Made by a program: the position numbers and the translations under genes. DNA of 64,000 nucleotides from Massariosphaeria phaeospora (Eukaryota; Ascomycota; Dothideomycetes; Pleosporales), in NCBI GenBank assembly GCA_011032825.1, contig JAADJZ010000030.1, forward strand, positions 434,001-498,000. Reading direction: 5' to 3'. The notes beneath the pieces were generated by a model, which had not been told where the DNA came from, made no database searches, and saw nothing but the letters and a program-made list of their open reading frames with translations. Below are positions 1-64,000 of this stretch, in pieces (positions within the stretch are counted from its first letter, which is position 1; each line of letters begins with the position of its first letter).

Positions 1-1775
1 TCTTCTCGTGCTTGGCTTTGTAGGCGGCGTGTAGGTCCCGGGCGACCTCGTTGACCTTCTCGGCGATGGCGGACTGGCACTCGGCTTCCGAGTAGATTTT
101 GCGGTTCTCGTCGCCCTCGTCTGGGTTGACAAATGTGGTCATGTCGACAAACTTGTTCTCCGCTTCAATGATCTTGGTCTCGAGATCAGAGGCCCGGTTA
201 TCAGCCTCTTCAGCACGCTTCTCGGTTTCGCCAAGTCGTGCCAGAAGTTGCTCGCGCTCTGCGTCGTTGCGGGCCAACTCTGCCTGTACATCCTGCAACA
301 GTCTCTGCACCTCTTCGCCCTTGTTCTTCCAGTCAACCATCTGCGCCTCTGCGTGCTCACGTGCGGAGCGCTCATCGCGAAGAGTCTCCTGCGTTTCGCC
401 GACTCGGCGTTCAGCATCTGAAACAGCCCTCACAAGACTCTCCACTTCAGCTTCCTTTCCAGACAGACTGGCCGACAACGAAGAGAGCTGCGACTGGAAG
501 TTGGATTTGAGAGACTCGAGCTCGCGAATAGTGACTGTAGGGACGGATCGCGGAGTGGGTGGGGGAGGGAGCTCGAAATCGAGTAGGTTCAATAGTTGCC
601 GGCTCTGACTGGGAGTTGAAGGGACAAATGTCGATCCTCCCTTTGCTGGGGAACGCTGGTTCTTCATGTATGCGAGGAGATTCGGTTCAGTAGAGGACTT
701 GGTGGGAGATGTGCGGCCTCTTGACGGCGATCCGCGACGGGAAGTCGAGAAAGCTTCAAACTGCGCTGTGAAGTCGAGGAGGAGATTTGTGGTGTCGTTT
801 TCTTTGTGTGTTCGGCGAGGGGTCGGAGAAGGGGTGCGCTCGGCGCGGTGACGGACGGTTGAGGGGGTCATTTGAGCGCGAGCTCGGGGTGTTGCCTATG
901 GATACGTTAGCATGGGTATTCTGGAGATGTGTGAGATTGGGCCTTACTTGGTCAAACAAGCCGTTTTTGGTAGGACTCTTTCTCAGCATGTCCATTGCTG
1001 GCATCTCGGAAAAGTCACTGAAACAGGTATCATCGACTGTGAAGTCGGGACCGTCGGGGTTGAACTCTGTATCCTCGATGCCCATGTCGTCGAGGTCTGG
1101 GGTCTCCTTTTGCGTGTGATACGTGGTAGATCGTTCGGTATGCGTCTCGTGCGTCTCCTTCATGATGCTCATCGCAACGGTCAAGCCCTCATTTTCTCGC
1201 AAGGCGGATGCCTTTTGCGAATGTGAAGACGACGGACGTGTTGATGGTGTGGGAAGTAGTTCTGGGGTAGTATCATGCAGTGGATCCGGCGGCCGCCGAG
1301 TGGATTCTACCGAAGCGGTACGAGACGTCTTCGAAGGGGAACAAGTCTTGCGCGAGCGGTCGCTCATGGCAGACTCTGGCCGGCTCGTTGCAATTGGCTT
1401 GACTGGGGAGCTCTTCTTTGGGCTGCCGTGGTCGTTAATACTGCCGCTCAGACTCGCGTCGTCAAAGTCGTCCAGCAGTTGCTTGGAGGGCGACATCTTG
1501 CTCGGGCTCGTGCGCTCCTTCAAACCAGGCTTCTTCTCGGGCGACATCTTGAACGCCGACTGCGGGACATCGTCTTCAAAGTCCAGTAGTAGCGGCTTGA
1601 ATGGGGTGGGCGCATCGGTGGGCGCAATGTTCTCCTGGTCATCGGTCTCGATATACGACAGGAACGGCGAAGACGGCGGCTCGTGCCAGGACATGTCCAG
1701 GTTGTCCTCGCTGAGCGCCGCGTGCGAGACCGAGTTTAGTTTTACGGGCGACATGGTTGACATTGGTTCCGCCAT
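1..1775 (-). CDS. cut12: Cut12-like spindle pole body protein (partial, runs off left edge)
   Basis: Two exons are visible on the minus strand: 1775-948 and 895 to beyond position 1, with a 52-bp intron (896-947; donor GTAAGG, branch GCTAAC, acceptor ATAG). About 574 residues lie in the window and the C-terminus is missing. The N-terminal 300 residues are disordered, with many Ser-Pro and Lys-Ser-Pro motifs that could be mitotic kinase sites. Exon 2 then becomes a long Glu/Ala/Arg-rich coiled coil starting near RELESLKSNFQSQ and reaching ARDLHAAYKAKHE. This layout and the coiled-coil wording match the fungal Cut12 family (spindle pole body component; SnaD in Aspergillus), whose role is bipolar spindle assembly. 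The start is the first of three nearby in-frame Met codons. The family call rests on recalled similarity; a generic coiled-coil protein is the alternative. Confidence 0.7.
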
Positions 1776-2055
1776 GGTAGTGGTGGTAATCGGCTATGGA
1801 GTGGTTGTGAAGCGTTGCTGTCGTGGGCTGTGTTGGCGCATGTAAACAAATAACAGTGGGCCCGTGCACATGCGCTAGCGGTTGGCCCCTCAGGCGGGGC
1901 CGGGGCCGGGATACGGTTCTGCACGTGTGTTCACTCGTTTCGAGGTTCCGAACACCTTGCCATCTTATAGACGGTCGTCAATGTACCGACAACGATATCA
2001 CTCTCTAATAACTTATGCCGCCTATATATTTCATCCTGACACTCCGGTGCTGCAT

Positions 2056-4422
2056 TCATCCCTCATAGTGGATAGCCCCCCGCATAGCCCCAGCGAGCCT
2101 TTGGTATTCTTTCAACAACTCGTCAACCTCTTTCAACTTCAGCTCCTGCGCGTCTTTGGCATCCAGAAAGCGTTTCACAGGCGGCGCTGTCTTCCTCAAC
2201 GTTTCAAGCGCGTCCACTGCCCGCGCCGCCTTGTCATCGGCCGGCGGAATCTCGCCCGACGCTGAGCGGCTACCAGCTGGAATTGCGGGGAGCTGTCTAC
2301 TCTGCTCGGGAGCGGAAGAGGCTATGTTGGGTGTGCTGGGAGTACTACTAGTAGCTCGCCCGAACCGCGGTAGCATGTTCATGCTGGCAAAGCGATTCAG
2401 TGGGTTCAGACTATTGCCCATGTTGCGCAGCGAGTCCACCGCTGATGTATTGTTTTGTCCTTGCGGAGGCTCGGTCTTCGAGGTAGCCAGAGGAGGAGGG
2501 TTCACTTCGTTTAATGAGGCTGTGAATCCGGCGCGCTTGCCACTACCAGCCGACTGAATCGAGTCAACGCTGTGATCTCGAAGGGGCCGTCTACCACCAA
2601 AGAGATCGGTCATCCGGGCTCCCAGATCCTTGTTTGCGTTTTCGTCTACTGCCTTATCGTCCCCCAGAATGGAACTGGCAGCGCTGTCATCTTCTCTGCC
2701 GTCTAAATGAGTTGGCGAGCTCACTAGCCTCCTAGCATCAGCCAGTGTCTTCGGCAATGTGGGCTCCTCCTGCACAGGACTGTTCGGATCTCTTTCCTTC
2801 ATCCTACCGAAGAGAAATTTGAAACTCGTATCGAGTGTGTTGTTGATTCTGTCCATGGCTTGGTCGGCGGAGTCGAGTATTGAATCACGGACGGCATCGG
2901 AGGCGGCTTCGATCTTGTTAGTTTGAGCTTGGATAAGATTGCTCAGGCGACGCTGCGCCTTGGTCATAGAAGGACTCGGTGGTGGAGCAGCGGAGTCGCT
3001 GCTGGTTGGCGACGCTGGTGTTTGTTTTAGGTCGGGAGCCTGGGCGAGACCCAGTGCCATGGGAGTAATTTCGGTCCTAGGTGTAGACGGACGAGAGCTG
3101 GATTTCTCTCGAGCCGTTCGCTCATCAGATCGAAGAGACGACAAGTCTACAGTCTCCAAGAATGAGACAGCGGCCTCGAGATTGACAAGACAATAAGCAG
3201 TTTCACCATCCATGCGACTCGAGCCCCGGAATCTCTGAATGAACGAGACATCACTGATAACGTTGACGTTTTCCGGCGGCGAGGTAATCAATGTATATAT
3301 CAGGGTGGGAAGAATTTCATCAGCAGATGAAGACGAAGGGAATATCTTGGATAAAGCTTCAACAATGGACTTGTGAGCAGCCGTCAAATGTCGGATCTTC
3401 CCAAGAGGGTATTTTTCTGCATTCATTTTTTGAATGTCGTTGCGGGCAGTAGAGAGCCAGTCTCTAATCTCGCCCTCTCTTTCTTTGGTCTTCATGCGCT
3501 CTTCTTCAGTCAACTCCTCTGCCGTCATCAAAAGCTCCTTTAGCCCAATCCCTACTAAGGAAAGAGCAGCAATGCGAGACCGAAGCTTATGGTCTCGTTC
3601 TTCATCGTCAGTGCTGCGGTGTCGCCATAACTTGGCATAAACCTTTTCGCACAAAGACCGTTCGACAGCTTCTTCCAGTGCCGCTCGCTTTAGCTCCAAG
3701 AGCTTCCTGGCCTTTTTACGGTCTACCACTTCGGTTGCCGTGAGCATCTGTTGCTCGCCGCTGTTGTGACTGCTCGTCCCGCCGGGTCGCTTCGTGGATG
3801 CCAGTGGGGAGCTCGAGCCGCCTCTGGCTAGCCTCGAGGAGAGGGTGGCTATGTGCGTGTTTATGTGCGTCGACGCTCGCGTATAAAAGTCCTGGAACAG
3901 GTCGGAGAGGCCGTCTGCGGACAGCGGGCTCGGATGGACCTTGGCCGAGAGGGACTCGAGGAACCTCTCCGTCAGGCTGCGGATCTCGATGGGAAGCTCC
4001 TCGAACGTATCGGGCACGCCAGACTCGGGTGCCTTTGCTTCTTCATCCTCGCCACTCTCGCGTGTCGCAAAGACATCGCCGTCACCCAGCTCCTCTTCAC
4101 TCTCGGGAGCTATGCGGACCTTTAGCGGATCGAGGATGTCGGGTACCGGGGGTGCTTGGAGGGTACTGGCGCGACTGCGTGCGAGGGGGCTCTGGGCCGG
4201 GACGGTCTCGAGGCGGGTGAATGACTTGGACGTGTGCAGATTCTTGGGGCGTTCGGCCATGGTGAAGTTGTAACGGAGCTCATCGAGGCCGGGGAGACGA
4301 CGATGTCGAGAGACCTGCACATGTCCGGGTCCGGTGCGGTGCATCGTGGAGCTATGCCGCAGAGGGTTAGGCAGCGGCAGGGCAGGTGCGCCCGCGGAAG
4401 TCCCGCCGCCACCCATCGTCAT
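2056..4422 (-). CDS. VPS9-domain Rab5-type guanine nucleotide exchange factor
   Basis: This is a single-exon gene of 788 residues. Residues about 235-330 form a Lys/Glu-rich helical bundle, and residues about 335-430 are a clear VPS9 catalytic domain (HLTAAHKSIVEAL, DEILPTLIYTLI, then GETAYCLVNLEAAVSFLE). The conserved catalytic Asp (D368) and Tyr (Y410) of the family are present. VPS9 proteins load GTP onto Rab5/Vps21-class GTPases on endosomes and direct cargo to the vacuole. The C-terminal 350 residues are low-complexity and end in a short coiled coil; I see no CUE domain, unlike yeast Vps9, so this may be a paralogue of Vps9 rather than its strict orthologue. The start at 4422 (MTMGGGG) gives the longest protein, but Met55 at 4260 is a plausible alternative. 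The gene is divergent from the ATG15-like gene. Confidence 0.85.
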   Translation of the reverse strand: MTMGGGGTSAGAPALPLPNPLRHSSTMHRTGPGHVQVSRHRRLPGLDELRYNFTMAERPKNLHTSKSFTRLETVPAQSPLARSRASTLQAPPVPDILDPLKVRIAPESEEELGDGDVFATRESGEDEEAKAPESGVPDTFEELPIEIRSLTERFLESLSAKVHPSPLSADGLSDLFQDFYTRASTHINTHIATLSSRLARGGSSSPLASTKRPGGTSSHNSGEQQMLTATEVVDRKKARKLLELKRAALEEAVERSLCEKVYAKLWRHRSTDDEERDHKLRSRIAALSLVGIGLKELLMTAEELTEEERMKTKEREGEIRDWLSTARNDIQKMNAEKYPLGKIRHLTAAHKSIVEALSKIFPSSSSADEILPTLIYTLITSPPENVNVISDVSFIQRFRGSSRMDGETAYCLVNLEAAVSFLETVDLSSLRSDERTAREKSSSRPSTPRTEITPMALGLAQAPDLKQTPASPTSSDSAAPPPSPSMTKAQRRLSNLIQAQTNKIEAASDAVRDSILDSADQAMDRINNTLDTSFKFLFGRMKERDPNSPVQEEPTLPKTLADARRLVSSPTHLDGREDDSAASSILGDDKAVDENANKDLGARMTDLFGGRRPLRDHSVDSIQSAGSGKRAGFTASLNEVNPPPLATSKTEPPQGQNNTSAVDSLRNMGNSLNPLNRFASMNMLPRFGRATSSTPSTPNIASSAPEQSRQLPAIPAGSRSASGEIPPADDKAARAVDALETLRKTAPPVKRFLDAKDAQELKLKEVDELLKEYQRLAGAMRGAIHYEG

Positions 4423-4515
4423 GCATGACCCTCTTCACTCGCTACTACGCGGCTTTCACAACTACCTGTCCCAACTCCTTTGCCCTGCCCACCTCTTTTG
4501 TTGCAACCGCTGAAA
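4423..4515. promoter_or_regulatory. Very short shared region between divergent VPS9 and ATG15 genes
   Basis: Only about 93 bp separate the two start codons. Both genes act in endosome/vacuole trafficking or turnover, so a shared bidirectional promoter is possible. The real promoter elements may extend into the low-complexity N-terminal coding ends. No clear TATA box is visible. Confidence 0.5.
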
Positions 4516-6369
4516 ATGCGCCGCCGACCTTTCTGCACCTCCGCTAGCCGCGTCACCGCCTCGCTGCTTTTCGCGTTCCTCGCGGTCTCCAGCGCCGCCG
4601 AGCCGCCCGAGCTGCCTGTGCTGCTACCGCCGTCACCAAACCCTCGTCCCCTCTCGCCGGTGAAAGAGTTCTCGCTTCGACACATATTCCACCATGGAAC
4701 CTACCGCTATCCAGAGCTGCATCGCCACATACACGTGCCTGCCGAAGCCGCCGTGTGGATGGCCGACGACGACGATGCAGCACACCGCGAGCCCGTCCCC
4801 CCATTACGCGCGCGATCCGAGGCCATGCACATACAGCGGCTAGTAGACAGGAGTAAAGAGACTATAGATGGCATCCTGGACTGGGGCCGGATGACTGGTA
4901 GAGCCGTACACCTGGCCGCCGATGACTGGACCGTCGACGAACTCTCCGGGCCCAACGTAACCGACAAAGAGACGGTTCTGAGCTTTGCGCGCATGGCCTC
5001 GAACGCATACATTCTGGAGCCCAACACGGGCGAATGGGAAGACGTAGGAGGGGGTTTCAACTATACAGAGGATTTTGGCTGGGAGGCTGAGGGGCTGCGG
5101 GGACACATCTTTGCCGATAACGAGAACTCCACCGTGGTAATAGGCCTAAAGGGCACGTCACCCGCCATGTTCGACGGCTCCGAGACCACGACGAACGATA
5201 AGATAAACGACAATCTGTTCTTCAGTTGCTGTTGCGGTCAAGGAGGCCAGTTCATGTGGCGACAAGTCTGTGACTGCCAAACATCAGCCTATACGTGCAA
5301 CTCTACGTGTTTAGTCACGGCGCTGCGAGAGAAGAACCGATACTACTATGCCGCCCGCCATCTCTACCACAATGTTACCGCGCTGTACCCTGATGCGGAA
5401 ATCTGGATGGCCGGACATTCGCTCGGCGGTTCTGTGTCGTCTTTCCTGTCGCTTACCTACGGTCACCCTACCCTGACGTTCGAAGCCGTGCCGGAAGCCA
5501 TGCCTGCGTCTAGATTGGGACTTCCCACGCCGCCAGGCTACCAGATTGGGGCGCTACAAAAACGTGAAATGACTGGCGGCTTTCATTTCGGGCATACTGC
5601 GGATCCTGTCTACATGGGCATATGCAACAAAGCTAGCAGCATCTGCACCCTTGGTGGATATGCCATGCAGAGCGTTTGTCATACCGGTCGCAAATGCGTC
5701 TACGACACTGTGGAAGATCTCGGGTGGCGTGTGGGGATAGGATACCATAAGATAGTAGGGGTGATCAAGGATGTGATAGAAAAGTACGATGAGCCGCCAA
5801 AGTGTGAGCAATACGTCAACTGCACCGATTGTTATCCTTGGGAGTTTTACGAGAGCAACGGCACCGAGCGAACTACCACCTCGTCGTCTGTACCATCGAC
5901 CTTAACCTCGACAAGGACGCGGACGGAAACCTGCAAGACACCTGGCTGGTGGGGATGTCTGGATGAATCTACTACGAGCGATGCTACCAGCACAAGCACC
6001 AGCACGAGCACCAGCACGAGCTCAACCTCCGTCTCTTCCACATCGACATCAACCTGCAAGACGCCGGGCTGGTTCGGCTGCCTTGACGAAAGCACGACGA
6101 CGACAACAACTTCAACAACACAGTCCGCTTCTCCAGGTCGTGCATCCACCGTCCCCACAATATCTGCCTCGCCCACTTCATCGTGTGGACACGCAGGCTG
6201 GTTTGGTGGTTGCAAAGACTCCACGGACCACCCTTACACCTCAACGCAAACGTCTACTCCTTCACCAACGGCGTCTTGTACCTCGAAGGGGTGGTTTGGC
6301 TTGGTCTGCTACGACGGGTCTGAGCACGCTCCCCACAGTAATGGCATCTCAAGGAACATGGAAATGTAA
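4516..6369 (+). CDS. atg15: Atg15-like vacuolar/autophagic class 3 lipase
   Basis: This is a 617-residue single-exon protein. The Met at 4516 is chosen because it is the first ATG, has an A at -3, and begins a positively charged signal-anchor (MRRRPFC, then a hydrophobic stretch to about residue 25). [25 protein letters not shown] wording follows. The lipase core holds the GHSLGGS nucleophile elbow (Ser302), the Asp in HTADPVYMG (D363) and the His in GIGYHKI (H411), completing the Ser-Asp-His triad. Atg15 breaks down autophagic bodies and other membranes inside the vacuole. The C-terminus (about 450-617) is Ser/Thr-rich and carries four copies of a small Cys/Gly-Trp module, of the form [13 protein letters not shown], starting at Cys 473, 514, 557 and 588. 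The length is usual for filamentous fungi. Confidence 0.93.
5932..6318 (+). repeat. Four Cys-GW(W/F)G-Cys modules in the Atg15 tail
   Basis: The modules begin at residues 473, 514, 557 and 588 of the lipase, 31-43 residues apart. They share the pattern C-X3-GW-[WF]-G-(X1-2)-C-X-D and are joined by Ser/Thr-rich linkers. The first linker is encoded by an imperfect AGCACC/AGCACG repeat at about 5,985-6,030. Confidence 0.8.
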
Positions 6370-6957
6370 GTAGGTTGCTAGGACGCTGTAGTTGTTTTGA
6401 GATATGACGCGCATGATATCCTGGCGTTGGTGTTTTCCGGGCATTTGCACAGTATATAGGTAGCATGGTAAGGCTGGCTCGCGGTGTTAGGGGTTGTTTG
6501 CGCTAGCATCCAATGCCATGATATTTTTATAGTATGTGTGACTCGTTACTACGCATTAATTGTATTTGGAGTGCCACAACAGAAAAGCTCATAGTGTCCG
6601 TGTTTGCTTGTGAGATTGGTGCCTGCACCGAAGCTTCCCGCGTTGGACGGGCCAATCATATAGGGAGTCATAGGCGACTAAGTGGGGCACACCTTAACCT
6701 CAACCTCAGCTGTAACCTCCGCCGACCCAACCTTTTCTGCCTGCTCAAAAATAGCGATTCGTATCCAGGACAAAGTAGAATGGCAGTCTCCGCTCGCACA
6801 GCGTAAAGCGAGCATCTCCAGCACAAGGCTGCCGCTGAGCATGAGTCGCAACCTAAGGGCCTCCTACTCGCTCTGCCACTTATCACTTGCGTCACGCAAA
6901 TCCATCTTCGACAACAACAGTATCTTATCAAGCCTTTCCGGACTCACTTGAAGAACC
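6370..6957. other. Intergenic region between ATG15 and the F-box-like gene
   Basis: This stretch holds the 3' flank of the lipase gene and the 5' flank of the next gene, both on the plus strand. Short ORFs here overlap each other on both strands and resemble nothing. No RNA gene or clear promoter motif was recognised. Confidence 0.5.
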
Positions 6958-8795
6958 ATGTCACTCTTCGTTCTTCCCGCCGAACTCGTGAGAGAAATCC
7001 TGCACACGCTGGACCCACAGTCTTTCTACATGTGCCTGCAAACCAGCAGCGTATTCCGCGAGCATGCCCTCTCTTCGAAGAAGCTCCTCCTCGAACAGAT
7101 ATCTCGCCTCCCTGGATCCCCTGGCGGCGTGGATGGAGCAAATCACATAAAGATTCTGCTTCAACGGTTCGGGCTGCGGGCAGCTCAGCATTTGCAGACT
7201 GGCGTCGAGTGGATGGCGGACATGCACGTTTGGCGTCCGGTGAAAATGGTGGACATGAAGAGAAGCTGCATTGTGAATCGCGACGGCCCAACACCCTCCC
7301 GACACTCTTGCGATTACGCAAACCCACTACTATTTGTCGAGGTTGTGGCAGACGCTACGGTCAATGTTTACAATCTTGAGCCCGACCACGGCGGGTATCA
7401 ACCCCAACTAAAACACGTCATTTCCCCTCGCAGCTTGCCCGATCATTTCAGTACCGAAGAGGATTACGAGGTCCTTGGTATTGCATCCGATATGTCGCTA
7501 ATAGGTGGACCGACGTTGCTCGCTGTGCTGTATAAGGAAAGACGGTTACCGACCCGACAACTCATCATGTTCAGGCTGGACAACGACTTCGGTCCTGTCG
7601 TTGTTGAGACATTTGTGATGGATAGGCCGGATGAGGTGGTCGATATAGTTGTCACAGGCTTGCTCCCTATATTACTCTTTCGGCGAATCGTGGAGAACTA
7701 TGGTGTTTCCTACCACTGCGTTTCCTACAAGAACGAGAGCGATGAGATGGCACCCGGTACGTAACCCCGCACATGACGCCTTTGATGTCGACTGTTTATA
7801 CATTTATACTTACCCATACTAATAATCGCGTAGAGAAGCGGAAGATTATAGAAGAGGAAGCGATTCCTACCGCCATGCTCGAGCCCAACGAACGCATAGC
7901 ATCCCTCTCCATTCACGAAGACAACTCAATCCACCTCTACCCCTCCACACTGCCCTTCCCCATGGCAACCTTTGACTCAGTCCCCGGGCCCGGAATCCCC
8001 CCCGAGCGCCGCCGCACCAGCCTTCCTCTCCTCGACGTCTTCAGTTCCGTCCCCATCGGCCGGCCCCTTTCCCTCTTCCATCGCCACCAAGTGCAAAGCG
8101 ACGACTTCAACGACGGCGAACCGACGTGCATCGACACCGTTCTCAGACTCATGATCGCCCGCGGCGATCCCAGCAACCTCGATCCTGTGCCCTCGCGGAC
8201 CGGCGCCTTCCTCCTCAAATCCATCCACTACCACGCGCTCTGCGAGCCATTCGACCTGAATACTGTCTACCCACCTTCGTCCCACATCTTCGTCGCAGAG
8301 CTGGTCAACCTCCCCGGCGACCTGCATAACCTGTCCACGCTCGGGCTCAAAGTCGCCGTCTCGGCCTCAGCCCACCGCATCGCCATCGCCTCATGGAAGA
8401 CGGTCAAAGTGTGGAGCTTGGACCCGGACGCCTTCCTCGACCAGGACTACTCGCTCCGGGGCGGCGAAGGCGTACCGGGCGATTATTCGTACATCCACGG
8501 CTGCGGATGGCAGTTCTATGCGTCGGCGCACAAGGAGACGTTCATCGAGAATGGCTGCGTGCTGCTGCAGCCCGTCGAGCTGCCGAGCGCGGGCGTCGTC
8601 TACGGGCTGGAGTTCCGCAACGAGAGTGAGCTGTGGGGCTGGTGCGAGCAAGGGCTGTGTAGGTGGCGCTTCGGGGTAACAGCCACTGGAAAGAGGGGCA
8701 CAGAGGGTCTGGGCGGGAGTCTGAAGGCGGCTGAGGGAGCACGTACGTCGCCTTTGCGAGGACGGGGACTGCTCGGCAAAAGGAAAGCGGAATGA
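6958..8795 (+). CDS. F-box-like protein of unknown target
   Basis: Exons 6958-7756 and 7834-8795 are joined across a 77-bp intron (donor GTACGT, branch TACTAAT, acceptor GTAG), giving 586 residues. The splice leaves a clean codon (G plus AG gives Glu). The N-terminus, LPAELVREILHTLDPQSFYMCLQTS, looks like an F-box (Leu-Pro start, then two helices ending before residue 50), which in the family binds Skp1 of SCF ubiquitin ligases. The rest lacks recognisable repeats, but its alternating beta-like segments (for example SAHRIAIASWKTVKVWSLD) resemble blades of a WD40-type propeller. The substrate is unknown. The F-box call is moderate because the domain is short and divergent. Confidence 0.65.
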
Positions 8796-9880
8796 TATGA
8801 CTTGATATGACAGGGGAGGGAAGCAAGGTAACTGGGAGCCTAGTAGTAGTGTAGCTAGATCCGTATCTCGGTATCACGGTCGACTAATTTATCCTCGGTA
8901 TATGTTATTGTATCGGTGAATGAGATTGCAGACTTGACAAGAGTTAGACTTTCTGTCTGCAAAAGAAGAAGAAGAATATCTAATACGTAACGTAACCCAC
9001 ACATGGAAAAGAACAAAACAAAACTCCATCTATTCTATAAAACGAAATAGTGATCTAATGTACAGCCGTTGCAGTTTCCAAAAACCTAGAATAGAAAGAA
9101 TTTCATACGAACAAAGTGCATAAGAGTAAATAATAAGTGAGGATTGAAGAGTGTAGTTGCGATTATGTTGCGCGCGGTTAGTCGAATAAAAGTAATAAAA
9201 TAGAAGCTTGTGAATGAATAGTATATGGTTATTGGAACTAGAAACGAGGGAAGAGAAATAAAACGGGACGCAGAAAGTGTTAAGAGAGTAGTTTGAAGAT
9301 GGTATCTAATTAACAGCTTTATCTAGTTGATCTTACGTTATTCAGGAATAAGGTATGTAGAGGGATGGATGGATGAATAGATGAATGGATAGATTATAAG
9401 ATCAGATTTATAAAGAATTAAATACGCAAAGGTACAGATACCGATACAGATACATGCACGCATACATGCATGCAACGCCGACAAACTAGATCAAACAAAC
9501 ACATATACAAATCCAAAAACCAAAAAACATCAATATACAAGCACACGTACATGAGACCAAAAAACAAGACAGGACCAAGTGCAAATAAAGCAGAAGCAAA
9601 CAAAAGCACAAAGCAAACAAAAGCACAAAGCAAACAAAAGCACAAAGCAAACAAAAGCACAAAGCAAACAAAAGCACAAAGCAAACAAAAGGGTACAAAC
9701 AGAGAAAAACAGTTACAGTGGAATGCCATCTACAACCCCTCCCCCCCCGCAGCCGGAGCAGCGTCTCATACTGCTGCTAGCCACGCTCGCACTTGTACCT
9801 TACAACTCGGCACTCCTAGCCCAGCCCAGCCCGCCCGCCTGGACCATACAGCAGCGAACCGCGCCGGTCTAATATGCACT
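8796..9880. other. AT-richer convergent intergenic region with simple repeats
   Basis: This is the 3' flank of two convergent genes. It contains a GGAT/GAAT tetranucleotide-like run at about 9,361-9,395, an imperfect GATACA/CATACATGCATG run at about 9,435-9,475, and the 17-bp tandem repeat listed separately. Open frames across the repeat are a consequence of its composition. No gene is supported. Confidence 0.6.
9590..9692. repeat. 17-bp tandem repeat, about five to six copies
   Basis: The unit AAGCACAAAGCAAACAA is repeated head to tail almost without variation. It is a minisatellite in a 3' intergenic region. Because 17 is not a multiple of three it reads open in several frames, which creates spurious Cys/Leu/Phe-rich or Lys/Gln-rich ORFs. 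Confidence 0.9.
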
Positions 9881-11821
9881 TCAACTCTCGCTCCGCGCAC
9901 CCCGCCCCTTCGCCGGCCGCCCAACATGCAAAGCCGCAGCCTCCCGCAGCGTCGGCCACGCAGTGTACTGCGGATGCTTATCCGCGATCCTGGCGCCCGT
10001 CCACGCGCTCGTCTTCCCTCCAGGCAGGTCGTTCTGCCCAGACACGGCGGTAATCGGGGATCCGCAGATGGGACTTGGTGGCGGCGAGGGATACGCGCTT
10101 GTTGGCGTGAGGAGCGCCGTTGACGTGGGCGAATTCGTCGATTCGGTATACAGAGAGAGGTGGGAGGTGGGCGAGACGAGGGTCCAGTCGTAGTCGTAGT
10201 CGTAGTCGTAGTCTGCATGGAGGGGGCGAGGGCTTGGTGGTGTGGAGGAGGATGTGGGGGTAAGGGCGCCGAGGTCTTCGAAGGAGGAGCAGGTGGACGA
10301 TGTGGAGAATGAGGCGAGCGATATGGAGTCTAGGTCTGGGTCTGGGTCTGTGGGCGAGAGCTGGTCTTCCGCCTGGAGACGCTCGGTCATGTCGGGGTCG
10401 GGGATGGCGAGCTGGACTTTTTGCGCTGGTGGTGTACGTTCCTCTGCTACAGGTAGGGGGCATGGCCGAGGAGACGTGCAGCTGTGGGCTGATTTGTGGG
10501 ACGAACACCAGCAGGATTTTGCGTGGCCCATCTTTAGGAAGTCGTTTAGGTTTTTGTTCTGGCCAGCCAGACACGAATGTGGACCAGTGCTGGGTTCAGG
10601 GACGACGGGTAACCCTGAGTCGATGGGCTTCCCGTTTGGCGCTAGCACGATTGGTTGACTGAGAATGTGTTTCGTGGGTGTTGGGCCAGCTTCTTGCTGT
10701 GGGAATCCGATTTGCCCTCTCGAATGGTTCGATGTAGTCGTTTGAGAGGTAATTATAGGTGCGCGAAGGCCGGATATAGGGGCCCAGTCCGGCATTGATA
10801 GAGGCCCCGGCACGATAGATGGCGAGGGAACTATAGCCGTATGTGACTCGGCTGTGGATGTCGTCTTTGTCGAAAACCCGGCATAGGGATGAGTGATCGC
10901 CACTGGAGCAGCTGTAGGCACTACCGGAAACTTTGAGTCAGTGTCACGTCCAAAATTGCCACCTGATGTATTGAGAGACGGCGGCGGTGAAGAGGTGGAC
11001 TCCCAGTGGTGCGTGCTGTGATCGAACACGCTGCGAGGGGGTCCCTTTTTCTGGGATGCTAGAGCGCGGCATGCTGCCGTGGCCGCCGCCTTCTGAGCGG
11101 ACGTAGGGATCTTGATGGAGAGACACGTCTTTGAACGATCCAACATGCGGGGAGTCGTAGGAGCTACAGGGGTCGGAAAGAACCGCGACTCCTTGGTTTT
11201 TATCGCGGGCAGCTCGACTGGTGGTGGCATACTCTTGCCATGGCCGAGGTAGGGCTTTGATGACTGAGCAACGTGTCTTTTCTCTGGTGTTGCCGGCAAT
11301 GTGCGCGCATTTGGCTGAGTTTCAGAGAACAACTTCTGCCCTGACCCACCAACAGAGAATGTGAAGTCGCTCTGCGGCACTCCAAAAGTAGCTAGGGTTG
11401 AGGCTTGTGAAGCGAAATCCTTGGGCTTCTTATCGGCTAGAGAATATGTTGCCCCTTTGTCGGGATTCCCGCCGCGTTTGCCGCGTCGTCGCGCGCTCGT
11501 GTTTGCTGTTTGTACAAAGTCAAAGGTGAACTTGCTCTGGTTAGGCGATTGATCGAGCTCGGCGAGAATGCTGAAGCGGTTGGCTGATTGTTGTGAGCGA
11601 TACTGGCCCTGCATCCCACGAGTTGTCAACCTACGTGTCGGAGCAAATTGCTGTGTCTGCAGATACGTTTCTGCAGGACAGACGGAGCGGTTTGTACGGT
11701 ACTCTCGGTCTCGACAATCCCCGAAACCCCCCTTGTTCTTGACCGGCCGGGGCGGCTGAGGATGGTGTTTTGGAGAGGGGTGTCTGCCAGCGAGTGTTGG
11801 CAGGGCCTGCAGGTAAGCCAT
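9881..11821 (-). CDS. Disordered protein of unknown function
   Basis: One uninterrupted 646-residue frame starts at a true ATG (MAYLQALPTL). The protein is rich in Ser, Thr and Pro throughout, with no membrane segment or signal peptide. The only compact-looking patch is a Cys/His cluster around residue 440 (GHAKSCWCSSHKSAHSC), which could bind a metal. Nearer the C-terminus is an Asp-Tyr run (DYDYDYDYDW) encoded by a GTAGTC hexanucleotide repeat at 10,180-10,212. I do not recognise the family. The long open frame and the compositional contrast with its surroundings support a real gene; undetected introns near either end are possible. Confidence 0.6.
   Translation of the reverse strand: MAYLQALPTLAGRHPSPKHHPQPPRPVKNKGGFGDCRDREYRTNRSVCPAETYLQTQQFAPTRRLTTRGMQGQYRSQQSANRFSILAELDQSPNQSKFTFDFVQTANTSARRRGKRGGNPDKGATYSLADKKPKDFASQASTLATFGVPQSDFTFSVGGSGQKLFSETQPNARTLPATPEKRHVAQSSKPYLGHGKSMPPPVELPAIKTKESRFFPTPVAPTTPRMLDRSKTCLSIKIPTSAQKAAATAACRALASQKKGPPRSVFDHSTHHWESTSSPPPSLNTSGGNFGRDTDSKFPVVPTAAPVAITHPYAGFSTKTTSTAESHTAIVPSPSIVPGPLSMPDWAPISGLRAPIITSQTTTSNHSRGQIGFPQQEAGPTPTKHILSQPIVLAPNGKPIDSGLPVVPEPSTGPHSCLAGQNKNLNDFLKMGHAKSCWCSSHKSAHSCTSPRPCPLPVAEERTPPAQKVQLAIPDPDMTERLQAEDQLSPTDPDPDLDSISLASFSTSSTCSSFEDLGALTPTSSSTPPSPRPLHADYDYDYDYDWTLVSPTSHLSLYTESTNSPTSTALLTPTSAYPSPPPSPICGSPITAVSGQNDLPGGKTSAWTGARIADKHPQYTAWPTLREAAALHVGRPAKGRGARSES
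10180..10212. repeat. GTAGTC hexanucleotide repeat encoding Asp-Tyr run
   Basis: Five to six tandem GTAGTC units read on the minus strand as alternating Asp-Tyr codons in the disordered gene. It is a coding microsatellite that can expand or contract in frame. Confidence 0.85.
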
Positions 11822-12616
11822 GGAGAGCTGGAGAAGCAGAATATATGACGGCTAGGGATGTAGGGGTTCCAAAGAGAGGGTCAAGGAGTGAAGGTGTCGA
11901 AGCGTGCCCAAGTGGGCAGTAGTTGACATCGTATCAGGGAATCATTCTCCGCTGAGTGTTCTGTTGGGGAAGGAGTCAGGTCAGTATGTGTCGTGGAAGC
12001 GACATTGAGCAACGGGCGCAAAGAAGGGACGACATGGGAAGACGTTGTCATAAAGTCGTGAGCATGTGTATCGGGGTCTGGTCGAAATTGAAGCTGTGCA
12101 ATGGATTTGGTATTAATGCTCGTTGCGTAGGCAAACAGATTTCCGCCAGTGTGCTAAAACTGTACGCACTGTGAAGCACAGTGCAAGTGTGGTCTCTAGA
12201 TGGGGGGCTTTCTGCCCAAGGACGTGGTGTATGAATTTCAATGACTGCGCTCGAGTGACAGCGACAACGGTGGCAAGTGGTGCGTGGTGTGTGGTGTGTA
12301 GCTGGGCAGTTACACAGAGGTACAAAAGGTGTGTGGGTGCTTAGTCAGAAACTAGAGCTATGACGACCCTCGACACGAGCAGATTTTCCCCGCCAGCCGC
12401 GTAAACGGACGAGCCTTCACTGCTTCGCGTCTGCCACGCTCTCGTCCTCAGCCTCGCTGCAGCTCGCGCTCCCAGGGCCCTCCAGGATAATTGGCCACTT
12501 GCCCATCGCGCAAATTATCTTGGAGCCCCTCCTGCCCCCCACCGCTGCACCTCACACACCGCACCGCGCCGTGCCGTGCCATTGCCCTCACCCGACGCTC
12601 CATCCGACGCTCCATC
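11822..12616. other. Divergent intergenic region
   Basis: About 795 bp separate the start codons of the disordered-protein gene (minus) and the BTB-like gene (plus). The right end (12,360-12,616) is C-rich and pyrimidine-rich, as expected of a fungal 5' UTR. The frame of the downstream gene stays open upstream of its ATG but has no upstream ATG. No RNA gene is seen. Confidence 0.55.
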
Positions 12617-14836
12617 ATGGCACCGCCAGATGCGGTCGCTGCCGGCACTGCTGGAGCACCGCCGAAGCCGCCCAGGCGCGCTGTCGGTCGCATTGTGCCT
12701 GCGGTCCCGCTGGCGCTCTCGCGCCCGCCGCCCGCTGCCCGGCCGATGACGCCTGAAGCGTCGACGCCAGAGACGGTGACTCAAGACGAGCCGGCGCCTG
12801 CCTCCGATGAGCCGCAAACGCAGCCGGCAAAGGGGCAAGGCGCCGCTGAGCAAGCCGCTGCCGCTGCCGCCGACGACGCCCCGCTGACGCCCGACTCCAA
12901 GACGTCGGCCATGGACAACGGCCACGTCGTGGAGCCCACTCCTGCGAGCCCGGTGGAGCAGGCCCACGACCAGATTCTGGAGACGTCGCCGGATTCCCAA
13001 GGTCTGTCTTCTCATCCCATCTACCCCCTCCCCTCGCGCGACCGCGTGCTGATGTGGCAACACGCAGTATCTGGCTCCGACCAGGCTTCCGCAAGTGCTC
13101 CCGAAGTGTCCTCGCCCGTGGCACCTGAGCCCGCTCCGGCTGCCGTGAATGGCGCGCATCACGTTGCAGCTCCCCCAACCGAACTTCCCCCGCCTTTCTA
13201 TCCATCGATCAAAGCGGCTGTCCAATCCCCAGCAATGGAATATACCGAAGCTCCATTTCAGCCGCCGCCGCCGACTCAGATGCAGTTCCACCGCGCGCGG
13301 CCGAGCGTCGAAAGCATTGTCTTTGGTGCTGCCCAGGAGTCTCCTGCGATACCGTCGACTCCCCAGGAGCCAGAGAAGCCCGCCGCCCACCACGCCTTTG
13401 CGCGCCCGCCGCCAGGCTTTGCCCCTCCGCCGTTTACTCCTTTCTACCCCGGCCATGCACACCACCCGTCGGAACCGTCTGCTTCCTTTGTCGGCCCTGC
13501 ATACACCATGGCACCTCCCGAGGCTATGTACGTTCCCGGACGCGATTACATGCCTCCACACTCCGCAGGAACCGCTGCATACCAGGGACCTTTCCAAGGC
13601 CTGTTCTCGGCAGGCCAGGCGCCCAGTATTGTGAATGGAGCCATCCGGTCTCACTCTCAATCTCCCAACAAGTCGCTTCCTGGAGAAAAGCAGCCTGGTT
13701 CAGACTTTAGCGATGAAGCTCGTGGCGTACCTTGGCAGAACGGGGTTCACTACCCGCGTGAAAACTTTGACCAGTCGTCGTTTGCGCTTGCCGATTACTT
13801 GTCTGCGCAGGTTGCCAATCCCGAATTTGCAGACTTCATCCTACAGGTTCGCTCTGGAAGGGGCCTCTTGATATCACTGCCGGTCCATGGCATCGTCGTG
13901 GCCAGGAGCGCGGCTATTGCAGATGCCATCCGATACAACGCGCATGCAGCCGGCGAAGCAAAGGACTCCCGAAAGTTGCTCGAGATTTCGACGTTTGATG
14001 AGTTCTCGTCGCCCGATTCTATGAGTGAGGCCGTCAAAGTCTTGTATGGCGCACCACTTTTGCCCGTAAATTCGTTGCGCAACGGGTTGGGACCCTACAA
14101 CTACGACGGTGAACAGGGTCCCACGTTCACCGAAGCCCGTAGACGCATGGGTCAGGCGATGAGCTATGCTAGCGCAGCAAAGGTCTTCCAGATTCTCGGC
14201 ATGTACAACCAGGGTATTCAACTTGTGCAAGCCCTTGTGCGATGGGACACGGTCGACCAGGCTCTTCACTTTGGCCTCTGTGGATGCGTGGCTGAGCTTG
14301 GTCAGCAAGCTTCTGGCGCTCGTGATTCGTACGCGGCTGCTTTCCTCCACCAGGTCCTGGCCTTTATTGCGTATAACTTTCCGGTAGATTTCAACTTGTA
14401 CACCTTCGCGGCGGAACTGCGAGACGACCCACGATTGCCACAGGTCTTTGAACGCAAGATGCCGAGCCACAATCCGCGCCTGAGCAAGATTCGGTTTGGG
14501 GATGCACCTCCGCAAGACGATCTAAAGCCCAGCTACGTCACCCGGACTCTTTCCAGTATTCTCCTGTCGTTGCCGCTTCACCTCATCGAACAGCTGTTCA
14601 ACAATCCTGCAACTGCGAGTCATCTTGGTTGGACAGGAGTGGTCAAGATTATGCGAGACGTTGTTGACGAGCGTGAGAAACGCCGTCGAAATGCACTGAA
14701 GAGTGAGGTCAGACCATCAGCCAACGGAACCTTGCCCAGAGCTCTCATGGACAACATGTATCTCGAGGAACGCCTCGAAGCATCTTCTACCCATCCGTCC
14801 GGCTACCGACTGGTAGCACTGCCCCTGGAAAACTAA
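12617..14836 (+). CDS. Conserved-looking protein with BTB-like domain and Pro-rich N-terminus
   Basis: The start at 12,617 (ATCATGG context) gives 739 residues. Residues 1-380 are disordered and rich in Pro, Ala and Glu. From about residue 395 a folded region begins (ADFILQVRSGRGLLISLPVHG, then VVARSAAIADAI), which has the strand-helix rhythm of a BTB/POZ domain: an ILQV strand, a His in the next strand, and a SxxI helix. A long all-helical region follows to the C-terminus (LPLHLIEQLFNN, then VVKIMRDVVDEREKRRR). BTB domains mediate dimerisation or cullin binding, but this assignment is tentative. A 66-bp in-frame segment at 13,002-13,067 (donor GTCTGT, CTGAT branch-like motif, acceptor CGCAG) may be an intron; removing it would shorten the protein by 22 residues. 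Confidence 0.65.
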   Translation: MAPPDAVAAGTAGAPPKPPRRAVGRIVPAVPLALSRPPPAARPMTPEASTPETVTQDEPAPASDEPQTQPAKGQGAAEQAAAAAADDAPLTPDSKTSAMDNGHVVEPTPASPVEQAHDQILETSPDSQGLSSHPIYPLPSRDRVLMWQHAVSGSDQASASAPEVSSPVAPEPAPAAVNGAHHVAAPPTELPPPFYPSIKAAVQSPAMEYTEAPFQPPPPTQMQFHRARPSVESIVFGAAQESPAIPSTPQEPEKPAAHHAFARPPPGFAPPPFTPFYPGHAHHPSEPSASFVGPAYTMAPPEAMYVPGRDYMPPHSAGTAAYQGPFQGLFSAGQAPSIVNGAIRSHSQSPNKSLPGEKQPGSDFSDEARGVPWQNGVHYPRENFDQSSFALADYLSAQVANPEFADFILQVRSGRGLLISLPVHGIVVARSAAIADAIRYNAHAAGEAKDSRKLLEISTFDEFSSPDSMSEAVKVLYGAPLLPVNSLRNGLGPYNYDGEQGPTFTEARRRMGQAMSYASAAKVFQILGMYNQGIQLVQALVRWDTVDQALHFGLCGCVAELGQQASGARDSYAAAFLHQVLAFIAYNFPVDFNLYTFAAELRDDPRLPQVFERKMPSHNPRLSKIRFGDAPPQDDLKPSYVTRTLSSILLSLPLHLIEQLFNNPATASHLGWTGVVKIMRDVVDEREKRRRNALKSEVRPSANGTLPRALMDNMYLEERLEASSTHPSGYRLVALPLEN

Positions 14837-15987
14837 TCTCAAGTACAGCACCTTGCTACGGAGATTGGGGACGACCTATCCAGAAACTTAGAGTCTGGGT
14901 TGGCTGAGATGCGTTTGATGTGTTTAAGGATTTGGGAACAAAATTTCACTTTAGGTAGGGCCTTTCACGGTTTAATAGCATAGCGAGCGTGCGAGGCGTT
15001 GACGAGCATTCCCCCGGTATTCCCTCGAGTTGCGGTTCACAGAGACAGGCCAACAAAAAGTACGGGATGGATCAACGAGGCACACCACACCCTGGAATAC
15101 GGGACTATGATGGGATGATGCTCTTTACTTTGTATATCATTTTGGCGCAACACCGCCCTTTATTTCTCTGGCTGGATCTGGCGAAGCATTTGCGCGTCAG
15201 GATGATCGCCCTCATCATCTTCTCGCCTTATTCGGCGTCGAACATGTCTCGGCGATATCTACGGTTGTGCTTACGGTTATGCCCGTCGAGCGGTATCTAC
15301 ACCGATGCAGATAATATAAAATCTATTCACACCTGTGATATCACCGAGGGTCAGCGATGATTGTCAGACGTGTGGAGATGGCGGAGTTGAGGTCGGATAT
15401 CCGAGTATCTAGCATGATGTCTAAGCAGGAGCTCTAAGCCGCACTAAGCTGTACATACACGCACGTGAGACGGGCCGGCTATAACGCGGGTTTAATCTGT
15501 CCATCTCAGCCGTTTGTGACTCCTCACTTTGCGCCCTTCAAACGCGGCGATCATTCACAGTAATATTACTAGCTCTAGTAAGTCCCTAAAACAACAATAA
15601 GAGCAATGGAATCAAAAAGATAGAAGGGCTCAAGGGCGGTACAGAGAGAGGGTTATAACCTGCATGCCGGCTCTCCGCTGGAGGTTAGAGTCGCGGGCCT
15701 AGTGCGCTTTTCCGGCTCGCTCGCTCGCGCTTTGGCATCTCCGGTCCGGAGCTAGATATGGGGCGAAACGGTATTTTAACACTTCAGTTTGCGATTCTAT
15801 GTGACTGGTTTGAATCCCCCCGATCGTTCTTCAGATGATTACGATTGTATCTCCTCCCCCCATCTGCTTTGATTGTGCTGCCCTCTTGTCTCTGGATACG
15901 GGAAGGCAGTGAAGACGAGAAAGACAGACAACAGACAGCTGCAAGAGTTCGGGAATACGAGGAATACGACTCCACGACACCAATGCA
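14837..15987. other. Intergenic region between BTB-like and MFS genes
   Basis: About 1.15 kb contain the 3' flank of the BTB-like gene and the upstream region of the transporter. A 123-codon open frame at 14,989-15,360 has no supporting features. A GC-rich patch lies at about 15,650-15,770. No tRNA fold was recognised. Confidence 0.5.
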
Positions 15988-17557
15988 ATGAGATCTGAAG
16001 AGATGGAACGGTCGGGGAACAACCACTCTCTCCCACCCGATACCCCTTCAGCGTTACAAGATGAAAAGCCAGAAAAGCAACGGTCTTTATCTTCGGAAGA
16101 CTCAGTACCCAGTCGCGCGCATGAGGAGCAAGCCGAGCGGATGCAAGAGAAGAATCTAGGCGACCGCGTGAACGAAGAGGAAGGCGAGAGAGAGTTGGAG
16201 CCCGTGAAATCCACTCAGCCAAGCATCTACAACGTGAAAAGCATACCGGATGGTGGTTTACAGGCGTGGTTGCAGGTTCTTGGAGCATTCTTTTTGTTCT
16301 TCAATTCTTGGTATTTATTGGCCCTACGGTATTGCTGTTCTAGCAAAAGCTAACGAGCCCATAGGGGCATAATCAATACATTTGGATCTTACCAGGCCTA
16401 CTATGAAGACAACCTTCTCACCTCTTCAACACCGTCGGCAATATCGTGGATTGGCTCCATACAAGCCTTCCTGCTCCTCCTTGTCGGCACCGTCGCCGGA
16501 CCCATCTACGATGCCGGCTATTTCCGCGAACTACTGGTTGCGGGCTCCTTTCTCTTGGTTTTCGGCCAGATGATGCTGAGCCTGTGCCACGCGTACTGGC
16601 AAGTGCTGCTCGCGCAAGCAATCTGCATCGGCCTCGGCAGCGGCCTCATCTTCATCCCCAGCGTGGCCATCCTGAGCACTTACTTCTCCACCAAGATCGG
16701 GGCTGCCGTGGGGCTCGCTGCCGCGGGGAGCTCATTAGGAGGGTAAGTCTTTTGTGTCCGCTCTCCGGCCGTCCTTGTCGAACCCCTACTAAGAGAAACT
16801 TTCCAGCGTCATCTACCCCATCATGTTCCACAAGCTGCTCCCGCAGATCGGCTTCGCGTGGACGACGCGCGCCATCGGCTTCATGATCCTGGGCACCATG
16901 GTCATCCCCAACATCTGCATGCGCGTGCGCGTGCTACCCCCCACGACGCGCAAGATGCTCGACGTCAGCGCCTTCCGCATCCCGGCCTACACGCTCGACG
17001 TGCTGGGTTTCTTCGTCGGCTTCATGGGCCTGTACATGCCCTTCTTCTACGCGCAGATCTACGCCATCCAGGCGCGCATCACCAACCCCGACCTCGCCTT
17101 CTACCTGCTCGCCATCATGAACTCGACATCCTTGTTCGGCCGCGTGATTCCTAACTGGGCCGCCGACAAGCTGGGGCCTTTTAACGTCGTTATCCCGTGC
17201 ACGGTCGTCACGGCGATTCTGTGCTTCTGCTTCATGGTCGCCTCGTCGTCGGCTAGCCTGATTGTGCTGATGGCGTTTTACGGCTTCTTCTCCGGCAGCT
17301 TCGTCAGTTTGCCGCCGACGATTATCGTGCAGCTGTCGCTCGACGCGCGCCACAAGATCGGGACGCGCCTGGGCCAGAGTTTCGCCCTGATTGCGTTTGG
17401 CTTGTTGATTGGCACGCCCGTCGGGGGCGCCATCTTGGACAAGAGCGGGTTTGACGCTGTGTGGATTTTTGGCGGCGTGTTGTTGAGTGCGAGTGCGGTG
17501 CTGCTGGTTGCGGCGAGGGTGTGCTTCAAGGGGTGGGGTGTCATGGTTAAGGCGTAA
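15988..17557 (+). CDS. MCT-type major facilitator transporter
   Basis: Three exons (15988-16310, 16365-16742, 16807-17557) give 483 residues. The introns are 54 bp (GTATTT; GCTAAC; ATAG) and 64 bp (GTAAGT; TACTAAG; CAG), and both splices restore conserved wording (NSWGIINTFGSYQAYYE and AAGSSLGGVIYPIMF). After an acidic, disordered N-terminus of about 75 residues there is the signature PDGGLQAWLQVLGAF, typical of the fungal monocarboxylate-transporter-like MFS family, followed by about 12 hydrophobic helices. The substrate cannot be read from the sequence; relatives move monocarboxylates or small organic compounds across the plasma membrane, usually with protons. The third exon is strikingly G+C-rich in third positions. 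No biosynthetic cluster genes adjoin it. Confidence 0.88.
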
Positions 17558-18205
17558 GGAAGTCTTATATAGACGGGCGAGGAGTCTGCCTCCTTGCCTG
17601 CTGTTTCTTCGGTTTGTGTCAGATTTAGATTTTAGATGAGGGAATATGTTGAGAAGACTAGGTGTCCACAGTACGTAATGCTGTTTATGCATCTTCTGAT
17701 CTTCAGTGTAGGGCATTGCAGCGCATTGCAGCGCATCGACTCAACTTAACTCAACTCAACTCAACTCGCGCGAGTAAAACATACATATGATCAAGCAAGC
17801 ACATGGCCGGGGCGCGAAGGCGTCCCCCGCCAACAACTCGCGCGAAACAAAGCAAGCAGTAGTTTAGAATATTTATTGCAACGTCTAGAAATCCAGATGG
17901 ATAGTCTTCTTTCTATCTATCTCTCTATCTCTAGCGCAGTCTAGTCCAGTCCAGGTCTGTACCATACCGCCCCTCCAAAATGTAAAGTGTGTATATAGAC
18001 AGAAAAGAGGAAAAGGCAGATAGCTGTAATATAACAATCGAAGGGAAGGGGGAAATATATGTGGCCAACCAACTGGCCGGTTCTACACGGTAGAAGCGGA
18101 TAGGATGATGCTCCGAGGCCTGAGCGATTCCAGAGCTGGGCTTGGGCGAGAGAGAGTGAGAGTCAGAGAGAGAGAGAGAGAAGGTAGCCGGGCGTGTCCA
18201 GAAAA
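17558..18205. other. Convergent intergenic region with simple repeats
   Basis: This 3' region lies between the transporter and the LPMO-like gene. It holds a CAACT pentanucleotide run (about 17,740-17,766), a CTAT/CTCT run (about 17,910-17,932) and a GA microsatellite (18,148-18,181). No gene is supported. Confidence 0.65.
18148..18181. repeat. GA-rich microsatellite
   Basis: A run of GAGAGA with a few interruptions lies just 3' of the LPMO-like stop codon. Confidence 0.85.
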
Positions 18206-18973
18206 TTACTCCGAGACGTCGACATCGAAGCACGTGCTCCACTGGTCCTTGCCCTCATACGACCACACCCAAACGAACATATGGCGCCCCGGAATCATCG
18301 CCTTGGGCAGCTGCAGACTCTGCCAGTTGCCCTTGTCCTGCAGGCCCTGCGTCGGCGACTTGACGTTCGGGTCGGCCGGGTACGCGAAGCTCTCGGCGCT
18401 GAAGCCGTTGCTCTGCAGCTTGTTCTCATCCGTGAACTCGCTCAGGTCGGTGATGTCGGACTCGGGCTCGCCCTTGGTGTACACGGTCACGTAGCCCGGG
18501 TCGCCGCCGACGCTGGCGCCGCGCGCGTGGCCGTTGCCGCCGAACATGAGGCGGATGGTCGATCCGGCTTTGGCTTGGGCGCGCGGCGCGCCGCCGAGCT
18601 GGTTGGGCGAGCGCTGCGATGGGTGGCAGGCCGCGGTTTCGCCGTTGAACTTGTTGGCGACTAGGTTCCAGACGTAGTTGGAGGATTCCTCGATCCAGTT
18701 GCCGGGGTTCTGCTTCGCGCGCGGCCAGCCTTTGCAGAAATTGGCGTAGGCGGGCATGCTGGTGGGGAAGTTAGTGAGGGGGACGTGGGATAGGAGGGGG
18801 AGGAGGAGGGGATTGGCTTACGTTGGGTCGATGGTGATGGGGAAGGGGAGCGTCGAGTTGCCCTCCATCCACTTGAGCATTTCGGTGTTGTCGTAGTCGG
18901 TGCAGGCCAGCCACGAGTGAGCCGAGGCGGAAGCAGCGAAGAGCGCCGTGGCGGCAGCAATGACGTTCTTCAT
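18206..18973 (-). CDS. Secreted LPMO-like protein with N-terminal His after signal peptide
   Basis: Exons 18973-18822 and 18758-18206 with a 63-bp intron (GTAAGC donor, CCAG acceptor) give 234 residues. Residues 1-18 are a classic signal peptide ending ASASA, so the mature chain starts with His19 (HSWLACTDYDN). An N-terminal His is the hallmark of lytic polysaccharide monooxygenases, where it forms the copper-binding His brace. A second candidate ligand is the His in FGGNGHARG. The C-terminal FVWVWSYEGKDQWSTCFDVDV resembles the last strands of the LPMO fold. Four Cys (in WLACTD, NFCKGW, AACHPS and STCFDV) could make two disulfides. I cannot assign an AA family number, so the substrate (chitin, cellulose, other) is open, and a copper-binding non-catalytic relative is also possible. 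A TATA box lies about 72 bp upstream. Confidence 0.72.
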
Positions 18974-20454
18974 GATGATGGTAGGTAGAGTTTGGAAAAG
19001 CTGAGGTTGGAGACTTGTGGGTGGGTGGGTAGGTGTTTTAGATCTTATATAGGGAAGTAACGATTGACGAAGGGCCGGCCCAAGTGAATGTGAGAGCGGG
19101 TAGTGAGAAGTGAGAGTGGTGAATAATAGCAAGTTATCAAAAGAATGGAAGTAGCAGCACAATAGCCACGGCGCGAGCAAGTGAAGGTGAAGAAAGGGCA
19201 AGTGACTGGACTGACTGAAAGAAGTAGTGGTGGAACAAAGCTATTGTTCGGACAAAGCCATGCTTTTGTATTGCGCCCTATTCTGCGAGATTATTGTGGC
19301 GCGCGCGTTTAGGGGCGGGTGGGTCTGGTGTGTTTGACCATCCACAATAGGGCAGCTTTGAGTTTGGCTGAACTTCTGGCGGACACGGCAGGTTTCGAAA
19401 CATCTGGAGAAAAAGGGTGGCCGTGCGGAGCGGATGAGGCGGGCCTGAGAATGAGGTCCGGTGCACACGAGTTCTCTTAGTTGATTTTGGGGCGGTTCTT
19501 CAGCTTCGTCTGTTCTCCAACTCCATTATTGCCCTCAAGGTACCTTCGCCATGTCAAGCTCGGCACCTCTCTACACAGAGTAAACGCGCGCGCAGGTCAG
19601 AGTTTAGATGTCGCATCGCCCAGGTGTGTCGTGTAGCGACGTTGAAGCGCTCGGCTAGCGTCCCCCAGCGAAATGTTTGGATCCGCGCTGTCGGACTTTG
19701 AGCGCCACCGCGGCCCTCGCTCGAAACCCGAAACTTCAATCCATGATTGGCCCAGCGGTGCCCGGCCACAGCATCGTTTTCCTTTTCCGCCCGGCACCGT
19801 CTGGGTATCTCTTGGACGCGTGGTCTGAGGGCTTGTGTCAGATCGACGGAGTTTGTCGAGTGGGCGCGGGCTTGAATGCCCACATAAAGCTAGCAGTCCG
19901 ACGGCCGGCGAGAGCGAAGTGGCAAGTAGGAGATGAGGTAAGTGGAGCGAGGACGAGAGGGGAGGTTTACGTAGTGGAAGAAGTTTAGAGCAATCTGTGG
20001 AAAGTCTTTCCCTCAAAGTGTTGATGCTGATAGACACGATTTGTTTCTCCCAAAGACAAACTCCTTACTAAAATTACAGGATCCGAGAACCTCGGCTTTT
20101 CCGCGATACGATATCAGGAATCCAGTTTCTAGGAAGACATTGTTAAGGCAGCTCCTGTAAGACTGCAGATCGGATCATGCCAAAGTCCGTTCCTCGTATA
20201 TGCATGCTATCTACGTGCGAAATGCGAACGGCATGCCTGAAGCATTTGAGGAAAGTGGGCCTTTGCGAGTGTAAGTAGGTATGCTATATACACGGAACAA
20301 AAAGAGAGATTCCAGAACACGGACTCTGCCTACTGTGCAAATTGCTTGTTCGGAGTCTGGCCCCCATGCGAACCCGTGCTGGGGCATGCATGATGGACCA
20401 CGGAGTCTGCTTCCTACAAACGGTGACCTTGAGAGTAGATACCGGCTATATCCC
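18974..20454. other. Intergenic region upstream of the LPMO-like gene
   Basis: About 1.5 kb separate the LPMO-like start from the SLH1 stop; both genes are on the minus strand. It contains the LPMO-like promoter at its left end. Overlapping short frames at 19,554-19,988 on both strands show no recognisable domain. Nothing else was supported. Confidence 0.5.
19044..19052 (-). promoter_or_regulatory. TATA box of the LPMO-like gene
   Basis: CTATATAAG on the minus strand lies about 72 bp upstream of the start codon at 18,973. Strong TATA boxes are typical of highly inducible secreted-enzyme genes. Confidence 0.6.
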
Positions 20455-23400
20455 CTACTTCTCCTTTCCGGCCTCAAAAGCCGGCGCCTCAGGCACATCA
20501 ACGCTGTCAATCTTCCACTTCATGCCCAAATACGCGTCGCTCAAAATATAGACATCAATCTTCTTCCCTTGAGCCTCTTGTGGCAGCATAATCTTCGCCG
20601 ACGCCTGCAACGCTGCACTGCCACTAGCATGGCCCCTCCCGCCCTGGTCACTCCATCCCACTCGCTTTAACGCGATGATCTCGTCGGAGCTGGAGTACGA
20701 GATGATGACAAAGAAGCCTTCGGTCTGTGGCTTTGGATACCTGGGGGCATATATGCGAATACCACTTGAGCCAGTCGATCCGGGACCGGCACGCGGAGAG
20801 CTTCCAGTCTGACCGCGCTTCGAAGCTCTCGAGCGCATATTACTAGGCCGGCCTTGCGCTGCGTTGACGCGAGAGAGACCCACAGTGATGGATACGGCGT
20901 TGAGACTGCCGACTGCGTATCTGAGGATGGGGAGGCGGGGAATAGTCTCCATGAATCCTCTCACCATCGTTGGCGATACTCCGGCGGACTTTGCCGCCGT
21001 TTCAAGAACGCCGTTGGGGGTTGTCGTCGCTTCCACGAGTGACGTCGGAGCTGCTCTCGGCTGCGCGACTCGAGCCTTTTCTTTCTCGACGTCTACACCC
21101 GGTAGGATAGACAGCGGACCATCGGTAGGCCAGCGTGCAGACTTGATAGCTTGGAGGAGTATTACCATCATCTCGCAAGAGGAACGGTAGCCAAGTTCAG
21201 TGAGGACGTCGATGGAGGCTTGCACGATACGGATGCTCTGATCCAGAACACTGTTCAGGTCTCCTACGTAATCTGCAATAGGTAGGTCGATGCGCGAGAA
21301 GTGCGCTTGGAGAAGTAAGAATGCCTTGACATGCGGATCCCACATGGGCAGTCCAAAGTCATCCGCTTTCAACGGTAGAGCGTTGGACAATTCCGCATTG
21401 ATGAGGTCTTCGTTGTGTCTCACTGGCAGTTCGTCATACTCGGAGGCATGACTAACCCATGACAGGACATCCAAGAAGGTGGCATCGCGTTTGACATGCT
21501 TTACAAGATGACGAATGGTCTTGTGGCTGAGATAGTAGTAGCTCATAATCTTGCCTAGCGGCGTCGATTCAACATCACCAGTTGGCTCAACCAAGGCACA
21601 CGATGACTCGTCCAACTCTTGGAGTGAGTCCTCGACAAGTTTGACCATGTAATCATTGGCCATGGTTTGTGCTGTAATCGTATTGTGTTCCTCGGCAGAG
21701 ATCTCAAGCCCATAGAATGAGGGATTCTTGTGAAGGCGGCGGAAAAAGAAGGTCCATGTCAGATAATCAAGCGCATCTTGCTTGGTATTGATCGTACCTG
21801 CAGAAATCTCAGCTCCAAGATGGTTGTCCAGGACTTTATGTAGGCTTGATTCAACAGGGAATCCAGTGTGGAGGAAGTGCTTGTAGAATTCTTTCTTGGC
21901 ATCTTGAGTGAAGATGCGTGCGATACCGGAGGTGTCAAACTGTGGGCGGCCCGCACGGCCAAGCATTTGCAGAACATCGGTCAAGTCCATATCCTTGTAT
22001 CCCTCAATCTTTGCATCGAAAAATTGAGTGCCTTTGACGACAACAAGATGAGCAGGAAGATTGACACCCCAAGCAAGGGTGCTAGTCGCAACTAGTATCT
22101 GAATCTTGTTGTTGGCGAACAGTTCCTCAGACAATTGGCGGTCGGACTCTACGAGACCAGCATGGTGCAGACCAATACCGAAACTCAGAGCTTCACGTAA
22201 TGCATCGTCCTTGACACGAGAGAGGTTAAGAGCGAGGTCGTCTTCAGACATGTGGAGAAAGCGACGAGGGTTATCTTCCATTCCACAAAAGTTGATCAAG
22301 TCTCGAGCAGTAAGACGAGTCTGCCGACGTGAAGCTACAAAGACGATGACCGGCTTCTCCGGAGAATGTTGCTTGATGGCTAGGAATGTAGGGCGATTCA
22401 TTGACTGCATCAGAGGGCAAAACCCACGCTGCTCTGGAAAGCCATCAATGAAGATTTCCAGCGGGACAGGGCGAACCGAATGACGGAAATTGAATAGGCC
22501 CTCTTTGACCCCCAACCAGTTGCCGAGGTCGCTGGCGTTGGCACAAGCGGTCGACATGCCTAAAAGTCGAACGGAGCCCTTGCTCTGTGAAGCAATATAG
22601 TTCATACGCGACACGATAATTTCAAGGATGGGACCACGGTCACCGCCAAGCAAATGAATCTCGTCAATGATGACCAGGCTGACTTGCCGAACGTAACCGC
22701 GTGTCTGCCAGCTTCGGCTGATACCGTCCCATTTCTCAGGCGTTGTGACGATGATGTCCGCATCGCGAATGGTTCGCGTATCCGGTGTATTGTCACCAGT
22801 TAATTCGACCAACTTAAGGCCCATGGGCGCCGCAAGTCGCTTGCCCCAATCTTGTACTCGTTCGCGAACGAGGGCTTTCATGGGGGCAATGTAGACCACT
22901 TTGGATCCCGGCTTCTCACGAAACGCCCACCACATTGCTAGCTCAGCTGCCACAGTCTTGCCACTACCGGTAGGCGACCCAAGGAGCACATTTGCAGGGG
23001 TGTGGTACAAGCAATGGAAGATTTGCGATTGCATCGGATTGAAGTACTGGAATCGTTCGCTGTATAATTCTTCCAGCAGCGGGTTTTTCAATGCAGAGAC
23101 CGGCAGAGGCTGGAGATTGAGAAGGTCCGTATATACACTCTCAGTATCAGGCCGGATAAGATGTTGAAACGAGATCGGGTGTACAGTTTCTGCACCTAGC
23201 CACCTGTCAGACACTGCCCGGACATAAATTTGTGAGGGGAGTGGATCTGCGAGCGGAATCGTAAAGTTGAGTTCGTGATCATCGTAAAACTTCCTGCGCC
23301 CTAGAATGAAATACTCGTAGTGGTATATCTGTGAAGTTTCCGAATTCTCCACCCAAATCCAATACGGTTCAGACGTTCCATGGTGGCGGTCGTTCCATTT

Positions 23401-26400
23401 GAAGTCTGGCGTTAGCCATAAGCGAATGCGAAGAACATCTCGATTAAGTGGAGCAATCTCTGATTCAATGCTCAAGGTGGGGAAGTTATCCAGAATCTTT
23501 GAGATGACAACGCCCATCTTCTTGTTATGCACAAGCTCACCGATTTCGGCAGACTCCATGTCACGCAATGTTTCAACAGAGAGATTCTTTGCGTCAAGAT
23601 TACGTAGAATCGGTTGTGGAAGATCGAATTGGTGCAGCGGATGCTCGTAGGACCAGGTTTGACGCTCAATCGATTGGCACAGACTTAGGAGGACCAGACA
23701 CTGGTAACCCCAACGCCGATTGAGTGCTATCATGAACAAAGCGCGTGCAATCCGTGTGGCATTTTGAGCAATGTAGTTGGTGTCTGAGACCAGAGTAAAG
23801 TCCTCCAGCCTCGCTCTTGAGATGTGTGCTTGTAGGAGAACATTGGTTTTACCGTGAGGGGTACCTACTCCCCCCTTCACTTCAGTGACTACATATCCTT
23901 CTTCTTGCAGAGCTGAGAGCTCTTTTTCTTCAGTGTCTCTAGATTGGATCTGGTCAAACTCGCCGCTCATACTAACCATGGCTAGAGCATCAGCATCCGA
24001 AGCACGCGGCCTCATCATGGTATTGAAAATCTCAATACTCGACTGTTGGACATAGAATTGGCTCGCTATACGGCCGACGTCTTTGGAACGTAGATCCTCG
24101 GTGGTTTCGTTGAAGATGATCATTTGGCTCTTTTGAAGGACTCGCGCTGCATCAATGATGAGCTTGCGGCGGCGCTGTACCAGCTGCGGGTCGTCCCGAA
24201 TCTCTGCCCACTCTATGCCGTAGCTCAATGGACTCTTTTGCATCCTTACGAACAAGTACGAATAACCTAACCATTGCACTGCTTCTTGCACTGTGGTGAC
24301 TGTTCCCAGCGAAATTTCTGCGTTTAGATTATCGACGAGCTTGGCTGAAAATCTAGACTCGATGGGCTGTTGTTCCGTCACAGCTCGTAGATAGTGATCG
24401 AGTCGGTCGTGCGTCGTACATATGAATCCTATGCCACTATCTTGGAACTGAGGACGACCAGCACGACCGAAGATCTGTAGAACGTCCAGAATACCAAGAT
24501 CGGTGAACTTGCCTTCCTGAGAGTTGTAGACCTGGGTGCCTTTGATAAGCACTGCAGCAGCTGGCAAGTTGACACCCCAGGCTAGAGTAGCAGTGCAGCA
24601 GAGGACCCTGATGACACCGTCGGCAAAGAGACGCTCGATGAGGTTTCGGTCGGAACGAGGCATGCCAGCATGGTGAGTGCCCATGCCTTTCTTTAGCAGT
24701 TCACGAATTTCCTTGCCTTTGGATTGCCTCATGTCACGGACGGCCGAGTCGTATCGGGGGTGGTCGGTCGGATCCAGAAGATCTGCGCACTGTGCATCGA
24801 CTGCTTTGTCATAGAGCATTCTGGCTGTCTTTACTGTGTCCTTGCGAGAGTGCACAAACACCATAACTTGGTGTCCAAGTTTGAGCATGTCCGAGACCTT
24901 GTCAAACGCCACCTGCTCGATATTCTCTCTTGACTTGGCGGATCCTGCTTTACCTTTGGCACCAATAAAGTGTTGCTCGAGCGGCACAGGTCGGAATGAT
25001 GCGTCAAAATAGAAGAGCCCGGCCATCTTGTTGACTCGGAGAAAGTCCGCAACGTCGACATAGTTGGGTAGAGTAGCAGAGAGACCAACGATTCGAATAA
25101 GTGATTGAGTGCTCTCCACTTGACGCTGTGTTCTAGCGACTAAGCTCTCGAGCACCGCACCACGTTCGTCATGCAGCATATGTACTTCATCGATGATAAG
25201 GAGTCGGACCTTTTGTACTAGCTCCGTGTCCCCAGTGCTTTTTCTGGTAACCACATCCCACTTTTCTGGCGTTGTTACAATGATTTGAGTATCCATTATT
25301 TCGGCTTTTGTGAGATGCATGTCGCCCGTAAGCTCACGGGCCTTGATTCCCAACCACGCGAGCCGCTTCCCTAGCTTCTCAGTGACTTCTGCAGCCAGAG
25401 CCTTCATGGGAGCCACGTAAATGATTTTAAAGTCCTCGGTGAGCACGGTGAAGTCGGTGGAGTCGGGTTCTTCGATAGGGTTAGGAGTGACGTACTTGGA
25501 TACAGCGTTCAATATGGCGAGCATAGCTGCGTCTGTCTTACCAGCACCGGTAGGCGCACAGATGAGCATGTTCTCGCTCGTAGCGTAGGCGACGGGATAG
25601 ACTAGGCTCTGCATTCGGTTAAGTGATTTGTAGCCTTTAAAGGTTCGCTGGCAGAGGCCGTCCATCTCTTTGATCTCAATCAGTCGGCGCCCAGCGCCCA
25701 GGGCCCCCACAGGAGCTGCTGGAATGGTGTACTCCTCGTAGGTCGCGGTGTCCTCGTGCCCATGATTGGCTGGTAGAGCATACTTCTTTCCATAGGCCGA
25801 AAGCTTGTTTCCCGCCTCGTGGGTCCGGTAGACGTGCGGGTACTGGGGGCCGTTGCGGTCAAGGGCTGGGCCCAGAGTTGCGTGCTTGTGTTCGTGGTCT
25901 TGTTTGCGGAGGGCTTCTTCTCGCTCTGCTCTGGTCTGTAAACGGCCAATGACGCCGCCTGTCTTCTCTGGCTCCTGTAAAGACCGCGCTATGTCCCGCC
26001 GGTGGGCTATCAGGTCAGCAACCATATCCAGCTCCCCATAGCCCACGATGTCAGCCAGAATCATCTGCAACTCTTCGCCTGCACTATTGTTAGCGTTGGG
26101 TCCCAACTCATCCGGTTGTTGACTGACTATTGCTATCGCTGGCCAAAATCGCTGCTATCTGCGCTTCCAGGGCGACTGCATCCAGCCCGGAGCCTCGTCG
26201 TGCTGCATCGGCACACCGCTCGGCAAGCCATGTCTGATTGTAGAGGGTGCTTGGGTTGGATCGCCCATCGCCAACGTCGTCCAGGTGGTCGCTGCTGAAG
26301 TCGTCATATTCGCCGCTGATCACGTCCCAGATATCGTCGCCGCTGGTCGTGCCGGAAAGTTCGTCATCGTCGAAGTCGAGCTCGAGGTCGTCTCCATAGG

Positions 26401-26509
26401 CTGGGCTCTGCTCAGCGACCGAGGGTAGCTTCAGCTCCGCGATTGCCTGCCGCATCGCCGCCAGCTGCTCGAGCCATTGCGTTTGGGCGCTATCGAGCGA
26501 GCGCGACAT
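20455..26509 (-). CDS. slh1: Slh1/ASCC3-type Ski2-like double-cassette RNA helicase
   Basis: Exon 1 (26509-26128) and exon 2 (26078-20455) are joined across a 49-bp intron (GTCAGT; GCTAAC; GCAG), giving 2001 residues. Cassette 1 has CAPTGAGKT (about 302-310) and DEVH (about 424); cassette 2 has GSPTGSGKT (about 1160) and DEIH (about 1266). Each cassette is followed by a SAT-like motif, the second helicase domain (GRAGRPQF twice) and a Sec63-type domain. Tandem cassettes with DEVH then DEIH motifs separate this protein from Brr2, whose second cassette is degenerate, and the length fits yeast Slh1 (about 1967). The family splits collided ribosomes as the RQC-trigger (ASC-1) helicase in the cytosol. 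The N-terminus (MSRSLDSAQTQWLEQL) is acidic. The start is the Met in exon 1 that keeps the conserved helical N-terminus. Confidence 0.92.
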
Positions 26510-26804
26510 GATTTTGTTGTCGTTACGGGGTGTGCGGTGGTGGGTTGCGGATGTTCGTCGCGTGGCCGGACTCTCTTGCTTGGGTTGCCCGGGATGGTGA
26601 TACCCACCCCGCAGTGGCTGTCCGGTGACATAAGCAGCTGCGCCACGTCTCCGGCGAATCCACGACAACGGCCGGGCAACCTTTCGAGTGCAACCTCCTT
26701 CTTCAGTGCCTTTCCCGCGAAACTACAACATCTCTCAGTATCTTTGTACAGCCTATAGCCGGGCTTGTTCTCTCTCTTGCCCTGTTTACCTGACCACTGT
26801 CGCC
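26510..26804. promoter_or_regulatory. Divergent promoter region of SLH1 and YKT6
   Basis: About 295 bp lie between the two start codons. No strong TATA box is visible, and the right half is pyrimidine-rich just before the YKT6 ATG, as expected of housekeeping fungal genes. Confidence 0.5.
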
Positions 26805-27667
26805 ATGAAGATCCTCTACATTGGAGTAAGCGCTACTTGTCCGTCAGACCGCCGCCTTGGTCGCTGAACAGACTGTCTAGGTCCTCAAGAATGAAACCCA
26901 GCCCGCCGTCGAGCTGTGTGCCGAGAGCGATTTGTCGAGCTACAACTTCTTCACGAAAGGCAGTGTCGCCGAGTTTGTACGTTGTGCATACCATCTTCGA
27001 CGTTAGATTCGAGATGGGACTGTTGAATCGCACTAGACTGACCATGGACACGTGCAGATGAGCTTCTCAGCAACGACTATAGCGGGGCGGACGCGGCCTG
27101 GGCAGAGACAGGCCGTCGAAGAGCCTGATCGTACGTCGAGTGCCCTCTTGCTCGAACAACGGCCACTGAAACTAACATGGGAAACCCCTTTTAGGCCCTG
27201 TCATTCATGCATATGGACGGACCGAAGGCGTCTGCGGCATCATCATCACCGACGCCGAGTACCCCGCAACCGTGGCCCACGGGCTCCTTTCCAAGGTTCT
27301 CGACGAGTTCGTCACCAAGTACCCCCGCTCCGCCTACGCCAATGCCACCAAGGACAGCGTCAAGGACAAACCGTTTCCTTTTCCCGAGCTGAAGACCTAC
27401 ATAACAAAGTATCAAGATCCACAGCAGGCCGATAGTATTATGAAGATCCAAAAAGAGTTGGACGAGACAAAGATTGTGCTGCACAAGACCATCGAGAGCG
27501 TGTTGGAACGTGGGGAGAAGATTGACAATCTGGTACAGAAGAGCGACGGCTTGAGTGCGCAGAGTAAAATGTTCTACACCCAGGTGCGTATGCTCAAAAC
27601 TCCTAATTCGAACCAAGTTGACACAATATAGGCCAAGAAGCAGAACTCTTGCTGCGTCGTTATGTGA
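26805..27667 (+). CDS. ykt6: Ykt6 longin-type R-SNARE
   Basis: Five exons (26805-26825, 26881-26976, 27058-27130, 27195-27583, 27632-27667) give 204 residues; yeast Ykt6 has 200. The first exon codes for only seven residues (MKILYIG). The longin domain follows ([38 protein letters not shown]), then the SNARE motif ([20 protein letters not shown], then [14 protein letters not shown]) with the central-layer Arg. The last exon is only 36 nt and encodes the lipid anchor: Lys-Gln-Asn-Ser then CCVVM, a CAAX box with an adjacent Cys, matching the known farnesyl plus palmitoyl/second prenyl modification. Ykt6 serves ER-Golgi, endosomal, vacuolar and autophagosome fusion. All introns have GTANGT-like or GTGCGT donors. 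Confidence 0.95.
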
Positions 27668-28277
27668 TTGCGTGTTATCATTTCCGGTTGAGTTGTGGCG
27701 TTTCTCATATTTCACTTCGGGACGCGTCACGAATGTTGCATACTCGATGACTTTCAACGACATTGCAGCCCCTAACGTAGAGTCAGTCTAGAGCTCTAGT
27801 AACATCATACCCCTCCTTTCACTTTCACTGTATTTGGTTGGTATTGAACGGTCGAAGACCTCTATCTCCTTATCTTGTTTGCCGCAAGTGGTGATTTCCA
27901 TAATTATCCAGTTTCAGTCTCTTGAGCACCGACGATGAACACCTCAACCCGCTCAGCGAGGAACTACAAGGTAGAGTCTGCCTTTTCATCCTTGCTTTCA
28001 CCAGATAGCAGTCCGTTGCCCACTCAACGAGTTGCATCAGATGAACTACCCGCGCCTGCTTCGGTGGCGCTCGTCCGACAATATGACGTGTATTCACTAC
28101 AGAAACTTTTCCTACCAGCTATATAAACCCCCACGATCGCGAGCCTTGCAACACAACACAACAACGACAACCTACACCCGTACCCACTCCCTCCAACCGA
28201 ATCACGTCAAGGATCATCAACCCGCCCTCCGAACCCGCCGAGCGAATTCCTCGATCCTAGAGCTTTGAGATACCACA
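27668..28277. other. Intergenic region upstream of the acidic unknown gene
   Basis: This stretch holds the YKT6 3' flank and the promoter of the next gene. A TATA box (TATATAAA) is at 28,120-28,127, followed by an A/C-rich leader. Short ORFs here are unsupported. Confidence 0.55.
28120..28127 (+). promoter_or_regulatory. TATA box upstream of the acidic unknown gene
   Basis: TATATAAA lies about 150 bp before the ATG at 28,278. The A/C-rich segment between them fits a 5' leader. Confidence 0.6.
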
Positions 28278-29741
28278 ATGCCCACGCCCGCAATCCCAGC
28301 GTCAACTCTCTTTGACGAGAAAGACATTAAACTCTACGTTCGGTGGCAACGATCAAACCCCGGTCTGCCGCAAGAGCGTTACGGAACCTTGCCGACGGCG
28401 TTCGAATATCAAGAGTACATGTACTGGCGCGACCATCTACGCTGGTCCCATCTTCCGCGTGTCGCTGGCCTCAACTTCATCGGTTTGAATGAGGTATTAG
28501 CCGCGACGGGCCGCGAACAGAATCCCGCGTATAACCGGTTCACCCAGGCGACGACATGTCATCACCCGCTCCATCCTGCACATCCTGTGGTCATTGCTGC
28601 GGGAAAGAGCACAGAACACGATGACCAACTGATTGCGCTACTGTGCCCATTCTGCATGATTCAGGTGCATCTGGACCTTTTGAATGCGTTGGAAAAGAGG
28701 TTCATTATTCTGGGAGGGCCATGGAAGAGCGAGCCGGGCGTCGACGTGCAACAATACAGCCGAACAAACGCGTCGTGTCATCGCGCCAAATTGGACCTTA
28801 TCAAGACTGTTTACAATTTCGAAGCCTGGGCAGAAGCGGAGTGCATGTGGGAGAACCTGCACCTAGACCAAGACGTCGACGTGGTGAAACAATTCGACGC
28901 CAGACAGGCATTGAAATTATGGCGAGGTGAAAACATAAACCCGGCTCTCCTGGAAGGCGAAGCCTCCTCACAACTGACACTGGTGGCGGACACTGGCAAG
29001 GAAGCAACTCCAGTCTCGAATAAGGGCAAAAAGAGCAGGAAAGTATCATTTCAATTCGGCACCCCAGAAGACACGAAGCATCGATCCAACGCCTTGTTCA
29101 GTCGGAGCTGCCCCACATACGATCCTGCGTCCACCCATTCTTGCCCCGACACAGATGGTTGGTATGACACATCCTTCTTACGTGACTACCATTACTCTAT
29201 CCGCCAATGCCGTATCCTCTGCATGGACCAAGACACTGTACTTCCATATATCACCTACCATGACCTGAACTCTGGTCCCGACCGTGGTGAAAACGTACAC
29301 GTTGAACGGCTCATCGGACTAGTCGAAGGTTGGCTCGCCAATGAATCGGCCCACGATCGATCTCTTTGGCAACAGTACCTGGCCCGCAGTGGCGGGATGT
29401 TTGTTGTGCAAAAGCAGGATGAGACTAACGGGGACGATTTCGACTGGTTTACTATCGTGGAAACGTTGGCTGGAACGACATTGGAGGAGCACGCACGGAA
29501 TGTGGGAGACTTGGATGAGGAGGACGAAGCGAAGGAGGCAGAGGAGGAGGCTGCAGCAAGTCCTGAGGATCTGATTGAGGATGTTGATGGGTGGGATCAG
29601 GACTCTCTTGCTTCAGAGGATGAGGACGAGGAGCCAGATGAAGAAGATACCGTTACGAAGACCTCAATGGGAGTCACGGTTGTGGAGAGCGAGGACGTGG
29701 AGATGCGAGATGCGTCTGGAATTGCTTCTGAGGTGGACTAG
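28278..29741 (+). CDS. Unknown protein with Cys/His patch and acidic tail
   Basis: A single 487-residue exon starts in a good context (CACAATGCC). I do not recognise the family. The N-terminal half looks folded (LYVRWQRSNPGLPQERYGTL, then FEYQEYMYWRDHL). It contains CHHPLHP about 22 residues before CPFCMIQVHLDLL, a possible zinc-binding arrangement. A basic stretch (NKGKKSRKVSFQFGTP) sits mid-protein and could be a nuclear localisation signal. The last 90 residues are strongly acidic (runs of Glu and Asp). There is no signal peptide or membrane segment. The mix of a Cys/His patch, a basic patch and an acidic tail would fit a nuclear protein, but that is inference. Confidence 0.7.
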   Translation: MPTPAIPASTLFDEKDIKLYVRWQRSNPGLPQERYGTLPTAFEYQEYMYWRDHLRWSHLPRVAGLNFIGLNEVLAATGREQNPAYNRFTQATTCHHPLHPAHPVVIAAGKSTEHDDQLIALLCPFCMIQVHLDLLNALEKRFIILGGPWKSEPGVDVQQYSRTNASCHRAKLDLIKTVYNFEAWAEAECMWENLHLDQDVDVVKQFDARQALKLWRGENINPALLEGEASSQLTLVADTGKEATPVSNKGKKSRKVSFQFGTPEDTKHRSNALFSRSCPTYDPASTHSCPDTDGWYDTSFLRDYHYSIRQCRILCMDQDTVLPYITYHDLNSGPDRGENVHVERLIGLVEGWLANESAHDRSLWQQYLARSGGMFVVQKQDETNGDDFDWFTIVETLAGTTLEEHARNVGDLDEEDEAKEAEEEAAASPEDLIEDVDGWDQDSLASEDEDEEPDEEDTVTKTSMGVTVVESEDVEMRDASGIASEVD

Positions 29742-30609
29742 TATACGCCTAAGCGGTGCTTATCCGAAGGCTTGTCCTGGACGCGTTGCGATCATGGTAA
29801 ATTTTCTTTCTGATCGCCTAAGCTCATGCGGTAGGCCCTACCTGAAATCTCAGTCGATTTGAACCATAATAACGCAGTCTGGAATGGCTGGGATTTCGTT
29901 TGAGAGGCGTTATTGAATCGTGTTGAGTATATTGGCTTTTGGTAGACGTAGTTCATACAGTCTCCCGGATAATTGAAGTAATCCTCTTATCATCCCTACA
30001 GTATCTGAGCTTTATGACGATGCGCGAGCAAGATGATGAATTCAGACATTTAGGCTAGTGTTATAGAGGAATCTCTTGTGGTAGGGACGTAGTCTGCCGT
30101 ACAGGGTGCCGCTCGCTTTGTGTTGCTGACAAGAGAAGCCGCGCCGAACCGGGCCGAGCTGACATGGTATCGGCAAAGACATGTCGCGCCCTTTACCAGA
30201 ACTATCGCCCTCCTGACATGGTGATGCGCCCACGAGATTCATCAGCTTAGAGGAAGAAGTTCATGCACCAATACAAAACGTCAGCAAAGATACCAGCCAC
30301 AACAAAGAGTTTGGCGTTGTAGGCAGCGGAGATGGTCAATTCAAACGCGCATACGAAGCATGCGCACCATTAGTAAACACGGCATAAGGCTAAGGTTAGT
30401 TATGCAACGTGCCTTCTTTCTTAATGAATCAGCAAGGTGACACATATGAGTAGTTGCAGAAGATTAGAGATTAGACCACTCTAGCTTCTGAAACTGAGGG
30501 CCTTGAAGTATATAAGGTCAGCTACATACGTATTGGAAACACATCTCACATCTTACCTTCTATATCTCATCACTAGGACAAGACCAAAGTTCATCATCAG
30601 TTAGCAAAC
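29742..30609. other. Intergenic region upstream of the cyanamide-hydratase-like gene
   Basis: About 870 bp hold the 3' flank of the acidic-protein gene and the promoter of the next gene. A TATATAAG element is at 30,509-30,516. No gene or RNA was recognised in the rest. Confidence 0.55.
30509..30516 (+). promoter_or_regulatory. TATA box of the cyanamide-hydratase-like gene
   Basis: TATATAAG lies about 94 bp upstream of the start codon at 30,610, consistent with an inducible promoter. Confidence 0.6.
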
Positions 30610-31567
30610 ATGAAGCCGAAATTCACCGGAATCGCCCTCCTGAGCTCTATCCTGCTCGTCTCGGCCACTTCGCAGACGAGGCCCGCTGACAACTCCCTAG
30701 AAACTATTAAGAAGTACGGATGGTCCGCTGTCCCTCACGCACAATCTACGCTCCTCAAAGACGTTAGTCCTTGGGAACCAGCAAATTATACCGTCGCCGA
30801 AATCAAAGTTCCAGACTCCGAGGTCGTAAAACAGGCGGTGCGGTATGCAAAAGACCATCTGCCCGAGCAGGTTTTCAATCACTCGATGCGAGTCTACTAC
30901 TACGGTTAGTATCCTCCCCAAAAGCCTAACGCAACTTAACACGGAACTTATTCTGACACGACAAGCAGGCGCTGCAATTGCCGAGAAACACCTCCCGTCA
31001 TTCATCCCCAGCCTAGAGACCTACTTCTTGACCTGCCTCTTCCACGACATTGGTACCACCCAGGAGAACCTCCATGCCACTCTGCTCTCCTTCGAGTTTT
31101 ACGGTGGCTACCTCGCGCTCAACCAGCTCCAGGCGTATGGCGCGCCCCGGGAGCAAGCCGAAAGCGTTACCGAGGCTGTAATCAGGCACCAGGATCTTGG
31201 TGATATCGGCTCGATCACTTCTGTCGGCCAGCTGATCCAGCTGTCCACCCTGTTTGGTACGTCAAACCCTTCTGCAGTCTCCAAATCCGAGCGTACCGAT
31301 GAGGTGAGCACAGTTGTTAACAAAGGCGTAGATAACGCAGGCAACAACCCCACGCTCATAAGCCGACAAACCATCGAGTCCGTCGTCGCCGCCTACCCGC
31401 GCGGCCACTGGTCGTCCTGCTTCTCACACACCATCGACAAGGAGCTCGAGTTGAAGCCGTGGGCGCATTCGTCCGCCATTCCAAACTTCGCGCCGAGTGT
31501 CGCAGGGAACAAGCTGATGGAGCCTTGGGATGCGCTTGGGAGGAACATCTCATGTCCTGCGATTTGA
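30610..31567 (+). CDS. Cyanamide-hydratase-like HD-domain protein with signal peptide
   Basis: Exons 30610-30904 and 30969-31567 with a 64-bp intron (GTTAGT; GCAG) give 297 residues. The core has the HD-superfamily wording of fungal cyanamide hydratases: FNHSMRVYYYG, LTCLFHDIGTT (the His-Asp pair), FEFYGGYLAL, AVIRHQDLG and GQLIQLSTLFG. The characterised family member converts cyanamide to urea using a metal held by His and Asp residues. Unusually, the protein opens with a typical signal peptide (MKPKFTGIALLSSILLVSATS), suggesting secretion or delivery to the endomembrane system, whereas known members are intracellular. An insertion near residues 215-245 (SKSERTDEVSTVVNKGVDNA) is Ser/Asn-rich. 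The true substrate may be another small nitrile-like or metabolite compound. Confidence 0.85.
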
Positions 31568-32125
31568 AATGGGGCTAATCTGGACATGTTAATGAGTGTT
31601 TCGCGGTTGGATATTGAGCCATCGTGGACGTGTTATTTGGTTCCGGTTTCTGGCGTGTGGATGTCTCGGTCGATGAGAAGAGTTGAGGTATAATAATAAT
31701 GGGTGGGTCGGTCGTAGTGCAAAGTCCCCGGAGTTAGTCCTTTTCAATGGCCACCCTAGATGGTACTTCTCTTTACCCTTTCAAGAACAGCCGCACGAGA
31801 GGCCCTGCACTGCTCATGCGATGTAAACGTACCTTACGTACCCCTTGCCCGTTGTCCTGTAGCTGATCTACCCGTTTGTCGCTAATTGGCCACATTAGCG
31901 AATGCGACGAACTTCGCATCCATACCAACGATCAGACCTGCCCGCTCCAAATGCTGCTATTTACATACGACTGCCGCGCAAGAAGATGCCCACTATAAGA
32001 CATGAGTCCTTTTCGCTCCTCTCTACTATATCTTGTTCACACTGTCCTTTCTTTATTCCGTCTCTCACCAACAAACCTATTTTTCCTCGAGAACCTACCG
32101 TTTCCGTGAACCCGCCCCAACAACA
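31568..32125. other. Intergenic region upstream of the DUF7702-like gene
   Basis: This is the 3' flank of the hydratase-like gene and the promoter/leader of the membrane-protein gene. A CTATAAG element at 31,994-32,000 is a possible TATA box, about 130 bp before the ATG. No other feature is seen. Confidence 0.5.
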
Positions 32126-32908
32126 ATGCCCTCCTCCCAAGACCGCCTTGCGATCGCAGAAGTCGTCTTCTGGGGCGGCACAGCGCTCCCATGCTCCCTC
32201 TACCTGTGGGTCAAACAAGGCTGGCTCCGCCTGGAGTGGCTATTCGTATTCATACTGGCGTCTTTGCGCGTCATCGGATCGATATTGCAGCTCCAGCAAG
32301 ACGACCTGGGGCCACCGTCCACGTCCATCGCCATCGTCAACGGCATAGGCCTGTCACCGCTCTTCGGCATTACGTTGATGCTGGTGCATCGACTGTACGT
32401 TCCCCCATCTCTCGCATGTTTCTATCTCTCATATCCATTTTCTAGGTGTGTTACTGCCCAGCATCAGCGTATGGGAAAGATCGCAGTCTTCCTGCATGTT
32501 GTCATCTTCGGCACCGTCCCGCTTCTCATCGTGGGCATCCTCAAGATCGTCAAGTCTGGTTCCAGCACAACCCTCGGCGTTATTCTCGCCGCCATCGGCC
32601 TTGCTATCTTTCTCCAGGTGTACCTTGCCCAGACGTTCCTCGTGTTGCGCGCGTACAGATCCAAAAATGTCCTCAAGCACAACTCTCTCGCCATAGCTCT
32701 ATTCGCAATGACCCCGCTCCTGTTGCTGCGCCTGTTGTACTCCGCGCTTTCCATCTTGGTCACGTCGAGTGATCCGGTGGGCAGTATGGCTGCGCAGGTT
32801 GTGTTGGCGGTTCTACCGGAGAATCTGATTGCATTGGTTGCTGTGGGCTGGGGCCTGCTGAACATGAAGGAGCCAAAGGAGCAGCACAACGGTTACGAGC
32901 TTTCATGA
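32126..32908 (+). CDS. Seven-helix-like fungal membrane protein (DUF7702-like)
   Basis: Start 32,126 (CAACAATGCC) is preferred over upstream non-ATG extension. Exons 32126-32394 and 32446-32908 give 243 residues. The 51-bp intron (GTACGT; TCTAG) is in frame and has no stop, so unspliced RNA would insert 17 residues; splicing joins LVHRL to CVTAQHQRMG, which reads as a normal loop. There are about seven hydrophobic helices (for example WLFVFILASLRVIGSILQL and LHVVIFGTVPLLIVGILKIV). The layout matches an uncharacterised family of fungal integral membrane proteins. Function is unknown. Confidence 0.75.
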   Translation: MPSSQDRLAIAEVVFWGGTALPCSLYLWVKQGWLRLEWLFVFILASLRVIGSILQLQQDDLGPPSTSIAIVNGIGLSPLFGITLMLVHRLYVPPSLACFYLSYPFSRCVTAQHQRMGKIAVFLHVVIFGTVPLLIVGILKIVKSGSSTTLGVILAAIGLAIFLQVYLAQTFLVLRAYRSKNVLKHNSLAIALFAMTPLLLLRLLYSALSILVTSSDPVGSMAAQVVLAVLPENLIALVAVGWGLLNMKEPKEQHNGYELS

Positions 32909-33427
32909 ACAATCTATACGGTTAGAATGAATTCATACAAGTCTTCGGTTCTGCGGCTTAGTATTGGCAATGCATATGCACTGGAACTCCTACTAGGGGC
33001 TCTGGCGTAGCCCGGTCTTCGACGAGGGGTTCACACCGGTTGCTTAGTTTCGTAGGAGGTGCGTGCATTGCATGTATCAGCACCTTCGATAAAGTTTGGT
33101 ACATGTTAAGTTTGGTGTAATTAGTGAATTGAAGGCGAGGGGCTTTGGACGGAGAGTAAACGTAGACGCATTGAATTCAGTGCGAAGCATGAGAAGATAG
33201 TAATGGGAAGAGATCGCGGTAATATAATAGCAGTGAAAGGTGAACGCTGCGATAGACTGAGAATTGCCCTGAAGGGTTCCTGTGTACTTCACCGGAACCT
33301 TTGAGGCATCTAATATATGGTCGTTCCGGCCTTTCGCTGATGTCCTCTTATTCACACAGCCTTATTACGTGATGGTATACCTCCCAAGGACTATACGGGC
33401 ACCAACTGGACATCTTCAAGCTCTTCA
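32909..33427. other. Convergent intergenic region
   Basis: The 3' flanks of the membrane-protein gene and the Gln-rich gene meet here. A 92-codon minus-strand frame (33,077-33,355) has no recognisable feature. Nothing else was supported. Confidence 0.5.
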
Positions 33428-34678
33428 TCACGCAAAGCGCGGCCCCGCACCTTTCTCATTACTACTTGAAGCTGCGGCTGGTTGTGCGGGAGTCGTGGGT
33501 TGTTGTTGGTGGGGAGCAAAGTGGGCGTACTGTTGTTGCTGTTGCTGTTGCTGAGGAACGAAATGACCATAGTGCTGGGGGTGTTGTTGCGGAGAAAACT
33601 GCTGCGGGAACATCTGCTGCATCATATGCGGCGGAATTTGACCTTGTTGCATCATCTGCGGTGGCATCTGGGCTGGCACAGGCCTCATGTGTGCCGCTCC
33701 GGGAGCCGGAACAATGGCGCCTGACTGTACCATTTTCATCACTATGTCCGCAGCCATCTTTTCCGCATCCGTCCCAACCTTGCGCGAGTTCCTGTGGTTT
33801 GTATCGACGCAAGCCCAGACGAAGAGAATAAAATGTAGCAGAAGGCAAAGGAATTGACACACCGTGGCAGTCAGTTCCGTATTGAAGCGATGGCTCTTGC
33901 CCTTCCACAGGTCGTTGACGTATATATCCTCCTCGGTGCAGTTTGTAAAGACCCTTCCGTAACTATAGCTTGAGTAGCTGGTATCGTTCTGCATGCAATC
34001 GCGCATGTTTCCGTACGACGAAGACCACGTGTCCGAAGCGCTCGCATTCCATTGCCATGTGTTGTTCGTTTCGACGAAGTAATAATACCCGTTGCCTGAG
34101 CTCATGTACGGTCCACCAATCCGCCCATCTTCGCCCAAAGTCATGACGCTCATGACGGCGACAACAGCAAACAGACCGGTTGGTATGAACGCGAGCCAGA
34201 GAACAAGATCCATTCCGACTTGCGCGCCTGGATGCACGGGAGCATTGGCGCGGCGCAAGAAGAAGACGAGGATGCAGGCGACGCTCCACACGACGGATGT
34301 TCCGAACGTTATCAACGTCCACGGCATCGCCCAAGAATCGTTCAGCTCATATTCGTATGGGTTCTTCCCGGGCCCGAATGTAGCCAAAGTCCATGCCGCG
34401 CAGCCAATACCGATTATAGCGAGGAGGACGAGGATCAGGCGGAGGCCGATCTTCCACTGCCAGTGCGAATCGCCGGCTCTCAGCTTCTCGCGCAACGTTC
34501 GCGATTCGGAGGTAGTCGCCGTGGTAATCGGTTGGGCTGTGGGAACAGCTTGTGGTGGTTCTTGCGTCCCCAGGAGCTGTTGGAGAGGGTGCGCCGGTTG
34601 GTGCGCCGGTTGCGCAGATTCGGCTTCTGGGATTGAGGGCAGCGCTGGTGCTTGTTGAGGAGATAGCGGAGTCGACAT
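33428..34678 (-). CDS. Tetraspan membrane protein with Gln/Pro-rich C-terminus
   Basis: A single 416-residue exon. Residues 1-70 are Pro/Gln-rich. Four hydrophobic helices follow: LRLILVLLAIIGIGCAAW, WTLITFGTSVVWSVACILVF, MDLVLWLAFIPTGLFAVVAV and, after a loop rich in Tyr, Asn and Ser with possible N-glycosylation sites (NNT, NAS, NDT, NCT), VCQFLCLLLHFILFVWACV. This gives both ends in the cytosol and a large lumenal or extracellular loop between helices 3 and 4. The C-terminal 110 residues are rich in Gln, Pro, Met and His, with a run of eight Gln encoded by CAA/CAG codons near 33,530-33,555. The family is unknown to me. It is the last gene before the AT-rich block. Confidence 0.75.
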   Translation of the reverse strand: MSTPLSPQQAPALPSIPEAESAQPAHQPAHPLQQLLGTQEPPQAVPTAQPITTATTSESRTLREKLRAGDSHWQWKIGLRLILVLLAIIGIGCAAWTLATFGPGKNPYEYELNDSWAMPWTLITFGTSVVWSVACILVFFLRRANAPVHPGAQVGMDLVLWLAFIPTGLFAVVAVMSVMTLGEDGRIGGPYMSSGNGYYYFVETNNTWQWNASASDTWSSSYGNMRDCMQNDTSYSSYSYGRVFTNCTEEDIYVNDLWKGKSHRFNTELTATVCQFLCLLLHFILFVWACVDTNHRNSRKVGTDAEKMAADIVMKMVQSGAIVPAPGAAHMRPVPAQMPPQMMQQGQIPPHMMQQMFPQQFSPQQHPQHYGHFVPQQQQQQQQYAHFAPHQQQPTTPAQPAAASSSNEKGAGPRFA

Positions 34679-35039
34679 TATTAAATTATGTATAGTAAAG
34701 ATATAAAAAGCGAATGGACGCGCAAAGGTGCGCTATAACGAGAGAACGATAGAAGAGAAAAGTTGAAGAAGAGGTATCGTTGCCTTAGAACATTCGGGAG
34801 CGCGAAACAGGGGCTGTCGCATGGCGCAACTCGGGCCTATACTCGGGCCTATACTCGGGCCCTTGCTCGGGCCCTTGCTCGCGGCACCTACCACCTCGCT
34901 ACGGCTTAGTAGTAGTCCCGCGCTTAGCGCCTAAACTAAGCTCAACGCCTACTTTACTAAGATAGTTAGAAATTTAGTGCAAGTACTTGTAAAAGCTAGA
35001 CTATAATTAAATTATAATAGTATAGAACTATTTACTAAG
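34679..35039. other. Border between GC-balanced genes and AT-rich block
   Basis: Composition changes abruptly here. The first 250 bp still look like gene flank, including the CTCGGGCC repeat. From about 34,950 rightwards the sequence is AT-rich, dominated by TA, AAGCTT and TTAG words and poor in CA and TG, which is typical of RIP-affected DNA. Confidence 0.7.
34829..34881. repeat. 12-bp tandem repeat (CTCGGGCC core) at the border
   Basis: Four head-to-tail units: two of ACTCGGGCCTAT and two ending CTCGGGCCCTTG. It lies in the last GC-rich patch before the AT-rich block. Confidence 0.85.
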
Positions 35040-35459
35040 TAACGTACTTTATAAGTTCGCCGGATACACAGGTTCGCCGAACACTTGTTTTTACTAAAGA
35101 AAATTAATAATCTAAAGCTTAATAACTTTAGATCTACTTTATAGAATTCTCTAAAAATTTCACTACTAAGCTGCATCTATATAAACTTTAAGATCCTAAG
35201 GTTACTAAGCTCTAGCCTTAGTATTTAAAAAGCTATTAAAGAAAGCCTAAATTACAAGAATTATTTTAGCGTATTTTTTGTATCTCTAGAATTAGACTAG
35301 GTAGAGCTTAGTAATATTAGAATTGAAAAGTTAATGTATACAGAAATAACATATTAAATTTTTAGAAAATTTTATTAAGTAGATCTAGAGTTATTAAGCC
35401 TTAGATTATTAATTTTCTTTAGTAAAAACAAGTGTTCGGCGAACCTATAAAGTACGTTA
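35040..35459. mobile_element. MITE of the Fot1/Tc1-mariner type with long terminal inverted repeats
   Basis: The two ends are inverted copies over roughly 110 bp. Both start TAACGTACTTTATA, followed by GTTCGCCGAACACTTG and then a shared AT-rich stretch. The left arm contains an extra 17-bp unit (a second GTTCGCC copy) that the right arm lacks. TA at both outer ends fits the TA target duplication of Tc1/mariner elements. The 420-bp body has no open frame. The terminal bases and the 17-bp subterminal repeat arrangement match the end of the Fot1-like element at 59,731-59,774, so this MITE may be or have been mobilised by that type of transposase. Confidence 0.85.
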
Positions 35460-37239
35460 GTTATTTAAAGAAGCTAGAAGCTAGGCTATCTATATATTAG
35501 AGCTAACGTAAAGCACTAGCGAACTTAACACACTAGTAAACTCGACAAAATTTCTTAGCATTAAATTCTTAGGTTCAAAGCTTAATAACTTTACTAATAG
35601 TAGAGCTATCTAGATAATCTTTGTACTATTTTAAAGCTTTGTTAATCTAAAGCTATAATATGCGCTAAAAACTATAGCTATAGCTTATGTAATACTAATT
35701 CTATTAAGCTTTAACGTAATAGATTATTAAACTCTTTAGATTATCGAACTCTTTAGAAATTGCCAAAACTACTACTTTCTCTATTAACGCGATATGTTTC
35801 AACTAACTAACGCGTTATTACACTAATACGAAAAAAAACTCTAGCTTGCTTTTAAAGCTTATAATTCTGTAATAAGCAAATGCTTAATAGAATGCTTTAG
35901 CTGCTAGGCCTTAGTTAAAGCAATTTCGCACAAAATTGCTTCGCTAACTTCTAGCTAAGCTCTAATAGATTCTAGCGTAGCGTAGAAAGTATAAAAAGCT
36001 TTTTTATATTATAAATAAAATCGTATTAGTTTATTACTTTTTACATTAAAGCTTGCTTACTTTAGCAGTTTCTTTACATTTAAATTAATTAACTTTTTTA
36101 AAATAAAAATTGCGAGATTCTTTGAAAGTAGCTGTAAAGTCGAATAGCTTTACGTAGTTATTCTTTTTCAATTAATAGCTACTATAGGCTATAATAGGCT
36201 AGACTAGTTTCTTGCAAAGTCTTTAAAAGTACCTCGCACTAAATTGCTACTAAAACAGCAATTCGTTTCTTTTACACGAATATACTATTTTTATTACTAT
36301 ACTATTAATCTATTTTAAGTGTTATTAAACCTACGATTAAACGCAGCTTTACATTCAAATCGCTTTATTAAAATACTTTTAATAAATCAATTACCTCGTT
36401 TACAATATTTAGTTTATTTAATAATTAAGCTACGTTGCTTCTAGAACACCTAGATAGAAGTTCTATTATGCAACTAAACACTTTCTAACTTCTAGTCGTA
36501 GATAAAACCAAATAGAATAAAAATGCTAATAGAGAAATTTGAATTAGTAATAGTGCTAACGTTTTAAAGCGTAGTTGCGCTTTTAGTATTTAACTAAGCT
36601 AGAATAACCTAGTTCGCTTCGAAGAAAATTTCAATACTTTACTTTTAAATAATAAAAATAACAACGTACTATCGAAGCTTTCTACGAAGCGAGCTTTTAA
36701 CAAGCTAAAAACTTAGTAGCAGAATAAGTAAAATCGTATAGAACTTATTTGCTTTAAAGCGTTAAAAGCTTTATACTAGAACGAAAACAAAATAGCGCTT
36801 GCTAAAGCTATTAGGTAACTAGTTGTGCTAGAACTTACTAAACTTGTTAACAATACAGCTAGCTAAATAGCTTAAAAGCTAGCTTTATTAATATAGATAT
36901 CTAGCTAGTTAGTTGAAAGCTGCGAAAAATAAGTATCTAGCTAGCTAAAAGTGTAGCAAAAGCTGTATTTAGCTAGGTTAGCTAAGTACTTTTACATATA
37001 TAAATAGATAAGCGTTGAAGCTATTAATTTTGCATTAAAAGCTATTTTACAATACTTTTTTGGTGTTGTAGTTGCAAGTAGCTTAGGTAATTACTTACTT
37101 TAACGCGTTTTTCTACATACACGATACTTTTAACTCTATTAATTTACTACCTATATACTTAAATTTCTTAGTGTTTTATTAATACTTACTTGCTATTGTT
37201 TTTATGCCTATCGTTGCTAAAAAGTCTATAAAACGCGCT
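35460..37239. other. Unassigned RIP-degraded DNA
   Basis: About 1.8 kb of AT-rich sequence with stops in all frames and many CTAGCTAG and AAGCTT words. It probably comprises old transposon remains, perhaps the rest of the Fot1-like or hAT elements, but I could not align it to either. No gene is present. Confidence 0.5.
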
Positions 37240-37476
37240 TGTTTTAACGCGTTATCTTGCTCGAAGAACGCGCTAGAAGCACCGCTAGTTAGCTAATTCT
37301 TATCAACTTTTAAACATCTACTGCATTTCTTTTTTCTTTTTTGCTTATTACGAACGCTTTTTAAGCTTTTGTAAGCGAGTTACAAGCACTTATATTCAAA
37401 GCGCGTATTCGAAAGTTGCGCGCTAAAAACTCTATCGTTGCGCTGCTTAAAAGTAGCGAGCATGCTACTACTACAG
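37240..37476 (-). mobile_element. C-terminal remnant of the Fot1-like transposase, left of E1
   Basis: Read on the minus strand with stops ignored, this piece gives a Lys/Arg-rich tail (RLQKLKKRS, KKKKEMQ) like the end of Fot1/Pot2-type transposases. It would continue the reading that stops at 58,340 on the other side of E1. The terminal inverted repeat expected on this side was not found. The left boundary is approximate. Confidence 0.5.
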
Positions 37477-37977
37477 TGTTATTAGAAGTGTTCTCTTACC
37501 AAAAGTACGAGTTATTAAACTCGAAGATTTCGCCTAAGAGATTGTTCTGTGTTCAAAAAGCTTGATAACAGTAAAAAAACAATCTTAATTCTATTTTAAA
37601 TAGAATAACAAAGTAACAATCTGTTGCCTATAGATTCAATCTATGTATAAAATGTACTTAAGAAAGTTAACTACAAAGAATCTAAATTGTAAAAGAAATT
37701 CTGCTAATTTATATAGTTCTATAATTCTTTGCTAAAAGCGTTCTACTTAGTTCGCTTAGTGTGCTTAGTTGCTAAGCGCTTTAGGCTAGCTAAGCTTTCG
37801 CTACTTAGTATGCTTAGTTTGCTAAAGCTTTAATTGCACTAATTACTATTACGTAACTACTAACTTAATTCTGCTTTGCGCATTGCTGTACTTTCGTCTT
37901 GCAAATTTGCAAGCTCTAACAACTCTTTTGCGTTGTTGCTTAGTCTACAATACTTAGTATTGTCTTTGTTTGTAACA
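37477..37977 (-). repeat. 3' LTR of E1 (family A)
   Basis: 501 bp, TGTTA to TAACA ends, in inverted orientation relative to the LTR at 42,899 and direct relative to 57,839. Confidence 0.9.
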
Positions 37978-38143
37978 TTATTCTTTTCTTTAAGAATATT
38001 GTTTTAATAGCTGTTCTACTGTGCTGTGCTAGTTTTTTTTGTGCTTTGCATTAAAAGTGCTGTTTTGTATAAAAGTAAGTTAACTTTAATTTTCGTCGTG
38101 TTGTAGCTTTCTTTTGTATTCTTTTAAGTTTTTAAGTTTAACT

Positions 38144-38800
38144 ATGCCTAAGTCTTTGCCTTTTGTAGATTCGTGCTCTAAGTTAACTTGCTATTGTTAC
38201 AATTAAGTTGCTTGTATTTGTAAAACTAGTTTAAAAATGCCTGCTCTTTGCGGCCGTTGTTTTAAAAAAAACCTAAAGTGCCTAGTTAATTTCTTGTTAA
38301 ATAAGTGTGCTAAATGCCTTTAGTCTAGCGCGCTTTGTAGTCTTGCTCTAACAAAAAAAAAGTAAGCAGCTTTTTAACAAAAGCGTTGCAACTTGCAATA
38401 TTAGCTTTTGCTAGCTAAGCAACAAGTGTTATCTGCACGAATTTAAGCTGCTTAGCTAGTGTTCGCAGCAAAGTTTCGTGCTGCTACTCTTTAGGTAAAG
38501 CTTTCTATTGCTAAAATAAAAAAAGATTAGCATTTTGCTAATAAGTAGGTTGCTATTAAAAAGCTAAAGAAACTAGAAGCTGCGCAGTTCGACGCTGCTG
38601 TTAATTTTAAGAATACAGCTTCTACTAATAGTCCTATACTACTGCTACTCAAAACGCTTTCGACTAACTTAAGCTAGTTACAAACTAACTCTTCTCTACT
38701 TGTTTTTTCTTTTAACTTTTTTGCTTTTCTAGAGAACTTGAATTCTTTGCTTCTAAATTTCGCTAGTAATATGTTCGCACTAGTTCTTTGCAGTTTGTAA
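38144..38800 (+). pseudogene. RIP-damaged antisense zinc-cluster ORF of E1
   Basis: This frame runs opposite to E1 pol, between the pol end and the 3' LTR. From ATG (38,144) to TAA (38,798-38,800) is 657 nt, a multiple of three, with several in-frame stops of RIP type. Codons 36-65 read C-X2-C-X6-C-X8-C-X2-C-X6-C, the Zn2Cys6 spacing, with all six Cys still present. A Lys/Leu-rich helix-like stretch (KKLKKLEAAQF) follows. The stop codon lies antisense to the chromodomain codons for Thr-Asn-Cys, as in E2 and E3. It is the degraded counterpart of the intact ORF at 46,783-47,292. Confidence 0.7.
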
Positions 38801-41800
38801 GATTTCGTATTAGTTTCTATATATTCTAGCTCTCTAGCTATTCTTGCTATTTAACTAAGTACTTCTACTAACGTCTAAACTTTTGTAGGTCTTTAACTTC
38901 TTCAACTTTGTATTTTTCGTTTTTAAGTTCGATATTAGTTGCTACTTCGGCGTCTAGTAGTGCTAGTTTAAAAAGTAATTTGTAAAAAACTAGATGTATG
39001 CGCATGCTTATAAGTAGCTGTAGTTTAAATAATACAAGTTCTTTAACTTTTAGAATTTTAAATAGTTTTATTTAGAAATTGTTTAATTTATTGCACAGTC
39101 GTTTAGTTTTTAGGTTTTTTTGTAAGAGAAAAACTTTATTTTTCTCTTTAAAAGTTAGTTTCTTAAGCTTTTTTTTATTTGCTAACTTAGCTGTCGTAAG
39201 GTTTTTTTAAGCAATTTGTTAGCTTAGTTCGTCGTGTAATTTTTGCATTTTAAAAGCCTTGTCGTTCGCTGCTAGCAAAATGCTTTTAATATTCTTTAGA
39301 TTTTAATAAGCTACTAGCTCGTATCTATAGTTTGCGTAGTATAGCAAGTGTTTTGTAGTCGTAGACTTTGTGCTGTTGTATGCTAATTGTGCTGTTAGTA
39401 AAAGTTTAACCTAGTTGTTTTGTAGCTTGTTAGTGTACATTCGTAGATACTATTTTAGTATTTAGTTTGTTTGTTCTGTCTAGCTGTTTGTTTGCGAGTG
39501 AAAGCTTGTTAATAGCTTCTTTGCAACTTCTAACTAGGCTAGAAACGTATTCTAAAACTTTAATATAAACAGCTTGTTTCTATTAGTAATAAACTATTCT
39601 AGCAATTTGTAATTAGCAACAAGTGCTTTTGTAACTTCGTAAGCTATTTTTTCTGCCGTAATTAATTTTTCTATTAGTACAAAATGTAATTCTTTAGTTA
39701 ATTAATCTACGATTACCAATATCGAATCGCATAGCCGTGCTAATCTAGGTTTTAACAATTTTAAAAGCTTTACTATAAAGTTTATTGTAACGCTAATCTA
39801 TAAGCGTGCGAGTAGTTCTAGCAGTTAAAGTAGTTCGTAGAGCTTGTGTTTTTTAAGTTTGTTTTTAAAACAATTCAAATAGTTGCTTACTACTTTTTAA
39901 ACTGTGTTTTGTACATAAAGTATTAAGTACTCGTTTAAAATTCGTTAAACTATTTTGTTAATTTCTAAGTGTTTGTATGCTTGTAAAGTATGTAATTTCT
40001 AGATAAGCTATATAGCTTAGGTGTTGTTTGTAACTATTTATCTTTGCTAGTTGTTTTTGCTCTATTTTTAGTGCATTCTTTCTTTAATACTTGTAACTTT
40101 AGCTATTTTAGCTAATTGTAGTTAGTTGTATTTGAGAGTTCTATTTAAATTCCGTTGTAATACTAAGTTGTGCGTAACTAGTTTGTTAGTTTTTATAAAA
40201 TCTAATTTTCAACTAAGCGCGTTTGCAGCTTTGTTGTTAGTTTCTTTGCAATAGTAAATTTTAATGTCGTAATCTACTATAAATTCAGCCTATTTGACTT
40301 GTTGTTAGTTCAATTTTTTAGTTGTAGTAAAGCTAGTAAGGTTTTAATAATCTAAGTACACTTGTACTTAATGCCTTGCTTTTTTTAGCTATGCTTTTTA
40401 CTATTCAAAAGCGTTTATTATTGCTAATAGCTCTTTATTGTAAACGTTGTAGTTGAGTTTTACTCTTAAGAACTTTCTAGAATAGTAGAACACTAGTTTT
40501 TATTTTCTATTGTTGCATTGCTGTAAGAGTATTGCTTCTAATGCATAGTCTAAAGCATTAGTTTTTACTTAAGTTTTTTTTTTTAAGTTGTGCATTTGTA
40601 GCATTAGTATTGTAGTAAACTTCTTTTTAAGTTCTTAAAACGCTTGTTCTTATGTTTTTGTCTATTTGAATTTTCTATTTTTTTTAGTAACTTCTAAGAG
40701 TAGTGTCGTAGTTTTAGAGTAATTTTTAATAAACTTTTAATAGAAGTTAGCAAATTCTAAAAAGAACTACACGTTTTTTACTATTTTAGGAGTTAGCTAT
40801 TTTTGTACAGTCTAAATCTTCTTTAGGTCTATAAACACTTTTTCTTTTAAAATAATAAATCTAAAGTAGCTAGTTTTTGTAACGTGGAATTTACACTTTT
40901 TTAAGTAAAAAAGTAGCTAGTACTGCTTTATCTTTTGTAGCACTTTTTTAACATGTTTTTAATGTTTTTTGAACGTTTTCTTAGAGTATATTAATACGTT
41001 GTTTAAGTACGCTATAACAAAAATGTCTAAGTATTTGTATAGTGCTTTGTTAATTAAGGCCTAAAACATAGCTAAAGTATTAGTTAATTTAAATAGCATA
41101 ACTTAGTACTTATAGAGTTTATATCTAGTTTTAAAAGCTATTATCTATTCGTGCTTTTTTGCAATTTTAATGCAATAGTATTCGTTTTGTACGTTAAGTT
41201 TTGTAATTTATTTTACTTTTTAAAGTTAATCTATAAGCTTTTAAATAAGCGGTAGTAAGTATTTGTTTTTTTGTGTAACGTTGTTAAGATGTCAAAAATC
41301 TACGCATAGTTTTAATTTCTTGTTTTTCTTAAGTACGAATAATATTAGTAAAGCTATTAAGCTTTCGCTTAGTTGTATATATTCTCGCTAGATATTTCTT
41401 TAGACGTATTTTTTTAATTTTTTCTGCTAGTTGTAAGTTAAAGAATACATTAGTCTTAGTCGCAGTTTTGTTTCTTCTTTAAAAATAATTTTATAATTTT
41501 ATTTTTAGTAGTTTGCTAAGTTGTGCTTTTTATTTTTTTTAAAAAAACTTTTAAACTTCGCTTAGTATTCCGTAAAAAAGTTTTTAAACTTTTTTTTTAG
41601 TTTTTTAAAAAAGTTAGATTGTAGTTTGCTTACTTTTAAAAGCGCAACTTGTTGTATCTATATAACGCTTATCTGCTAAAAGTTTTTTTTACAGATTCTT
41701 GCGATTTTGTAAAGTAAAATTAAACTAATTCTTTTAATCTTAAGTAAGCTTTGAATTGTTAATTTGTTTTATTGTACTACAGCAACTTTCTTTTTAAGCT

Positions 41801-42893
41801 TTTAGCTACGTATTGTTTTGTTTTTTTAATTAATGTCAAAGTTGTGCTTTTGTAGCTAGTTGTACCTAATATACATGTTAAAACTCTTAAAGTTTATAAT
41901 ATTAATACACTGTTAGTGCTTAATGCTTGCAACTTTTAACTTAACTTTTTAAGTTTTTAGGTTAATTAAACTGTTTTTATATTCTAGTAGTTGTCCGTTA
42001 GCTAACACTATTTGTATTAGTTAATTCTTAACTTAATAAAGTATTTTGTTTTTTTTTACCTATTTTAGGAAGACTAATGTTTAGGCAGCTTTGCTATTAA
42101 GTAGTGCAGTAAGCTTTTAGCTTGCAACTTTTGCTTTTACTTTTATGTAATTTTGTTTTAGTTGCGTTTTTTGCACGCTTTGTACGGCTGTGCTAAAAGC
42201 ACTTATACTATTCTAATTATAAGTCTAGTAGCCTACTAGTTTTTTGCTAAAAAAGCTTTTAAAACTTGTTTTTTTAGAATGTTCTATTGTTTGTAGTATT
42301 TGCATTAGTTAATAAAACATTTCTATAGCTGCAAGTGTTTGCTATAGTTTTAATTTTTAAAATTTTATTTAGTTGCGTATTTTTATAGCTAATAGATTGC
42401 GCATTTTTAAGTGCAAAAAAGCTAGCGTGCTGCTTAGCACGTATTGTAGTTTTCTATGCATAATTTGTTATTGCATTTTAAATAGTTTTTGTTTTTTAAA
42501 CTTATAAGCTACTATTTTGTAATATGTTTGCTAAACTAGTGTGTTTAATACTTTTTGTTGTAACACTATGCCTATGCGCAGCTGCTGCTATAGTTTTTAA
42601 ACTAATTGTTGTAATTATGTACGTAACATTTTGTTACTATACATTCGCTATTTTCAAGCAAAACGTATAATAGTAATTTTAGCTATTGTTGCGTAAGAAT
42701 TCTATTGTTTGCGTAGTACATGTAGTTCTTTTTGTTGCACTAGTGCTAAAATAAGTTTTCGTAATTGTTCTAATTAGCAAACTTTATTTTTTTTTTGTTA
42801 GTTTTTGTTGTGCTATTGCTGCGTTTGCAGCTTTCTATTCTTGTAGTTTTTTAATTTGCAGTTTTTTAAACTTTTAGTCGTAGTACTGTGCAA
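38801..42893 (-). pseudogene. E1 gag-pol remnant, pol part
   Basis: Stop-filled minus-strand frames corresponding to zinc-knuckle end of gag, protease, RT, RNase H, integrase and chromodomain. This stretch is an inverted copy of E2 (44,660-46,252 and 52,789-55,300). It is not translatable. The gag part continues beyond E2 at 56,589-57,838. Confidence 0.8.
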
Positions 42894-42898
42894 TGTAG

Positions 42899-43408
42899 TG
42901 TTACAAACAAAAACAATACTAGGTATCGTAAACTAAGCAACAACGTAAAAAAGTTGTTAGAACTCGCAAGTTTGCAATATAAAAGTACGAAAACGCGCGA
43001 AGTAAAGTTAAGTTAGCAGTTACGTAACAGCGCTTAGTTTTAGCGAACTAAGCAAAACAGCGCTTAGTTTTAGCAAACTAAGTAGAACTACGCTTGGAGC
43101 GCTTAGTGTGCTTAAGCTAAGCACACTAAGCAAGCAAAGCAAAACGCTTTTAGCAAAGAATTATAGAACTATATAGATTAGCAGAATTTCTTTTACAATT
43201 TGAATTTTTTGTAGTTAACTCTTCTAAGTACATTTTATACATAAATTAGATTTATAAGCAACAAATTGTTACTTTGTTATTCTATTCAAAATAAAATTAA
43301 AATTGTTTTTTTGTTGTTATTTAGCTTTTTGAATATAGAACAATTTTTTAGGCAGAATTTTTAAGTCTAATAACTCGTACTTTTAGTAAAAAAACACTTT
43401 TAATAACA
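42899..43408 (+). repeat. 5' LTR of E2 (family A)
   Basis: 510 bp. U3 holds two copies of a 30-bp unit (CAGCGCTTAGTTTTAGC core, at 43,028 and 43,058) and further CTAAGC/GCTTAG inverted motifs. A TATATA box is at 43,170-43,175, and GTAGTTAAC (43,211-43,219) lies 36 nt downstream. Confidence 0.9.
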
Positions 43409-43409
43409 C

Positions 43410-43418
43410 GTTAACTAC
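43410..43418 (+). other. Putative self-priming site of E2
   Basis: GTTAACTAC begins two bases after the 5' LTR and is the reverse complement of GTAGTTAAC at 43,211-43,219 near the predicted transcript start in the LTR. This is the layout of Tf1-like self-priming. I do not recognise a tRNA-complementary site here. Confidence 0.5.
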
Positions 43419-46252
43419 TTTAGGTTTAAAACTAAAACAATATAGCAATACTTACAAGCTTACGTACAACAAGCAGCAGCGTTACTATACCTATAACAAA
43501 TCTAGCAACTATAATAGCAAAGCAAGCTAATTAAATACAGCAGCAAGCAAAATAGATTTAAAAACTATTAGCAGCAGTTACAAAGCTCTAAAGTAGAGTA
43601 AAAAAAAAGTTAGCAAAAGCACTCTCCCTAAAGAAATATAGCGAAAAAAAAAAAACTTAAAACTTTTTTTTACTAACGTTAACTTTTACTGCTGTTATTA
43701 TAGCAACAGCTTTTACATAAATTAAAACAAAATTTTAGCAGCAAAAATGCATATAAAAAACAACGCAGCAAAATAGTTTTAGCTATACGCTAAAAATTAC
43801 GTTACGCACGTAAAAAACGTAAAAAAAATAAAGCAAAACACGAAGCGCATTTTTAAAAACTAAAAGTTGTTTAAGCAAAAACTTTATATAATCTACAACA
43901 AAGTAAATAAAACACAATAAGCAATAAACTAACTTAAACTACTTAAGCAAAAAAGCTTAGCTAGCGAGTACACAATTAAATTTAAAAAGATTTAAGCTAA
44001 AGTAGATAATGTAGGAAAACGCAGCTTATGCAAGTTTTACTACGCAAAGTTAAAAAAACACGTAAAAAATAAAATTAGTTAAAACAAAAAACTAAAAAAA
44101 CTTAACGAGCTAATTAAAACTGCAGTATAAATTAACAACTAACTATAGCAACAATAGTAAAAACGCAAGTTTACTATTAAACTATACATACGCCTAGTAA
44201 CTACGATTAAAAAAACTTATTACTACAACTTAATAGATATTAACAGCGTTAAACAAATTTAGAACAACAAACTACTACAAAAGCAGTTTAACAAAAAAAA
44301 CGCTACTTTAACAAAGCAAAACTCTAAAAACAAGCTGTCTAAAAAAAAACGCTAAAAGCGTTACAATAATAAAGTATGTTTTTAATGCAGTAAAAATAAA
44401 CACTTTTGTAAAAACTACTTAGAAACACTATAAAAAGTAGCAGGCGCGCAAGCTGCTACTATTGCTATAGTTTAACTATAGCAAGTAGCTATACTATATC
44501 TAAAAATCTACAAAAAACTAGAAAACAAATAAGTTAAAGTTGAAAACTTAATAACAAAGAAATAGGCAAGCTAAAAAGCCAAGCTTACTTATCTACAAGC
44601 AAAAGCAATTACAAATTAACTTTAAAACTACGAGTACTAGATGTGCGATAAAAACACTTACATTGCATAGTACTGCAACTAAAAGTTCAAAAAACTGTAG
44701 ATTAAAAAACTACAAGAATAGAAAGCTGCAAACGCAGCAATAGCACAATAAAAACTAAAAAAAAAAAAAAAAAAGTTTGTAGATTAGAACAATTACGGAA
44801 ACCTACTTTAGCACTAGTGCAACAAAAAAAACTGCATGTACTACGCAAACAATAGAATTCTTGCGCAATAACAGCTAAAATTACTATTATACATTTTGCT
44901 TAAAGATAGTAAATGTATAGTAACAGAATGTTACGTACATAACTATAACAATTAGTTTAAAAACTATAGCAGCAGCTGCGCATAAGCGTAGTATTACAAT
45001 AAAAAGTATTAAACACACTAGTTTAGTAAGCATATTACAAAATAGTAGCTTATAAGTTTAAAAAACAAAGACTACTTAAAATGCAACAACGAATTATGCA
45101 TAGAAAACTACAATACGTGCTAAGCAGCACGCTAGCTTTTTTACACTTAAAAATGCGCGATCTATTAACTATAAAAATACGCAACTAAATAAAACTTTAA
45201 AAATTAAAACTATAGCAAACACTTATAGCTGTAAGAATGTTTTATTAACTAATGCAAATACTACAAACAATAGAACATTCTAAAAAAACAAGTTTTAAAA
45301 GCTTTTTTAGCAAAAAACTAGTAGGCTACTAAACTTATAGTTAGAATAGTATAAGTACTTTTAGCACAGCTGTACAAAGCGTGCAAAAAACGCAACTAAA
45401 ACAAAACTATATAAAAATAAAAGCAAAAGTTGCAAGCTAAAAGCTTACTGCACTACTTAATAGCAAAGCTACTTAAACATTAGTCTCTTTAAAATAAGTA
45501 AAAAAAAACAAGATACTTTATTAAGTTAAAAATAAACTAATACAAATAGTGTTAGCTAACAGATAACTACTTAAATATAAAAACAGTTTAATTAACTTAA
45601 AAACTTATAAAGTTAAATTAAAAGTTGCGAGCATTAGACATTGACAGTGTATTAATATTATAAACTTTAAAAGTTTTAACATGTATATTAAGTACAACTA
45701 GCTACAAAAACACAACTTTAATATTAATTAAAAAAACAAAACAATACATAGCTAAAAGCTTAGAAAAAAAGTCGCTGTAGTACAACAAAACAAATTAACA
45801 ATTTAAAGCTTACTTAAGAACAAAAGAATTAGTCTAATTTTACTTTACAAAATAGCAAGAATTTGTAAAAAAAACTTTTAGCAAATAAGCGTTATATAGA
45901 TACAACAAGTTGCACTTTTAAAAGTAAGCAAACTACAATTTAACTTTTTTAAAAAATAAAAAAAGAAGTTTAAAAACTTTTTTACTAAATACTAAGCAAG
46001 GTTTAAAAGTTTTTTTAAAAAAAACAAAAAGCACAACTTAGCAAACTACTAAAAATAAAATCATAAAATTATTTTAAAAAAAAAAACAAAACTGCGACTA
46101 AAACTAATGTATTTCTTAACTTATAACTAGCAAAAAAAATTAAAAAAATACATTTAAAAAAATATCTAGCGAGAATACATACGACTAAGCGAAAGCTTAA
46201 TAGCTTTACTAATATTATTCGTACTTAAGAAAAACAAAAAATTGAAACTATG
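43419..46252 (+). pseudogene. E2 gag and first part of pol (RIP-degraded)
   Basis: Plus-strand frames are riddled with TAA/TAG. A zinc knuckle is still readable near 44,625-44,690 (spacing C-X2-C-X4-H-X4-C, with the first Cys and the His changed to Tyr in RIP fashion), followed by a Lys/Ala-rich stretch. The start of RT is cut by E3 at 46,252. Confidence 0.75.
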
Positions 46253-46469
46253 TGTAAAGGCTGAGCGGACTTGGAAGAGTCTTTTATCAGGCTTAGGTTG
46301 GTTCTTAGGGATGAAGTGAGTTCGATGGACCAAGGGGGGTTGTATGGCGTTCAATACTAAGGCAGTAGCGGGCTTCGTTCTGCAAAGAGTATAGAAGTCA
46401 AAGTAAGAGTCAACTTGGGTAATTGAGATTGAAGACAACGACTGTAAGAGTGCGTTGTCTCTCGTAGTC

Positions 46470-46475
46470 TATATA
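46470..46475 (-). promoter_or_regulatory. TATA box in the 3' LTR of E3
   Basis: TATATA on the minus strand in the context AAGTATATAGACT, between the palindrome array and the predicted R start. The 5' LTR copy is at 52,570-52,575. Confidence 0.6.
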
Positions 46476-46502
46476 CTTAGAGAATGTCCTTTGCTCATTC
46501 TT

Positions 46503-46593
46503 GAGCGCTCACTATTGAGCAGTGCTCGTTGCTGAGCGCTCACCATTGAGCGCGCTCATTCTTGAGCGCTCATTAGTGAGCGGTCACGTGACC
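46503..46593. promoter_or_regulatory. Phased palindrome array in E3 U3
   Basis: Five inverted repeats of the form GAGC(N0-3)GCTC have centres near 46,506, 46,522, 46,537, 46,552 and 46,567, that is every 15-16 bp. The three identical GAGCGCTC copies are 30-31 bp apart. The 12-bp palindrome GGTCACGTGACC (46,582-46,593) follows. On the minus strand the array lies just upstream of the TATA box at 46,470-46,475. The same array is in the other LTR (about 52,603-52,693) with one G-to-A change. Confidence 0.85.
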
Positions 46594-46683
46594 GAGGTTC
46601 GGTCAGCTTGCTGTGTGACCCTATTGGTGGCTTATAACCCGGGCGCTTCGCGCTGAGCCTGGTTGTAATACTGGATCGTAACA

Positions 46684-46698
46684 TCATCCTCTCTCTCT
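46684..46698 (-). other. Polypurine tract of E3
   Basis: On the minus strand AGAGAGAGAGGATGA immediately precedes the 3' LTR (which begins TGTTACG). This is the expected primer for plus-strand DNA synthesis. Confidence 0.8.
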
Positions 46699-46782
46699 AA
46701 TGATTCGTCCTCGAATTGTGGGGGCCGCTTATTTCGTACAAGTAGCCGGAGTTACCTCGCATCTAGCTGGTAGCAACTTGCG

Positions 46783-47292
46783 ATGTCTTCGTCAACTCAT
46801 CGTCGCCTTCGTCTTAGCTCTGAAATCCGTCAAGCTAATACACTCGCCGAAATCGCTTGTAATCATTGTTTCCTGCAAGGCCTGGATTGTTTTGTTATGC
46901 TGGATTCCCGTTTGAAGTGCGCCGAGTGCACGCGTCTGGGTCGGGCGTGTGTCAACATGTCGTGGGAGTCGTTGGATCGTACTCGTGAGGAGTATAGAAA
47001 GAAAGTGGATAAAGATGAGAAATTGTTGGCAGAGGTGATAAATCGTCTGCTGCAAAATAAGAAGATTCTGAAACAGGCAGAAAAGCGGGCGCGCAAGAAG
47101 ACTCTTTGTCTTGCGTCAGAGATGGAAGCGTCGGGCGAAACCGAGCCGGCGGAGGAAATTGACTGTCCTGCGGCGTCGATTGGGATGGAGTTTTCGCCTG
47201 CGATGTGGGCTACGATGGGCCTGATCGATTCTTCCGTTGCTGGTCATGGTGTTCCTATCGATACCGTGCTAGGATCTGGTGGCAGTTCGTAA
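46783..47292 (+). CDS. Antisense zinc-cluster (Zn2Cys6-like) protein carried by E3
   Basis: Intact 169-residue ORF on the strand opposite to E3 gag-pol, starting 99 bp inside the 3' LTR and overlapping the pol end tail to tail by about 38 bp. Cys26, 29, 36, 46, 49 and 56 have spacing C-X2-C-X6-C-X9-C-X2-C-X6-C, as in Gal4-type Zn2Cys6 DNA-binding domains (CNHC, then KCAEC). Residues about 60-105 form a highly charged helix (SWESLDRTREEYRKKVDKDE, then LAEVINRLLQNKKILKQAEK), as expected of a dimerising coiled coil. The rest is acidic and short, without the large fungal middle-homology region. A TTATAA element on the plus strand (46,631-46,637) in the LTR could drive it. Function is unknown; DNA binding to the LTR is inference. 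Basic residues between the third and fourth Cys are few, so a protein-binding zinc finger is an alternative. Confidence 0.75.
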   Translation: MSSSTHRRLRLSSEIRQANTLAEIACNHCFLQGLDCFVMLDSRLKCAECTRLGRACVNMSWESLDRTREEYRKKVDKDEKLLAEVINRLLQNKKILKQAEKRARKKTLCLASEMEASGETEPAEEIDCPAASIGMEFSPAMWATMGLIDSSVAGHGVPIDTVLGSGGSS

Positions 47293-50200
47293 GGTTCGTG
47301 TCTGGTTCCCATGTGTTCTCGCTGTCTGGGTAACCTAACTACTTGACTAGGTATTCTTCCTAGTTATCTATGACTCGGTGTGCGATAATCTTTTTGACTT
47401 CGAATTCGTCTTCTTCTTCGGTTTCGTAGCGAAAGGTTCGCTGGAGTGGCGTTTGTGGGTCAGCTGGTTCCAACAAGGATATGTGGAATACTAGGTAGGT
47501 CTTTGCGTCTTTGGGCAAGTCTAATTTGTAATTGACTAGGCTTCGTTGCTCTGATATCAAAAATGGTCCGACTTTGACGTTGTCTAGACCCTTGCTTGGT
47601 CGTTTGGTGCGCAAATTCTTTGTAAGGAGATAAACTCTATCCCCCCTCTTTAGCTAAGGTGCCATTTTTCGTTTTCGGTTGACATATGAGATGCTTTGGC
47701 GTTGTGCTATCTCGAGTTTACTTCGTAGTAACTTATGTACTTCTTTGAGGTCCTCTACTGCTCTTGTAGCAGTCTTGGCTTTCGCGCCTGGAAGCGTTCT
47801 TTCAAAGAGATGTAGGTGTTTCTCGTGATTTGCGTAGTAAAGTGTCTGTCCTGTAGACTCCGACAACTTGTTGTTATACGCTAACTGTGCTATTGGTAGA
47901 AGCTCTACCCAATTGGTTTGTCGTTCGTTGCTGTATATCCTTAGATATGTCTTCATAGTTCGATTCGTTCTTTCTGTTTGCCCGTCTGTTTGTGGATAAT
48001 ATGCTGTCGATAGCTTGCGTTTCGTTTCAATTGCGGCTAACAGAGTCGTCTAGTAGTTCGATGTGAAGAGCTTGTCTCTGTTACTAATAATTGATTTGGG
48101 TATCCCATAGTATCTGATAAGTTGATCTAGGAGAATGAATCCTAGTTGTTGCGCAGTGTACGTGTTCTTGAAAGGTATCATTTCCGCGTATTTAGTAAAT
48201 CGGTCGACTATAACCATAATAGCGTTGTAGGCTATTCCTGTAGCAGGGTCCTTTGACAAAGGCAATTCTGTTACGAAATCCATAGAGATATCAGTCCAAG
48301 GCTCATCTGGTAGCTCTAGGGCCTGCATTTCTCCGTATTGTGCGTAGGTACTGTGTTTGTTTTTCTAGCAGTCTGCACATTTTTTGACGATTGCAGTGAC
48401 CTTGTCTTTCATTCCGCTAAACTCGTAGTTTCGTTTGATGAGTTCCATCGTTCTTGTGATTCCAAGGTAACCGTGAACTAGGTCATCGTGATGTTGTTGT
48501 ATAATTGCTTCTTGCAATTCTTCTGGAACTGTAATTGTAGTCTTTAAGAGTACGTTCAGCGTTCTAGCTGGTCCTAGTGATCCGTCTTGGTTGACCTTAA
48601 GTATCGCGGTGTCGATAATTTCTTTTGTTCCGGTGATATCATGTCTTCGGCTGAGAGCGTTGGCTCTGCCGTTGTCTTTTCCTAGTGTGTACACGATCTT
48701 GAACTTGTACTGGCCTAGCATTTCTGACCATCTAACCTGCCTTCGGTTGAGTACTTTGGTGGTCGTGAAATTGACTAAGTTCTTGTGATCCGTGAATATC
48801 GTGAGTTCCGAGCAGCTTTCTGCGTATACTCTCCAATGCTGTAAGCATGCAACAATAGCTAGCAGCTCTTTGTCGTGCACGTCGTATCGTTCTTCAGGTC
48901 CTAAGAACTTGCGTGAGTAGTAAGCGATAGGGTGCCATTTGCTTTCGTGCAATTGGCTGGCACATCCTCCTAGCGCGAGATCCGACGCATCGGTCTCAAA
49001 GCGTAGGAGTTGTCCTGCTTGAAATATCCGGAAGCATGGTGAACTAATGCTTGCGTTCTTGAGCTGTTGGAAAGCTTCTTCTGCTTCCTTGCTCCATGCG
49101 AAGGCTGTATCCTTTCGCGTAAGCTTTGTCAAAGGTATGGCAATTTTCAAGTAATCCTTAATGAACTGTCGATTAAAGTTCAGAAACCCTAAGAAGGATT
49201 GTATTTCCTTGACGTTCTTAGGTTGTGGCCATTCCTTGACTACCTTGATCTTGTCTTCGCTCATACGTACTCCGTCCGCTCCTACTACGTATCCGAGAAA
49301 TGCGACTTCGCGCTTGTGAAATTCGCACTTCTCTAGTTTGAGTCGGAGGTTGAATTTGTCGAGGCACCTTAGCACCGTTTTGACATGTTCAACATGGTTC
49401 TCTTGAGTTTCAGAATAGATGAGGATGTCGTCTAGATAGGCGACGACAAAGATATCTAAGTGCATTCTCAACACGTTGTTGATAAGCTCTTGAAAGGTTG
49501 CTAGGGCATTCGTGAGCCCAAATGGCATGACAGTGTATTCGTAATGTCCGTATCTCGTTCAGAACGCTGTCTTCTATTCTTCACCTTTCTTGATTCTGAT
49601 AAGGTGGTAACCATCTCGTAGGTCGAGCGCTGTGAAGACCTTTGCGTAGGATAATCAATCCCGTAATTCTGTAATATTCGGTAGAGGGTATCGATTCTTG
49701 ACCGTAATGTCGTTGAGCCTTCGAAAGTCAACGCATAGTCGTAGTACGCCGTTCTTCTTTGGTACGAAGATAATCAGGTATCCTGCAGGTAACTGTGATA
49801 GTCGTATGTAACCTTTCTTTAGGTTATCTCTAATGTAATCGCGAAGTGTGCCTAACTTTTTTTCCGATAGTCCGTATATTGGGCCGAAAGTCAGTTGCTT
49901 TCCTTCTTGTAAGACGATCTCGTGGTCCCAAAGTTTGTGTTCTGGTAATGCTTCTGCATCTACCACTTCCCGAAAGAGATGTCTAAACTCTTTGTACTCG
50001 TAGGGTATTCCTGAAAGTGCGCTGATTTCTTTCTTTACTCTAACTTGTTGATCCGAGGGCTCTGAGTTGGTATCTGTTGAGTTGGACTCTTGTGTTCTAA
50101 GGCCGTCCTTTGTCGATGCAATCACGTTGATTGTCCTCTTATCTGCTATCAAACTCTGCCGATGCGCAGGCATAGTGTTAGGAGCGCTGTTCCTGCAACA

Positions 50201-52335
50201 CTCTAGTGAAAGCGTGTTTTTCCTCTAGTCGATCTAGGGATTATGCTTTCTTAACCAAGAAAGTCCTAAAATGATGTCGTGGATAGCTAGTCCAAAGACG
50301 TTGAAGGCTAACTTCTCTTGGTGTCGTCCGATGTGCAATGGTACGTTACTTATCTCGTGCGTAACTACCGGTTGCGCCCGTATAGGCTGTCCGTCGGCAC
50401 TAGCAAGTAGATAGGGCTGTTGTTTCTTTAGTAGTTGTAGACCGGCTACAAACACTGCTCGAGCGGAAACAAAGTTATCCTGTGCTCCTGTGTCGATCAA
50501 GGCTTTCATTGGGTAACCGTTAAGCTTTACTAAGAGCTTAATCTGTTCCGCCAGGTTGATTACGTTAATCTGTCTAACTCTAGGGTTAGGCGTCGCTGGC
50601 CTAAAAAAGAATCCGTACCGAATCCGTTGGCTTTTTTGAAAGTCCAATGCTGTGCGCAGTCAGGGTGTAGGCAGGTCTGCTATTGAGCCTAAGTGCAGTT
50701 GCTATTCACAAGCATTTGCATTGCGAGTAGTTCCGCTGGGTCGTCTTTCCTAAGGAAGTGTGGTATGTCGCGTTTGTCCCATAGGTAGTGTTCGCAAGTG
50801 TCGTTCTTGCAGTCAAACCACTTCCAAGGGCAGGATTGGCCTTTCTTCTTAGGGAACCATCCCGTGCCTTGCTTGTCTGAGTAGTGGGTAAGACAGTGAT
50901 CGTGAAAGCACACTGTCCATGACATTTTCGCGTGTTCTGGATTTCGGTAGTCTAGGTAGTACTGTGGTCTGTAGGAGTTCGCGTCCTTGCGGTTACTCCT
51001 AAAGCTTCGTCGAGATTCTCTCGCTGCTTTATCGTGCCAGTGTTCCTCAGTGGCCGATTCGTTTAGATCCAAAAGTAGGATGTTTTCTTCAGGGCGTCTT
51101 GCCTTCTTGAGCTCCTGGTAGATTCCTTGTTTGTCTTCCTCTGTGAGCCATTGGTCGGGCTCGTCAAGATATCTCTACACTGCTTCGTCATAGTCGGGTA
51201 CATCGTCTCGGGGCAGGGTGTCGGATTGATAGATTCTCCGTACCCGTTCTTCCCTAATGATCTGGTCTCGATGTTCCGTGGTATTTGGTGGGTTTGGTTG
51301 CTCGTCTAGTGACTCGTATTCTTTATCTATCGAAGAGTCGGTATCGTCACAGAGCAATCTTCCTTCAGCTAAACCTGTCCCCTTAGGCGACTGTTCTCTC
51401 TGATTCTTGACATCTATAAAGGTGATTACCTCCCATTCTTCATCAATACCACTCGTGGTATTGGACAGTACGTTCAACTGTCGAACAACTTTGTTCTTCT
51501 GGTGACAGTTGCTGGAGATGTGGCCTGGTTTGCCACAATTATAGCAGGTCCTTGTTTCCTTGCTATACTTCGATCGTTCGTTGATCGGTTTGCCTTTGTT
51601 GAGGTTGTCGAGGTGCATAGGTTCGTATCCTTGAGCTAAGTTGTATACGCCTGCTGGGCGCGAGTGTTGGGTTCGCACTCGACGCTGGCTAGTGTTGAGT
51701 GTATGACTCCTGTTGCTCTTTGGTGCGTGGAACCTTGCTTCGGCTCGCGTTTCGATTGCGAGTTCGTACAACTCATTGTCGAGGCGGATCGATTCTTCGA
51801 TTAGGTCGTCCAAGGTGTCTGTGGCTGCTCCAGAGCGCATCAGTTCTGCCTTGACGTTATCTTTCAGCCCTTGCTTGTACATGCGCATGAGTGCTTTGTC
51901 GTTCCAGTCAGTCTGGATGGAGTACTGTTGAAACAGGTTGGCGTAGTCTCTGGCCGACTTGGTCTGGCGCATTCGTTGGATAGTTCTTTCTGCGATAGCG
52001 GGTTCGTTGGCGATCGCATAGGATTGTCGCAGCTTGTCTTTGAACACAGCGCGATCTTCGAACATGCGTGTAATCATGTCTTCGTCGTTGTCGCTATCCA
52101 GGTACTTCTTCAAGTAGGGTTGGACCCACTTGAGGGCTGTCCCTCTCATGTAGGAAGCCATCAGAGATGCCTTGTCGACGTCGTCGACATGGTCATCTTC
52201 AAACTTGAAGAAGAGGTCGAACTGGAGTAACCAGTCCTCTAGCTTCAAGCGATCCCCATAGTAGAGGTCGGGCTTCGCTACCTTCGTACCGCCGGTGCGG
52301 GTATGAGGAGAGGTGGTCATCGAGGTATCACTCAT
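47255..52335 (-). pseudogene. E3 gag-pol, interrupted by RIP-type stops
   Basis: Minus-strand polyprotein from ATG 52,335 to TAG 47,255-47,257. In order: gag with CYNCGKPGHISSNC knuckle (about 51,507-51,549); a second Cys/His-rich patch (about 50,800-50,930); protease (ALIDTGAQDN, about 50,480); RT with YLDD (about 49,430-49,445); RNase H (FETDASDLALGG); integrase HHCC zinc finger (about 48,365-48,500) and core; GPY/F-like region; chromodomain (EEYLVK, LGYPDSENTWEP). Nonsense codons lie at 51,175, 50,689, 50,234, 49,655, about 49,563-49,577, 48,365, 48,050, 47,654, 47,360 and 47,339. Many fit CAG or TGG to TAG (CpA to TpA on one strand). The integrase Asp expected before Arg-Asp-Lys-Leu-Phe is Asn (codon 48,080-48,082), also RIP-type. 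The element should be unable to move by itself. Confidence 0.92.
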
Positions 52336-52342
52336 CTTGGAG

Positions 52343-52351
52343 GTCTTCAAT
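52343..52351 (-). other. Putative self-priming site of E3
   Basis: On the minus strand ATTGAAGAC starts one base after the 5' LTR. Its exact reverse complement GTCTTCAAT lies at 52,536-52,528 in the LTR, about 35 nt downstream of the TATATA box, where the transcript should begin. This matches Tf1-like self-priming; I see no tRNA-type primer site. Confidence 0.55.
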
Positions 52352-52352
52352 A

Positions 52353-52783
52353 TGTAAAGGCTGAGCGGACTTGGAAGAGTCTTTTATCAGGCTTAGGTTG
52401 GTTCTTAGGGATGAAGTGAGTTCGATGGACCAAGGGGGGTTGTATGGCGTTCAATACTAAGGCAGTAGCGAGCTTCGTTCTGCAAAGAGTATAAAAGTCA
52501 AAGTAAGAGTCAACTTGGGTAATTGAGATTGAAGACAACGACTGTAAGAGTGCGTTGTCTCTCGTAGTCTATATACTTAGAGAATGTCCTTTGCTCATTC
52601 TTGAGCGCTCACTATTGAGCAGTGCTCGTTGCTAAGCGCTCACCATTGAGCGCGCTCATTCTTGAGCGCTCATTAGTGAGCGGTCACGTGACCGAGGTTC
52701 AGTCAGCTTGCTGTGTGACCCTATTGGTGGCTTATAACCCGAGCGCTTCGCGCTGGGCCTAGTTGTAATACTGGATCGTAACA
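52353..52783 (-). repeat. 5' LTR of E3
   Basis: 431 bp, TGTTACG to CTTTACA on the minus strand. It carries the TATA box (52,570-52,575), the palindrome array (about 52,603-52,693) and the GGTCACGTGACC palindrome. Confidence 0.95.
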
Positions 52784-52788
52784 CTATG

Positions 52789-55340
52789 CGTAGATTTTTA
52801 ACATCTTAACAACGTTACACAAAAAAACAAATACTTACTACCGCTTATTTAAAAGCTTATAAATTAACTTTAAAAAGTAAAATAAATTACGAAACTTAAT
52901 GTACGAGACAGATACTATTGCATTTAAATTGCAAAAAAGCACAAATAAATAACAGCTTTTAAAACTAAATATAAATTCTATAAGTACTAAGTTATGCTAT
53001 TTAAATTAACTAATGCTCTAGCGACGTTTTAAGCTTTAATTAACAAAGCATTATACAAATACTTAGACATTTTTGTTACAGCATACTTAGACAACGTATT
53101 AATATACTCTAAAAAAACGTTTAAGAAACATTAAAAACATGTTAAAAAAGTGCTAAAAAAAATAAAGCAGTACTAGCTACTATTTTACTTAAAAAAGTGT
53201 AAATTCTACGTTACAAAAACTAGCTATTTAGAATTTATTATTTTAAGAGAAAGTGTATTAATAGACCCGAAGAAAATCTAAACTGTACAGAAATAGCTAA
53301 CTTCTAAAATAGTAAAAAACGTGCAGTTTTTTCTAAAATTTGCTAACTTTTATTAAAAGTTTATTAAAAATTATTCTAAAACTACGACTCTACTCTTAAA
53401 AGTTACTAAAAAAAAAAAAAAGTTTAAATAAACAAAAACACAAGAACAAGCGTTTTAAGAACTTAAAAAGAAGTTTACTACAGCACCAATGCTACAGATG
53501 CACAACCTAAAAAAAAAAACTTAAGTAAAAACTAATACTTTAGACTACGCATTAAAAGCAATACTTTTACAGCAATGCAACGACAGGAAATAAAAACTAG
53601 TGTTTTACTATTTTAGAAAGTTCTTAAGAGTAAAACTTAACTACAACGTTTACAACAAGAAGCTATTAGCAATAATAAACGCTTTTAAACAATAAAAAGC
53701 GTAGCTAAAAAGAGCAAGACACTAAGTATAAGTGTACTTAGATTACTAAAACTTTACTAGCTTTACTACAACTAAGAAATTAAATAGACAACAAGTTAAA
53801 TAGGCCGAATTTATAGCAAACTACGACATCAAGATTTACTATTAAAAAAAAACTAACAATAAAGCCGCAAACGCGCTTACTCGAAGATTAGATTTTATAA
53901 AAACTAACAAACTTGTTACGCATAACTTAATATTACAACGAAACTTAAATAGAACTCTTAAATATAACTAACTACGACTAGCTAAGATAGCTAAAGTTAC
54001 TAGCATTAAAAAAAAAATGCATTAAAAATAAAGCAAAAACGACTAGCAAAGATAAATAGTTACAAATAACACTTAAGCTATATAGCTTATTTAGAAATTA
54101 CATACTTTACAAGCATATAGACACTTAGAAATTAACAAAATAGTTTAACAAATTTTAAACGAGTACTTAATACTCTATGTACAAAACATAGTTTAGAAAG
54201 TAGTAAGCAACTATTTAGATTGTTTAAAGAATAAACTTAAAAAACACAAGCTTTATAAACTACTTTAACTACTAGAACTACTCGCACGCTTATAGATTAG
54301 CGTTACAATAAATTTCATAGTAAAGCTTTTAAAATTGTTAAAACTCGAATTAGCACGGCTATGCAACTCGATCTTAGTAATCGTAGATTAATTAACTAAA
54401 GAATTACATTTTGTACTAACAGAAGAATTAATTATAGTAAAAGAAATAGCTTACGAGGTTACAAAAGCACTTGTTGCTAATTACAAATTGCTAAAATAGT
54501 TTATTACTAATAGAAACAAGCTGTTTACATTAAAGTTTTAGAATACGTTTCTAGCCTAGTTAGAAGTTGCAAAAAAGCTATTAACAAGCTTTTACTCGCA
54601 AACAAATAGCTAAATAGAATAAACAAACTAAACGCTAGAACAGTACCTACGAATGTACACTAATAAGCTGCAAAACAACTAAGTTAAACTTTTGCTAACA
54701 GCACAATTGGCATACAACAGCACGAGGTTTACGACAATAAAACACTCGCTATACTACGCAAACTATAGATATAAGCTAGTAGCTTATTAAAATCTAAAGA
54801 ATATTAAAAGCATTTCGCTAGCAGCAAACAACAAGGCTTTTAGAATACAAAAATTACATAACGAATTAAGCAAACAAATTGCTTAAAAGAACTTTACAAC
54901 AGCTAAGTTAGCAAACAAAAAAAAGCTTAAAAAACCAACTTTTAAAGAGAGAAATAGAGTTTTTCTCTTACGAAAAAATCTAAAAACTAAACGGCTATGC
55001 AACAAACTAGACAACTTTCAAATAAAACTATTTAAAATTCTAAAAGTTAAGAAACTTGTATTATTTAAACTATAGCTACTTACAAGCATGCGCATACATC
55101 TAGTTTTTTACAAATTACTTTTTAAACTAGCACTACTAAACGCCGAAGTAGCAACTAATATCAAGCTTAAAGACAAAAAGTACGAAGTCGAAAAAGTTAA
55201 AGACCTACAAAAGTTCAAACGTTAGCGAAAATACTTAGTCAAATAGCAAGAATAGCTAGAAAGCTAGAATACATAGAAACTAATACGAAATTTTACGAAC
55301 TGCAAGGAACTAGTGCGAACATATTACTAGCAAAATCTAG
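52789..55340 (+). pseudogene. E2 pol, second part: RT to chromodomain (RIP-degraded)
   Basis: Continuation of E2 after the E3 insertion. Readable pieces include YLDIFVTAYLDNVLIYSKK (RT active site, with one Asp now Asn) near 53,060-53,115 and, near 55,190-55,330, a chromodomain (EVEKVKDLQKFKR, RKYLVK, NFTNCKELVRTYY). Stops occur throughout. Confidence 0.8.
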
Positions 55341-55907
55341 AAGCAAAGAATTCAAGTTCTCTAAGAAAGTAAAAGAATTAAAAGAAAAAAAAGCGAGTAG
55401 AGAAAAGTTAGTTTGTAACTAGCCTAAGTTAGTCGAAGAAGTTTCGAGTAGCAGTAGTGTAGAACTATTGGTAGAAACTATACTCTTAGAACTCGCAGAA
55501 GCTCTAGAAAGCGCGACCTCGCGGTTAGCTCGTTTTAACTCTTCAATCGCAATCTACTTTTAAGATAAACGAACGTGCTTTTTTATTTTTATAGCAAAAA
55601 GCTTAGCACGAAGTGCAGCAGCTTGGCTTTTTACTACAAAAAGCCGATAGCGTAGGTTGCGTCGCTTTTGCTAAAGCGTAGCTTACTTTTTAAAAAATAG
55701 CGCAAGCTTATAAAAAGCACTAGAGCTTAAACACTTAGCACACTTTTTAGACAATGCCTTTACGAGGCACTAAAAACTTTTTTTTAAGCAACAACTACAA
55801 AGATCTAGCATTTTACAACTACGTTTGCGGATTTAAGCAATTTGTTTGTAACAACAACAAGTTAATTTGCTTACTAAAGCAATAGAAGAAAAGAAAGCCT
55901 TAGGCAT
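55293..55907 (-). pseudogene. RIP-damaged antisense zinc-cluster ORF of E2
   Basis: From ATG (55,907) to TAA (55,295-55,293) is 615 nt, a multiple of three, on the strand opposite to E2 pol. Codons 37-66 keep C-X2-C-X6-C-X8-C-X2-C, with the sixth Cys changed to Tyr (TGT to TAT, RIP-type). The start (Met-Pro-Lys) matches E1. The stop is antisense to the chromodomain Phe-Thr-Asn-Cys codons, the same place as in E3. Confidence 0.7.
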
Positions 55908-56073
55908 AGTTAAACTCAAAAACTTAAAAAAATACAAAAAAAAGCTACGACACGATAAAAATTAAAGTTAACTTACTTTTATACGAAAAAGCACTTTTAA
56001 TGCAAAGCACAGAAAGAACTAGCACAGTACAGCAAAACAGCTATTAAAACAATATTTTTAAAGAAAAAGATAA

Positions 56074-56583
56074 TATTACAAATAAAAATAATACTAGGTA
56101 TTGTAAACTAAGCAACGACGTAAAAAAGTTGTTAAAACTCGCAGGTTTGCAATATAGAGGTACGAAAACGCGCGAAGCAAAGTTAAGTTAGCAGTTACGT
56201 AACAGCGCTTAGTCTTAGCAAACTAAGCAAAATAGCGCTTAGTTTTAGCAAACTAAGTAGAACTACGCTTAGAGCGCTTAGTGTGCTTAGGCTAAGCACA
56301 CTAAGCAAGCAAAGCAAAACGCTTTTAGCAAAGAATTATAGAACTATATAAATTAGCAGAATTTTTTTTATAGTTTAGATTCTTTGTAGTTAACTCTTCT
56401 AAGTACATTTTATACATAGATTAAATCTATAGGCAACAAATTGTTACTTTGTTATTCTATTCAAGATAAAATTAAGATTGTTTTTTTGTTGTTATCTAGC
56501 TTTTCAAACACAGAACAATTTCTTAAGCGAAATCTCTAAGTCTAATAACTCGTACTTTTGGTAAGAGAACACTTTTGATAACA
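56074..56583 (+). repeat. 3' LTR of E2 (family A)
   Basis: 510 bp, same length as the 5' LTR. The first bases are TATTACA after a G-to-A change. It is followed by the duplicated target TGTAG. Confidence 0.9.
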
Positions 56584-56588
56584 TGTAG

Positions 56589-57838
56589 GTAACTTTACCG
56601 CATATCTAGCACTCGTAGTTTTAAAGTTAATTTGTAATTGCTTTTGCTTGTAAATAAGCGAGCTTGGCTTCTTAGCTTGCTTATTTCTTCGTTATTAAAT
56701 TTTCAACCTTAACTTATTTGTTCTCTAGTTTTTTGTGGATTTTTGAATATAGTGTAGCTACTTGCTATAGTTAAACTATAGCAATAGTAGTAGCTTACGC
56801 GCTTGCTACTTTCTGTAGTGTTTTTAAGCAGTTTCTGCAAAAGTATTCGTTTTTACTATATTAAAAACATACTTTATTGTTGTAACGCTTTTAGCGTTTT
56901 TTTTTAAATAGCTTGTTTTTAAAGTTTTGCTTTGTTAAAGTAGCGTTTTTTTTGTTAAACTGCTTTTGTAGTAGTTTGTTGTTTTAAATTTGTCTAACGC
57001 TGTTAATATCTATTAAGTTGTAGTAATAAGTTTTTTTAATTGTTGCTACTAGGCGTATGTATAGTTTAATAGTAAACTTGCGTTTCTACTATTGTTGCTA
57101 TAGTTAGTTATTAATTTATACTACAGTTTTAATTAGCTTGTTAAGTTTTTTTAGTTTTTTGTTTTAACTAATTTTATTTTTTACGTATTTTTTTAACTTT
57201 GCGTAGTAAAACTTGCATAAGCTGCGTTCTTTTACATTGTCTACTTTAGCTTAAATTTTTTTAAATTTAATTGTGTACTTGCTAGCTAAGCTTTTTTGCT
57301 TAAGTAGTTTAAGTTAGTTTATTGCTTATTGTGTTTCGTTTACTTTGCTGTAAATTGTATAAAGTTTTTGCTTAAACAACTTTTAGTTTTTAAAAATGCG
57401 CTTCGTGTTTTGCTTTATTTTTTTTACGTTTTTTACGTGCGTAACGTAATTTTTAGCGTATAGCTAAAACTATTTTACTACGTTGTCTTTTATGTGCATT
57501 TTAGCTACTAAGATTTTATTTTAATTTGTGTAAAAGCTATTGCTATAATAACAGCAGTAAAAGTCTACGTTAGTAAAAAAAAGTTTTAAGTTTTTTTTTT
57601 TTTTGCTATATTTCTCTAGAGAGAGTGCTTTTGCTAACTTTTTTTTTATTTTACTTTAAAGCTTTGTAACTACTACTAATAGTTTTTAAATCTATTTCGC
57701 TTGCTGCTGTATCTAGTTAGCTTGCTTTGCTATTACAGTTGCTAGGTTCGTTGTAGGTGTAGTAACGCTGCTACTTATTATGCGTAAGCTCGTAAGTATT
57801 GCTATGTTATTTTAGTTTTAAACTTAAAGTAGTTAATG
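56589..57838 (-). pseudogene. E1 gag remnant, right of E2
   Basis: Minus-strand, stop-filled continuation of E1; inverted copy of E2 43,409-44,655. It joins directly to the E1 5' LTR. Confidence 0.8.
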
Positions 57839-58339
57839 TGTTATTAAAGTTGTTCTTTTACTAAAGGTACGAGTTATTAGACTTAAAAATTCTGCCTAAA
57901 AAATTGTTTTGTGTTCAAAAAGCTTAATAACAACAAAAAAACAATTTTATTTTTATTTTAAATAGAATAACGAAGTAACAATTTATTGCCTATAGATTTA
58001 ATCTATGTATAAAATGTACTTAGAAAAGTTAACTACAAAGAATTTAAATTGTAAAGAAAATTCTGCTAATCTATATAGTTCTATAATTCTTTGCTAAAAG
58101 CGTTTTGCTTAGTTCGCTTAGTGTGCTTAGTTACTAAGCGCTTTAGGCTAGCTAAGCGCTTGCTGCTTAGTATGCTTAGTTCGCTAAAGCTCTAATCGCA
58201 CTAATTACTATTACGTAACTGCTAACTTAATTCTGCTTCGCGCATTGCTGTACTTTCGTCTTGTAAACCTGCAAGTTTTAACAACTTTTTTGCGTTATTA
58301 CTTAGTTTACAATACTTAGTATCGTTTCTATTTGTAACA
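57839..58339 (-). repeat. 5' LTR of E1 (family A)
   Basis: 501 bp, identical in length and orientation to the LTR at 37,477-37,977, which pairs them as one element. Confidence 0.9.
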
Positions 58340-59774
58340 AATAGCTGCTTTCTTTGAAACTTTTTTAAAAGCTTTTACTATAAACGTTGGTAAGCTATTT
58401 ATATACTTCTAAATTCTTGCTTTTACAAGCGTTAATTGCGACTTTAGTTCAAAAGTATTACTTAGAGTTTGCAATTGCTAAAGCTCGTTGTTAATAGGTA
58501 GTAGTAGTAATAAAGTACGTAGCCAAACGTTAAAAGCTATTATAACTTGTTCTAGGTTAAATAGAACTAATTCAGCGCTTCGAAACTTTTCTTAGATATT
58601 ACTAAAAGTAATTGCTGCATTATAGGCGCGTATAAAGCATAGTAAAAACTTAAGTTTTATAATGTAGGTAATTTAGTTGCGCATAAAATCTTTAGCTTAG
58701 CGCTCGTACGCTTTCTTTAGAAAAGCAAAACAACCTACATTAAAAAGCTATAAAAAGTGCGATAAGTGCGAAAGTATGCAAATAGTAATAATTTTGTTTT
58801 TCTTGTAGTATTGCTAAAATGCAAGCGAGTTATAGCTCTTATAGCCGTTAATTGCGAGTAGTTAGTAGCTGCTAACTACTTTTTTCTTTGTATGCTTATC
58901 AAAGTGCTTTAACTACTACAGTCTAAGCTTATTTGTTGTTTAGCTCTTTTTAGAAACTGCAATAACCTAGTTCTAAAGCAGATTCTCTTTCTTGTACTAA
59001 GCAAAGAGGTAATAGTAGCTCTTAAAAATAATAAAAAGTAAAATAGCTTACTTTGTTGCGTTGATGCTTTGGATAACTGTTGTTTACTTTCTATTGCTTT
59101 GCTGTATTGCCTTTAGCCGTTCTCGTTTTTCTAAAGCAGTAATAACTGCTTTAGTTAATATCTAGCCTATTATAAAGCTTGTTTTGTTAAAGTTGTACGT
59201 GTTTACATTTTAGATACTGTACTTAGCTTTTATGTTAGCTACTAGGCGAAACTAGTTTTAGATAACTTTAGAATTCTCGCAAAGCGCTTTTTTGTAATTG
59301 TACTTGCGATTGAACTTTATTGTAAACTTAAAGCAGTGCATAACCTACGTACTAGACTAGTTTAAGCTAACCTAGCCTAGATTGCGCTTTGCGCGCAAGG
59401 AATTAGCTATATTAGCTACAGCTGCGAGCTTAAAAAGAAATTCGCGCAATATAAGCTTAAGTATATGCTCAACAACTACGCTTTTCTTAGTTTTTGTTAG
59501 ATTCTTTAATTTAGGCTAGTAATCTACTTGTAAAGTTTGTTCTACGCGTTAGTAGCTTAGTGTTAATTAATCGACGTTGTAGATAGCTGCAGCGCGTTGC
59601 TAAGAAAGTATTGCGTTTTGTTTAAAAGCCTAAAGAGCAAGCTGTATTTAACGTTCTTTAGAAAGTTTTATTTAGTATTGTTGTTAAAGCATTACGTAGG
59701 AAGTAGAGTTTGGTAAAAGCTTAGCAAAAGTAATGCACGAACCTGTGTAATGCACGAACTCGTAAAGTACGTTA
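58340..59774 (-). mobile_element. Fot1/pogo-type Tc1-mariner transposon, RIP-degraded, cut by E1
   Basis: Minus-strand reading with stops ignored gives a Fot1/Pot2-class transposase in order: YNFNKTSFIIG (first catalytic Asp region, now Asn), AVITALEKRERLKAIQ, LKHFDKHT, then NVGCFAFLKKAYER, INYI/ITYIIKLKFL, NAAITFSNI and AELVLFNLEQVI. The right end has the inverted-repeat terminus (TAAAGTACGTTA to 59,774) and two subterminal copies of TAATGCACGAAC 17 bp apart (59,731 and 59,748). The C-terminal part lies beyond E1 at about 37,240-37,476. Confidence 0.82.
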
Positions 59775-61175
59775 CTACTATTACTATTACTAGTTTATTA
59801 GCCGTAGAGTTTTCTATACAATAAGTTTGATTTCTACTACTAAGCGTTACTTAGAAAAGAATAAGCTTAGCTACAATATTTTCAAGCTAAGCACGACACT
59901 AAAAGCAAAGCTAAAGAGTACTATTTACAACGTTTTAGTAGCTAGTAGCAAGCTCGTTTTGCAAGCAGTTGCAAATAAGCTTAGTAATTTTAATATTTAC
60001 TACTTTAAGCTCGCAGCTGTTAGGTAGCTTATTAAGAATAATTACCTACTTTCTAAGTTTAAAAAGCTAGCTTTTTAACGCTTTATACGCTTTGCTAACT
60101 TGTTAGCTAAAAACGCTTTATAAGCGTTTTATAACAGCGTCTCGCGCTACGTTATACGCTTATACGATTATTTTAAGTTACTAGTTGTTATAAAGCTATT
60201 ACACGCAATAAGCAAAGTACACCTAAGCTTTAACAAATAAACAACAAAAAGTAGCAAAAAAAGCTTTTTTAGTATTGTTGCTTATTACGTTAGAGCTAAT
60301 AGCAAGCTTTGCAACTTGCTTATTACGCTACTTTAGCTTACAAGCGCTTACTTAAGCGAGAAAATAGCTAAAGTAGTGCTAACAAGTTTGCAGAACTTTG
60401 GCATAAGTATACGCAATATTAGCTATTTCGTTTTTAACAATGCGAGCAATAACGATACGGCTATTAAAGCTATCGCGCAATTGCCTAAGTAAAGCTTTAA
60501 TGCTATTTACTATCGTTTTCGCTGCGGTTTTTATACACTTAACTTTATAAGCTAGATACTTCTTTAAAGCAAGAAAGTAAAAGCTTTTAACAACAATTAC
60601 GCTATATTTTATATAGTAGAAAAAACGCAGCTTCTAAAGAACTAGCAACGCGATAAGCTATTAAGCGTACTTTTTAGCGTTATTACTTTTATCAAAACAC
60701 CGTAGTAGTACAAGCTTTTTGAAAATTTTCAACGCTTAGCTTAACGCGAGCTACTTACTAACAAGTAAAAAATACTTAAGCTTATTAAGCTAGTTGTTAC
60801 ACGCTAGAACTTGTACTACTTATACTTTAAGCGCGCTGTTAAACTGCAAGTAGTATGTAATAAGCTAGAAGCTTTATAAATTACTTTAGTTGTAAAACTT
60901 TAGTAGATCTTAGAGCTAATATATAGCGCTTAAGTAAGCTTTGTACTTTTTCGAGTAAGCTTCGTAAACTTGCTAGCTTAGTATATTAACGATATATTAC
61001 TTGTAGCTACAAACGCTTTAGGCTTCTAGTAGAGTACTAATAGCTACTTAGCAAGAAGTATATAAAGTTACTTCGCTTTCGCTGTAAATAAACTTTATTG
61101 AATTTATTATATTCTTTATCTAGAACATGCTTGTAAAAGCTAAGCGAATTTAAAAAAGTTGTTTATTAAGCTTAG
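59775..61175 (+). mobile_element. hAT-family transposase remnant, RIP-degraded
   Basis: Plus-strand reading with stops ignored: HAISKVHLSFNK, SFFSIVAYYVRANSKLCNLL, EKIAKVVLTSLQNFGIS, YFVFNNASNNDTAIKAIA, RFRCGFYTLNFIS, VITFIKTP and VVTR-NLYYLYFKRAVKLQ. These are the successive landmarks of fungal hAT transposases (the DNASNNDT region, the RCxxHxLNL region and the TRWNS region). No ORF longer than about 66 codons survives. It is cut at 61,176 by E4. No terminal inverted repeats were identified. Confidence 0.8.
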
Positions 61176-61677
61176 TGTTACGAATAGAGATAATACTAGG
61201 TATCGTAGACTAAGCAACAACGTAGAAAAGTTGTTAAAACTTGCAAGCTTGCAAAACAAAAGTACAGCAATGCGCAAAGCAGAATTAAGTTACTAGTTAC
61301 GTAATAGTAATTAGTGCGATTAAAGCTTTAGCAAACTAAGTATACTAAGCAGCGAGCGCTTAGCTTGCTTAGAGTGCTTAGCAACTAAGTATACTAAGCA
61401 AACTAAGTAGAACGCTTTTAGCAAAGAATTATAGAACTATATAGATTAGTAGAATTTCTTTTACAATTTAAATTCTTTGTAGTTAACTCTTTTAAGTATA
61501 TTTTATACATAGATTGAATCTATAGGCAACAAATTGTTACTTTGTTATTCTATTAAAAATAAAATTAAAATTGTTTTTTTTGTTGTCTTTAAGCTTTTCG
61601 AACATAGAACAATTTTTTAAGCAGAATTTCTAAGTCTAATTGCAAGTACCTTTAGTAAAAAAACACTTTTAATAACA
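61176..61677 (+). repeat. 5' LTR of E4 (family A)
   Basis: 502 bp, TGTTACG to AATAACA. It has the same TATATAG and GTAGTTAAC landmarks as the E2 LTR. The bases after it (CTTTAACTAC) match the E2 priming site except for one base. Confidence 0.9.
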
Positions 61678-64000
61678 CTTTAACTACTTTAGGTTTAAAA
61701 CTAAAATAATATAGCAACTTTTACGAGCTTACGTACAACGAGTAGTAGCGTTACTATACCTACAACGAACTTAGCAGCTGTAATAGCAAAGCAAGCTAAT
61801 TAGATATAGCAGCAAGTAGAATAAATTTAAAAACTATTAGTAGTAGTTACGAAGCTTTAAAGTAAGCAAAAAGAAAAGTTAGCAAAAGCTTTTTTCTTAA
61901 AGAAGTATAGCAAGAGAAAGAAAAACTTAAAACTTTTTTTACAAACGTTAACTTTTACTACTGTTATTATAGCAACAGCTTTTACATAGATTAAAACAAA
62001 ATCTTAGTAGCTAGAATGCATATAAAAGACAATGTAGTAGAATAGTTTTAGCTATACGCTAAAAACTACGTTACGCACGTAAAAAACGTAAAAAAAATAA
62101 AGCTAAACACAAAGCGCATTTTTAAAAACTAAAAGTTATTTAAGCAAAAACTTTATATAATCTACAGCGAAGTAAACGAAACGCAGCAAGTAATAAACAA
62201 GCTAAAACTACTTAGACAAAAAAGCTTAGCTAGCGAATACACAATTAAATTTAAAAAAATTTAAGCTAAAGTAGATAACGTAGGAGAACGCAGTTTGTGC
62301 GAGTTTTACTACGCAAAGTTAAAAAAACACGTAAAAAATAAAATTTGTTAAAACAAAAAACTAAAAGAACTTAACAAGTTAATTAAAACTATAGTACAAA
62401 TTAACAACTAACTATAGCAACAATAGTAAAAACGCAAGTTTACTATTAAACTATACATACGCCTAGTAGCTACGATTAAAAAAACTTATTACTACAACCT
62501 AATAGATATCGACAGCGTTAAACGAGTTTAGAACAACAAACTACTACAAAAGCAGTTTAACAAAAAGAACGCTACTTTAACAAAGCAAAAACTTAAAGAC
62601 GAGTTATTTAAAAAAGAACGCTAAAGACGTTACAATAACAAAGTATGTTTTTAATACAGCAAAAACAAATACTTTTGCAAAAACTACTTAGAAACACAAT
62701 AGAAAGTAGCAAGCGCACAAGCTGCTACTATTGCTATAGTACAACTACAGCAAGTAGCTACGCTATACTCAAAAAACCTTAAAAAATTAAAAAACAATTA
62801 GATTTAAGTAGAAAGTTTTAAAAACGTTACAAAGCTAACAAACAAAAACAATAAAAAACTATTAACTTTACAAGTTTAGAAAATTAACGAATAGCTATAA
62901 AACTACAAATGCTAGATGTGTAGCTAAAAAACTTACATTGCTTAGTATTGCAAGAACAAGTTTTATACGCTTTAAATTAAAGAACTACAAAAATAAAAAG
63001 TTAAAAACGCAGCAATAGCACAACAAAAGCTAAAAAAAAAAAAATATAATTCGCAGATTAAGAAAACTATAGAAACCTACTTTAGCACTAGTGCAATAAA
63101 AAAAACTGCGTATACTACGCAAACAATAGAATTTTTACTTAGCAATAGCTAAAATTACTATTACACGTTTTGCTCGAAGATAGCAAGTGTATAGTAACAA
63201 AATGCTACGTACACAACTACAACAACTAGTTTAAAAACTATAGCAGCAGCTGCGAATAGGTATAGTGTTATAATAAAAAATATTAAACACACTAGTTTTG
63301 CAAGCATATTACAAAATAGTAGCTTATAAGTTTAAAAAATAAAAACTACTTAAAATGCAACAATAAATTATGCATAGAAAACTACGATACGTGCTAAGTA
63401 GCACGCTAGCTTTTCTATACTTCAAAATGCACTATCTATTAGCTATAGAAATATGCAACAAAATAGAATTTTAAAAATTAAAACTACAACAAATATCTAC
63501 AGCTATAGAAATGTTTTATTAACTAATACAAGTACTACGAGCAATAGAACATTCTAAAAAAACAAGCTTTAAAAGCTTTTTTAGCAAAAAACTAGTAGGC
63601 TACTAGACTTATAGTTAGAATAGTATAAATGCTCTTAGCACAACTATACAAAACGTATAAAAAACGCAACTAAAATAAAATTACATAAAAGTAAAAGCAA
63701 AAGTTGCAAGTTAAAAGCTTACCGCGCTACTTAATAGTAAAGCTGCCTAAACATTAGTTTCTTTAGAATAAGTAAAAAGAAACAGAATACTTTACTAAGT
63801 TAAAAGTTAACTAATACGAATAGTGTTAGCTAACGAACAACTACTAGAATATAAAAACAGTTTAATTAACTTAAAAACTTAAAAAGTTAAGTTAAAAGTT
63901 GCAAGCATTAGGCACTAACAGCGCATTAATATTATAAACTTTAAAAGTTCTAACATGTATATTAGGTACAACTAGCTACAAAAACACAACTTTAATATTA
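61176..64000 (+). mobile_element. E4: third family-A chromovirus copy (partial, runs off right edge)
   Basis: It begins with a 502-bp LTR (61176-61677) and continues through RIP-degraded gag and early pol, parallel to E2 43,409 to about 45,730, including the knuckle region. Orientation is plus. Its pol end, antisense region and 3' LTR lie outside the window. Confidence 0.88.

What the first reader, a model, noticed from the sequence alone, without database searches (positions are those of the whole stretch)
46783..47292. Intact antisense Zn2Cys6-like ORF inside a chromovirus
E3 gag-pol is on the minus strand, yet the plus strand between the pol end and the 3' LTR holds an unbroken 169-codon ORF. 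Its Cys spacing (C-X2-C-X6-C-X9-C-X2-C-X6-C) fits the fungal zinc-cluster signature exactly, and a charged helix follows where Gal4-type proteins dimerise. Ty3/Gypsy elements are not generally described as carrying an antisense transcription-factor-like gene. It stays open while gag-pol has about a dozen stops, although with a 510-bp target that alone could be luck. Inference: an element-encoded regulator of the element or of host silencing.
Basis: partly seen in the sequence, partly recalled or inferred. Interest (0 to 1): 0.88.

Follow-up and report, generated by a model that had tools for sequence, protein, structure and literature searches.

The report
Antisense zinc-cluster gene in fungal retrotransposon
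A family of virus-like jumping elements in a fungal genome carries, on the opposite strand from its own genes, a small conserved gene for a protein with a six-cysteine zinc-cluster-like head and a long helix; it looks like an accessory gene of the element, similar in kind to one already reported in Botrytis, rather than a chance reading frame.

Summary
The ORF is real: window 46783-47292 (+), 169 codons, 99 bp inside the 3' LTR of a minus-strand chromovirus whose chromodomain overlaps the ORF's last 35 bp tail to tail. Cysteine spacing is C-X2-C-X6-C-X9-C-X2-C-X6-C, as stated. It is not chance: three searches gave 128, 253 and 283 related proteins (those named are fungal), and 156 of the 200 retrieved keep all six Cys. 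The genome has 38 DNA matches; 5 copies have no stop, and the 30 copies read all lie in elements. Other chromoviruses of the genome carry, at the same antisense place, a remotely related gene (family B) with the same layout. Openness of this one copy is weak evidence: only 8 of 259 C>T/G>A changes would make a stop, and this copy has lost a nearly invariant Arg. Gal4-type identity is only partly supported: Pfam cut-off not reached, weak structure matches, and no basic first loop. An antisense gene between pol and the 3' LTR is known in Botrytis (brtn) and plants (gene23, TRP28 ORFs). Best reading: an element-encoded antisense accessory protein, probably nuclear and dimeric; its regulatory role is inferred.

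The parts
46783..47292 (+). antisense accessory ORF, 169 aa: N-terminal helix (3-18), six-Cys cluster (26-56), long helix (61-116), C-terminal DCPA..SP..W motif and helix (139-155)
46858..46950 (+). six-Cys cluster C-X2-C-X6-C-X9-C-X2-C-X6-C (residues 26-56)
46253..46683 (-). 3' LTR of E3 (TG...CA), upstream of the antisense ORF; a TATAA lies on the + strand at 46633, 150 bp before the ATG
   Evidence: boundary by eye
46684..46698 (-). polypurine tract next to the 3' LTR (sense strand AGAGAGAGAGGATGA, then TGTTACGATC)
   Evidence: by eye
46700..46915 (+). upstream ATG opening a 71-aa frame that overlaps the ORF in another frame; possible uORF if the mRNA starts upstream of it
47258..47404 (-). 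chromodomain at the end of pol (2 TAG inside in this copy), overlapping the last 35 bp of the antisense ORF
47258..52350 (-). gag-pol of E3, broken: 11 stops in the two frames followed, plus a change of frame
52353..52783 (-). 5' LTR of E3; target duplication CTATG outside both LTRs
   Evidence: boundary by eye

Best explanation
The ORF is an accessory gene of a chromodomain Ty3/gypsy element, encoded antisense to gag-pol and overlapping the end of pol tail to tail. SHOWN: its position, its presence in the element copies, conservation of six Cys and flanking residues in many related proteins, and a second remotely related gene at the same place in other chromoviruses of the same genome. INFERRED: it is transcribed from an antisense promoter in or beside the 3' LTR; the cysteines bind two zinc ions; the long helix makes it a dimer; the protein acts in the nucleus on the element's own copies (LTR transcription, silencing or integration), like antisense accessory proteins of other retroelements. 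Which of these steps it acts on is not settled. The window copy itself is probably decaying.
For:: 38 DNA and 42 protein places in the genome (a few places belong to one copy); 5 without stops at 97-100% identity, the others with 1 to 8 stops, mostly TAA/TAG; of 30 copies aligned, 21 have no gap over 507 nt and 8 lack 12 or 3 nt near the end; one of the five stop-free copies (L013) lacks the ORF's end; no insertions. The LTR aligns beside 29 of 30 and pol beside the thirtieth; 128, 253 and 283 relatives at E<=1e-3; 156 of 200 retrieved proteins have the six-Cys pattern, with 6-residue loops in all 156; of the 43 without it among the first 120, 40 are ORF calls that start inside or after the cluster and 3 have lost a Cys; 52 members chosen for the pattern, 30-78% identical to the query; beyond the Cys, E14, W61, L64, D65, R68, K106, L110, P129 are invariant. 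AlphaFold2 pLDDT 82; family B; hhalign of one family-B protein to the family-A profile, probability 92.7, E 4e-7 for that single comparison; of 52 chromodomain hits, 13 have family A and 13 family B antisense just downstream. (25 of 30 copies): transversion changes per kb 17 over codons 1-157 of the ORF, 63 in pol, 200 in the LTR.
Against: No transcript, protein, zinc or DNA-binding evidence. Pfam Zn_clus stays below its cut-off where scores were printed (17.4, 14.4 and 11.6 bits against 21); the window protein has no Zn_clus hit; an unrelated family (Bunya_G1, 18 of 52 members, best E 0.00038) scored a better E than Zn_clus (0.002). Foldseek E >= 1.5. The first loop has no Lys/Arg in 113 of 156. 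The in-genome selection signal is modest: codons 158-169 were left out, and they hold 5 variable transversion columns in 36 nt, 3 of them shared by several copies; the 8 columns in codons 1-157 are all one-copy changes; pol as a positive control shows no third-position excess by columns (20 of 57), though it does by parsimony changes (42 of 91). The window copy carries E77K, R91Q, E101K and, shared with L011, P40L, R91 being nearly invariant in the family.
Confidence: 0.62

Rival explanations
1. Chance open frame: a spurious antisense ORF that stayed open by luck while gag-pol decayed.
For: Few stop-making changes are available (8 of 259 C>T/G>A), so openness of the 5 young copies is cheap.
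Against: Hundreds of related proteins keep length, six Cys and the W..LD..R motif; 0 of 200 shuffled windows hold the pattern.
Confidence: 0.03
2. Host transcription-factor gene captured by the element.
For: Zinc clusters are typical of fungal host factors (general knowledge).
Against: In this genome, searches with two relatives returned only places already known as family-A matches (37 of 37 and 37 of 37); the 30 copies read lie in elements, the remaining places were not read. Most relatives lack the classical basic loop. An ancient capture is not excluded.
Confidence: 0.07
3. The antisense RNA, not the protein, is what matters (dsRNA or lncRNA regulation of the element).
For: Antisense lncRNAs arise from TEs in Blumeria (PMC10648671, passages); the review PMC7264820 names this option.
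Against: Amino-acid conservation at 30-78% identity with invariant Cys needs a coding explanation.
Confidence: 0.1
4. A non-regulatory cofactor: a zinc protein that binds element RNA, Gag or integrase, or carries the preintegration complex to chromatin beside the chromodomain.
For: First loop mostly without basic residues argues against plain Gal4-type DNA reading; small protein with a long helix for partner binding; gene beside a chromodomain integrase.
Against: No interaction evidence; pol has its own chromodomain.
Confidence: 0.18

Closest known systems
brtn of Boty-like retrotransposons, Botrytis cinerea (Zhao et al. 2011, Virology 417:248; paper not held, seen only as cited)
   Same: Additional gene antisense to gag-pol, listed by a review among antisense ORFs between pol and 3' LTR (PMC7264820), in a gypsy element whose pol ends in a CHROMO domain (passages of PMC4227169; also PMC8365987). 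A BRTN-like sequence is reported in Monilinia (passage of PMC5987419).
   Different: No BRTN sequence could be reached, so homology is untested; none of the passages read calls brtn a zinc-cluster protein.
TRP28-domain antisense ORFs of Retand elements (plants)
   Different: Plant, non-chromovirus lineage; another domain, 'zinc' does not occur in that text.
gene23 of maize Grande
   Same: Antisense accessory gene, nuclear protein, own promoter (as told in PMC7264820).
   Different: No clear similarity to other proteins stated there; plant element.
HBZ of HTLV-1
   Same: Antisense gene of a retrovirus coding a nuclear protein (passage of PMC11963269); antisense promoter in the 3' LTR (PMC7264820).
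   Different: bZIP protein (recalled), unrelated fold and host; analogy only.
Gal4-type Zn2Cys6 DNA-binding domain (PF00172)
   Same: Cys spacing; all 6 Foldseek rows were zinc-cluster domains; PPR1 1.5 A over 35 residues, Gal4 1.6 A over 34.

Membership tests
Zn2Cys6 (PF00172) zinc cluster | C-X2-C-X6-C-X5-12-C-X2-C-X6-8-C spacing (signature recalled) | tested here: met
   Window 2-6-9-2-6; 156 of 200 proteins, loops 6 and 6 in all 156, middle spacing 7-14 (13 or 14 in 3 of them)
Zn2Cys6 (PF00172) zinc cluster | Score above the Pfam curated cut-off (21 bits) | tested here: not met
   No hit for the window protein; 28 of 52 members hit weakly, best E 0.002, bits not printed; P0110 17.4, P0201 14.4, P0128 11.6 bits
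Zn2Cys6 (PF00172) zinc cluster | Binuclear-cluster fold | tested here: inconclusive
Zn2Cys6 (PF00172) zinc cluster | Basic residues between Cys 2 and Cys 3 that contact DNA (recalled from Gal4) | tested here: not met
   0 Lys/Arg in 113, 1 in 38, 2 in 5 of 156; window 0; the two family-B clusters have 2 each
Zn2Cys6 (PF00172) zinc cluster | Binds two zinc ions and DNA | not testable with these tools
   needs protein
Zn2Cys6 (PF00172) zinc cluster | Dimerising coiled coil after the cluster | tested here: inconclusive
   Helix 61-116 in a monomer model; dimer not modelled
Chromovirus (Ty3/gypsy) as carrier | LTRs, target duplication, pol ending in a chromodomain | tested here: met
   RT and integrase were not scanned with Pfam
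Antisense accessory ORF of LTR elements (aORF-3R class) | Conserved ORF antisense to gag-pol at the pol/3' LTR end, in most copies of the family | tested here: met
   copies lacking the ORF were not sought separately
BRTN family proper | Sequence homology to BRTN of Boty | not testable with these tools
   Zhao 2011 not held; no row named BRTN among the 120 rows listed in each, but most rows carry no name

The most novel reading that the evidence does not exclude
Fungal chromoviruses as a group carry an ancient antisense gene for a variant zinc-cluster protein, with at least two remotely related families of it in one genome and the DNA-contact loop neutralised in family A: a dedicated retroelement regulator or counter-silencing factor, the fungal counterpart of HBZ or the TRP28 ORFs.
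Probability: 0.3. Interest if true: 0.75.

Novelty: new variant of a known kind. Interest (0 to 1): 0.52.

Why it matters
If elements of several fungal chromovirus families keep an antisense zinc-cluster gene, annotators should stop filing these as host hypothetical or Zn(2)-C6 genes, and an open question, what antisense accessory genes of LTR elements do, becomes testable with a small protein. It would also be a fungal case of the same arrangement (antisense nuclear protein beside the 3' LTR) that is reported in plants and retroviruses.

Tried and rejected
So whether relatives elsewhere lie antisense between pol and an LTR is untested, and no cross-species dN/dS was made.

PDB by sequence: nothing credible with the protein or the profile. 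Structure library of viral proteins: 7 rows, best E 2.7. The two VIA-align rows above the zinc clusters match the long helix only.

A first copy alignment left minus-strand loci unreversed and was discarded; one search replaces it. Third-position bias as proof of selection was weakened: 6 of 8 ORF columns over codons 1-157 (7 of 13 over the whole ORF), but pol gave 20 of 57.

Literature searches for a zinc-cluster antisense gene in fungal LTR elements: in an open-access library; none of the rows listed or passages read describes one, but Zhao 2011 itself was not readable. PMC3248453 (LTR Retrotransposons in Fungi) has no 'antisense' in its main text, nor has PMC10799480; both seen as passages.

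Of 26 chromodomain hits without family A or B beside them, two were read: L070 is an ABC-type host gene by my reading, L071 shows no recognisable element gene. The other 24 were not read. The family-B list given to one search was 28 of the 150 rows, picked near chromodomains, and the family-A list 37 of the 42 rows, so both counts are lower bounds. Of six family-B places read (L063-L068), two show the full six-Cys pattern (L063, L064), two have a stop inside the cluster (L065, L068) and two have lost Cys (L066, L067).

Full report
OBSERVATION. The ORF at 46783-47292 on the plus strand exists and encodes 169 aa. The spacing of its six Cys is 2-6-9-2-6. The window holds this pattern once in six frames, and none of 200 trinucleotide-shuffled windows has it. 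The element has 434-bp repeats at 46250-46683 and 52350-52783 with 98.2% identity; by eye the TG..CA LTRs begin three bases further in, flanked by CTATG on both sides. Two sister copies have their own, different duplications (CTTAT in L040, GTTCC in L041; flanks), so these are separate insertions; for L043 the flanks did not match exactly, and L042 lacks a full matching 5' LTR. The chromodomain of pol lies at 47258-47404 on the minus strand, so pol and the ORF meet tail to tail with about 35 bp of overlap. Gag-pol is broken: 11 stops in the two frames followed plus a change of frame.

IS AN OPEN FRAME SURPRISING HERE? Not by itself. Of the differences carried by one of the five young copies alone, 493 of 571 are C>T or G>A (my sum of the table), the type made by repeat-induced point mutation (RIP); L042 contributes most. 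Only 8 of 259 such changes in the ORF would make a stop, half the rate of the pol stretch counted (67 of 1012). With the few changes seen, an intact frame is expected. This copy also differs from its sisters by E77K, R91Q and E101K, and shares P40L with L011; R91 is nearly invariant in the family. So this copy is decaying, not specially preserved.

COPIES IN THE GENOME. DNA search finds 38 places, protein search 42, a few of them parts of one copy. Five have no stop and 97-100% identity; the others have 1 to 8 stops, mostly TAA and TAG. In an alignment of 30 copies, 21 match all 507 positions without a gap, 7 lack 12 nt at codons 156-158, one lacks 3 nt, and one lacks the end; none has an insertion. 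The LTR aligns beside 29 of the 30, and pol beside the thirtieth. Transversions, which RIP does not make, were counted on a tree of 25 of the 30 copies (five dropped because inserts or misalignment spoiled a region): 8 in codons 1-157 (471 bp), 88 in 1390 bp of pol, 87 in 434 bp of LTR, 6 in 99 bp between. In codons 1-157 no transversion is shared by two copies, against 12 columns in pol and 18 in the LTR. The last 12 codons, left out of that count, are different: 5 variable columns in 36 nt, 3 of them shared, so the extreme C-terminus is not constrained. The rest fits constraint at least as strong as on pol. It is modest evidence: numbers are small, many changes come from dead copies, and pol, used as a control, shows no third-position excess by columns (20 of 57) although it does by parsimony changes (42 of 91). 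Codons 1-157 had 6 of 8.

RELATIVES. Three searches of 5.8 billion proteins gave 128, 253 and 283 relatives, 120 listed each time (the last scored only the 7998 candidates sharing most words). Most come from metagenomes without a name. Named sources are Sporormia, Macroventuria, Cercospora, Periconia, Hortaea, Xanthoria and Elsinoe, which are ascomycete fungi (recalled); one is labelled Zn(2)-C6 fungal-type in UniRef. Of 200 proteins retrieved, 156 keep the six-Cys pattern, always with 6-residue loops. Of the 43 without it among the first 120, 40 begin inside or after the cluster and 3 have lost a Cys (P0025, P0070, P0109). In 52 members that I chose for having the pattern, invariant positions outside the Cys are E14, W61, L64, D65, R68, K106, L110 and P129. 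Conservation of this depth down to 30% identity is the main argument for a working protein. The database holds predicted ORFs only, so broken copies are under-represented.

A SECOND ANTISENSE FAMILY. Reading beside another chromodomain of the same genome (L063) showed an antisense ORF of 231 codons, with an inner ATG giving 190 aa, C-X2-C-X6-C-X7-C-X2-C-X6-C and a long charged stretch. It gives 150 match rows, several per copy and many to the tail only. A divergent relative beside another chromodomain (L064, 35% identical) has spacing 2-6-8-2-6 and one stop before its helix. Four further places read are broken: a stop inside the cluster in L065 and L068, lost Cys in L066 and L067. The window protein and two relatives did not find this family by ordinary search, but a profile comparison aligns N-helix and cluster with probability 92.7; against the distant-branch profile it is only 48.8. 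The last third of the ORF lies antisense to the pol tail, so its conservation may come from pol. Of 52 chromodomain hits, 13 have family A and 13 family B antisense just downstream, both lower bounds; of the other 26, two were read and are not elements, the rest were not read.

MECHANISM. Most likely this is an accessory protein of the element made from an antisense transcript that starts in or beside the 3' LTR: a TATAA lies 150 bp upstream of the ATG inside the LTR, with an upstream ATG at 46700 in another frame. That start is inference. Zinc binding and dimer formation are inferred from cysteines and helix. A nuclear role on the element's own DNA is argued by analogy with Grande gene23 and the antisense ORFs of Retand (PMC7264820, parts 1 and 2 of 3 read; PMC11963269, abstract and passages). 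The missing basic loop in family A keeps open a cofactor role on RNA, Gag or integrase instead.

WHAT IS KNOWN. The arrangement is not new: Boty-like elements of Botrytis carry the additional antisense gene brtn and end pol with a chromodomain (passages of PMC4227169; PMC8365987), and a BRTN-like sequence is reported in Monilinia (passage of PMC5987419). The original paper (Zhao 2011) is not held and no row named BRTN appeared, though most rows have no name, so whether this gene is a BRTN relative is undecided; I think it likely. In the rows listed by my eight literature searches and the passages read I saw no description of a zinc-cluster protein in this place.

VERDICT. A real, conserved, element-encoded antisense gene; a new variant of a known kind, with the zinc-cluster-like domain, its two gene families in one genome and its odd loop as the new points. 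The function is untested.

Noticed in passing
L063:1103-1798 and L064:426-1115 (other chromoviruses of the same genome): A second family of antisense six-Cys plus long-helix ORFs beside chromodomains; 150 match rows in the genome, many to the tail only.
   Followed up: partly
window 38577-38750 (+) and 55343-55549 (-): Weak matches to the tail of the family-B antisense ORF, suggesting further chromovirus relics in the window; this tail is antisense to pol, so the match may reflect pol.
   Followed up: no
L042 (C49:1754270-1761469): One young copy is nearly clean over the antisense ORF and the 3' part of pol but carries about 200 C>T and 200 G>A one-copy changes, nearly all on the gag-side half, with no full matching 5' LTR: a chimera of a clean and a RIP-mutated copy, or regional RIP.
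   Followed up: no
window 46700-46915: A 71-aa frame from an upstream ATG overlaps the start of the antisense ORF in another frame; possible uORF.
   Followed up: no
window 41301-42806 / 44751-46256 and 40000-41314 / 52779-54093: Long inverted repeats, 92% and 90% complementary, around E3: further repeats next to it.
   Followed up: no
P0115, P0147, P0150 and similar 222-aa forms: Many distant-branch predicted proteins have N- and C-terminal extensions that look like read-through of neighbouring element sequence.
   Followed up: partly
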